From the NCBI GenBank assembly GCA_019747095.1, contig JAIERG010000029.1:1-42537 (forward strand): a stretch of DNA of 42,537 nucleotides, given 5' to 3'. The DNA is from Caulobacteraceae bacterium (GTDB taxonomy: Bacteria; Pseudomonadota; Alphaproteobacteria; Caulobacterales; Caulobacteraceae). How positions within the stretch are numbered: the first letter of the stretch is position 1; each line of letters starts with the position of its first letter. The position numbers were made by a program, and so were the translations under genes. The notes beneath the pieces were generated by a model, which saw only the letters and a program-made list of their open reading frames with translations, was not told where the DNA came from and did not search any database. Shown here piece by piece: positions 1 through 42,537 of this stretch.

Positions 1-449
1 TGTTCGCCACGACCAACACCATCGGCCTGGGCGACACCTCGGGCCTGTATCACGGCACCCAGCAGATCAATCAGGGCCAGATGGACCGCTGGTCGATCGT
101 GACCACGCTGAACTACCTCGATCACGATGTGGAGGCCGAAATCGTGGCCGCCAAGGTGCCGGAGTGGGTCGACGCCGAGGGCCGCAGGAAGATAGCGGCC
201 ATGGTCCGCGTCGCCGACATGACGCGGAACGCCTTCATGAACGGCGACATTTCGACGGTCATGAGCCCCCGCACGGTCATCACCTGGGCCCAGAACGCCC
301 AGATCTTCGGCGGCGACCTGGGCCTCAGCTTCCGGCTGACGTTCCTGAACAAGTGCGACGAGCTGGAACGGCCGACGATCGCGGAGTTCTATCAGCGGGC
401 GTTTGGGGAGGACCTGCCCGAGGCAGCGGTCAGGGTGAAGGTGGGCTAG
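1..449 (+). CDS. cobS: Cobaltochelatase subunit CobS, C-terminal part (5' truncated by window edge)
   Basis: This is the last ~149 codons of a gene that begins before the window; the reading frame is open from base 3. The translation upstream of the first ATG in the ORF track continues the family pattern ([16 protein letters not shown], then [10 protein letters not shown]), so the 122-aa ORF in the track is not the true start. CobS is the AAA+ ATPase subunit of the aerobic cobaltochelatase that, with CobN and CobT, inserts cobalt into hydrogenobyrinic acid a,c-diamide in B12 biosynthesis. The visible part covers the end of the AAA+ core and the conserved tail ([25 protein letters not shown]). 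The nucleotide-binding Walker A motif lies outside the window. cobT does not follow; an unrelated HNH gene starts four bases after the stop. The family call is secure. Confidence 0.93.
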
Positions 450-453
450 GCCA

Positions 454-1356
454 TTGGCTCAGAACATCTTCTATCAACAGGCAGGTCGGCGAGGGGAAGC
501 CGACTTTCCGAAATCGATCGTCGATGAGCAGGGCACTCTCCGCCGGTTCAACGCGGACTCTCTCCTTGCCGAGTTCGACTTCCCGGCGGATGTCACGTCA
601 ACTCTGCCTCGCGATGATGTCCAGGTATGGGGCGTCCCATCTGGAGCTCGCAGCTACTTTCAGAAGATGCGCCCCGGCGATGTGTTTTTGCTCATTGGCC
701 AACTAAGCAAGCATGCGCTTGAGTACGGGCAGTTCTTTTACGCCGGGCGAATCGTTCATGTGGTTGAGAGAGAGAACTTTGCACTCTCAGAACGCATATG
801 GGGTGATCAAGGCTTTCCTCTCATCTTCCTGCTCGAAGGTAGGTTGATCGACTATTCGTGGCTAGAGTTCACTTCCGACTTCGGCTTCAAGCCGGGCTTC
901 TACCTCGCTGGCCAGACGATGCGGATTGCTCCAGAAAGGGTACATGCCTCCCCATACAAAACCGTTGAGGCGTTTGCTGCAGCTTTGGGACTGGGGGATC
1001 TGCCCGTCGAGCCAGGTTCAGTCGCTCCAGAACCTGATCGAAGGGGCTTTGCGGAAGGCTCCCGAACTCTCCGAGAACACCTAAGGCTGGAGCGCTCGAC
1101 CGCGCTGGTTGGGCAATTCAAGGCGGGACTTGATGACTTTTGCTGCGCAATCTGCGGCTTCGATTTTGAGGCTACATTTGGTGAGTTGGGTAGGGGCTTT
1201 ATCGAAGCTCATCATGTTGAGCCACTTGGTGAAACGGGCGCGTCGTTCCGACATGTCGAGGATCTGTTACCGGTCTGCTCGAACTGCCATCGTATGCTCC
1301 ACCGGCGATGGCCAGCCCTACGGCCTGACGAACTCCGTGCAATAGTAAAGACCTAA
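454..1356 (+). CDS. HNH endonuclease with PUA/EVE-like N-terminal region
   Basis: 300 aa from a TTG codon, the first in-frame start after a TGA at 436; an AGGTGGG stretch about ten bases upstream can act as ribosome-binding site. The C-terminal third is a zinc-type HNH nuclease: CCAICGF near residue 230, the catalytic EAHH near 251-254, and CSNCHRMLHRR near 275-285. The N-terminal ~170 residues carry patterns such as RPGDVFLLIG and IWGDQGFPLIF that resemble PUA/EVE-fold modified-base readers; this is pattern recognition, not a confirmed hit. Known proteins with such a reader fused to HNH cut DNA containing modified bases, so a type IV-like restriction role is an inference. The gene is visibly less GC-rich than its neighbours and sits between cobS and a gene on the other strand, which suggests acquisition. 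Its stop overlaps the stop of the convergent holin-like gene by two bases. Confidence 0.8.
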   Translation: MAQNIFYQQAGRRGEADFPKSIVDEQGTLRRFNADSLLAEFDFPADVTSTLPRDDVQVWGVPSGARSYFQKMRPGDVFLLIGQLSKHALEYGQFFYAGRIVHVVERENFALSERIWGDQGFPLIFLLEGRLIDYSWLEFTSDFGFKPGFYLAGQTMRIAPERVHASPYKTVEAFAAALGLGDLPVEPGSVAPEPDRRGFAEGSRTLREHLRLERSTALVGQFKAGLDDFCCAICGFDFEATFGELGRGFIEAHHVEPLGETGASFRHVEDLLPVCSNCHRMLHRRWPALRPDELRAIVKT

Positions 1357-1715
1357 CCGCTCCGTCGCGGCCGATCGTCCGGGATCGCCGATCCCACCAC
1401 CCAGCTGACCAACCCGGTCACAATGGCCGCCCCGACGCCCGCCCACAGGCCATCGACCTCGAACCCGCCGAGGAAGCTGGCGACCAGGCCGATGGTGGCG
1501 GCGTTCACGACCAGCAGGAACAGGCCGAAGGTGATGACCGTCAGCGGAAAGGTCAGCACCACCAGAATGGGCCGCACCACGGCATTGACGATGCCTAGCA
1601 ACACCGCCGCGGCGATCAGAGAGCCCGTCTGCGTGAACGCCACGCCCGGCACGAGGTAGGCCGCCAGCCAAAGGCCCAGCGCCGTCACCACCGCCTGGAG
1701 AATGAACCTCAGCAT
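1353..1715 (-). CDS. Phage holin family / four-helix small membrane protein
   Basis: The ORF track extends to 1781, but the natural start is the internal ATG at 1715 (MLRFILQ), preceded on the minus strand by GGGAGCGAGGG. This gives 120 aa with four hydrophobic segments: residues ~5-25, 30-48, 52-78 and 88-112. The pattern LLGIVNAVVRPILVVLTFPLTVITFGLFLLVVNA is the signature of the 'phage holin family IV / DUF360' membrane proteins, which are widespread on bacterial chromosomes and whose physiological role is not established; true holin activity should not be assumed. It is a stand-alone gene, convergent with the HNH gene (stop codons overlap by two bases) and divergent from the CsbD gene. Confidence 0.85.
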   Translation of the reverse strand: MLRFILQAVVTALGLWLAAYLVPGVAFTQTGSLIAAAVLLGIVNAVVRPILVVLTFPLTVITFGLFLLVVNAATIGLVASFLGGFEVDGLWAGVGAAIVTGLVSWVVGSAIPDDRPRRSG

Positions 1716-1864
1716 CGCCCTCGCTCCCGGTTTCGTCGCATTTCCGGCGTTGCATATCGCCACGGTCGGCCTCCCCCGCAACCATCGGCGTTAGCGGAAC
1801 CGTAGCGGTTGACGTGCGCTATCAGGAGCAGCCTCCCCGGCTCACGCACATGAAGGATCGATCT

Positions 1865-2176
1865 ATGAGAGAAGAACGCATCGAAGGGGCCGCGACCGGC
1901 CTGAATGGAAAACTCAAGGGCGGCCTCGGCCGTCTCACCGGCGATACAAAGCTGCAACTCGAGGGCAAGTTCGACGAGGTCAAGGGCAAGGCGCTGGACG
2001 CTTACGGTCGCGCCATCGACAAGCTGGAAACACTGAGCGATCGAGCGCCCGCTGATCTGCGCGAGCCGGTCCGGACAGGCCTGGACTTCGCCCGCAGAAA
2101 GCCGCTGGTGACGACCGGTATCATCGCGGTGCTGGCTTTCATCCTGGCCGGGTCAGGCCGCCGTCGGCGTTACTGA
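1865..2176 (+). CDS. CsbD family stress protein with C-terminal membrane segment
   Basis: The start at 1865 (MREERIEG) was chosen because AAGGA lies eight bases upstream; the ATGs at 1814 and 1850 lack such a site. The protein has 103 aa. Residues ~5-35 match the CsbD repeat (GKLKGGLGRLTGDTKLQLEG, FDEVKGKA), a small hydrophilic domain found in general-stress-induced proteins such as B. subtilis CsbD. A hydrophobic helix (VTTGIIAVLAFILAG) followed by a basic tail SGRRRRY ends the protein, so it may be tethered to the membrane, an arrangement seen in alphaproteobacterial relatives. The biochemical function of the family is unknown. The gene is monocistronic, followed by a strong terminator hairpin. 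Confidence 0.85.
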   Translation: MREERIEGAATGLNGKLKGGLGRLTGDTKLQLEGKFDEVKGKALDAYGRAIDKLETLSDRAPADLREPVRTGLDFARRKPLVTTGIIAVLAFILAGSGRRRRY

Positions 2177-2197
2177 TCGCCCCGCACGAAAGACACG

Positions 2198-2226
2198 AAA
2201 GGCCCGGGATCGCTCCCGGGCCTTTT
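2198..2226. terminator. Rho-independent terminator (bidirectional) between csbD-like gene and clpA
   Basis: A perfect nine-base-pair stem GGCCCGGGA / TCCCGGGCC with a four-base loop (TCGC), preceded by AAA and followed by TTTT. It lies 21 bases after the CsbD stop and 20 bases after the clpA stop on the other strand, so it can end both convergent transcripts. Confidence 0.88.
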
Positions 2227-2245
2227 GCCTTGAAGCAGAGCGAGG

Positions 2246-4558
2246 TCAGACCGCCTCGCCGTCGACAGTCTCCTTGGCGGGCGCGCCAGCCGTTGAAGTG
2301 ATATCGAAGACGATCTTGCCGTCCTTGAGCTCCACCCGCACGTGTCCACCGCGCGTGAGCCTTCCGAACAGGATGTCGTCGGCGAGCGGCTTCTTGATGT
2401 GCTCCTGGATCGTCCGGGCCAGGGGCCGGGCCCCGTAGAGTTCGTCGAAGCCATTCTTGGCCAGCCAGTCGGTGGCGTCGTCGGTCAGTTCGATGGTGAT
2501 GTTGCGGTCCGCCAGCTGGGCTTCCAGCTGAAGCACGAACTTGGTCACCACCTGGCGGATGGTCTCGGAATCCAGCGCCTTGAAGGCGACGATGGCGTCC
2601 AGACGGTTCCTGAACTCCGGCGCGAACAGGCGCTGGATGGCCTTGTCGTCCTCGCCCTCGACCTTGCCGCGACCAAAGCCGATGGAGGCCCGGGCGTTGT
2701 CCGCGGCACCGGCGTTGGTGGTCATGATCAGGACGGTGTTCCTGAAATCGACCTTCTTGCCGACGGCGTCGGTCAGCATCCCGTTGTCCATGACCTGGAG
2801 CAGGATGTTGTAGACGTCCGGGTGCGCCTTCTCGATCTCGTCGAGCAGAACCACGGCATGCGGATGCTGGTCGACGGCGTCGGTCAGAAGCCCGCCCTGG
2901 TCATGGCCGACGTAGCCCGGAGGGGCACCGATCAGACGGCTGACGGTGTGACGCTCCATGTACTCCGACATGTCGAAACGCAGCATCTCGATGCCGAGCG
3001 TCGCCGCCAGCTGCTTGGCCACCTCGGTCTTGCCGACGCCGGTCGGGCCCGAGAACAGGAAGGCGCCGATGGGCTTTTGCGGATCGCGCAGACCGGCACG
3101 CGCCAGCTTCATGGCCGAGGAGACCTGCTCGATCGCCGCGTCCTGACCGAAGACCGCGCGATTCAGGTCGTCCTTCAGCGCCTTCAGGCTCTCGGTGTCG
3201 GACTTGGACACCGACTTCGGCGGGATGCGGGCCATCTTGGCGATGACGGCCTCGACCTCCTTCTGGCCGATGACCTTCTTTCGCTTGGATTCGGCCAGCA
3301 GCATCTGGGACGCGCCCGCCTCGTCGATGACGTCGATGGCCTTGTCCGGCAGCTTGCGGTCGGTCATGTAGCGCGCCGACAGCTCGACCGCCGAGCGAAT
3401 GGCGGAGTCGGTGTAACGTAGCTTGTGGTGGGTCTCGTAGGAGCTCTTCAGCCCCTTTAGGATCTTCACCGTATCTTCGATCGTCGGCTCGTTGACGTCG
3501 ATCTTCTGGAAGCGACGGACCAGAGCGCGGTCCTTCTCGAAGTGCTGGCGATACTCCTTGTAGGTCGTCGAGCCCATGCAGCGAAGGCTGCCGGACGCGA
3601 GCGCGGGCTTCAGCAGATTGGACGCGTCCATCGCCCCGCCCGAGGTGGCGCCCGCGCCGATCACCGTGTGGATCTCGTCGATGAACAGGATGGCGTCGTC
3701 GTGGTTCTCGAGCTCCTTGACGACCTGCTTCAGCCGCTCCTCGAAGTCGCCGCGGTAACGGGTGCCGGCCAGCAGCGCGCCCATGTCGAGCGAGTAGATG
3801 GTCGCGCCCTTAAGCACGTCCGGGACCTCGCCGTTGACGATCTTGCGGGCCAGGCCTTCGGCGATCGCGGTCTTGCCGACGCCGGGCTCGCCGACCAGCA
3901 GCGGGTTGTTCTTGGTCCGGCGGCAAAGGATCTGGATCGAGCGCTCGACCTCGGCCAGCCGGCCGATCAGGGGGTCGACCTTGCCGTTCCTCGACTTCTC
4001 GTTGAGGTCGACGCAGTAGGCCTCCAGCGCCTCTCCGCCCGACTTGACGGCGGCGGCGTCCTCCGCCTCCTCCGGCGACTGGCCGGCGGCCTTGGCGGGA
4101 CGCGTCTCGCCCTGCCCCGCCTTCTTGGCGATGCCGTGGGCGATGAAGTTGACCGCGTCGTAGCGGGTCATGTCCTGCTCCTGCAGGAAGTAGGCGGCGT
4201 GGCTCTCGCGCTCCGAGAAGATGGCGACCAGCACGTTTGCGCCGGAAACCTCTTCCCGGCCCGAGGACTGGACGTGGATCACAGCGCGCTGGATCACGCG
4301 CTGGAAGCCGGCGGTGGGCTTGGCGTCCTCGCCGTCCGACGTCGCGAGCGCGGCGAGGTCGGTATCGACATACAGGGTCAGGGCCGTCTTCAACGCCGTC
4401 AGATCGACGTTGCAGGCCTTCATCACTGCAGAGGCGTCCGGGTCGTCAACCAGGGCGAGCAGGAGGTGTTCGAGGGTGGCGTACTCATGCCGGCGCTCAT
4501 TGGCGTAGGCCACGGCGCGGTGCAGGGTCTCTTCGAGAGGACGCGAAAACGAGGGCAT
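2246..4558 (-). CDS. clpA: ATP-dependent Clp protease ATP-binding subunit ClpA
   Basis: 770 aa from the ATG at 4558 ([15 protein letters not shown]), close to the 758 aa of E. coli ClpA; the longer track ORF runs back into clpS in another frame. GAGAGGAA precedes the start. Domains in order: Clp_N repeat domain (~1-145), an acidic/alanine linker, AAA+ module D1 with Walker A GEPGVGKT (~220) and Walker B ILFIDEIH, and D2 with Walker A GPTGVGKT (~495) and Walker [11 protein letters not shown]. The D2 loop SIGFGRGK is the ClpP-docking IGF/IGL loop, so it should unfold substrates for ClpP. There is no long middle domain, which rules out ClpB. clpS lies immediately upstream on the same strand, 13 bases away, consistent with ClpS delivering N-degron substrates to ClpAP in the cytoplasm. 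Confidence 0.97.
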
Positions 4559-4571
4559 GGGGAGGTTCCTC

Positions 4572-4904
4572 TCAGTCCTTTTCCATCGTGCATTGCAGGG
4601 GGTGCTGGTGGCGCCGCGCCGTCTCGACCACCTGGGCGACCTTGGTTTCGGCCACTTCGTAGGTGTAGACGCCGCACACGCCGACGCCATGCTGGTGCAC
4701 ATGCAGCATGATGCGGGTCGCGTCCTCGCGACTCTTCTGGAAGAACCGCTCCAGCACGTAAACGACGAACTCCATTGGTGTGTAGTCGTCGTTCAGGATC
4801 AGCACCCGATAGAGCGAGGGCTTCTGAAGCTTGGGCTTCGTCTCGGTGACGGTGGCGGCACCGATGCCGCCTCCGCCCTGTTCGCCGGGTCTTCGCGTCG
4901 CCAT
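4572..4904 (-). CDS. clpS: ATP-dependent Clp protease adaptor ClpS
   Basis: 110 aa from an ATG at 4904. The core is unmistakable: [20 protein letters not shown], then [20 protein letters not shown] and [13 protein letters not shown]. The [10 protein letters not shown] segment contributes the N-degron binding pocket (Asn and Asp that hold the alpha-amino group) and the HVHQHG segment the conserved His/hydrophobic wall. The first ~25 residues are the flexible tail that enters the ClpA pore. It lies directly upstream of clpA on the same strand, so the two are probably co-transcribed and act together in N-end-rule degradation. Confidence 0.97.
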
Positions 4905-4995
4905 TCTCAGTCCGTCGGGGAGTCGATGGATCAGATAGGCAATGATGGCTGGATTTGAAGGCGCGTCCAGTCACGGCTTTGCGTCAAGACGCGAA

Positions 4996-5025
4996 AAGGG
5001 CCCCCGGATCGATCCGGGAGCCCTT
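4996..5025 (-). terminator. Rho-independent terminator downstream of phasin gene
   Basis: Interrupted stem AAGGGC-C-CCCGGATC / GATCCGGG-A-GCCCTT with one C/A mismatch; read on the minus strand it is followed by TTTT. It lies 23 bases past the phasin stop and upstream of clpS. Confidence 0.82.
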
Positions 5026-5048
5026 CGATAGCCTCCAAAAAGTCAGGC

Positions 5049-5540
5049 TTAGCGAGCGGCCTGGAACTTCTCGACGGTCGCGGTCACGCGCTCGTTGATC
5101 GGCTTGAAGCTGTCCTTGACCGAAGCGGTCAGGGTCTCGGTCATCTTGGTGACTTCCGACAGGTGGGTTTCCATCGCCGACTTGGCGAAGTTGGTCTGCA
5201 GCTCGATGAGCTCCTGGATCGAACGGGCCTGGGCCATCGACTGGGCGGCGGCGACGCCGTGCTCCCAGCTGGTCTTGCCATAGGACAGGGCCTGGGCCGA
5301 CAGGGCCTCAGCGCCCTTCTGGGCGGCGGTGGCCGAAGCAGTCAGGGCTTCGAGGTTCGACTTGGAGTGAGCGGCCAGCTCGTTCAGCGAGGCGGTCGTC
5401 TTTTCCATGCCTTCGCGGACGGCCTTGACGCCAGCGGCCTGAACGGTCTCGGCCTGGGCCTTGAACTGCTCGACCTGAGCCTTCGTCGCGGCTTCGGTCT
5501 GCTTGACGGTCTTGGTGATGGTTTCGGCGGTGTCAGCCAT
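5049..5540 (-). CDS. Phasin family protein (PHA granule-associated)
   Basis: The start is the ATG at 5540 (MADTAETITKTV), preceded by CAGGAGA; the track ORF to 5666 runs through the untranslated leader. The 163-aa product is almost entirely helical, rich in Ala, Gln, Lys and Thr and without Cys or a signal peptide. The block ELIELQTNFAKSAMETHLSE is typical of phasins, amphipathic proteins that coat polyhydroxyalkanoate granules and limit their size. No pha synthesis genes are nearby. A long palindrome lies ~110-130 bases upstream and a terminator follows, so it appears to be a monocistronic, separately regulated gene. Some phasin-like proteins have chaperone-like roles instead, which the sequence cannot exclude. 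Confidence 0.87.
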   Translation of the reverse strand: MADTAETITKTVKQTEAATKAQVEQFKAQAETVQAAGVKAVREGMEKTTASLNELAAHSKSNLEALTASATAAQKGAEALSAQALSYGKTSWEHGVAAAQSMAQARSIQELIELQTNFAKSAMETHLSEVTKMTETLTASVKDSFKPINERVTATVEKFQAAR

Positions 5541-5647
5541 TTGGTGTCTCCTGAAGCTCGTGAACCGCGGTTGATCCGCGTGAATTCCTTCACCCCTGCT
5601 GAGGCGATGAGCGCGTATATGGTGCAAGTGCGAAATCTGGTCAAGTA

Positions 5648-5670
5648 GATTTTGTGCAGCGCACAAAATC
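5648..5670. promoter_or_regulatory. Perfect inverted repeat upstream of phasin gene (candidate operator)
   Basis: GATTTTGTGC-AGC-GCACAAAATC: ten-base arms around three bases, in the divergent region between the phasin gene and the DD-carboxypeptidase gene. The centre TGCagcGCA resembles the TGC/GCA-type sites reported for alphaproteobacterial PhaR repressors of phasin genes; that assignment is an inference. It has no T-run that would make it a good terminator, and no gene ends nearby. Confidence 0.5.
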
Positions 5671-5823
5671 TGACGAGCGTCGCTCGCCCATCAGGATTCG
5701 TCCGTTCAATTCAGCGTTGACGTCTGCTTAACCGACATGAAACCTGCGGACCTCATGTTAGGCTGACACTTGCGTCGCGCCGGGGGCCGTCGTCGCGTCA
5801 CGAACGGATGAGGCTGTTTGCCG

Positions 5824-7347
5824 ATGATGCGTTTTCTCCCCAAGAGACTTTGGTCCGTTCGGCGTCGCGTCGTCGCGATGTTGGCCATGATCTCTCTGGT
5901 GCTGGGCAGTGGTTTGGGCACCCTGGACCAGGTACGGGCCCAAGCCGGCGAAAACACGCGCTATGCCGCCATCGTCGTTGACGCCACGACCGGCGAAGTT
6001 CTGTTTGCTCGCCATGCTGACAGCCGTAGGTACCCCGCCTCCATCACAAAGGTGATGACGCTTTACCTCGCGTTCGAGGCGCTGGAACGGGGACAAGTGC
6101 GCCTCGACGACGTCATCACAGTATCTCCTCTCGCAGCCTCACAGCCGCCGTCCAAGCTTGGGCTGGCCGCCGGGCAGACGATTCGACTGGACGACGCCAT
6201 GCGCGCGACCGCAGTCCGTTCGGCCAATGACATGGCGGTTGTCATTGCCGAGCACATTGCCGGGTCTGAGGCGCGGTTCGCCTCCATGATGACGCTTAAG
6301 GCTCAAGAACTGGGCATGACGCAGACCCGCTACGTCAACCCAAACGGCCTGCCCGATAGCCGGCAGCTGACTTCGGCGCGCGACCTCGCGATCCTGGCCC
6401 GGGCAGTGATGCGCGACTACCCCCAGTATTACGCCTACTTCGGGCAGCACGACTGGGTGTATGAGGGGCGGGACTTTCGTAACACAAACGGTTTGCTGCA
6501 CTCAGGGAACGGTTACGACGGGATCAAGACCGGCTTCACCAACGCTTCGGGTTACAACCTAGCGGCATCCGCGGTTCGGGATGGACGCAGGTTGATCACC
6601 ATCGTCCTCGGCGGCCGATCGAGTGCAACTCGAAATGCGCACGTGGCGGAGCTGATGGATACCGGCTTTGAGGTCGAGCGTCGGCGCGCTGCCGGAGAGC
6701 GGATCCAGGTTGCGCAAGCCTTCTTCGAATCGCGAGGCTTTGGCATCGGCGGGCCGGACACAGGCGCGCCTGTGGCCTACGCGTCACTGAACGGCGCGCC
6801 TTCGACATCCGCAGACACCAGCCAGGGCTCCAACGCCGTGGCCTACGCCTCGCTTCCCGCTGCCTCCATCGTTACGCCCACAGCCGTCGCGAACACGCCA
6901 CCGGCAGGCTACACCCGGGCAACGCCCGTCGCGGCTGGGGCGACGCAGCGCGCTGAGGCCCCTGCGCCGCGTGCCGGGGGAAATCTGACGGCCAGCCTGA
7001 ACAGCGGCGTGACTGAAACAACCTCACTCAACCGTGGCACGACCGGAGCGAGTTCCCGCCCATCGGCCGCTGCCAACACGCGACCCACAGCCCCGGCGCG
7101 ACCAGCATCAGAACGTTGGAGCGTGCAGGTCGGCGCTTTCCGCGACGAGGGCGTGGCGCGGGATTGGCTCGCCGAGGTCAATCGCCGTTTCCGCAGTCAA
7201 TTCTCGAATGCTGAGCGCACCGTGGCCTCAGCGGCCGGGTGGCACAGGTCCCGCTTCACAGGGATGACCGAGGCGGCGGCGCGGGCAGCCTGCGACGCGC
7301 TCGATGCCCGGCGCGTCACCTGCATGGTGGTGCGGCCGGGCGGCTGA
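5824..7347 (+). CDS. D-alanyl-D-alanine carboxypeptidase (S11) with C-terminal SPOR domain
   Basis: The ATG at 5824 (or the next one at 5827) is preferred over the TTG at 5818 of the track; GGATGAGG lies about ten bases upstream. The 507-aa protein begins with a basic segment and a hydrophobic signal (~15-40). The penicillin-binding active-site motifs are all present: SITK (S73-K76), SAN (133-135) and KTG (235-237), which mark a low-molecular-weight PBP of peptidase family S11 that trims the terminal D-Ala of peptidoglycan stem peptides in the periplasm. A ~150-residue Ala/Thr/Pro-rich linker follows, then a SPOR domain (~428-505, starting RWSVQVGAFRDEG) that binds denuded septal glycan. This suggests a role at the division site. 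Convergent with the glycosidase gene, five bases apart. Confidence 0.93.
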   Translation: MMRFLPKRLWSVRRRVVAMLAMISLVLGSGLGTLDQVRAQAGENTRYAAIVVDATTGEVLFARHADSRRYPASITKVMTLYLAFEALERGQVRLDDVITVSPLAASQPPSKLGLAAGQTIRLDDAMRATAVRSANDMAVVIAEHIAGSEARFASMMTLKAQELGMTQTRYVNPNGLPDSRQLTSARDLAILARAVMRDYPQYYAYFGQHDWVYEGRDFRNTNGLLHSGNGYDGIKTGFTNASGYNLAASAVRDGRRLITIVLGGRSSATRNAHVAELMDTGFEVERRRAAGERIQVAQAFFESRGFGIGGPDTGAPVAYASLNGAPSTSADTSQGSNAVAYASLPAASIVTPTAVANTPPAGYTRATPVAAGATQRAEAPAPRAGGNLTASLNSGVTETTSLNRGTTGASSRPSAAANTRPTAPARPASERWSVQVGAFRDEGVARDWLAEVNRRFRSQFSNAERTVASAAGWHRSRFTGMTEAAARAACDALDARRVTCMVVRPGG

Positions 7348-7352
7348 CGGTC

Positions 7353-10300
7353 CTAGCGGATCTCGACGCGGCGGGCGTTCGCCGGGATCGCCAGATCATT
7401 TCCTGACCATGATGCCGCACGGCCATCGATGCGGACCCGTTGAGGCGGCGTTGCGTCTTCCGGCCAGCGAAGGACAAAGCCACCGGGCGGGGTGGCCGCG
7501 CCCAAGAGCGTCAAGGTCGCGACACCAGCCCGGCGGCGCAGGGTGAATGAAAGGTCGCCGTAGGGCGTGCGGATCCCACGCAGCCCGATACCAGTCGGGC
7601 TGTCGATCCAGCGCAGGGGTACGCCGGCGGCGAGGATCAAGGCGTTGTCGGTGTCGCGCTCATGCACGAACAGGTCGAGTGCCGAGCGGATGTAGTCCGA
7701 GCTGATCCATGCGTGGGGCATGTCGCCGATGAAGCGGGGCTCGCGCAAGTCGCGGCCGACGACCTCGGCCCAGCCGTTCCAGGCGGAGGGACGGCGGTCG
7801 GCGAAAAAGAAGTCGAGCGCCTCCAGCGCCCGGTCGCGATGGCCGAGGCGGACAAGGGCGCCGACGTTTCTGAGCTCGTAGGGGGTGTAGTCTTTCCACT
7901 GACTGCGGTTGGCGGCGCGGGCCTGGAAACTGGACCAGTAGCGGTCGAAGGTGTTGGTCAGCAGGTTCCGGGGCAGGTCAGACTGCAGGCCGCCAGGCGA
8001 CAGGCCGATGGTGGTCGAGGTGGCGTCGAAGTCGCCCCGGTCGGCCGCGCCCGCTATCCAGTCGATCCGGTGATGGGCGGCGGTCGCCTCGATGGAAGCG
8101 AGGACGTCGGTCAGGAACTCGCGCCGGGCGGCCTCGTAGCGGTCGGCGGCGGCGGTGTCGCCCAGCGTGCGGGCGATGAAGACGGCGTCGCGATAGCCGA
8201 GCAGGCCCCAGAAGTTGTCCCAGTTCGAGTATGCGGGCCGGTCGGAATAGCCCTCGTGGCTGATGGAGGGGGGCAGCAGGCCGTAGAGGTGGCGACGGCC
8301 GGGCGTCTGGTTCTCCGGCGTGCGGGTCTGGGCGCGCAGCTCGTCCATATAGCGAATAGCGCCCTGGACCTGCGGCCAGACGGCGCGGAGCTGGGTCTCG
8401 TCGCCGGTGTAGCGGAAGGTCTCGGCGGCGAGGAAGACGAACTCGCCGTGGCTGTCGTTCTCGGGCACGGGATCGGCCCCGCGCTGGTCGACGCAGCAGG
8501 GCACCTTGCCGTTGTCGAAAACGAAGGGGGCATACCAGGCGAGGTAGTCCTGGCTGAGGGCGGCGTGGCCCAGGCGGTTCAGCCCCTCGGCCATCATGGC
8601 CCCGTCGCGGATCCAGGAGCGGTTGTAGCTACGCGTGCCGGGCTGGAGGATCGGGCCCTGGCGCGACATCAGCATGTGGGCCAGCGAGGACTTCATCGTG
8701 TCCTCGATGCGCTGGGCTTCGGGCGGGAGGATCAGGTCGAAGCGGTCGAGCTTCTCGCGCCAGGTGGCCGCGATGCGCGACTGGACGGTGTCCAGCGCCG
8801 CCTCGACAGAGCCGGTCGCGGGCAAGGCTGGGCGGACGCCCGCCAGCGCCGTGACCCAGCCGATGGTGCGGGTCTCGCCGGGCTGGAGGGTCACCGTCCA
8901 GGTCAGGGCGCCGGACATCAGGCCGGTGCGGTCGGACTCGACCACGGCGTCGCGGGGCGCGTCGGGGCCTCGGGCAAGCAGGCTCTGCGGATCGGCGCCG
9001 GCGTGGAAGGTCGCCAGCCGCGCCTCGTCGGGCTGGACCAGGGGGCGGATGCGCAGGGCGTCGTTCAGGACCAGCTCGGCGCCGTTCCACTGGATTTGCT
9101 CCAGAGGCGAGGCCCCCCCGGGGACGGCGAGGAACTGGACCGGGCCGTTGACCTGCATGGGGCGGGCCATGAGGGCCAGCGTCAGGGTGCGCGGGCGCGG
9201 CGAGGTGTTGGTCAGGTCGTAGCGGCCGTAGAGCGACGCGGCGTCAGGCGAGCCTTCGGCCATGGCCGTGACCTTCAGCGTCCAATCGTCGTGGGTCCAG
9301 GTGACCGTCGGGATCGGCAGGTCGTCGTCGATCAGCGCTTGTTCGACCCGCGCGTCGGCCCAGATGACGACACGGCCGTTGTCCAGGACGAAGGGTTCAA
9401 TGGACGGGCCGCCGCGCTTCAGCTCGATGGCACCGTCCTCCGAGATCAGGCCGCTCTCGCCGCCGCCGTCGACGCCGACGAGGGTCCAGTAGGGCTGCTC
9501 GCCCCGGAAGCCGCGCGGATACAGGCCCCGGCGGCTGCGGTCGGCAATGGCGGTCAGGAAGGCGGTGCGGCTCTCGCCGAAGGACAGGGGCTCAATGCGC
9601 AGGTCGGCAAGGCCATAGACGGCGGTCGCGCCGTCGCGCGCGCCGAAGCCGGCGCCCATCTGGGCTGAGGCCGGAGTGGGCTGGGGTTCGATGAGGTCCA
9701 GGCGGAGCCAGCGGGCCGACGCCTCGGTGGTCATCAGCCAGTCCACGCCCCCGTTCGAGCCGTCGACGCGGGCCAGCTCGCGCCACTGGCGGCGGTCCGA
9801 CGAGGCCAGCAGGCGGTAGCGGGAGGCGGCGCGGCCCTCGACCCAGGTCAGGGTCAGGCCGCCGAACTCGCGTTCGTAGCCGAGGTCGAGCGTGAGGCTC
9901 TGGGCACCGGCGCCCTCGGTGACCCAGGCGGTGCGAGGGTCATCGTCCACGGCGAGCGCGGCGACGCTCTGGCCCTGTTCGCTCGACGCCTCGGCGATCG
10001 GACGCGGCGGGACGGAGGGCTCGGGCGGCAGGGTGCGCAGCGTCAGGTCGTCGATCTCGATGAAGCCCTGCCCGCCCTCCCCGGCCACGACGACGAACTC
10101 GATCCGCTCGGTGCCCCGGAAGGTGCGGTCCGGGTTGGGGCCCCAGGCCCAGACGATCTGGCGGCGCTTGATGATCACCTCGGTCCATTCGCCTGGGAAG
10201 TCGTAGCGGGTCAGCTGACGCCAATGGACGTTCTCGCCCGACGCATCGGTGAACTTGATCTCGAAGGTGTTGGTCGGCCCCTCGCCCCGGACGCGGAAGC

Positions 10301-10562
10301 GGATCTCGTAGTTGTCGGGGGCGTCGAACGACAGGGAGCGAGCGGCGAAGGCGTAGCCCGAGCGGCCGTTGAAGTCGTAGTCCAGCCGCATCGCTTGGCC
10401 GCGCGGGCCATTGACGGAACGGATCGTCGAGGTGACGTCGGTCGAGGCGTCGGCCGTCCAGGGCGACAGATCCTCGAAAGCGTCCAGCATGCGGGTGGAT
10501 TGGGCGTGGGCGACGCTCGCTGAGAGGAGCAGGATGCCGACCAGCGACGCCACGATACGCAT
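7353..10562 (-). CDS. Secreted discoidin-domain (alpha/alpha)6-barrel glycoside hydrolase, family unassigned
   Basis: 1069 aa from the ATG at 10562 (MRIVASLVG); the track start lies inside the permease gene. A signal peptide ends near AHAQ (~22). Residues ~27-190 form a beta-sandwich carbohydrate-binding-like module, and ~200-310 an F5/8 type C (discoidin/CBM32-like) module ending ARWLRLDLIEP. A large beta-sandwich region (~330-640) leads into a helical barrel (~660-1000) with SYNRSWIRDGAMM, ENDSHGEFVFLAAETFR and YSNWDNFWGLLGYRDAVF, patterns typical of six-hairpin glycosidases (GH15/GH63/GH94-like fold). I cannot assign a CAZy family or name the catalytic acids with confidence. The gene starts two bases after the upstream permease stop and is the last gene of the ABC-transporter operon, so it probably acts on the same glycan in the periplasm or at the outer surface. 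Confidence 0.8.
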   Translation of the reverse strand: MRIVASLVGILLLSASVAHAQSTRMLDAFEDLSPWTADASTDVTSTIRSVNGPRGQAMRLDYDFNGRSGYAFAARSLSFDAPDNYEIRFRVRGEGPTNTFEIKFTDASGENVHWRQLTRYDFPGEWTEVIIKRRQIVWAWGPNPDRTFRGTERIEFVVVAGEGGQGFIEIDDLTLRTLPPEPSVPPRPIAEASSEQGQSVAALAVDDDPRTAWVTEGAGAQSLTLDLGYEREFGGLTLTWVEGRAASRYRLLASSDRRQWRELARVDGSNGGVDWLMTTEASARWLRLDLIEPQPTPASAQMGAGFGARDGATAVYGLADLRIEPLSFGESRTAFLTAIADRSRRGLYPRGFRGEQPYWTLVGVDGGGESGLISEDGAIELKRGGPSIEPFVLDNGRVVIWADARVEQALIDDDLPIPTVTWTHDDWTLKVTAMAEGSPDAASLYGRYDLTNTSPRPRTLTLALMARPMQVNGPVQFLAVPGGASPLEQIQWNGAELVLNDALRIRPLVQPDEARLATFHAGADPQSLLARGPDAPRDAVVESDRTGLMSGALTWTVTLQPGETRTIGWVTALAGVRPALPATGSVEAALDTVQSRIAATWREKLDRFDLILPPEAQRIEDTMKSSLAHMLMSRQGPILQPGTRSYNRSWIRDGAMMAEGLNRLGHAALSQDYLAWYAPFVFDNGKVPCCVDQRGADPVPENDSHGEFVFLAAETFRYTGDETQLRAVWPQVQGAIRYMDELRAQTRTPENQTPGRRHLYGLLPPSISHEGYSDRPAYSNWDNFWGLLGYRDAVFIARTLGDTAAADRYEAARREFLTDVLASIEATAAHHRIDWIAGAADRGDFDATSTTIGLSPGGLQSDLPRNLLTNTFDRYWSSFQARAANRSQWKDYTPYELRNVGALVRLGHRDRALEALDFFFADRRPSAWNGWAEVVGRDLREPRFIGDMPHAWISSDYIRSALDLFVHERDTDNALILAAGVPLRWIDSPTGIGLRGIRTPYGDLSFTLRRRAGVATLTLLGAATPPGGFVLRWPEDATPPQRVRIDGRAASWSGNDLAIPANARRVEIR

Positions 10563-10564
10563 AC

Positions 10565-11380
10565 TCAACCCTTCACGCTGCCCGCGAGCATGCCGCGGAT
10601 GTAGAACCTCTGGAGCGCCAGGAACAGCGCCAGGACCGGCGCCACGGTGATCACCGCGCCCGCCATCATCATCTCGATGTCCTGCACGTGCTCGCGCGAG
10701 AGGGCCGCGAGCGCCACTGGAAGTGTGTAGTTCGACTGATCCGTCAGGATGATGAGCGGCCACAGGAAGTCGTTCCAGCTGCCCAGAAAGACGAACAGGG
10801 CCAGCGTCACCACGATCGGAGTGAGCGTAGGCAGCACGATGCGGCGGAAGATCTGGCCCTCCGTCGCGCCATCGACGCGGGCGGCCTCCAGCATCTCGTC
10901 CGGAATCGACAGGGCGTATTGGCGGACGAGGAACAGGCCGAAGATGGAGGCCAGCCAGGGAACCAGGGCACCGGCGTAGGTGTTCACCAGGCCGACCGAC
11001 TTCAGCATCAGGAACAGCGGCAGGGTGCCGATCTGGGCGGGCACGACGAGCGCGGCGACCAGCAGCTGGAACAGGCGCTCGCGGCCGGCGAACCGCAGCT
11101 TGGCGAAGGCGTAACCGGCGGGGACGGTGAACAGAAGCGCCAGGCCGGTGGCCAGCGTCGCCAAGGCGAAGCTATTGAACACGTAGCGGCCCATACCGCG
11201 TTCGACGAAGAGCTCGCGGTAATGCTCCAGGGTGGGAGCGGACGGGATGAGCCGCGGCGGGAAGTTGGCGGCCTCCCCGCTCGACATCAGACTGACGGAG
11301 ACCATCCATGCGAGCGGAAACAGGACGATCAGGCCGATCGCGGTGACGCCGAGGTTCAGGAGGAAGTCGCGCGGCTTCAC
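10565..11380 (-). CDS. Carbohydrate ABC transporter permease (MalG type)
   Basis: 271 aa starting from GTG at 11380 (VKPRDFLL read as Met), whose GTGA overlaps the upstream permease stop; the track's longer start is inside the neighbour. Six hydrophobic segments are visible, the first at ~8-28. The cytoplasmic EAA loop that docks the ATPase is clear: EAARVDGATEGQIFRRIVLP. This is the inner-membrane BPD_transp_1 permease of the CUT1 sugar/oligosaccharide class (MalG/UgpE-like). It pairs with the MalF-type gene and with the sugar-binding lipoprotein upstream. No ATP-binding subunit is encoded in the window. Confidence 0.92.
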   Translation of the reverse strand: MKPRDFLLNLGVTAIGLIVLFPLAWMVSVSLMSSGEAANFPPRLIPSAPTLEHYRELFVERGMGRYVFNSFALATLATGLALLFTVPAGYAFAKLRFAGRERLFQLLVAALVVPAQIGTLPLFLMLKSVGLVNTYAGALVPWLASIFGLFLVRQYALSIPDEMLEAARVDGATEGQIFRRIVLPTLTPIVVTLALFVFLGSWNDFLWPLIILTDQSNYTLPVALAALSREHVQDIEMMMAGAVITVAPVLALFLALQRFYIRGMLAGSVKG

Positions 11381-12264
11381 GTGTGCTCTCCGCCGAGGCG
11401 GCGCGACACCGCGAGCTGGAGCATCGTCACCGCGAAGATGCAGACGAACAGGACGAAGGCTACAGCGCTGGCCGAGCCCAGGTTCCACCATTTGAAGCCC
11501 TCTTCGTACATGAAGTAGAGCACGGTCACGGTCGACTGGGCGGGGCCGCCCTGGGTCATCACATAGGGCTCGGCGAACAGCTGGAAGAAGCCCGCGACCG
11601 AGATGATGGACACGAGCAGGAGCGTCGGCGCGATGGCCGGGAGCGTCACGTGGCGGAAGCGGCTCCAGGGACCGGCGCCGTCGATGCGGGCGGCTTCGTG
11701 CAGCTCGTCAGGCACGGTCTGGAGGACCGCCAGGAAGATCAGCATGTTGTAGCCGAAGGTCTTCCACACCACGAACAGAAGGATGGCGGGGATGGAGGTG
11801 GAGGGGTCGCCCAGCCAGTCGACGGCGGGCAGGCCCAGCGACGTCAGCGCCCAGTTGATGACGCCGTAGCGGGTGTTCAACAGGTAGTTCCACAGCACCG
11901 CCGTGGCGACGAGCGTCGTCACGAAGGGGGCGAAGAAGATGACCCGCCAGATCGGCCGCCACTTCACCGCGCGGGCGTTCAGCAGCAGCGCGGCGCCCAG
12001 AGACGCCGCGATCGACAGGGGCACGCCAATGACGGCGAACAGCACCGTGTTCTTCATCGCCTGCCAGAACAGGGGGTTGCCCAAGAGACGTGTGTAGTTC
12101 TCCAGCCCGATCCAGCGCAGGTTCGACAGGTCCGCCAGCGCATAGATGTCGAAGTCGGTCAGACTGAGCAGCAGCGACGAAACGACCGGCACCACGAAGA
12201 AGACCGCCAGAGCGATCAGGGCCGGCGCGATGAAGCCCCAGGCGGCGCGTTCGCGGCTCGTCAC
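11377..12264 (-). CDS. Carbohydrate ABC transporter permease (MalF type)
   Basis: 295 aa from GTG at 12264 (GTG ACG AGC), with AGAAGGA just upstream. That ribosome-binding site lies within the arm of the REP-like inverted repeat separating this gene from the binding-protein gene. About six transmembrane helices are visible (first ~10-34), and the EAA loop reads HEAARIDGAGPWSRFRHVTLP. It is the MalF/UgpA-like partner of the next permease, with which it overlaps by four bases (GTGA). Oligosaccharide import across the inner membrane is the family role; the substrate is not shown by the sequence. CUT1 permeases are normally followed or accompanied by a MalK-like ATPase, which is absent here. Confidence 0.92.
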   Translation of the reverse strand: MTSRERAAWGFIAPALIALAVFFVVPVVSSLLLSLTDFDIYALADLSNLRWIGLENYTRLLGNPLFWQAMKNTVLFAVIGVPLSIAASLGAALLLNARAVKWRPIWRVIFFAPFVTTLVATAVLWNYLLNTRYGVINWALTSLGLPAVDWLGDPSTSIPAILLFVVWKTFGYNMLIFLAVLQTVPDELHEAARIDGAGPWSRFRHVTLPAIAPTLLLVSIISVAGFFQLFAEPYVMTQGGPAQSTVTVLYFMYEEGFKWWNLGSASAVAFVLFVCIFAVTMLQLAVSRRLGGEHT

Positions 12265-12267
12265 TGT

Positions 12268-12428
12268 CCTTCTCCCCTTGCGGGAGAAGGTGGCCCGGAG
12301 GGCCGGATGAGGGGTGAAAGGAAATGCCTCCGGTGGACAGCCGACCGCTCCCTCAACGCCAACCGCCGAGATTCACCCCTCATCCGACCTCGCTGCGCTC
12401 GGCCACCTTCTCCCGCAAGGGGAGAAGG
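12268..12428. repeat. REP-like long inverted repeat in the binding-protein/permease intercistronic gap
   Basis: The left arm begins CCTTCTCCCCTTGCGGGAGA and ends CGGATGAGGGGTGA (~12320); the right arm (12373-12428) is its reverse complement apart from a short variable centre (CCGGAGGG versus GAGCGCAGCGAGG). Each arm end also folds into its own hairpin (CCTTCTCCC/GGGAGAAGG). The translated arms give the SPLAGEGG/RMRGE peptides typical of dispersed palindromic elements in Caulobacterales and related genomes. It fills nearly all of the 178-base gap inside an operon. Confidence 0.85.
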
Positions 12429-12442
12429 GCGTTGATGCTCGA

Positions 12443-13702
12443 TCATCCCCGCCCCCGATCAAGCATCCAGCGGCGCTTTTCCAGAAGGCGATCGGCGCGG
12501 CGGTCGATCTCGGCGGCGGCCTGGGGCACGGTGAACTCGCCACGCACCATGCGCTCGGCGACGATCTGCATCTCGGTGACGATGCGTTCCCACTCGGGCA
12601 CCTTGGGCACGGCCTTGGCGCGGTCCAGTTGGCCGCCGAAGGCGGTGACGTAAGGGTCGGACGCCACCTTCGGCGCGGACCAGGCCGAAGGCCTGGCTGG
12701 CAGGCTGCCGGTGATGACGTTGAACTCGGCCTGGACCGCTGGATCGGACAGGTAGCGGACCAGCTTCCACGCCGCCTCCGGGTTCAGCGAGGAGCGGAAG
12801 ACGGCGAGCGACGATCCGCCGGGGGCCGAAGCGCCGGGTCCGGTCGGGCCGGGCACGCCGGCGGTGGTCCAGTGCGGCTGAATTTCTGGCGGCAGGCGGC
12901 TCTTCATGTCGCCGATGGTCCAGGGACCGGAGAAGTAGAAGCTGAACCAGCCGCGCGCGAACTCGGTCCAGACGTTGGAGATCTGCGACGCCGAGGCGAC
13001 GGGGGCGAGGCCCTCGTCGAACAGGCTCTTGTAGAAGGCGAGCGCGGCCTGAAACGACGGACTGGAAAAGTTTCCCCGGGTCGCCTCATCCCGAAGCAAC
13101 GGTTGATCGCCCTGAAGTCCGAAGGTCAGAAGCTGCTCGAACTCATTGAGCGGCAACAGGATCGCGTAGCGGTCGGGGCCGACGCTTCGCTTGACCGCCT
13201 GCATGGCCGCCTTCCAGTCCGCCCAGGTGGTCGGCATGGCCTCGTAGCCCGCTTGGGCCAGGAGGTCGGTGCGATAAAAGATCAGGCGGGTGTCGACATA
13301 CCAGGGCGTGGCGACGGCGCGGCCGTCGATACGGTTGGTGTCGAGCACGGCCGGGAACTGGTCGGTCAGGAGGTCCGAAGCCGCGTCCGGCATGGGCGAC
13401 AGGGCTCCAATGGCGGCCATTTCCGCCACCCAGGTGTTGCCGATCTGGCTAACGTCCGGCAGCGAGTTACCTGCGTAGGCGGTGAGCAGTTTCTGGTGCG
13501 CAGCCGTCCACGGCTGGGGCTGAACCTCGACCCGTATGCCCGGATTAGCCGCCTCGAAGGCCGGGATCAGTCGGGGAACATTGGTCCCCTCGTTGCCCAT
13601 CGCCCAGAAGGTCAGGCGAGTAATGCCGTCGTCTCGCCCGCAGCCCGCCAGAGCTGCACCGGCTCCGGCCATCAGTCCCATCGCCGCCCGGCGGTGGATC
13701 AT
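12443..13702 (-). CDS. Sugar ABC transporter substrate-binding lipoprotein
   Basis: 419 aa from the ATG at 13702, whose ATGA overlaps the stop of the GH144-type gene; an in-frame ATG twelve bases upstream is the alternative. The N-terminus (MIHRRAAMGLMAGAGAALAGC) is a lipoprotein signal with lipobox LAGC. The mature protein has the cluster-1 extracellular-binding-protein pattern: ITRLTFWAMGNEG, then RLIPAFEAANPGIRVEVQ, and later SGPWTIGD and EAAWKLVRYLSDPAVQAEF. It should capture the oligosaccharide in the periplasm and hand it to the two permeases downstream, from which it is separated by a REP-like element. That placement parallels malE-malF in E. coli. Confidence 0.92.
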   Translation of the reverse strand: MIHRRAAMGLMAGAGAALAGCGRDDGITRLTFWAMGNEGTNVPRLIPAFEAANPGIRVEVQPQPWTAAHQKLLTAYAGNSLPDVSQIGNTWVAEMAAIGALSPMPDAASDLLTDQFPAVLDTNRIDGRAVATPWYVDTRLIFYRTDLLAQAGYEAMPTTWADWKAAMQAVKRSVGPDRYAILLPLNEFEQLLTFGLQGDQPLLRDEATRGNFSSPSFQAALAFYKSLFDEGLAPVASASQISNVWTEFARGWFSFYFSGPWTIGDMKSRLPPEIQPHWTTAGVPGPTGPGASAPGGSSLAVFRSSLNPEAAWKLVRYLSDPAVQAEFNVITGSLPARPSAWSAPKVASDPYVTAFGGQLDRAKAVPKVPEWERIVTEMQIVAERMVRGEFTVPQAAAEIDRRADRLLEKRRWMLDRGRG

Positions 13703-15123
13703 GCGTTCAGCCATCCGCCGGTGAAGCCGGCTGCTTCCAGCCCCCGGCGCAGGTTCGGCTCCTCGCGCATGTATCGCCAGACCAGGTCGGTGCGGGCATT
13801 CTCGATCATCACGACGATCGGCCCTTGGTCGATGCCGAGATAGTCGCCGTCGACCCAGCCGACGCCAGGCACGATGCGGCCGTGCTGAAGCCGCCCTTCC
13901 CGCTCGCTCAGAGTCGGGTTGAAGCTGTCGAGGAAGCCGTACTCGGTGTAGATCGCCTCGCCGTAGCGGGCCTTCATAGCCTTCAGGCAGGCAGTGACGG
14001 GCTCCGGCGCGAAGGGGTAGCTGGCCATGGCGGCGGTGGGCGCGATCGTCCCGTCGTCGCGGTCGCCGGGGCCGCGCGCGGAATAGCTGAAGAACTCCCG
14101 TTCGCGGGCGTCGATGACCTGTTTGAAGTCGCCCGGCCCGTCGCAGGCCGTCAGGCCCCAGACATCGGCGGAATAGCCATCCCAGCCGCCGGGATTGTCG
14201 GTCGCATAGTTGCGCTGCGCCTGAACGGCACGGACGCTGTTCTCGAAATAGTCGAACGGGCCGATCTCGGCGGATTTGGCACGCATCCAGGGATCGCGGA
14301 TGCCGCGATAGTCGACGAACATGTGGCTGTACTGGTGCCCGAACAGCGGCGGGAAGTGCAGGTGGGCGGGCCCGTAGGCGTCGGTCCAGCTGCGGTCGTA
14401 GACGCTGCACCACTCGGTCCAGACGGCGGGCGAGACGGGGTTGGTCCGGCTGCCCATGGCCAGCAGCAGCACCAGCATGCCCTCGTTGTAGACGTGCCAG
14501 TCCGCCTCGATGAAGCCGGTCTCCGGGTGCCAACCCATGCTGATGCGGTTCGGGCGGACAACGACCCAGTCCCACTCGACGCGGTCGTAGATGGCCTGGG
14601 CCAGACGGCGGATCTCGGCCTCTTCGACGTGGGCCTGATCGAAATAACGGGCGGCGAAGAGCATGCCTCCGAGCAGCAAGGTGGTGTCGACGGTCGACAA
14701 CTCCGTGCGGCCAAAGCGGTGGCCGGAGCCCATCTCCAGGAAGTGGTAGAAAAAGCCCTTGTAGCCGGTCATGCCGGTCGCGTCGGGGCCCTGGGGCGCG
14801 TCGTGGAAAAATCGCAGGGTGTTCAGCGTCCGCGCCCTCGCCTCCTCTCGGCTCATCCAGCCGTTCTCGACTCCGACGGGCCAGCAGGTGAGCGCGAAAC
14901 CGACGGCAGCGACCGAGCAGAACGACTCTGTCGGCCAGCGATCCGGCGTCAAGCCGCGCTCGATGTCGGTGACCCGCACGAACCAGTCGAAGGTACGTCG
15001 TTGAAGCTCCACCACCTCGGGGTCGAGGGGGCGGGCCGCTCCGCCTTGAGGCAGAGACGCGCAGCCGCTGCCCATGAGGGCGGCCAGAGCGCCCGAAGCC
15101 ATCAGAAATCCGCGACGATCCAT
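13699..15123 (-). CDS. Glycoamylase-domain glycosidase, GH144-like (candidate beta-1,2-glucanase)
   Basis: 474 aa. The N-terminus MDRRGFLMASGALAALMGSGC carries a twin-arginine-like pair and a lipobox-like GSGC, so export as a lipoprotein is likely. The body matches the PF10091 'glycoamylase' family: LQRRTFDWFVRVTDIERGLTPDRWP, then SVAAVGFALTCWPVGVE, a GYKGFFYHFLEM block and a late YSADVWGLTACDGP segment. The characterised members of this Pfam group form CAZy GH144, endo-beta-1,2-glucanases, but the family is large and the exact specificity here is inferred. The gene overlaps the binding-protein gene by four bases (ATGA) and follows the TonB-receptor terminator. It probably degrades a beta-glucan in the periplasm and feeds oligosaccharides to the ABC transporter. 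Confidence 0.85.
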   Translation of the reverse strand: MDRRGFLMASGALAALMGSGCASLPQGGAARPLDPEVVELQRRTFDWFVRVTDIERGLTPDRWPTESFCSVAAVGFALTCWPVGVENGWMSREEARARTLNTLRFFHDAPQGPDATGMTGYKGFFYHFLEMGSGHRFGRTELSTVDTTLLLGGMLFAARYFDQAHVEEAEIRRLAQAIYDRVEWDWVVVRPNRISMGWHPETGFIEADWHVYNEGMLVLLLAMGSRTNPVSPAVWTEWCSVYDRSWTDAYGPAHLHFPPLFGHQYSHMFVDYRGIRDPWMRAKSAEIGPFDYFENSVRAVQAQRNYATDNPGGWDGYSADVWGLTACDGPGDFKQVIDAREREFFSYSARGPGDRDDGTIAPTAAMASYPFAPEPVTACLKAMKARYGEAIYTEYGFLDSFNPTLSEREGRLQHGRIVPGVGWVDGDYLGIDQGPIVVMIENARTDLVWRYMREEPNLRRGLEAAGFTGGWLNA

Positions 15124-15164
15124 CTCGTCCCTTCTACGCCAACGCCCCCGCGTTACAAAAAGGA

Positions 15165-15195
15165 TGGCCGCCCCTTCGCGAGGAAGGGGCGGCCA
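15165..15195 (-). terminator. Rho-independent terminator after TonB-dependent receptor
   Basis: Perfect 12-base stem TGGCCGCCCCTT / AAGGGGCGGCCA with a seven-base loop; on the minus strand it is followed by TCCTTTTTG. It lies 16 bases past the receptor stop and 42 bases ahead of the GH144-type start, so downstream genes need read-through or their own promoter. Confidence 0.85.
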
Positions 15196-15211
15196 GTCTC
15201 AGGAGGTGAAA

Positions 15212-18200
15212 TCAGAAGACGTAGCGCAGACCCAACTGGAAGCTCTGGGTCGGCACGAACTGTGCCGTCGGCGTGCCGAACAGCGGGTTCGGACGACGCA
15301 GCGCGGGGTTGTTCCCGTCCAGGTTGATCGTCTGGTTGTATCCGGAGTAGTTGCGGAAGTTGAACACATTGATTGCGTCCAGCGTCAGCTCCATCCGGGT
15401 GCCGTTCCACAGCTCGAACGGCCGTGCCAGACGCAGGTCGACCTGGCGGTAGGCGAAGTTCAGACCCGGCAGGAAGGCGCGCTTCTCGGGGAAGTAGGCA
15501 TTCCACTCGATGGGAGCGCCCGTAATCCCCGGGAAGCCGGTGAAGGGGCGGCCCGAGCCCAGGGTCACGATGGACGACAGCCGGAAATCGTAGGGCAGAC
15601 GAACGGTGCCCGAGGCCACGATGCGATGCCGCTCGACGCCGGCTAGATTGTAGAAGGGGCTCAGCGCCACGGTGGCATAGTCGAAGTCAAAGTTGCCCGT
15701 GCCGTCACCACGGCTGCCGTTCTGCTCGCCGTCAGCCAAGGTGTAGGCGATGTTGAAACCATAGCCCGACTCTTCCGTGTAGGGGCGGTCGATCGTCAGG
15801 TACATCGCCATGTACTCGCGCTCACGGTTGTGATCGGAGTAGAAGATGCTGTCGTTGAAAGCGTAGGGCTGGCCCGTCGCCGGGTTGGTGAACTGGCTTG
15901 GCCGGACCGTGATCTGATTGGCGTTATTGACGTTGAGGCGCGACCACTGGAACTCGTTCTCGGTCTTGGCATACGAGAACGTCAGAGCCGTCTGAATGTC
16001 CCAGAACTTCTGGCGGATCCCGATGTTGAACTGATCCGTGCGCGGCGGCGGGGCATTGTTGTTGACGAGGAAGATCTCACCGCGCCCCTGGGTACCACCC
16101 AGCAGCGCGTCCAGGCCGCCCGGCGTGGCATAGGACGGGTTCCACGCCACTGTGTTCGCCTGGCCGCCGAACGCACCGCCATTCGGCGAGAAAAAGATCG
16201 TCCGGGTGAGCTGGAACGGCTTGTAGCGCTCGTCGAACGCAAAGTTGAAGGCGATACGGTCGTAGTAGCGACCGGCACCGGCGAACAGGACCGTGCGCTC
16301 GTCGCCGAAGACATCATACGACAGGCCGATCCGGGGCTGGAAGGCTTCGGTGAAGGCGTCCCGACCACTGGTCGTGATGTAGTCATTCACATTGACCTGA
16401 GCGACGTAGTTCGGGTCGGCCACCACCCGGGCGAGCACGTCACGAACCACCTGCGGCGTGGCGTAGTCGTTGTTTACGGCATTGTCTTCATAATCCCAGC
16501 GCAGGCCGAGGTTCAGTTCGAGGCGATCCGTGATCTGCCAGTCATCCTGGATGTACAGCCCCAGAACATTGTTCTCGGCACGGGTCGCCTCGACCGGCAG
16601 GTTCAGGAAGACGCGCGTGGGGATCGTCGAGGACCCCAGGATCGAGGGATTGGCATTGATGTCGTAGGTGAACTGCGGGTTCCGGTTGAACTGCTTGTCC
16701 ACGTAGTACTCCTGCATGGAGTACTTGATGCCCATCTTGATGGTGTGGGACCCCATCCACTCGAAGTTGGTGAATGTCAGGTCGTTGCGGAAGGTCAGGC
16801 TTTCCTGCTCGATGTCCTGGTTGTTCGACCCGCCACCCCGGCTGAAGACGGTAGCCTCGGTCTGGTTGTAGTCGAACTGGAACCCGGCAGCGGTCGCACT
16901 GGCGTCACGATAGATGACGTAGGTTTGGCCAGGATCGGTGAAGTTCGCCGCCCTCGGGTTATAGACAGAGTTCAGATAATCGATCGAAAACTCGTTCAGG
17001 AAGCTGTCACCCTGATACTGGTGGCGGAAGACGACGCTGATGGTTTCCCCATTGATTTCGGTCGCACGCGTCCGGTCCGTCGGGCCGTTGCCGAAGTCAC
17101 GAAGATCCTGCTCGGTACGGTAGGTCGTGGACAGATCAACGAGCTGACGATCGTCGATCTGCCAGGACAGCTTGCCGAAGAACAAATCCTGCTCGAACGG
17201 CGCGGGGAAGGTGCCCAGACGGTCTGCGAACTGCGGCGCAAACTCGGTGCGGTTCAGGAACACCTGACGCTCGCGCGTCTCATCCTTGCGCTCGTAGCTC
17301 AGGAAATAGTGTAGCCGATCCTCGATGATCGGGCCGCCAACCGATCCCCCGTACTGCAGACGCTCCAGCGGGGCCTGCGGACGGCCCGCGCGAATGCCGA
17401 AGACGTCCTGGGCGATGAAGTCACTGGGCTGATAGTAGACGAACAGATCGCCAGAAAGATCATTTGTACCTGAGCGTGTGACCGAGGTGATGATGGCCGA
17501 CGAGGCCTGCTCGTACTCGGCCTTGAAGTTCTGGGTCAGGACCCGGAACTCTTGAACCGCGCTCTGCGGGAAGGGGTTGCCACGGCTGTCATCCTGGCCG
17601 GCGATACCTCCGTCCAGAATCGTCGACTTCTGGCTCTGGCCGTCGATGAACACATTGACCGCCAGCGAGGGTTGGCCACCGGCCGAGATCGTGCGTTCGG
17701 TGTCGCCTTCCTGGACGACCACGCCCGGTGCCAGGGCCGCGAAGTTCAGGAAGTTGCGGCTGATCTGCGGCAAATCTTCAATCTGCTGGCGCATGACGTT
17801 GGTAGCGACCTCAGATGTCCGCACTTCGAAGATACGACGACCGGTGACAACGATGTCGCCCAGCTGGGTGGCATCAGCGTCTAAAGCGGCCGTTCCACCA
17901 CCGACATCTAGGTCCAGCGTACCGACCTGACCGAGACCTAGGGTGATCGTATCAGTCGCTGTCTGGCCGTCAGCGCTCGTGACCGTCACCTCGTAGGTAC
18001 CGGGACGAAGACCGACGAGCACGTAGGCTCCATCGGCGGCCACCGAGGCTCGGCTGGTGTAGCCCGTCGAGGTATTGCGAGCGACGACAAAGCCGCCAGG
18101 CTCCAGCGCAGCGCCCTCGTACACCGTTCCCCTGAGAGTGGATGTGGTGTTCTGCGCCACGGCGGACCCCGCCCCGGCGATCGTTGTTGCTAGGGCGATG

Positions 18201-18247
18201 GCCGATGCCGCAGCCAAGGCGCGACTACGCGTAGTGAAGCGGTTCAT
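15212..18247 (-). CDS. TonB-dependent outer-membrane receptor with CarboxypepD_reg domain
   Basis: 1011 aa from the ATG at 18247 (MNRFTTRSRALAAAS), preceded by GGAGAGAGA; the track start is 15 codons too long. A signal peptide ends near AVAQ (~31). Residues ~33-115 form a carboxypeptidase-regulatory-like beta domain (TLRGTVYEG, then GAYVLVGLRPGTYEVTVTSA), followed by a plug domain (~125-250, with NVFIDGQSQKSTILDGG) and a 22-strand-type barrel ending in FQLGLRYVF with the terminal aromatic residue needed for outer-membrane insertion. This Oar/SusC-like architecture is common for oligosaccharide uptake. It overlaps lacI by four bases (ATGA) and precedes the glycosidase and ABC genes, so its ligand is probably the same glycan. 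Confidence 0.93.
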   Translation of the reverse strand: MNRFTTRSRALAAASAIALATTIAGAGSAVAQNTTSTLRGTVYEGAALEPGGFVVARNTSTGYTSRASVAADGAYVLVGLRPGTYEVTVTSADGQTATDTITLGLGQVGTLDLDVGGGTAALDADATQLGDIVVTGRRIFEVRTSEVATNVMRQQIEDLPQISRNFLNFAALAPGVVVQEGDTERTISAGGQPSLAVNVFIDGQSQKSTILDGGIAGQDDSRGNPFPQSAVQEFRVLTQNFKAEYEQASSAIITSVTRSGTNDLSGDLFVYYQPSDFIAQDVFGIRAGRPQAPLERLQYGGSVGGPIIEDRLHYFLSYERKDETRERQVFLNRTEFAPQFADRLGTFPAPFEQDLFFGKLSWQIDDRQLVDLSTTYRTEQDLRDFGNGPTDRTRATEINGETISVVFRHQYQGDSFLNEFSIDYLNSVYNPRAANFTDPGQTYVIYRDASATAAGFQFDYNQTEATVFSRGGGSNNQDIEQESLTFRNDLTFTNFEWMGSHTIKMGIKYSMQEYYVDKQFNRNPQFTYDINANPSILGSSTIPTRVFLNLPVEATRAENNVLGLYIQDDWQITDRLELNLGLRWDYEDNAVNNDYATPQVVRDVLARVVADPNYVAQVNVNDYITTSGRDAFTEAFQPRIGLSYDVFGDERTVLFAGAGRYYDRIAFNFAFDERYKPFQLTRTIFFSPNGGAFGGQANTVAWNPSYATPGGLDALLGGTQGRGEIFLVNNNAPPPRTDQFNIGIRQKFWDIQTALTFSYAKTENEFQWSRLNVNNANQITVRPSQFTNPATGQPYAFNDSIFYSDHNREREYMAMYLTIDRPYTEESGYGFNIAYTLADGEQNGSRGDGTGNFDFDYATVALSPFYNLAGVERHRIVASGTVRLPYDFRLSSIVTLGSGRPFTGFPGITGAPIEWNAYFPEKRAFLPGLNFAYRQVDLRLARPFELWNGTRMELTLDAINVFNFRNYSGYNQTINLDGNNPALRRPNPLFGTPTAQFVPTQSFQLGLRYVF

Positions 18248-19290
18248 GGTCTCTCTCCTGAAAAGCCCGGGGTGGAGTTTGTGGTCCCGCACGACTGGCG
18301 AACAACCAGCCGGGGGACGATGATTTCGCGCTCAGCATCGTTTGCGGCCTGCGGCCGAGCCGCGTCGCCACGTTCAATCTCGGTGATCAGACGCTCGACA
18401 GCGCGACGTCCCATGCCGACGATATCGATGTTGAGGGTGGTCAGGCCGGGCCGAACCAGTTCGGCGATCGGCACATCGTCGAAGCCGACGACCGCGACGT
18501 CATCGGGGCAGCGCAGACCGGCTTCCTGGATCGCCAACAACGCCCCGATAGCCATGGCATCATTGCCGGCAAAGATCGCATCGAGCGTACGGCCGGATGC
18601 CAGAACCGCAGCAGTCGCAGCGAAACCGCTGGCTTGGGTGAACTCACCCTGGGCTAGGATCGGCTCCCGGCCGGCGAGAGCGATCGCCTCCAGGTAGCCC
18701 TGCTTGCGCTGCCGCGCCTCGACGTTTCCGGCGGGACCACCGATATGAACAATGTGGCGACGTCCCATGGCCAAAAGGTGCTCAACGGCGGCGCGGGCAC
18801 CGCCGGCGTTGTCAACCGCCATTGAGGGTTGCCGCCCATCAAGGTCCGCACCGTTCATGAGCAGAACCGGAAGACGGCCTGCCAAGCTGCCTGTCAACTC
18901 GCCTGAGTCCAGATGCGGCGACAGGACGATGAGGCCATCCACCCTGCCCCGCATGGAACGGATCGCCGCCGCCGCAACTGCGGCGTCATCGTGCGAGCTC
19001 GACACGATCAAGTGTCGTCCCTGCTGGCGACAGGCCACATCCATGCCGCGGATGAGTTCGGAGAAAAACTCGCCGAAAAGGTCAGGCAAGATCACGCCCA
19101 CGACGTCCGTCCGATTCGTCGAAAGGCTGCGTGCGCCGGAGTGCGGCACATATGACAAAGCCTCGACGGCCTCGAGCACCCTGGAGCGCGTAGGCTCCGC
19201 GACCACGCCTGCCCCGGTCAGGACGCGTGAAACCGACGCCACAGATACGCCGGCCCGTTCAGCAACATCACGGATGGTCGCCGCCTTCAT
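18244..19290 (-). CDS. LacI family transcriptional regulator
   Basis: 348 aa. The N-terminal helix-turn-helix is textbook: TIRDVAERAGVSVASVSRVLTG at residues ~5-26, followed by the hinge helix (VLEAVEALSYVPHSGARSL). The rest is a periplasmic-binding-protein-like sensor (VVGVILPDLFGEFFSELIRGMD; later DAIFAGNDAMAIGAL and DDVAVVGFDDVPIAEL). Such regulators are usually repressors released by a sugar. A TGTAATCGGTTACA palindrome lies 112 bases upstream of the start, and the gene overlaps the TonB receptor gene by four bases, so regulator and receptor should share one transcript and be autoregulated. The inducer is probably a sugar derived from the glycan handled by the neighbouring genes. Confidence 0.94.
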   Translation of the reverse strand: MKAATIRDVAERAGVSVASVSRVLTGAGVVAEPTRSRVLEAVEALSYVPHSGARSLSTNRTDVVGVILPDLFGEFFSELIRGMDVACRQQGRHLIVSSSHDDAAVAAAAIRSMRGRVDGLIVLSPHLDSGELTGSLAGRLPVLLMNGADLDGRQPSMAVDNAGGARAAVEHLLAMGRRHIVHIGGPAGNVEARQRKQGYLEAIALAGREPILAQGEFTQASGFAATAAVLASGRTLDAIFAGNDAMAIGALLAIQEAGLRCPDDVAVVGFDDVPIAELVRPGLTTLNIDIVGMGRRAVERLITEIERGDAARPQAANDAEREIIVPRLVVRQSCGTTNSTPGFSGERP

Positions 19291-19401
19291 CGGCGCAACC
19301 CGTTCACGCGGTCGGATATCTGCGGGAGCAGAAGGCCCAAGTCCTGTGTCCTGAAACGTTCCTACCGTTCCAGCCGTCTTGGCAACGGTCTGTCGGCTCT
19401 C

Positions 19402-19415
19402 TGTAATCGGTTACA
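19402..19415. promoter_or_regulatory. Candidate LacI-family operator upstream of lacI-TonB receptor
   Basis: TGTAATCGGTTACA is a near-perfect palindrome with the central CG step of LacI/CcpA-type operators (the pattern TGNAANCGNTNNCA). Twelve of 14 positions are symmetric. A weaker similar half-site TGAAACGTTCCT is at 19352-19363, between the palindrome and the lacI start. Confidence 0.65.
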
Positions 19416-19501
19416 TGGCACAGCCATCAGCGGCCCCGCAAGGGCCAAGATTTCGCCACAAGGAAAAAACTGCGGGTTGCGGCCTCGCGGCCACGTCGGC
19501 G

Positions 19502-21013
19502 TCAGGGTCTGACACGACCGTAGTAGGCCTCGATCAGATCCAGCCTCCGGCGGTTCGGGACATCGACGACACGCGGCCCATCATTGGTGAACTCAAGGAT
19601 CTGATCTCCGACAGCTTGCGGCCATGGGACACCAGTGGCGGCCCTGGGGACGCCCGTCGTCGCGAACCCGACCCAGTACTCTGCCATGAGATTCGCCGCC
19701 GCCTGATCCCGCGCCTGCATCGGTCGGCCGACGGTATGGAGATTGTCGAACACGTAGGGCCGCTCCGACGCATGGGTTGCTCCGCCGCTAGGCTCCGGAT
19801 TGGAGGCGGCCACGACGTCAAACCGATACTGCCAGGTCGGATGGCCGGCGTTCAGGTGCAGGCGGGCCAGATGACGCGCCGGCTCATTGAAGACCAGATC
19901 GCTCACGATAGAGGCCTCATACCCGGCGCGCCCGTCGTAGGCTTCGATGAGGGAATCGTACTCCTCATCGAGAAGGGCATCATCGAGTCGCCCATAGGCT
20001 CCGGCGTCCGTCGGTCGAATCCACCAGAACTCGGCGCTGTTCGTACCGATAATCAGAGGAACCGGTGCCTGCCGCCCGGCCGCGAAGGCTTGAACAACGT
20101 CTTCTGGGACGACATGCCCGTCCACAAGGAGATTGTCGGAATAAAACGCAGGAGCCGGAGACAGGAACCTTTCGGGAGGAAGGGCCCGCAACTGCTGGGC
20201 CGTCGCATCCGGGAGCCCTGCGGATCTCGCAAACTGCGCTCCCAGCGACTGGGCGGACGGGCGACCCGGACGATCTTCGGTCAGCAGCGCGGACCGTTGC
20301 CGGCCCATTCCCGATTGCACGATTACCCCTCGAAACAGGCCACGCGCGGCGGGCGAGACCATGAGCTGGGTCGCCGCAACTCCGCCGGCGGACTCGCCGA
20401 AGATCGTGACCTGACCAGCATCTCCCCCAAAGGCGGCAATATTGTCGCGCACCCATTCAAGGGCCGCGATCTGGTCCATGACGCCATAGTTGCCGCCCGG
20501 CTCTGTGCCAGGACGCTCCGCCGCAAGGGCGGGATGGTCAAAAAAGCCTAGCCGTCCCAGCCGGTAGTTGATCGTTACCACGACGACCCCACGCCGGGCC
20601 AGATTGGACCCGTCATAGAGAGCCGCCGTACCCGACCCGTTGTTGTATCCACCGCCATGGATCCAAAGCAGGACTGGCAGGCGGTCCGCATCCGCAGGGG
20701 CCCAGACGTTCAGCGTCAGGCAGTCCTCGCTCATCGGTGGCGGGCCAACCCCCGGATCGCCGTTTGCAGGCGGCTGAACGCAGATCGCCCCGGGCACGTT
20801 CGCTGGACGAGTGCCTGCCCATGACAGGGCCGGCTGAGGGGGACGCCAACGCAACGAACCTACGGGCGCGGCCGCATAGGGGATCCCCTGAAAGGATACG
20901 ACACCCCCTTCAAGCCGCCCGGAGAGCCTTCCCTGCTGGACCTCGATTTCGGGCGCGTCACGCGGCGGCGATGACAGCAGGGACATTCCGAACACCAGGA
21001 CCGCAAGCGACAT
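19502..21013 (-). CDS. Type B carboxylesterase/lipase family protein (secreted)
   Basis: The ATG at 21013 (MSLAVLVFGMSLL) was chosen over the GTG at 21070 of the track: AGGA sits eight bases upstream and the product then starts with a signal peptide. This gives 503 aa, normal for the COesterase family. Hallmarks are SEDCLTLNVWAP, LLWIHGGGYNNGSG (oxyanion hole HGGG), nucleophile elbow FGESAGG, acid region GTNSAEFWW and the late THASERPYVF bearing the catalytic His. It hydrolyses carboxylic esters, presumably in the periplasm. Being upstream of lacI on the same strand, ~210 bases away, it may remove acyl groups from the glycan imported by the locus, but this link is only positional. Confidence 0.9.
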   Translation of the reverse strand: MSLAVLVFGMSLLSSPPRDAPEIEVQQGRLSGRLEGGVVSFQGIPYAAAPVGSLRWRPPQPALSWAGTRPANVPGAICVQPPANGDPGVGPPPMSEDCLTLNVWAPADADRLPVLLWIHGGGYNNGSGTAALYDGSNLARRGVVVVTINYRLGRLGFFDHPALAAERPGTEPGGNYGVMDQIAALEWVRDNIAAFGGDAGQVTIFGESAGGVAATQLMVSPAARGLFRGVIVQSGMGRQRSALLTEDRPGRPSAQSLGAQFARSAGLPDATAQQLRALPPERFLSPAPAFYSDNLLVDGHVVPEDVVQAFAAGRQAPVPLIIGTNSAEFWWIRPTDAGAYGRLDDALLDEEYDSLIEAYDGRAGYEASIVSDLVFNEPARHLARLHLNAGHPTWQYRFDVVAASNPEPSGGATHASERPYVFDNLHTVGRPMQARDQAAANLMAEYWVGFATTGVPRAATGVPWPQAVGDQILEFTNDGPRVVDVPNRRRLDLIEAYYGRVRP

Positions 21014-21135
21014 GGATGCAATCCTAATCGCTGAGGTCCGCTCGGCAATGCTCGCCGACCTTCTGGCCACTTGGGATGATCTGGATTAGGGCTCGGCGGG
21101 CATGGTGGGTTGGCCGCGACGCAGGGACAGTTTTC

Positions 21136-21513
21136 ATGACCACAGGCCTGGAAGGACGCCGCGTCCTGGTCGTTGAAGACGAGTCCCTTGTCGCCCTGTT
21201 GCTGGAAACGATTCTGGAAGACATGGGGTGCTCGTCTATCGGCCCCGCAGGAACGATCGAGGAAGCACTGCAGCTTGTCTCCACCACATCCTCGCTCGAT
21301 GGCGCACTGTTGGATGTCAACGTCGCCGGGAGGGTCGTTTTCCCGGTAGCCCAAGCGCTGGCTGAGCGGGAGATCCCATTCGTCTTCTCCACCGGCCATG
21401 GTGCGGGCGGTCTACCCGATGAGTGGCGAGGCCGTCCGACAATCCAAAAGCCCTTTACAGAGGCTTCCGTCCGGGACTCTCTGCTCGGCGCGCTCGGCAT
21501 CAGCCGGGCTTGA
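21136..21513 (+). CDS. Single-domain response regulator (receiver only)
   Basis: The start at 21136 (MTTGLEGRRVLVVEDE) has CAGGGA upstream and gives 125 aa, the size of one receiver domain; the track start at 21076 adds a non-conserved leader. Phosphorylation-site residues are present: acidic pair in VVEDE, the phospho-acceptor Asp in ALLDVNV, Thr in FSTGHG and Lys in IQKPF. There is no output domain, so it should act by protein contact, like CheY- or DivK-type regulators. No histidine kinase is nearby. It lies alone between the esterase and the oxidoreductase, whose 3' end it overlaps by 14 bases on the opposite strand. Confidence 0.9.
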   Translation: MTTGLEGRRVLVVEDESLVALLLETILEDMGCSSIGPAGTIEEALQLVSTTSSLDGALLDVNVAGRVVFPVAQALAEREIPFVFSTGHGAGGLPDEWRGRPTIQKPFTEASVRDSLLGALGISRA

Positions 21514-23098
21514 ATTGCCTGAGGATGACGCGAGCGGCATTGTGGCCGGGCGCACCCGTTACCCCTCCGCCCGGGTGCGCGCCTGATCCGCACAGATAGA
21601 GGCCTGGGACGGGCATACGGTGATCGGCATGTCCGACTACGGGGCGGGCACTGAACACCTGGTCGAGGGTGAGACGACCGTGGAAGATGTCTCCGCCCAC
21701 CAGCCCGAACCGCCTTTCCAGATCAACCGGCGAAAGCGCCAGGTGCCCAATCACCGACGCCTTGAAGCCAGGTGCCCAGCGGTCGACAGTATCAAGCATC
21801 AGGTCCGCAATGGCCTGCCGATGATCCTCCCAATCGCTCCCGTCGGTGAACTGTGGGGTAACATGCTGGCAGAACAGGCTGGCGACATGAGCACCGGAGG
21901 GCGCAAGACTGTCATCCAGCGTGGAGGGGATCAGCATTTCAATGATCGGCTGAGAAGACCAGCCATTCAGTCTTGCCTCAGCATGGGCTCGATCCATGTA
22001 AGCCAGACTGGGCGCAAGAATGATCCCGGCCGTGAGATGGTCGCCCGGCTCCGGCTTGACGGTGAAACGCGGCAGTTCTGACAGGGCAACGTTCATCCGG
22101 AAGGTTGCCGACCCTGAGGCATAGCGGCTGATCCTCTCCAGGAAGTCGGCCGGTACCACTGCGGGATCAACCAGGCGGTCAAACAGCAGACGGGGATGGA
22201 TATTGGCAACGATCGCGCGTGCACGAACGACGTCTCCCGATGCAGTGGCCACACCGACGGCCCTCCCCCGCTCCGTCAGGACCTCCGTCACCTCGGCATC
22301 CATCCGAATGTCGACGCCAACGTCCCGACAGGCCGCTCCCATGGCCTGGGTGATCGCCCCCATTCCGCCGATGGCATGACCCCACGCACCGCGCTTGCCG
22401 TTTACCTCCCCGAACACGTGGTGCAGCAACACATAGGCTGAGCCGGGGGTATAGGGGCTGGCATAGTTGCCGACCACGCTGTCGAAGCCGAACAGAGCCT
22501 TGATCGGATCACTCTCGAACCAGCCATCAAGCCAGTCACCAGCCGACTTGGCGAAGAGATCCAGAACGTCGCGTCGACCAGTCAGGTCGAGGCCGCCCAG
22601 CCTGCGCGCCAACGAGGCCGACTTCAGCAGTTCCGGCAGGACCTCCAGCCATCCGCCCCCCGGCAGATTCGGAGGCGTCTCCAGAACAAGGGCGCGCATG
22701 ACGTCCGCCACCGCTTCCAGGCGCCGCTCGTAGTCAGGAAGGCGCTCGGCGTCCCGGTGTGAGAACTGCGCCACCGAGGCCGCGGTTATGCCCTGGCCGG
22801 CCTCCAGAAAACGCCCGTCCGGCAGAGGCAAGAAGTTCGACATCCGCCGCTCGACGATCCGGAGCCCGTGCCGAGCCAGCTCCATGTCTGCGATCACCTT
22901 GGGATTTAGCAGGCTGACGGTGTAGCTGGCGGTCGAATTGCGGAAACCGGGATGGAACTCCTCGGTCACAGCCGCACCGCCGATCACAGACCGACGCTCC
23001 AGCACCACGACCTTCAGTCCGGCGCGCGCCAGATAGAAGGCGCAGACGAGGCCGTTATGGCCGCCGCCGATGATGACGATGTCGGTGTTGCTTGCCAT
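21500..23098 (-). CDS. PYROXD2-like / CrtI-family FAD-dependent oxidoreductase
   Basis: 532 aa from the ATG at 23098 (MASNTDIVIIGGGHNG), two bases after the fni stop. The N-terminus has the FAD-binding GGGHNGLVCAFYLARAG and the second motif VLERRSVIGGAA; the C-terminus ends GLYLCGSGAHPGGGVTGAPG, the conserved tail of the phytoene-dehydrogenase superfamily. The N-terminal wording and length place it closer to PYROXD2-like dehydrogenases than to true CrtI, which is present separately in this window. Its substrate is unknown. Translational coupling to the isoprenoid isomerase gene suggests, but does not prove, a role in isoprenoid or carotenoid modification. Confidence 0.85.
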   Translation of the reverse strand: MASNTDIVIIGGGHNGLVCAFYLARAGLKVVVLERRSVIGGAAVTEEFHPGFRNSTASYTVSLLNPKVIADMELARHGLRIVERRMSNFLPLPDGRFLEAGQGITAASVAQFSHRDAERLPDYERRLEAVADVMRALVLETPPNLPGGGWLEVLPELLKSASLARRLGGLDLTGRRDVLDLFAKSAGDWLDGWFESDPIKALFGFDSVVGNYASPYTPGSAYVLLHHVFGEVNGKRGAWGHAIGGMGAITQAMGAACRDVGVDIRMDAEVTEVLTERGRAVGVATASGDVVRARAIVANIHPRLLFDRLVDPAVVPADFLERISRYASGSATFRMNVALSELPRFTVKPEPGDHLTAGIILAPSLAYMDRAHAEARLNGWSSQPIIEMLIPSTLDDSLAPSGAHVASLFCQHVTPQFTDGSDWEDHRQAIADLMLDTVDRWAPGFKASVIGHLALSPVDLERRFGLVGGDIFHGRLTLDQVFSARPVVGHADHRMPVPGLYLCGSGAHPGGGVTGAPGHNAARVILRQFKPG

Positions 23099-23100
23099 CG

Positions 23101-24126
23101 TCAGGCCTGGAGCGGAGCCCGCTTCAGATCCGCCAGGTTGGTCGAGCCAGTGCAGAAACACACAGTCCGCAGTTGCCGGATCGCCAGCTGGAAATGCGCG
23201 ACTACAGCGTCCGTCGAAGCGGTTGCCGCCTCCAGCACGCCCGCCGCCTGGCCGACCAGATCGGCGCCTAGTCGGATGGCCTTGGCGGCCTCCACGCCGT
23301 TCCTCACGCCACCCGAGCCGATGATCAGCGCATCGGGGCAGGCGGCTCGCGCTTCGGCAATGGCCCGAGCGGATGGAATGCCCCAGTCCGCGAAGGCAAG
23401 GGCGTGGGCCTTGTCGGAGGGCTCGGTGGCTCGCTCACCCTCGATCAAGCCCCAGTTTGCCCCTCCCGCGCCTGCCACATCGATCGCAGCCGCGCCCATG
23501 TCGATCAGGCGTCGTGCCGTTGTTGCCGAGATGCCGGCCCCCGTTTCCTTGACGACAACCGGCGCATCGAGCTTGCGGATCAGGACCTCGAGGGCGGCAC
23601 CGACACCCCACCAGTCGCGGTCGCCCTCGGGCTGGCAGGCCTCCTGCAGCGGATTGAGATGAACGATAAGGGCGTCGGCACCGATCATCTCCATGATGCG
23701 CCGGGCCTCGTCGACGCCAAAGCCCTGGGTCAGCTGAGCCGCCCCGATGTTGGCGAGGATAGGGGTCTCAGGAGCCCGATTTCGCAGCGACGCGTTCAGA
23801 CCGCCTTGCGCGCCGCCCCCGAGTGCGCCGCGCTGGGAGCCGACGGCCAACGCGATGCCCAGCGAATGGGCGGCTTCGGCGAGGTGGGCGTTGATCGCTT
23901 CCGCTCGGGCAGGACCGCCGGTCATGGAGCTGATCAGAAAGGGCGCCTTCAGCCTGCGGCCCAGAAAGTCGACACCTAGATCGATCTTGGCGTGATCGAG
24001 GTCTGGCAGAGCCTCATGGACGAACCGGATTGCATCAAAGCCAGCATCACGGGCGTGCCGTCCCCCGCCGGACAGGACGACGTCCAGGTGCTGGTCCTTG
24101 CGATCACGGATGACGTCGTCGCTCAT
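23101..24126 (-). CDS. fni: Type 2 isopentenyl-diphosphate delta-isomerase (FMN-dependent)
   Basis: 341 aa, with AGGAG five bases before the ATG. Interconverts IPP and DMAPP, supplying the starter unit for carotenoid synthesis; it uses FMN reduced by NAD(P)H in the cytoplasm. Motifs of the type 2 family: RDRKDQHLDVVL at the N-terminus, FLISSMTGG, VGSQRGAL, the glycine-rich DVAGAGGANW and IGSGGVRNGVEAAKAIRLGAD (FMN phosphate binding). It is unrelated to the type 1 Idi Nudix enzyme. It starts divergently from crtZ, 65 bases away, and is followed closely by the PYROXD2-like gene, with which it probably forms an operon. Confidence 0.96.
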   Translation of the reverse strand: MSDDVIRDRKDQHLDVVLSGGGRHARDAGFDAIRFVHEALPDLDHAKIDLGVDFLGRRLKAPFLISSMTGGPARAEAINAHLAEAAHSLGIALAVGSQRGALGGGAQGGLNASLRNRAPETPILANIGAAQLTQGFGVDEARRIMEMIGADALIVHLNPLQEACQPEGDRDWWGVGAALEVLIRKLDAPVVVKETGAGISATTARRLIDMGAAAIDVAGAGGANWGLIEGERATEPSDKAHALAFADWGIPSARAIAEARAACPDALIIGSGGVRNGVEAAKAIRLGADLVGQAAGVLEAATASTDAVVAHFQLAIRQLRTVCFCTGSTNLADLKRAPLQA

Positions 24127-24156
24127 AGTCTCCTGCTTAGCGACGTGCGGTCGCGG

Positions 24157-24185
24157 TTGGAACCGTCGGCGACGCGGCGTAAAGT
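24157..24185 (+). promoter_or_regulatory. Weak candidate promoter for crtZ-crtW
   Basis: TTGGAA and TAAAGT separated by 17 bases. Each hexamer matches the sigma70-type consensus at four of six positions. The -10 ends six bases before the crtZ ATG, which has no Shine-Dalgarno sequence, so transcription would start at or next to the start codon. Confidence 0.3.
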
Positions 24186-24191
24186 CGAACC

Positions 24192-24695
24192 ATGACGCTC
24201 GTCTGGTTCATCCTGCTGACGCTGGCCGTTTTCTTCCTGATGGAAGGGGTCGCCTGGACGACGCACCGCTACATCATGCACGGGCCGCTGGGTTGGGCCT
24301 GGCATCGCGATCATCACGAGCCCCACGACAAGACCTTCGAGCTCAACGATCTGTATGGCGTCGTCGGGGCCGTTGTTGGCACCAGCCTGTTTATCGTCGC
24401 CTGGCTGACGGATCTTTGGTGGGTCAGGGCGATAGCCCTAGGGGTCACTCTTTACGGCGTCGTCTATGCTTTCGTGCATGACGGCCTGGTGCACCAGCGC
24501 TGGCCGTTCCACTGGATGCCGAAAAACGGATATGCTCGTCGCTTGGTCCAGGCCCACAAGCTTCACCATGCGGTGCAGACACGCGAGGGGGCGGTGTCCT
24601 TCGGCTTCGTCTTCGCCCCGAACCCCCAGCGCCTCAGCGCCATCTTGAAAGCGCGCCGGGCAGACCGCGCAGCGACTGACATTCCGGCCGAGTGA
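24192..24695 (+). CDS. crtZ: Beta-carotene 3-hydroxylase CrtZ
   Basis: 167 aa, the typical size. An integral-membrane di-iron oxygenase with the four histidine clusters of the family: HRYIMH (~25), HRDHH (~38), HDGLVH (~96) and HKLHH (~117), separated by hydrophobic helices. It adds 3- and 3'-hydroxyl groups to beta-ionone rings (beta-carotene to zeaxanthin, or canthaxanthin to astaxanthin). The GTGA overlap with the following crtW indicates one transcript. Divergent from fni. Confidence 0.96.
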   Translation: MTLVWFILLTLAVFFLMEGVAWTTHRYIMHGPLGWAWHRDHHEPHDKTFELNDLYGVVGAVVGTSLFIVAWLTDLWWVRAIALGVTLYGVVYAFVHDGLVHQRWPFHWMPKNGYARRLVQAHKLHHAVQTREGAVSFGFVFAPNPQRLSAILKARRADRAATDIPAE

Positions 24696-25435
24696 CGCGC
24701 GCTCGGCAGACGATCATAGGCCTGAGCCTTGCTGTCCTGATCGTGGCCGGCTGGGTGACGCTGCACGTGTGGGGCGTCTTCCTTCAACCCCTGGAAAGGC
24801 CGGCGCTTTTCGTCGCGCCCGTTCTCATCCTGATCCAGAGCTGGCTGGGAGCGGGCATGTTTATTGTCGCTCACGACGCCATGCACGGGTCACTGGCCCC
24901 GGGCCGGCCACGCGTGAACGCTGTGGTCGGCCAGATCTGCGTAGGAGTCTATGCCGCCTTCTCGTATCGCAAGCTGAACGTCTGCCATCATCAGCATCAC
25001 CGGGCACCCGGCACGGCCGACGATCCAGACTTCCATGCACATCGGCCCGAGGCCTTTCTGCCGTGGTTCTACAGCTTCTTCACCCGCTACTTCGGCTGGC
25101 GTGAGTTCTCGATCGTGACGGCTGTGCTGATCGCATATCTGCTGATCGGCGCTTCAGTGGCCAATCTGGCTCTGTTCTGGGGCCTGCCCGCGATCCTCAG
25201 TGCACTTCAACTGTTCGTGTTCGGGACATGGCTTCCCCATCGTCACACCCAGAGTGACGGGTTTGTCGACCATCACAACGCGCGCACGATCGCGATGCCC
25301 TGGATCGCCTCGCTACTGACCTGCTTTCACTTCGGGATGCACCACGAGCACCACCAGACACCATCTGCACCTTGGTGGCGGCTGCCCGAGGTTCGGCGAG
25401 AAACGCTCAGACGCGCGTCCAGAGCGGGGGCCTGA
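24692..25435 (+). CDS. crtW: Beta-carotene ketolase CrtW
   Basis: 247 aa from GTG at 24692, overlapping the crtZ stop. A membrane fatty-acid-desaturase-like di-iron enzyme with histidine clusters HDAMHG (~61), HHQHHRAPGT (~98) and HFGMHHEHHQTP (~215), plus LPHRHTQSDGF typical of CrtW. It introduces 4-keto groups into beta-carotene or zeaxanthin, giving canthaxanthin or astaxanthin when combined with CrtZ. It converges on crtB, and the last 29 bases of the two genes overlap tail to tail. Confidence 0.96.
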   Translation: MTRARQTIIGLSLAVLIVAGWVTLHVWGVFLQPLERPALFVAPVLILIQSWLGAGMFIVAHDAMHGSLAPGRPRVNAVVGQICVGVYAAFSYRKLNVCHHQHHRAPGTADDPDFHAHRPEAFLPWFYSFFTRYFGWREFSIVTAVLIAYLLIGASVANLALFWGLPAILSALQLFVFGTWLPHRHTQSDGFVDHHNARTIAMPWIASLLTCFHFGMHHEHHQTPSAPWWRLPEVRRETLRRASRAGA

Positions 25436-26345
25436 TCGCCGGCGGCTTGCCGCGATCCATCGTCTGGGTCCAGACGGCGATCAGTGCGCCACGGCCGAAC
25501 AACCAGATCTTCATGACCCGTCCGACGGACACCCGCTCACGCCAGACGCCGGGCCCGCCCCGGCGAACCTTGCGCCCGATCTCGCGGTAGACGCCGCGCG
25601 CCGCTGCGATGGCCATGGCGGAGCGGAACGGCAGACCGCGCAGGCCGTCTCGGGCACTGTCGTAGTAAGGTTCGGCGACCGCAAGCAGGCGGGTGGTGAC
25701 GGCGTGGACACGGGCGCGGTTGGCGGGATCAGCCACAGCCTCGGCCGTCGGTTCGAGCCCCGCCTCGATCAGCCATTCGGCCGGCAGATACACCCGTCCG
25801 CCCTCGGCGTCCTCGATGACGTCGCGCGAGATGTTGGTCAGCTGGAAGGCCAGGCCCAGGTCCTGGGCGCGGCGTAGCACGTCCGGATCAGTCACCCCCA
25901 TGACGCGGGCCATCATGACTCCGACCACGCCCGCGACGTGCCAGCAGTAGGCCAGCACGTCATCGATCGTGCGATAGTCTCTGTGCTCCACGTCCATAGC
26001 GAAGCCGTCGATCAGATCCATCGCCCAGCGCTCGGGCAGGCGATGCCGGATGGCCACACGCTGGAAGGCGGCGAAGACCGGGTCCGACATGGGCTCGCCG
26101 GTCATCGCGCGGCGGGTCAGGTCATAGAGCCGGGCCAGCCGGCGCTGCTGCTCCTCGGGGGACAGTTCCTCGTGGCCGAAGCCGTGGTCCTGGCCATCGA
26201 TCTCATCGTCGCAGGCGCGGCACCAGGCGTAGAGCAGCCAGGCGTCCTCGCGCACCTTGGGGTCGAACAGCCGGGAGGCCGAGCGGAAGCTCTTGGACCC
26301 CTTGACGATCGACGCCTTAGACGCGGCGAGGATGGCGTCGGTCAT
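25407..26345 (-). CDS. crtB: Phytoene synthase CrtB
   Basis: 312 aa. Condenses two GGPP to phytoene, the first committed carotenoid step. Both Mg-binding aspartate motifs of the trans-isoprenyl synthase family are seen: WCRACDDEIDG (~47) and LTNISRDVIEDAEGGRVYLP (~170), the latter being the squalene/phytoene synthase signature. An ATGA overlap joins it to crtI upstream; it is the last gene of the crtY-crtI-crtB operon. Its substrate GGPP must come from a synthase encoded elsewhere. Confidence 0.96.
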   Translation of the reverse strand: MTDAILAASKASIVKGSKSFRSASRLFDPKVREDAWLLYAWCRACDDEIDGQDHGFGHEELSPEEQQRRLARLYDLTRRAMTGEPMSDPVFAAFQRVAIRHRLPERWAMDLIDGFAMDVEHRDYRTIDDVLAYCWHVAGVVGVMMARVMGVTDPDVLRRAQDLGLAFQLTNISRDVIEDAEGGRVYLPAEWLIEAGLEPTAEAVADPANRARVHAVTTRLLAVAEPYYDSARDGLRGLPFRSAMAIAAARGVYREIGRKVRRGGPGVWRERVSVGRVMKIWLFGRGALIAVWTQTMDRGKPPAIRPPLWTRV

Positions 26346-27841
26346 CGGGCCTCCGCTTGCTCCAGCATCAGGCCCGCCGTCGCCTTGGCCGAACCAACCA
26401 CCCCGGGAATGCCAGCGCCCGGGTGGGTGCCGGCGCCGACGATGTAGAGATTGGGGATCACGTCGTCCCTATTGTGCGGCCGGAACCACGCGCTCTGGGT
26501 CAGGATCGGCTCCAGCGAAAAAGCCGAGCCGAGGTGAGCGTTCAGATCGTCCTTGAAGTCCTGAGGCGTCCAGATGCGGGTCGTGACGAGGTCGCGCCGC
26601 AGGTTCGGCATGTACCGCTCCTCGAGATAGTCGATGATCTTCTCGCGATACTCCGGCCCCTTGACCGACCAATCGATGTCGGCGGCGCCCAGGTGCGGCA
26701 CGGGCGACAGGACGTAGTGGCTGGACTGTCCCGGTGGGGCCATGGACGGGTCGGTGGCGCAGGGCGCGTGCAGGTAGAGCGAGAAGTCCTCCGGCAGCTC
26801 GGGGCCGGAGAAGATTTCCGAGATCAGCTCGCGATAGCGCGCGCCGAAGCAGATGGTGTGGTGCGCGAGCTGCGGCTGCGGCGTCGAGACGCCGAAGTGC
26901 AGCACGAACAGCGACATGGAGAACCGCTTGGACTTCAGCGACTTCGCCTTGGACTGGCCACGCGGCGTACGACCTAGAAGCTTGTCATAGGTGTGGACGA
27001 CGTCAGCGTTGGAAGCGACCATGTCGGCCGGGATGACCTCTCCACCCTCCAGCACCACGCCAGTGGCGCGGTCGCCCTCGGTGGTGATGTGCTCGACCGA
27101 GGCGTTCAGGCGAAGGTCGCCGCCCAGGTCGGTGAAGAACTTGCACAGCCCACCGATCAGGGCCCCGGTGCCGCCCCGCGCGAACCAGACGCCGCCGCGG
27201 CGCTCGAGCGCATGGATCAGTCCGTAGACGGAGCTTGTCTTGAACGGATCGCCGCCGACCAGCAGGGTGTGGAAGCTGAAGGCCTGACGCAGCTGGGGAT
27301 CCTTCACATGGCGCGCGACCATGGTGTGGACGCTGTTCCAGCTTTCGAGCCGCATCAGCTGGGGCGCCGCTGCCATCATCGACCAGAAGGACTGGAACGG
27401 GACAGTGCCGAGCTTGAGGTAGCCCTCCTGGTAGAGCTCCTCGGAATAGGCGTGGAAGCGGTTGTAGCCCTCGACGTCGTCGGGGTTGAAGGACGCGATC
27501 TGGCGCTCCATCGCCTCCTGATCGTCATTGTAGTCGAACGACCGGCCGTCCTCCCAGCACAGGCGGTAGAAGGGATCGACGGGCAGGAGCTCGACGTAGT
27601 CCTTGAGCACCGACCCGGTACCGTCGAAGAGCTCTTCCAGGCAGGCGGGGTCGGTGATGACCGTGGGGCCAGCGTCGAAGGTGAAGCCGTGCTCCTTCCA
27701 GACGTAGGCGCGGCCGCCGGGCTTGTCGCGCTTCTCGACCAAGGTCGTTTGCACGCCCGCCCGCTGGAGCCGGATGGCGAGCGCGATGCCGCCGAACCCG
27801 GCCCCGATGACCACCGCCCGTTTGGCTGCGACGTCTCTCAT
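26342..27841 (-). CDS. crtI: Phytoene desaturase CrtI
   Basis: 499 aa, the normal CrtI length. The FAD-binding motif VIGAGFGGIALAIRLQRAG is near residue 11, then VEKRDKPGGRAYVW, and the C-terminal bacterial phytoene dehydrogenase signature is seen in NLYIVGAGTHPGAGIPGV. Carries out the successive desaturations of phytoene to lycopene. ATGA overlaps join it to both crtY (upstream) and crtB (downstream). Confidence 0.96.
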   Translation of the reverse strand: MRDVAAKRAVVIGAGFGGIALAIRLQRAGVQTTLVEKRDKPGGRAYVWKEHGFTFDAGPTVITDPACLEELFDGTGSVLKDYVELLPVDPFYRLCWEDGRSFDYNDDQEAMERQIASFNPDDVEGYNRFHAYSEELYQEGYLKLGTVPFQSFWSMMAAAPQLMRLESWNSVHTMVARHVKDPQLRQAFSFHTLLVGGDPFKTSSVYGLIHALERRGGVWFARGGTGALIGGLCKFFTDLGGDLRLNASVEHITTEGDRATGVVLEGGEVIPADMVASNADVVHTYDKLLGRTPRGQSKAKSLKSKRFSMSLFVLHFGVSTPQPQLAHHTICFGARYRELISEIFSGPELPEDFSLYLHAPCATDPSMAPPGQSSHYVLSPVPHLGAADIDWSVKGPEYREKIIDYLEERYMPNLRRDLVTTRIWTPQDFKDDLNAHLGSAFSLEPILTQSAWFRPHNRDDVIPNLYIVGAGTHPGAGIPGVVGSAKATAGLMLEQAEAR

Positions 27842-29004
27842 GCGCTTCTTCCTAGACCGGTCTCGCGCAGCTGTCGAAGCGCGCGGTGGATGGGGACGGG
27901 CGGTTTTCCGGTCAGGATACGCGCCTTGTCCAGCGTCGTGCTCCGTCCTGCGTAGAAGCGCCGCACCAGCGGTTCGCGCAGGCTGTAGAAGCGGCGCATG
28001 ACGCTCCAGCGCTTCGACGGCTCGGCGGCGCGGAACAGCATGCGGTCCAGCAAGCGGTAGAAGGCGCGGTCGGCCCAGATCTTCTTGGAGTGGCCTTCCA
28101 GCAGGGTCCGGAGCCCGGCCGAAGACAAGTCGTCGGCCCCGGCCACCAGTCGCGCCGTCGCGACGGCATCAAGGAGGGAGTAGCCCGTCGTGGGGTGAAA
28201 CAGCGCCGCCGACAGGCCGGCGCGGGCGACCGGCGGCCCTTCTGCCCAGAAGGCGTCGATGTCGCCGTCCAGGGCGATGGGCAGGACGCCCTCCTCCTCG
28301 TCGACGACCGCCTCGACCGTCCAGCCCCGCGAGCGGATGTAGTCATCGATCCGTCTACGGATGATGTCGCGATCCAGACGAGGGCCGTCGACATAATAGG
28401 TGTCCTCGACCAGTACCGTGCGCTCATCGAAGGGCAGCAGGTAAACGAAGCGATAGGCGTCGCCCTGGGCCACCGTGGCGTCCATGATGGTCGGGCGTGT
28501 CAGGCCGTGGGGTTCCGTCAGCTTGACGGTGCGGCCCAGGAACAGCTGCCAACCGAGGTCGAGGTGAGGGGTCGGCGAAGGGCCTCGGGCATCGATCACG
28601 CCGCGCGCCCGGATCACGCTCTGGTCGGCGAGGGTGACGGCGTCAGGCGCGACCACGACCGCCTCTCCCTGGATCAGCCGGTCGCCTAGCAGCGGCGCTA
28701 CCGCGTCGTGCAGGCCCTGCGACGTCATGCTGTTGTAGGGCGTCCCCAGAGAGCGACTGAGGCCCGGGAAGTAGATCTCGTACCCGCCTTCCCAGCGGTG
28801 CGGTGTGGCCGGCGCGATCCAGGCGCGGTCCTCGGCCGAGATGTCGCCGTCGAAGAAGGACCAGGTGTGCTTACCACCGAGACGGCCGTCGCGCTCGATC
28901 ACGACGACCTTGAGCTCCGGCCGGTCAAGCGCCAGCCGCCACGCGATCAGGCTGGAGGCCAGGCCGCCGCCGACGAGGATCAGATCAGGGTCGCCTGAGG
29001 CCAT
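27838..29004 (-). CDS. crtY: Lycopene beta-cyclase CrtY
   Basis: 388 aa. The N-terminal dinucleotide-binding motif LILVGGGLASSLIAWRLA and the following KHTWSFFDGDIS block are typical of bacterial CrtY; DARGPSP and LFHPTTGYSLLDAVATA are further conserved stretches. It cyclises both ends of lycopene to beta-carotene, using reduced FAD as a non-redox cofactor. First gene of the crtY-crtI-crtB run; AAGGG lies about nine bases before the ATG. Confidence 0.95.
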   Translation of the reverse strand: MASGDPDLILVGGGLASSLIAWRLALDRPELKVVVIERDGRLGGKHTWSFFDGDISAEDRAWIAPATPHRWEGGYEIYFPGLSRSLGTPYNSMTSQGLHDAVAPLLGDRLIQGEAVVVAPDAVTLADQSVIRARGVIDARGPSPTPHLDLGWQLFLGRTVKLTEPHGLTRPTIMDATVAQGDAYRFVYLLPFDERTVLVEDTYYVDGPRLDRDIIRRRIDDYIRSRGWTVEAVVDEEEGVLPIALDGDIDAFWAEGPPVARAGLSAALFHPTTGYSLLDAVATARLVAGADDLSSAGLRTLLEGHSKKIWADRAFYRLLDRMLFRAAEPSKRWSVMRRFYSLREPLVRRFYAGRSTTLDKARILTGKPPVPIHRALRQLRETGLGRSA

Positions 29005-29023
29005 AGCCGACCCTTAGAGGCAA

Positions 29024-29055
29024 AAGGGCCCCGAGGCGACTGCGCCGGAGCCCTT
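29024..29055 (-). terminator. Rho-independent terminator downstream of the PPC-repeat gene
   Basis: Stem AAGGGC-C-CCG / CGG-A-GCCCTT with a 12-base loop; on the minus strand it is followed by TTTTG. It separates the PPC-repeat gene from the crtY operon. Its outer stem and the C/A mismatch match the terminator after the phasin gene. Confidence 0.75.
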
Positions 29056-29074
29056 CTGCATCATTTCGGCTGCC

Positions 29075-30943
29075 TTATTCGCGCGGCTCGATCGTCAGGG
29101 CATAGGCTCCCGACTGGCCCGGCGCAAAGCTGCGGGCCCGGATGATGTAGTCCCCATCTTCCTCGACCGACCAGTCGACCTTGGCATGGGTGTCCGACAA
29201 ACCATCGTCGTCAGAGACCACGGTCATCCAGCTCCCGTCCTGATCGCGACCGATGTCGATGAAGGTGTCGAACTCGTTCGAGACCATGGTCAGCCGCAGC
29301 TTGTCACCCGCCTTCACGCTGATGCGATAGGCGTCATAGAAGCTGCCGTCCTCGGCGATGGCGTCATCCTCGCCGAGCGTCCCGCGCGCGGTCGCGCCGA
29401 CGATGATGCTGCCAGGAGCAGGCTGAGGTCCGCGGTCGATAAGCTCGAGCGAGTACAGGCCGTCGGCGTCGGTGAACAGCGGGCCGGCACGCAAGATGAA
29501 ATCGCCGGTCGAGGGCAGGATGTAGTTCAGGCGCGAATCCGTGCCCTCGCCGAGCCCGTCATCGTCGCTGGCAAGCGCGTAGAAGTCGCCCTCAGGGCTG
29601 CCAATCTGAAGGAAGGTATCGAAATCGCCGGAGCGCATGATGACCTGGATCCGGTTGCCCTCCTGTCCCGAGATGCGGAAGGCATCGAAGCCGCGGTTGT
29701 CATCATCCCGGGGATCGTCGCTCGAAATCTCTCCCTGGATCGTCGCGCCGAAGGCCAGTGGCGTTGGGGCCGGGTCAGGGGCGGCCTCGGTCAAACCGAT
29801 CTCATAGTCTCCACGGCCATCCTCGGCGAAGCCGCGCGCATGGATCGTATAGAGGCCGTCTTCCAGCAGGGTGTAGGTCAGGCGCGAGTTCGTCCCCTCG
29901 CCTGCCCCGTCGTCGTCGGAGTCGACCACATACTGGCCGCCCCCCTCGCCTGCGTAGAGGTCGAGCCAGGTATCGAACGCGTCGGAACTCATGGTCACGA
30001 TGACCCGCTGCCCCGCCCGGCCCTCGAAGGTGTAGCCGTCAGCGATCTGGCCAGCATCATTCTGGCCATCACCGTCGGCGAGTTCGCCCGAGATAGTCGC
30101 GCCGAAACCGATCGGCTGCACCGACATCGGCGGCGGCCCCTCTTCGATGCCGATCGTATAGGCTCCGGTCTGGTTCCCGCTCAAAGGGGCCGCACGGATC
30201 AGGTACTCGCCGTCTGCGGGTGCCGTGAACACCAGATAAGAGTTCAGGTCACCGCCGCCCGGCCGATCATCATTCGCCGCCAGCTCTTCCCAGAGCCCGC
30301 TCAGGGCCATACCGCCGACCCGGACGATGGGATCAAACGCATCGCTCTGAAGCGTCACGGCGATCCGGTCGCCCTCACGCGCGGTGATGCTGTAGGCGTC
30401 GTAAAGGTAGCTGGAGAACTGATCCGCGCCGTCGTGCTCAGGATCAGCGTCCGAGATGTCACCGTCAATGGTCGAGCCGAGACGGATCGGGGTCGGAGCC
30501 GGTGGAGGCGGCGCCGGGCCGCGGTCGATGACTTTCAGAGTATAGTCACCCCCGTCGAGGCCACCGAGCGTCCTCGCTCGCAGCATATAGGTGCCGTCTT
30601 CGGTGACGGTGAAACGCAGACGTGAGTTCAGCCCCTCTCCGAGGCCGTCATCATCGGCGGCCAGAACCTCTTCGCTGCCCTCCAGCATAAGCTCCAGAAA
30701 GCTGTCGAACGCGTCCGAGCGCATGGTGAACTCCAGCCGTTGACCGGCCGAAGCGTTGATCGAGTACAGGTCGTAGACGTATTGACCCATGTCCATATCG
30801 TCGACGCGCGCATCATCCTGCGTCAGGGTGCCGGACACGTCCTGGTCGAGCCGAAGCGGCGTAGCATCCTGGGCCAGGGCGGAGCCTGCCGAGGCGAACA
30901 GCGCCAGCGCGCTGACTGTGGCGGTGATGGTCGATCGGCGCAT
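29075..30943 (-). CDS. Secreted protein of five tandem PPC-like (pre-peptidase C-terminal) repeats
   Basis: 622 aa from the ATG at 30943 (MRRSTITATVSAL), with GGGGGAA upstream; the signal peptide ends near ALAQ (~25). The rest is five repeats of about 115-120 residues, beginning at TPLRLDQ, TPIRLGS, QPIGFGA, TPLAFGA and SIIVGAT. Each holds a G-x-I-x-G-x-L/I start, an SDAFDTFL-like strand, an aspartate-rich DDDGxGEGTNSRL loop and a YxIRA strand near its end. This is the PPC beta-sandwich usually appended to secreted peptidases, here without any enzymatic domain; the Asp-rich loops could bind calcium. The role is unknown; a surface or periplasmic binding protein is plausible. Strongly acidic. 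Divergent from folD. Confidence 0.82.
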   Translation of the reverse strand: MRRSTITATVSALALFASAGSALAQDATPLRLDQDVSGTLTQDDARVDDMDMGQYVYDLYSINASAGQRLEFTMRSDAFDSFLELMLEGSEEVLAADDDGLGEGLNSRLRFTVTEDGTYMLRARTLGGLDGGDYTLKVIDRGPAPPPPAPTPIRLGSTIDGDISDADPEHDGADQFSSYLYDAYSITAREGDRIAVTLQSDAFDPIVRVGGMALSGLWEELAANDDRPGGGDLNSYLVFTAPADGEYLIRAAPLSGNQTGAYTIGIEEGPPPMSVQPIGFGATISGELADGDGQNDAGQIADGYTFEGRAGQRVIVTMSSDAFDTWLDLYAGEGGGQYVVDSDDDGAGEGTNSRLTYTLLEDGLYTIHARGFAEDGRGDYEIGLTEAAPDPAPTPLAFGATIQGEISSDDPRDDDNRGFDAFRISGQEGNRIQVIMRSGDFDTFLQIGSPEGDFYALASDDDGLGEGTDSRLNYILPSTGDFILRAGPLFTDADGLYSLELIDRGPQPAPGSIIVGATARGTLGEDDAIAEDGSFYDAYRISVKAGDKLRLTMVSNEFDTFIDIGRDQDGSWMTVVSDDDGLSDTHAKVDWSVEEDGDYIIRARSFAPGQSGAYALTIEPRE

Positions 30944-31026
30944 GGTTTCCCCCGTTGTGCGTAGGCAACATAGACGCCGTTCCACGACGTCTGTAAATCG
31001 CCGCTGACCCTTCGGATTCTGACGAG

Positions 31027-31971
31027 ATGGAGCCCTCCGTGGCCCACAATGATGCGCGCGCCCGACTGATCGACGGAAAGGCCTTTGCCTCCGGTCTGGT
31101 GGAGCGTGTCGCCGCTGCTGCGGGGCGACTGGAGCGAGATCATGGGGTCAAGCCCGGCCTGGCCGTCGTCATCGTCGGCGAGGATCCAGCCAGCCAGATC
31201 TATGTCCGGAACAAGGGCGAGACCACGGCGCGCGCAGGCATGCGATCAGACACCTTCCGGCTTGCCGAGACGACATCACAAGCCGAGCTTCTCACGCTCA
31301 TTGCTGACCTGAACGCCGATTCCGGCCTTCACGGTATCCTTGTCCAGCTGCCTCTACCCGCTCACATCGATACCTCCGCCGTGCTAGGTGCCATCGATCC
31401 GGACAAGGACGTGGACGGCTTCCATGTCGTCAACGCCGGGAGACTTGCCGTTGGCCTGCCTGGCCTGGTCCCCTGCACGCCGCTCGGGTCAGTGATGCTG
31501 CTGAAGGATACGTTGGGCGATCTGTCGGGCCTTAACGCCGTGATCGTCGGCCGATCCACTATCGTCGGCAAACCGATGGCTCAGTTGCTGCTGGCCGAGA
31601 ACTGCACTGTAACCGTGGCCCACTCGCGCAGCCGCGACCTGCCCGCGCTCTGCCGTTCGGCCGACATCCTGGTCGCGGCGGTCGGCCGCCCCGAGATGAT
31701 CAAGGGGGACTGGATCAAGCCGGGCGCGACGGTCATCGACGTCGGCATCAACCGGGTGCCGTCGGCTGATGCAGTCAAGGCGGCGGAGGGCAGGACCCGG
31801 GTCGTCGGCGACGTCGCCTTTGCTGAGGCGGTCGATGTAGCCCAGGCGATCACACCCGTCCCGGGCGGTGTCGGGCCCATGACCATCGCCTGCCTGCTGG
31901 CCAACACCTACACCGCCGCCTGCCGCGCGACGGGCGTTGCGCCGGAACCGCTCGACGCAAGGGATGCTTGA
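31027..31971 (+). CDS. folD: Methylenetetrahydrofolate dehydrogenase/cyclohydrolase FolD
   Basis: 314 aa from ATG 31027; a GTG at 31039 with GGAG six bases upstream is a credible alternative. Bifunctional cytoplasmic enzyme converting 5,10-methylene-THF to 10-formyl-THF. Signatures: the active-site Tyr/Lys segment [11 protein letters not shown] (~56), [35 protein letters not shown], the NADP-binding [17 protein letters not shown] and the C-terminal [17 protein letters not shown]. It stands alone between the divergent PPC gene and lemA. Confidence 0.97.
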
Positions 31972-32036
31972 AGAGGTGTCATGTTGCGACGATAGTCTGA
32001 CCTAGCGTCCGGCTGGGACGGCTCAGGGGGGTTTTC

Positions 32037-32726
32037 ATGGCTCGCGGTTCGCATCGTCTTGTCGTCACCTTGGGGATCCTGGCCGTGGGCCAGGGCGTGG
32101 CGGCCTGTGGCTACAACGATATTCCGACCAAGCAGGAGCGGGCCGAGGCGGCCTGGGCCGATGTCCAGAGCCAGTACCAACGCCGTGCTGACCTGATCCC
32201 CAATCTGGTCGCCACAGTGCAAGCTGCGGGAATTCAGGAGCGCACAACCCTTACAGAGGTGATCGAGGCGCGGAACGCCGCCGTTGCCACCCCACTGACC
32301 GCCGAGCAGCTCAGCGATCCGGCGGCGGTGCAGGCGTTCGTCAATGCCCAGGGCCGCGTGACCGCGGGCGTCCGTTCGCTGGGTGTCCTGGTCGAGGCCT
32401 ATCCTCAGTTGCGGGCCAACGAGAACTTCCTGAACCTGCAGTCCCAGCTGGAAGGCACGGAAAACCGGATCACCATCGCTCGGCGCGACTACAACGAGGC
32501 TGTCCGCGACTACAACACAAGCCTGCGAACCTTCCCGACGGTGATCTGGGCCAACACGGTCTTCTCGGGCGAGGAGCCGATGCAACTGTTTAACGCCACT
32601 GATGAGGCCCAGTCGGCACCGCGTGTCGAGTTCAACATGAACGGCGCGGCCACTCAGGCCACCAATGCCGTGCCTGGCGGCGGCTCAGCCAACGTCACGC
32701 CCGGATCGACGCCGCCGTCACAGTGA
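32037..32726 (+). CDS. LemA family lipoprotein
   Basis: 229 aa; CAGGGGGG precedes the ATG. The N-terminus (HRLVVTLGILAVGQGVAAC) is a lipoprotein signal with lipobox VAAC at ~21-24. The family core follows: the long helical stretch WADVQSQYQRRADLIPNLVATV, then LEGTENRITIARRDYNEAVRDYN and FPTVIWA. LemA proteins are membrane-anchored helical bundles of unsettled function. The gene overlaps the first TPM gene by four bases (GTGA), a conserved pairing. A low-complexity tail (GGGSANVTPGSTPPS) ends the protein. Confidence 0.92.
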   Translation: MARGSHRLVVTLGILAVGQGVAACGYNDIPTKQERAEAAWADVQSQYQRRADLIPNLVATVQAAGIQERTTLTEVIEARNAAVATPLTAEQLSDPAAVQAFVNAQGRVTAGVRSLGVLVEAYPQLRANENFLNLQSQLEGTENRITIARRDYNEAVRDYNTSLRTFPTVIWANTVFSGEEPMQLFNATDEAQSAPRVEFNMNGAATQATNAVPGGGSANVTPGSTPPSQ

Positions 32727-33550
32727 CCCTCATCGCCCGGACCCGCTTGATCCCGGCCGTGCGGGTCGCGGCATTTTTCTTCATGGCGTCGCTAACCGCG
32801 CTTGCGGGTGGTGCCATCGCGCAACCGACCTTTCCGTCGCTGAGCGGTCGGGTGGTCGATCAGGCTCGTTTGCTGACGGATGCCAAAGAGGCCGAGATCG
32901 CCGCCAAGCTCGAAGCGCTGGAGGCCGATACCAGCGACCTGCTGGTCGTCGTTACCGTCGACAGTCTTCAGGGCTTGGAGATCGAGGATTACGGCTACCA
33001 GCTGGGACGGGCCTGGGGCATCGGACAACAAAACGAGGACAATGGCGTCCTGCTCATCGTCGCACCCAATGAGCGCAAGGTGAGGATCGAGGTGGGATAC
33101 GGCCTGGAGCCCATTCTCACGGACGCCCTGTCCAATCAGATCATTCAGAACGAGATCTTGCCGCCGTTCCGCGAGGGCGGGTTCGAGCGCGGCATCACTG
33201 CCGGCGTCGATGCCATCGACACCCAGCTGAGGCTGGACCCCGCCGAGGCCCAAGCTCGGGCCGCAGCTGCTGAACCGACCGAGCCTGAGCTACCGGCATA
33301 CCCCGCAACGATCATCACGCTCATCTTCCTCTTCCTGTTCGTGAGCATCTTGCGCGCCGTGGGCAGCGGCGGCCGTCGGCGCCGTCGGCGCGACGGGCTG
33401 GACCCCGTCCTTGTGTGGACTGCGGCGGACGTCCTGGGCAGGTCCGGCCGGGACCGCTCCGGTGGGGGGTCGGATTGGGGCGGCGGGTTCGGCGGCTTTT
33501 CTGGCGGGGGTGGAAGTTTCGGAGGCGGGGGAGCGTCAGGAGGATGGTAA
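32723..33550 (+). CDS. TPM domain membrane protein (YgcG-like) with Gly-rich tail
   Basis: 275 aa from GTG 32723, overlapping the lemA stop. A signal peptide (~1-33) precedes a TPM (PF04536) domain: GRVVDQARLLTDAKEAEIAAKL, VVTVDSLQGLEIEDYGYQL, GVLLIVAPNERKVRIEVGYG. A transmembrane helix (TIITLIFLFLFVSIL) follows, then an Arg-rich stretch and a Gly/Ser-rich tail (GGFGGFSGGGGSFGGGGASG). This is the usual YgcG arrangement, with the TPM domain in the periplasm; Gly-rich tails are common in the family. The partner of LemA; the molecular function is unknown, possibly envelope quality control. Confidence 0.92.
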   Translation: MTLIARTRLIPAVRVAAFFFMASLTALAGGAIAQPTFPSLSGRVVDQARLLTDAKEAEIAAKLEALEADTSDLLVVVTVDSLQGLEIEDYGYQLGRAWGIGQQNEDNGVLLIVAPNERKVRIEVGYGLEPILTDALSNQIIQNEILPPFREGGFERGITAGVDAIDTQLRLDPAEAQARAAAAEPTEPELPAYPATIITLIFLFLFVSILRAVGSGGRRRRRRDGLDPVLVWTAADVLGRSGRDRSGGGSDWGGGFGGFSGGGGSFGGGGASGGW

Positions 33551-34236
33551 GGGCAATCTCACAGGCCGACCACGCGCGGATCTCCGCTGCCATCCAGGCC
33601 GCCGAAGCGAACACGTCAGGCGAGATTTTCTGCGTACTCGCCCGTCAAGTCTCGACCTATCGGGACATCAGCCTGCTCTGGGCGGCCGGCGCGGCCTTTG
33701 TCTTGCCGTTGGCGCTTATTCCATTTGGCTTTGAAGCCTCCTGGATACCGGGCATCTCTTCGGGCTGGGACGCTGCGCATCTGGCGGGCCAGGGAACGGA
33801 GAAAAGCCAGTCGCTGGCGGCTTACGCTCTCGTGCAGGCCGCGATCTTTATCTTCGCCTACGCAGCCTTGCGGCTTCCAACCCCGAAAAGACTCTTCACG
33901 CCCAGATCGATCCGCCGCGCCCGGGTCCGCAAGGCCGCCCTTCATCAGTTTCTTGCCCATGGTCTCCATGTGACCGAAGCAAGGACAGGGGTGCTGCTCT
34001 TTGCAGCGCTCGAAGATCACCAGGTCGAGGTTATCGCGGACAGCGGGATTCACTCACGGGTCGACGAAACTGTCTGGGCTGAAGCGGTCGAGGCGCTGAC
34101 AGCCGGTTTGAAGGCTCAACGGCCCGCGGATGGATTCGAGGCCGCCATAGGGCTGGTAGGCGGCGTTCTCGCCGAGCATTTTCCGCCCCGCCCCCGCAAT
34201 CCGAACGAGATCGCAGACCGGCTGGTCGAAATCTGA
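33544..34236 (+). CDS. Second TPM domain membrane protein
   Basis: 230 aa if started at ATG 33544, which overlaps the preceding gene by seven bases; CAGGAGG abuts this ATG directly and a GGGGGAG lies further upstream, so the exact start is not certain. The N-terminal segment (AIQAAEANTSGEIFCVLARQ) begins the TPM fold, two hydrophobic helices are inserted (~50-70 and ~95-115), and the fold resumes with VTEARTGVLLFAALEDHQVEVIADSGIH and DGFEAAIGLVGGVLAEHFP. This split-TPM layout is the common second YgcG-like protein of lemA operons. It probably functions with the preceding two proteins. Confidence 0.87.
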   Translation: MVRAISQADHARISAAIQAAEANTSGEIFCVLARQVSTYRDISLLWAAGAAFVLPLALIPFGFEASWIPGISSGWDAAHLAGQGTEKSQSLAAYALVQAAIFIFAYAALRLPTPKRLFTPRSIRRARVRKAALHQFLAHGLHVTEARTGVLLFAALEDHQVEVIADSGIHSRVDETVWAEAVEALTAGLKAQRPADGFEAAIGLVGGVLAEHFPPRPRNPNEIADRLVEI

Positions 34237-34277
34237 TCTCTGCCGGTCGCCAAGACCTGACAAATGGCTTAGCGCCT

Positions 34278-35021
34278 TTGGCCGTGCGGCTCATCACCTA
34301 CAATGTGCATCGATGTGTCGGCGTGGACCGGCGCTTGGACATTGACCGCATCGCCGCGGTCATCGCGGAACACGAGCCGGACATCGTCTGCCTTCAGGAA
34401 CTCGACGTCGGTCGGGCCAGGACCGGAGGGGTCGATCAGGCTCGCGGCATCGCCGACCGGCTATCGATGGCGGTGCGGTTCCATGCCGCCATGCGGATCG
34501 AAGCGGAAGAGTATGGTGACGCCATCCTGACGCGCTGGCCCGAGCGATTGATCCGGGCGGGGGCACTACCGACGGTGCAAGGCATTCCGGGGCTGGAGCC
34601 ACGCGGGGCGTTGTGGGTCAGGATAGAGATCGAAGGCGTCGAGCTGAACGTCATCAACACTCACTTGGGCCTCGTTCCTCGCGAACAGAGGCTTCAGGCG
34701 GCTGCACTGGTCGGCAAGGACTGGATCGGGCATCCGGAGTGCGTGGGGCCGACGATTCTGGCCGGCGACTTCAACGCGACGTCGATCACCCGCCCCTATC
34801 AGACGATCACCCGCAAGTTGGCGGACTGCCAGCGTCAACTTGGCCTGAAACCATCGCTGAAGACGTTTCCGTCGGGCTTTCCGGCCATCCGCATCGACCA
34901 TGTCTTCGTAACGGCGCACGTGCGGGTGACGGGGGTGAAGGCCCCCTTCTCGCCACTTTCACGAATGGCGTCAGATCACCTGCCTCTGGTGATTGATTTT
35001 GAGATTCAACCCGGGACTTGA
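34278..35021 (+). CDS. Endonuclease/exonuclease/phosphatase family protein (YbhP-like)
   Basis: 247 aa from TTG 34278; GTG 34284 is an equally possible start. The metal-dependent phosphodiesterase fold is seen in order: LITYNVHRC, the metal-binding Glu in IVCLQELDV, INTHLGL, the catalytic GDFNATS, IDHVFV and the terminal SDHLPLVIDF. There is no signal peptide. In E. coli the homologous ybhP lies next to the cardiolipin synthase gene clsB; here the neighbour is also a phospholipase D-type protein, but convergent, with the 3' ends overlapping by 16 bases. The substrate could be a phospholipid head group or a nucleic acid; the sequence does not decide. Confidence 0.88.
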   Translation: MAVRLITYNVHRCVGVDRRLDIDRIAAVIAEHEPDIVCLQELDVGRARTGGVDQARGIADRLSMAVRFHAAMRIEAEEYGDAILTRWPERLIRAGALPTVQGIPGLEPRGALWVRIEIEGVELNVINTHLGLVPREQRLQAAALVGKDWIGHPECVGPTILAGDFNATSITRPYQTITRKLADCQRQLGLKPSLKTFPSGFPAIRIDHVFVTAHVRVTGVKAPFSPLSRMASDHLPLVIDFEIQPGT

Positions 35022-36475
35022 GGCCTCTGGGAGCGATTTCGTCGCTTCCATGGACGCCAGGCGTCAGCCGGAGAAATGGGATCGCCGATCTGGAACTCGG
35101 CGACTGTTCGCTCGACCACGGAGGGTGGTGTAGCGCCCAGCGGGGTCAGTCGGCCGCTTTCGAAATGTCTCATCGCCTTGCCCGTCGACCCGAGGGAGTC
35201 CTCGGTTGCCGAGAATTCGGCGACAGACGTGCCGATGAAATGCGCGATCGTCCGGTGACGAAAGCGACGGATTGTCTCCCAGCTCTCACGCGTGTGAGGG
35301 GCGACGGCCACATCGCATTCTGTGTCGAGCCCCAAGGATCGGTTGTTCAGGTTCGTGGACCCGATTCGAAGGATACGATCATCGACGATGGTCACCTTGG
35401 AATGGACGATGATGGGGTTGCCGCCCTTCGTATTCGGGCTGAATGCGAAAAATCGGTCGTGACAGTCCGCGCTCTCCAGGCGATACAGGACCTCGGCTCG
35501 GGCGGTATCCATGGTCAGGCTGTCAAACCAGCTCGGACTGCGTCCTGTGGATACAAGCACAACCTCAGGGCCGTCGGGCTCAGCGAGTCTTTCGGCCAGG
35601 GCAGCCGCGACGACCGGCGAGGTAAAGTACTGATTTTCGAGATAGATGAGCCTTCTCGCCTGGCGGATCGCCTCAAGATGGAGGCGCTCGTTTTCGCGAA
35701 CCTCAGCTCGTCCTCCGTAGCGCGGTTCCGTTCGCGCGATGCCGACGGGCACATCCCGAAAGTCCGGCTCGAGGCCGTCGGGCCAGGGATCGAGCCCGTG
35801 AGGATCCGGAATTGTCCGCTCCCAGGTCGCCTTGAACCAGCGCTCGCGGGCCAGATCACCAAGAGCTCGTGCTGCGGGTCCGTCCATGACGCACATCGTC
35901 TCATGTCGCGGCGGCGACATGGCTCCTGAAGGCATGGATCTCCGGGGATCCCAGTCAGAATGGGCTTCGGAGTCCCACCGATCCGTCGAGATGTCTCCGC
36001 CGCCACAGAAGGCGACCGCGTCATCGATGACGACGACCTTTTGATGATGACACGCTCCGAGTGGCCCGGGTTGATCCAGCCGGAACTCGACCATCCGTTT
36101 GCGAAACCAGCCCTGCGCCCGATGGGGATAAAAGCCCTGTGACGCCGCAATCAGGAGCGGCGACTTCCAGATCAGCAGCCGCACGTCCAGCTCGGGTCGG
36201 GTCTTCACGAGCATGCGCAGCTGGTGGCCAATCTCGGCCTGTCGGTCGCCAGGTCGTGTCTCGGGATCAAGTCGGGTTCGCGGGTCGAACTGCCAGCCCA
36301 GAATGACCACTGACCGCCTCGCCTTGGACAGCGCCGATGCGAGTGCATCGAAGTAGGCCTCATTCTCCATGAGGATCGCCAGTCGGCCGGCCGGCTCGAT
36401 GCGCCAGCAGGTATCGCCCGGCGTCAGCACGCTCGACGGGTCCAGGGCCGGTCGGGGATCGGCCTCCTGCGGCAT
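35006..36475 (-). CDS. Phospholipase D-like / cardiolipin synthase-like protein
   Basis: 489 aa from the ATG at 36475 (MPQEADPRPALDP), with GGGGAG upstream. Two HKD motifs are present: HHQKVVVIDDAVAFCGGGD in the middle and HSKVTIVDDRILRIGSTN towards the end, with the conserved QYFTSPVVAAALAE region between them. No signal or transmembrane helix is evident, unlike classical ClsA. It resembles soluble phospholipase D / ClsB-like enzymes that use phosphatidyl transfer. The pairing with an EEP protein recalls ybhP-clsB of E. coli. Substrate unproven. Confidence 0.9.
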   Translation of the reverse strand: MPQEADPRPALDPSSVLTPGDTCWRIEPAGRLAILMENEAYFDALASALSKARRSVVILGWQFDPRTRLDPETRPGDRQAEIGHQLRMLVKTRPELDVRLLIWKSPLLIAASQGFYPHRAQGWFRKRMVEFRLDQPGPLGACHHQKVVVIDDAVAFCGGGDISTDRWDSEAHSDWDPRRSMPSGAMSPPRHETMCVMDGPAARALGDLARERWFKATWERTIPDPHGLDPWPDGLEPDFRDVPVGIARTEPRYGGRAEVRENERLHLEAIRQARRLIYLENQYFTSPVVAAALAERLAEPDGPEVVLVSTGRSPSWFDSLTMDTARAEVLYRLESADCHDRFFAFSPNTKGGNPIIVHSKVTIVDDRILRIGSTNLNNRSLGLDTECDVAVAPHTRESWETIRRFRHRTIAHFIGTSVAEFSATEDSLGSTGKAMRHFESGRLTPLGATPPSVVERTVAEFQIGDPISPADAWRPWKRRNRSQRPQVPG

Positions 36476-36642
36476 GTTCGGTGACTCCCCTGTCCAGAGC
36501 AGGCGCACCCCGGCAACATGACGACGCCCGGGCGGCTCTTCCGTTCCATGCGCCTGTGCCCCGGTCAACGGCACCCAGCGTCGCTGCATTGTCCGGTTCG
36601 CTGAAATCAGGCATAAGGGCGGCCTTCGCTCAGGAGACGAAC

Positions 36643-36822
36643 GTGCAGGCGCTGATTGAACTGCTTGCCGGCTTCATCATCATGCTGGCGACCGCCGCCC
36701 TGGCGCAGTTCGGGGTGTCGCTGGATCGGCCTGCCGAGCCTCAGCCGGAAGTCCGCCGTGTCGTGGACTGTGCCCCTTCAGCCTCTGTCGCTGCCGCGGC
36801 TGAAACGCCCGGCGACTGCTGA
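36643..36822 (+). CDS. Small hypothetical membrane protein
   Basis: A GTG start with AGGAG six bases upstream gives 59 aa within the 113-aa track ORF; the longer N-terminus overlaps the divergent gene's leader and is not convincing. One hydrophobic helix (LIELLAGFIIMLATAALAQFGV, split by Met) is followed by a short Pro/Ala/Glu tail with two Cys. No family recognised. It may be a single-pass inner-membrane microprotein. It lies just before tipN and divergent from the phospholipase D-like gene. Confidence 0.5.
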   Translation: MQALIELLAGFIIMLATAALAQFGVSLDRPAEPQPEVRRVVDCAPSASVAAAAETPGDC

Positions 36823-36929
36823 ATCCTGGCACCTGAATCGCACCCGACGCCTTTCGGGCCGGGGGCTTAGTCGCTAGGGTCCAGCGCTCGCATACGACTG
36901 GCCTCCGCACTCCCGAGAAACCGCGTCCC

Positions 36930-39518
36930 ATGAAGTCCCGTCACCGGCCGCCCCTGACCCTGACAGACCCCGAACCAGAGGCCGCTCTCACTGCGGAAAA
37001 TGGGAGCTCGACGGATGAGCGGGTGGCTGGCGGTGACAACGGGACGAGTGCGACGCCTGTCATGGATGGCTTGCGGCCCATGTCGGAACGCCGCCGGCGT
37101 CGGCTCCAGGAACAGCAGCGCCCGGAGCCGGAGACGCCTTCGGCCAGCAAGGTGCCGGTTGCTGCAAAAGAGCCCCCAGCGGCACCACCGGTTCGGGTCC
37201 TTGAGGAAAAGGAGAGTCAGGAGATCACATTCGCGACCAGCGCCGACACTCCCCCGGCGACGCGCGAAGCAGTCTCGCCCCCGACGCCGGTCGCCGTGAG
37301 CCGAACTGCCGCACTGCCTTCGTCGAATGGAACCTATCTGATCGCCGGTGCAGCCGCCGCCCTCTGGGTGGGCGGTGTCGCATCCTGGGCCGCCTATGAG
37401 GTCGGTGCCGGTCAGGTCACGCTCGATCCCCTTCGTCTTGCACTCTACGCCCTGATCGCTTTGGCTCCTGCTGGTTTAGCCGTGATGCTGGCCCACGCTG
37501 TTCGACAGGGTGCCGGTCTGGCCGCCGAAACGCGGAGGGCCCGGGATCTTGCCGAGGCCCTGGTCGCGCCGACGGCGCTGGCCGCTCAGCAGGCCGGTGA
37601 TGTGCTGGTCACGCTGCGAAACGATATCGATCAAGCTGCGCTGGCCGCAGAGCGGGCCCGTAGTGACATGGCTTTGCTACGCGAGGCGTTGGCGCAGGAA
37701 ACCCAACGCCTGAACGACGCCGCCGAGGTTGCAGGTCGAACAGCGCGGCGACTTGTCGAGCAACTCGGCAAGGAGCGGGAGGAGATGGCGAGCCTGGGCG
37801 GTCGTCTGGACACCCAGGCCTCGGGCGTCCTCGACGCTGTGGAGAAGCAATCCCGATTGATCGTCGATGCATCGGACCTCGCGCAGACCCAGTTGCGTGA
37901 AGCCGAAGCGGCTCTTGCCGCGCGCGCCGCTGACCTGGCCGCAGCCGCGACCGAAGCACAGGACGCCGCGCGTCTGGCCGCCGATGATTTGGCCCGCCAG
38001 ACTCTTAGGCTGGAGAATGCCGGTACCGGCGTCGCCGAACAGATCCAGTCCGTTGAGGAAGGCCTAAGCCAGCAAAGGGCCGCGCTGGTGACAGCTGCCT
38101 ATGCGCTAAGGACCGATCAGGAAGACTTCTCCGCTCAGGTTGAGAGCCAGCGGGCCCAGCTCACTGAACAGCTGTCGGCCGCTCGCACTGCGGCGGCCGA
38201 CCTGGGCGATACATCGACCCGCGCCTCGGAAGGGATTCGCGATCTGGTCGAGGCGGCGGCCGATCAGTTCCGCGCGCTGGTCGACCTGTCCCAGCGCGAG
38301 GCCGATGGGTTTGACGCTGCCACCAAGCTCTCCCTCGACAAGTTCGAGGCCTTGGCGGCCGAGGCGCGCGACACACTGATCGAAGAAACCCGCCGTGCGC
38401 TCGCCATGCTTCAGGCGGCGGCTGAAGAAAGCCGTCAGACCGCCTCGGACGCGACAACCCAGGCCCAGATCCATGCCGACCGGCTTGGAGAAGCCCTGTT
38501 CGAGGCCGCGAAGAAAGCCGACGAAGCCGCCGATGCCCGGGTCGAGGGCGCGCGTCGGATCGTTCTCGAGACCACGGATCTGGTGGACGTCGCCGGGGAA
38601 CAGGCGATCCAGAAACTTGAGTCCACGCTCGAACGCATGACCCAGGCGCTTGCTGAGGTGGACGCAGCGATCGGCGATCTGGACGAACGCGCCGCCCGCT
38701 TGCCGGAGGAGGCCCGGGCCCGAGCGGAAGCTGTCCGTGTCACGGTCGAGGATGGCCTCGCTGCGCTTGCAGCCGCGTCTCGCAAGGCCGCTGAAGACAC
38801 AGAGGCCCTTGATGCCGGGTTCCAGGAACGCGTGCGTCGAAACTACGACATGCTGACCGAGGCTGTCAGGCTGATGGGCGTCGTGTCGGGCGATCCGGCT
38901 CCCATCCGGAGGCGGGAGCCGCCCGTCGAGTCAGCCTCGTCGTTGACGTCCCAGCCCCCGTCCCCCCGTGAGCCGGAACGACCGGCACAGGACCGGGAGC
39001 GCAGTTTCGGACTTCGCGGCCGCTTGCGGCTCGCCCCAACCGCCGAAGACCCTGGTACGCGGGCCAAGCCCACGGGATCGGACCGTCTGGATTGGGCCGA
39101 TCTGGTTGATGACGCAGAAGCAGAGGCCCCGCTCGAGCTCGACACACCGGTCATGCCCGACGACTCGGAGGCGCTGGCGGATCGGATCACGGCCGCGATC
39201 CGCCGTATGGGCGTGGATCCCAACGCCCTGCTTCCGCGGTCGAGGGTTGAAGAAGCCGCCGAGGCCTTTGCGAGCAGGGACCCGGACAGGGCCCGACAGA
39301 TAGTGCGTCGCGTTGCCCCCGCAGCCGTCCGCAGCGTCTCCCGGCGGGTGATCAGCGACCACCAGCTGAGGTCCGACGCCGAGCGCTTCATCCGCCAGCT
39401 GGCCAACAGGCTCAGCCAGCAAGCTGGTGAGGGCGTAAACTCCGTCATGGCCGTCCTGGCGACCGATATGGGTCGTGCATTCATGCTCCTTGACGCGGCG
39501 ATCGGCGATCTCGCCTGA
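36930..39518 (+). CDS. tipN: Polarity factor TipN homologue (membrane-anchored coiled-coil protein)
   Basis: 862 aa, close to the ~888 aa of Caulobacter crescentus TipN. The first ~130 residues are acidic and Pro-rich, with a basic SERRRRRLQEQQ patch. Two transmembrane helices follow (~135-158 and ~168-190), then ~450 residues of Ala/Glu/Gln/Arg-rich coiled coil, and a C-terminal domain (~770-862) with MGVDPNALLPRSRVEEAAEA and FIRQLANRLSQQAGEG. In Caulobacter, TipN marks the new pole, directs flagellum placement and influences ParA-driven segregation. Assignment rests on architecture, length and lineage rather than an alignment, so another large coiled-coil protein is possible. Confidence 0.72.
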   Translation: MKSRHRPPLTLTDPEPEAALTAENGSSTDERVAGGDNGTSATPVMDGLRPMSERRRRRLQEQQRPEPETPSASKVPVAAKEPPAAPPVRVLEEKESQEITFATSADTPPATREAVSPPTPVAVSRTAALPSSNGTYLIAGAAAALWVGGVASWAAYEVGAGQVTLDPLRLALYALIALAPAGLAVMLAHAVRQGAGLAAETRRARDLAEALVAPTALAAQQAGDVLVTLRNDIDQAALAAERARSDMALLREALAQETQRLNDAAEVAGRTARRLVEQLGKEREEMASLGGRLDTQASGVLDAVEKQSRLIVDASDLAQTQLREAEAALAARAADLAAAATEAQDAARLAADDLARQTLRLENAGTGVAEQIQSVEEGLSQQRAALVTAAYALRTDQEDFSAQVESQRAQLTEQLSAARTAAADLGDTSTRASEGIRDLVEAAADQFRALVDLSQREADGFDAATKLSLDKFEALAAEARDTLIEETRRALAMLQAAAEESRQTASDATTQAQIHADRLGEALFEAAKKADEAADARVEGARRIVLETTDLVDVAGEQAIQKLESTLERMTQALAEVDAAIGDLDERAARLPEEARARAEAVRVTVEDGLAALAAASRKAAEDTEALDAGFQERVRRNYDMLTEAVRLMGVVSGDPAPIRRREPPVESASSLTSQPPSPREPERPAQDRERSFGLRGRLRLAPTAEDPGTRAKPTGSDRLDWADLVDDAEAEAPLELDTPVMPDDSEALADRITAAIRRMGVDPNALLPRSRVEEAAEAFASRDPDRARQIVRRVAPAAVRSVSRRVISDHQLRSDAERFIRQLANRLSQQAGEGVNSVMAVLATDMGRAFMLLDAAIGDLA

Positions 39519-39678
39519 CAAGGGATTCGCGGGTCGATTGATCGGCTTGGCGACGGTTTCGACTTGACGGCGACGATCGATTTCCGACACGGTCCAGCCG
39601 CTGTCACGACTTTGTCATGCGCAGCCGGGGGTCACAGTATGGGCCGCCAGAACGCGTCAACGGCTCTTGCAAGGCTTC

Positions 39679-40252
39679 ATGCTCGACACTGCCGCCGAGG
39701 AAACGGCCGACCGCAGGCCCGCCATGTTGATCTGCGTGTACGACGACGCTGATCCTGCTTGGCCACTGAACGACACCGGACTTCCGACGGCGCGTATGCG
39801 GTCACTCGGCCCGGATGAACCCGATGCCCTCGCCCGTCGCATCGTCAACGAGCTGGCGGATGAGACCTGTCGCGCCGTGCTTTTGGTCGGTCGCTCTAGA
39901 AAGTCGGATCGGTTCCACGTGCAGTTGCGGGCAGAGAACCGGGCTCTCAAGGGCGGACGCAAGCTGGCTGTGACCGGTCCCGCTGTCGCCCGAGCCACAG
40001 CGCCGGCATCAGAGATGGTTCGTGCCATAAGCGACGTTGGCTTTATCGCTGAGGCCACGTCAGACTCTGAGGACGACGCCGGCTCATACCTGCTCTATCG
40101 GATACTGACCGCTCTGCCCGACAACGCGGATGCTGCTGCGATTGGTCTTTTGCGGACACCGGCCGGACTGGAACCGGAGGCCGCGAGGCGCGGGGTTGAG
40201 GCCGCAGCGACGGCGATTGCGCGCCACCTGTCACCGCTGCCGAGGTCTCGGT

Positions 40253-40260
<8 letters not shown>
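39679..40260 (+). CDS. Degenerate pyroglutamyl-peptidase I (C15)-like protein, probably catalytically inactive
   Basis: 193 aa from ATG 39679 (AAGG four bases upstream); the track's TTG start adds four residues. The fold of peptidase family C15 can be followed: VLLVGRSRKSDRFHVQLRAEN lines up without gaps with the family's VxxVG...VERVAxN block, VRAISDVGF with the helix before the nucleophile, DDAGSYLLYRIL with the AGTFVCNHLFY motif, and IGLLRTP with GFIHIP. The catalytic Glu, Cys and His positions are therefore Gln82, Leu139 and Arg159. All three are changed, so peptidase activity is not expected. It follows tipN on the same strand after 160 bases and overlaps the convergent MFS gene by eight bases. 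Confidence 0.7.

Positions 40261-42537
<2,277 letters not shown>

What the first reader, a model, noticed from the sequence alone, without database searches (positions are those of the whole stretch)
39679..40260. Pyroglutamyl-peptidase-like protein that has lost all three catalytic residues
The protein aligns without gaps to the C15 motif around the catalytic Glu and recognisably to the Cys and His motifs. In each case the key residue is substituted: Glu to Gln82, Cys to Leu139, His to Arg159. Loss of all three while the surrounding motifs and an intact frame persist argues for a retained non-enzymatic role, such as binding N-terminal pyroglutamate or a protein partner, rather than decay. Position directly after tipN on the same strand raises the possibility of a cell-polarity or envelope role. 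The family motifs were recalled from memory.
Basis: partly seen in the sequence, partly recalled or inferred. Interest (0 to 1): 0.7.

Follow-up and report, generated by a model that had tools for sequence, protein, structure and literature searches.

The report
Dead pyroglutamyl-peptidase kept by selection
In Brevundimonas bacteria a gene that descends from a peptide-trimming enzyme has had all three of its cutting residues swapped for other, now fixed residues, yet it is preserved by natural selection, so it most likely does a new, non-cutting job that nobody has described.

Summary
Confirmed, with corrections. Window 39679-40260 (+) encodes a 193-aa protein with the fold of the C15 pyroglutamyl-peptidases (PCP). 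Its model matches only PCPs at Z 18.7-21.8; the next family is at 13.4. It is not a lone mutant: 64 of 73 sampled genomes of its genus carry it. In 71 aligned orthologues the Glu position is Gln 71/71, the His position Arg 71/71, and the Cys position Gly 67 or Ala 4. In sampled alphaproteobacterial C15 enzymes those columns are Glu 38/38, His 38/38, Cys 37/38. The gene is the positional orthologue of an intact C15 in a sister genus: it faces the same MFS gene, and the tree groups them. dN/dS is about 0.12, like its neighbours, so it is not decaying. No active C15 was found in sampled genomes of the genus. Pyroglutamate-pocket loops are deleted, and an upstream block suggests its own promoter, so pyroglutamate binding and a tipN operon are unlikely. 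Best reading: a non-hydrolytic pseudopeptidase whose former active site became an arginine-rich binding site. Ligand unknown.

The parts
39679..40260 (+). pseudo-C15 gene (193 aa plus stop), C15/PCP fold without catalytic triad
39922..39924 (+). Gln82 codon, at the catalytic Glu position (Gln 71/71 in orthologues; Glu 38/38 in C15)
40081..40083 (+). Gly135 codon, at the catalytic Cys position (Gly 67, Ala 4 of 71; Cys 37/38 in C15)
40093..40095 (+).
40153..40155 (+). Arg159 codon, at the catalytic His position (Arg 71/71; His 38/38 in C15)
39892..39894 (+). Arg72 codon, near-invariant Arg directly after the Gly71 shared with C15 (Leu, Val or Gln there in C15)
39928..39936 (+). Arg84-Ala85-Glu86 codons, invariant or nearly so in orthologues; Arg84 and Glu86 not conserved in C15
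39991..39993 (+). Arg105 codon, invariant in orthologues, mostly Ala or Phe in C15
39564..39569 (+). TTGACG, conserved -35-like element upstream of the gene (TTGAC in 74 of 75 intergenic regions; shuffled mean 5.3)
39603..39617 (+). GTCA-N7-GTCA direct repeat (GTCA-N5-7-GTCA in 52 of 75; shuffled mean 0.2), possible regulator site
36930..39518 (+). upstream neighbour, tipN-like long protein (862 aa); neighbour only, not part of the finding
40253..41401 (-). convergent MFS transporter; its 3' end overlaps the gene by 8 bases; shared neighbour that shows positional orthology with active C15 genes

Best explanation
The gene encodes a pseudopeptidase: the direct, positional descendant of a working C15 pyroglutamyl-peptidase that lost its Glu/Cys/His catalytic residues, and the pyroglutamate-pocket loops, in an ancestor of Brevundimonas (and of one related genus). 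The C15 fold was kept (shown by model and fold search). The three catalytic positions were refilled with Gln, Gly/Ala and Arg and then frozen (shown). It cannot hydrolyse by the C15 mechanism (follows from the chemistry of the family). Proposed mechanism (inference): a cytosolic, non-hydrolytic binding protein whose former active-site cleft, now holding fixed Arg72, Arg159, Gln82 and probably Arg84 and Arg105, holds an anionic small molecule or an acidic peptide or protein segment. It is expressed from its own promoter rather than as part of a tipN operon (inference from conserved upstream DNA). As no active C15 was found in the sampled genomes of the genus, it is not a regulatory subunit of an active paralogue. 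The confidence given is for the pseudopeptidase reading; the anionic-ligand step on its own is about 0.35.
For: Profile homology only to C15; profile finds active C15 at 2.3e-18. Fold: Z 18.7-21.8 to PCP entries against 13.4 for the next family. Orthologues in 34 of 37 and 64 of 73 genomes of the genus. Gln82 71/71, Arg159 71/71, Gly/Ala135 71/71, with synonymous codon changes at Arg159, Arg84 and Arg105. Active C15 in sister genus g16 has E/C/H and faces the same MFS gene. Tree: Brevundimonas plus g21 100/97, with g16 the next branch 99/96. g21 has Lys/Leu/Gln at the three positions. Median dN/dS 0.116 against 0.087 for tipN and 0.096 for MFS in close genome pairs. No PF01470 hit in sampled genomes of the genus. 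Upstream conservation.
Against: No ligand, partner or phenotype is known. The arginine cluster is placed by alignment, not by measured coordinates. Nine of 73 genomes lack the gene, so it is dispensable in some lineages. A different chemistry in the same cleft is not excluded. The register at the Cys position is locally ambiguous, although Gly135 is favoured by all alignments here.
Confidence: 0.82

Rival explanations
1. Neo-enzyme: the cleft has been rebuilt for a different reaction with the new invariant polar residues (Gln82, Arg84, Glu86, Arg105, Asp133, Arg159, perhaps Cys19), so the protein is an enzyme but not a peptidase.
For: Many invariant polar or charged residues specific to the family; the C15 fold resembles nucleoside phosphorylases and nucleosidases, which use arginines in the same kind of cleft (Z about 13; role of arginines from general knowledge).
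Against: No match to any known enzyme family; Cys19 sits where C15 enzymes have Thr, Cys or Ala, so it is no new nucleophile by itself.
Confidence: 0.12
2. Purely structural or protein-partner role: the conserved terminal motifs (D11-R13-P14 and L187-P188-R189) and the surface bind a partner such as the upstream polarity-type protein, and the old cleft is irrelevant. (A sub-reading of the pseudopeptidase explanation, not exclusive with it.)
For: Conserved N-terminal D-x-R-P and C-terminal LPR motifs outside the core; tipN-like gene upstream in all 74 loci.
Against: The catalytic positions are refilled by fixed residues rather than drifting; tipN occurs without this gene; conserved promoter-like block between them.
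Confidence: 0.2
3. Decaying or neutral remnant of a C15 gene.
For: Absent from 9 of 73 genomes of the genus; pocket loops deleted.
Against: dN/dS about 0.12, similar to neighbours; 71/71 fixed residues with synonymous drift; frames intact in nearly all orthologues; no recognisable remnant where the gene is absent.
Confidence: 0.02
4. Pyroglutamate-binding protein.
For: Fold ancestry; one of the two N-terminal aromatics is still aromatic (Tyr or Trp at 21 in 17 of 19 rows).
Against: The loop with the second conserved Phe and the PDNxG loop are deleted in 19/19 rows, and Arg follows Gly71.
Confidence: 0.04

Closest known systems
Peptidase family C15, pyroglutamyl-peptidase I / pyrrolidone-carboxylate peptidase (Pfam PF01470; e.g. 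Deinococcus radiodurans 5z40/5z47/5z48, Xenorhabdus 4gxh, Bacillus amyloliquefaciens 1aug)
   Same: Fold over residues 11-185 (Z up to 21.8, rmsd 2.2 A, 173 residues); homologous sequence; conserved Gly71, Asn87, Thr107, Pro109, Pro161.
   Different: Glu, Cys and His replaced by Gln, Gly and Arg; the conserved Ser, Ala, Gly and Asn around the Cys replaced; pocket loop with the second Phe, the PDNxG loop and the loop after the His deleted; new invariant Arg and Glu residues.
Active C15 of a sister genus of the same family (code g16; L031-L039, L150-L154)
   Same: Same position beside the convergent MFS gene; next branch on the tree.
   Different: Has intact E/C/H; an alcohol-dehydrogenase-like gene, not tipN, lies on its other side.
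Non-peptidase homologues (pseudoproteases) of peptidase families in general
   Same: Catalytic residues lost, fold retained, under selection.
   Different: No described C15 pseudopeptidase family was found in the papers searched; here all three positions are refilled by fixed residues.

Membership tests
Peptidase C15 (pyroglutamyl-peptidase I), as an active enzyme | C15 fold | tested here: met
   AF2 model pLDDT 86; Z 18.7-21.8 to 23 PCP entries, next family 13.4
Peptidase C15 (pyroglutamyl-peptidase I), as an active enzyme | sequence homology to PF01470 | tested here: met
   By family profile: PDB C15 E 4.4e-5, active C15 at 2.3e-18; 16 of 28 members hit PF01470 at E up to 1, best 3.4e-4. Window protein alone: no hit
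Peptidase C15 (pyroglutamyl-peptidase I), as an active enzyme | catalytic Glu/Cys/His | tested here: not met
   Gln/Gly/Arg in the window; fixed in orthologues
Peptidase C15 (pyroglutamyl-peptidase I), as an active enzyme | pyroglutamate pocket (N-terminal GFxxF loop, PDNxG loop) | tested here: not met
   Both loops deleted in 19/19 rows; that these loops form the pocket is from general knowledge
Peptidase C15 (pyroglutamyl-peptidase I), as an active enzyme | removes N-terminal pyroglutamate | not testable with these tools
   needs purified protein
Non-peptidase homologue of C15 (pseudoenzyme) | homologous to C15 but lacks catalytic residues across a conserved family | tested here: met
Non-peptidase homologue of C15 (pseudoenzyme) | under purifying selection | tested here: met
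   median dN/dS 0.116 in 24 close pairs, 0.146 in 155 pairs
tipN operon or polarity module | gene always linked to tipN and co-transcribed | tested here: inconclusive
   Linked in 74/74 loci, but own promoter-like block and tipN without the gene in several genomes; no transcript data; identity of the upstream gene with Caulobacter TipN not tested against a named sequence

The most novel reading that the evidence does not exclude
A peptidase active site was converted, at its original chromosomal place, into an arginine-rich receptor pocket for an anionic signal or metabolite, giving Brevundimonas a sensor or regulatory protein of a kind not described for the C15 fold.
Probability: 0.3. Interest if true: 0.65.

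Novelty: new variant of a known kind. Interest (0 to 1): 0.5.

Why it matters
It is an unusually clean enzyme-to-pseudoenzyme transition: an active orthologue at the matching locus in a sister genus, a homologue with different substitutes (Lys/Leu/Gln) in another genus, and dozens of genomes in which the new residues are fixed. That makes repurposing of an active site directly testable by residue swaps and by deletion in easily grown Brevundimonas. It also warns that annotation by fold alone would wrongly call this protein a peptidase.

Tried and rejected
Single-sequence searches (Pfam, NCBIfam, PDB phmmer) gave no significant hit, and the first collection scan found nothing; the family profile was needed. 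PF01470 in the window's own genome: no match, so the Pfam model misses this protein. Leu139 as the Cys position: rejected. Recent lone mutant: rejected. Decay: rejected. Regulator of an active paralogue: no active C15 found in sampled genomes of the genus. Cys19 as a relocated nucleophile: it lies in a column where active C15 enzymes have Thr, Cys or Ala, so not favoured. A bias to note: the related-loci scan used motifs that contain Gln82, and Gly135 with Leu139, so their invariance in A2 is partly selected; A1, from a protein search of whole genomes without such motifs, shows the same, and Arg159 was in neither motif. Paper searches found no C15 pseudoenzyme study and no account of the pocket residues in the held library. 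Names of genera g16 and g21 could not be obtained.

Full report
What is there. The frame at 39679-40260 (+) encodes 193 residues. The window is contig C232 of a genome whose nearest named matches are Brevundimonas. Alone, the protein hits no Pfam or NCBIfam model. A search of 61 related genomes finds it in 34, all of the same genus. A profile of 28 orthologues (A1) hits only C15 pyrrolidone-carboxylate peptidases in the PDB (11 sequences, best E 4.4e-5), and finds C15 genes of another genus of the family at E down to 2.3e-18. An AF2 model from 71 sequences has mean pLDDT 86 and pTM 0.85. Foldseek puts PCP structures first. VIA-align gives Z 18.7-21.8 for 23 PCP entries and then drops to 13.4 for nucleosidases and phosphorylases, which share the general fold. 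The C15 origin is therefore firm.

The three residues. In alignments with active enzymes the Glu, Cys and His columns fall on Gln82, Gly135 and Arg159. Among 38 sampled C15 sequences the columns are E 38, C 37, H 38; among 19 Brevundimonas rows Q 19, G 17 plus A 2, R 19. Across 71 orthologues Q82 and R159 are 71/71, position 135 is G 67 and A 4, and the arginine codons vary synonymously. The loss of all three is real and fixed in the genus. One caution: the collection scan that supplied A2 used motifs containing Q82, G135 and L139. A1, from a search without such motifs, gives the same result.

Other changes. C15-conserved features around the site are also replaced: Ser, Ala, Gly and Asn near the Cys and Phe before the His. 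The N-terminal loop with the second Phe, the PDNxG loop and the loop after the His are deleted. New invariant residues appear: Arg84, Glu86, Arg105 and Asp133, with Arg72 near-invariant. Terminal motifs DxRP and LPR are also conserved.

Ancestry and neighbourhood. In genus g16 an active C15 (E/C/H) faces the same MFS gene. In g21 a homologue with Lys/Leu/Gln at the three positions does so too. The tree joins Brevundimonas and g21 (100/97), with g16 as the next branch (99/96). This makes the window gene a positional orthologue of the enzyme. One loss before the split of Brevundimonas and g21 is the simplest reading; two separate losses are not excluded, as g21 rests on one long branch. In Brevundimonas the tipN-like gene precedes it in all 74 loci. 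In g16 tipN lies some 10-17 kb away on the other strand (compare). In other genera the slot between tipN and MFS is empty or holds an epimerase-like gene. Nine of 73 genus genomes lack the gene, with tipN and the next gene nearly abutting in those examined.

Selection. NG86 on 24 close pairs gives a median dN/dS of 0.116, against 0.087 for tipN and 0.096 for MFS; 155 pairs give 0.146. These are approximate in a GC-rich genome, but decay is excluded. No canonical C15 was found in the sampled genomes of the genus, so the protein is not a helper of an active copy.

Regulation. The spacer after tipN has a median of about 108 bp. TTGAC occurs in 74 of 75 spacers (shuffled mean 5.3) and GTCA-N5-7-GTCA in 52 (shuffled mean 0.2). 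The sequences are related, so these counts are not independent, but the block points to a promoter and a regulator site of its own.

Mechanism. Shown: fold kept, catalytic residues lost and refilled by fixed residues, purifying selection, conserved upstream DNA. Inferred: no C15 hydrolysis; binding of an anionic ligand or acidic segment in the arginine-rich former cleft. The arginine cluster rests on alignment to C15, not on measured distances. Pyroglutamate binding is unlikely with the pocket loops gone. A polarity role rests only on linkage.

Novelty. Pseudoproteases are a known kind. A fixed C15 pseudopeptidase family was not found in the papers searched, which cover only open-licence papers. 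New variant of a known kind, interest 0.5.

Noticed in passing
window:39564-39617: Conserved TTGACG and a GTCA-N7-GTCA direct repeat in the spacer after the tipN-like gene, present in most Brevundimonas loci; likely promoter and regulator site of the gene.
   Followed up: partly
L162:1944-2927 and L164:498-1478: In two other genera the slot between the tipN-like gene and the MFS gene holds an enolase-superfamily, L-Ala-D/L-Glu-epimerase-like gene (name from recall) instead of the C15 descendant.
   Followed up: no
L210 (G390:C2): A C15 homologue in another alphaproteobacterial family with Gly at the Cys position but Glu and His kept; possible single-residue inactive copy.
   Followed up: no
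L149:3780-4616: Single-genome homologue in genus g21 with Lys/Leu/Gln at the catalytic positions, at the same MFS-facing place; a possible intermediate or separate loss.
   Followed up: partly
window:40253-40260: The convergent MFS gene and the pseudo-C15 gene overlap by 8 bases at their 3' ends.
   Followed up: no
window:39709-39720 and window:40237-40245: Near-invariant DxRP (residues 11-14) and LPR (187-189) motifs at the two ends of the protein, outside the core fold; candidate interaction motifs.
   Followed up: no
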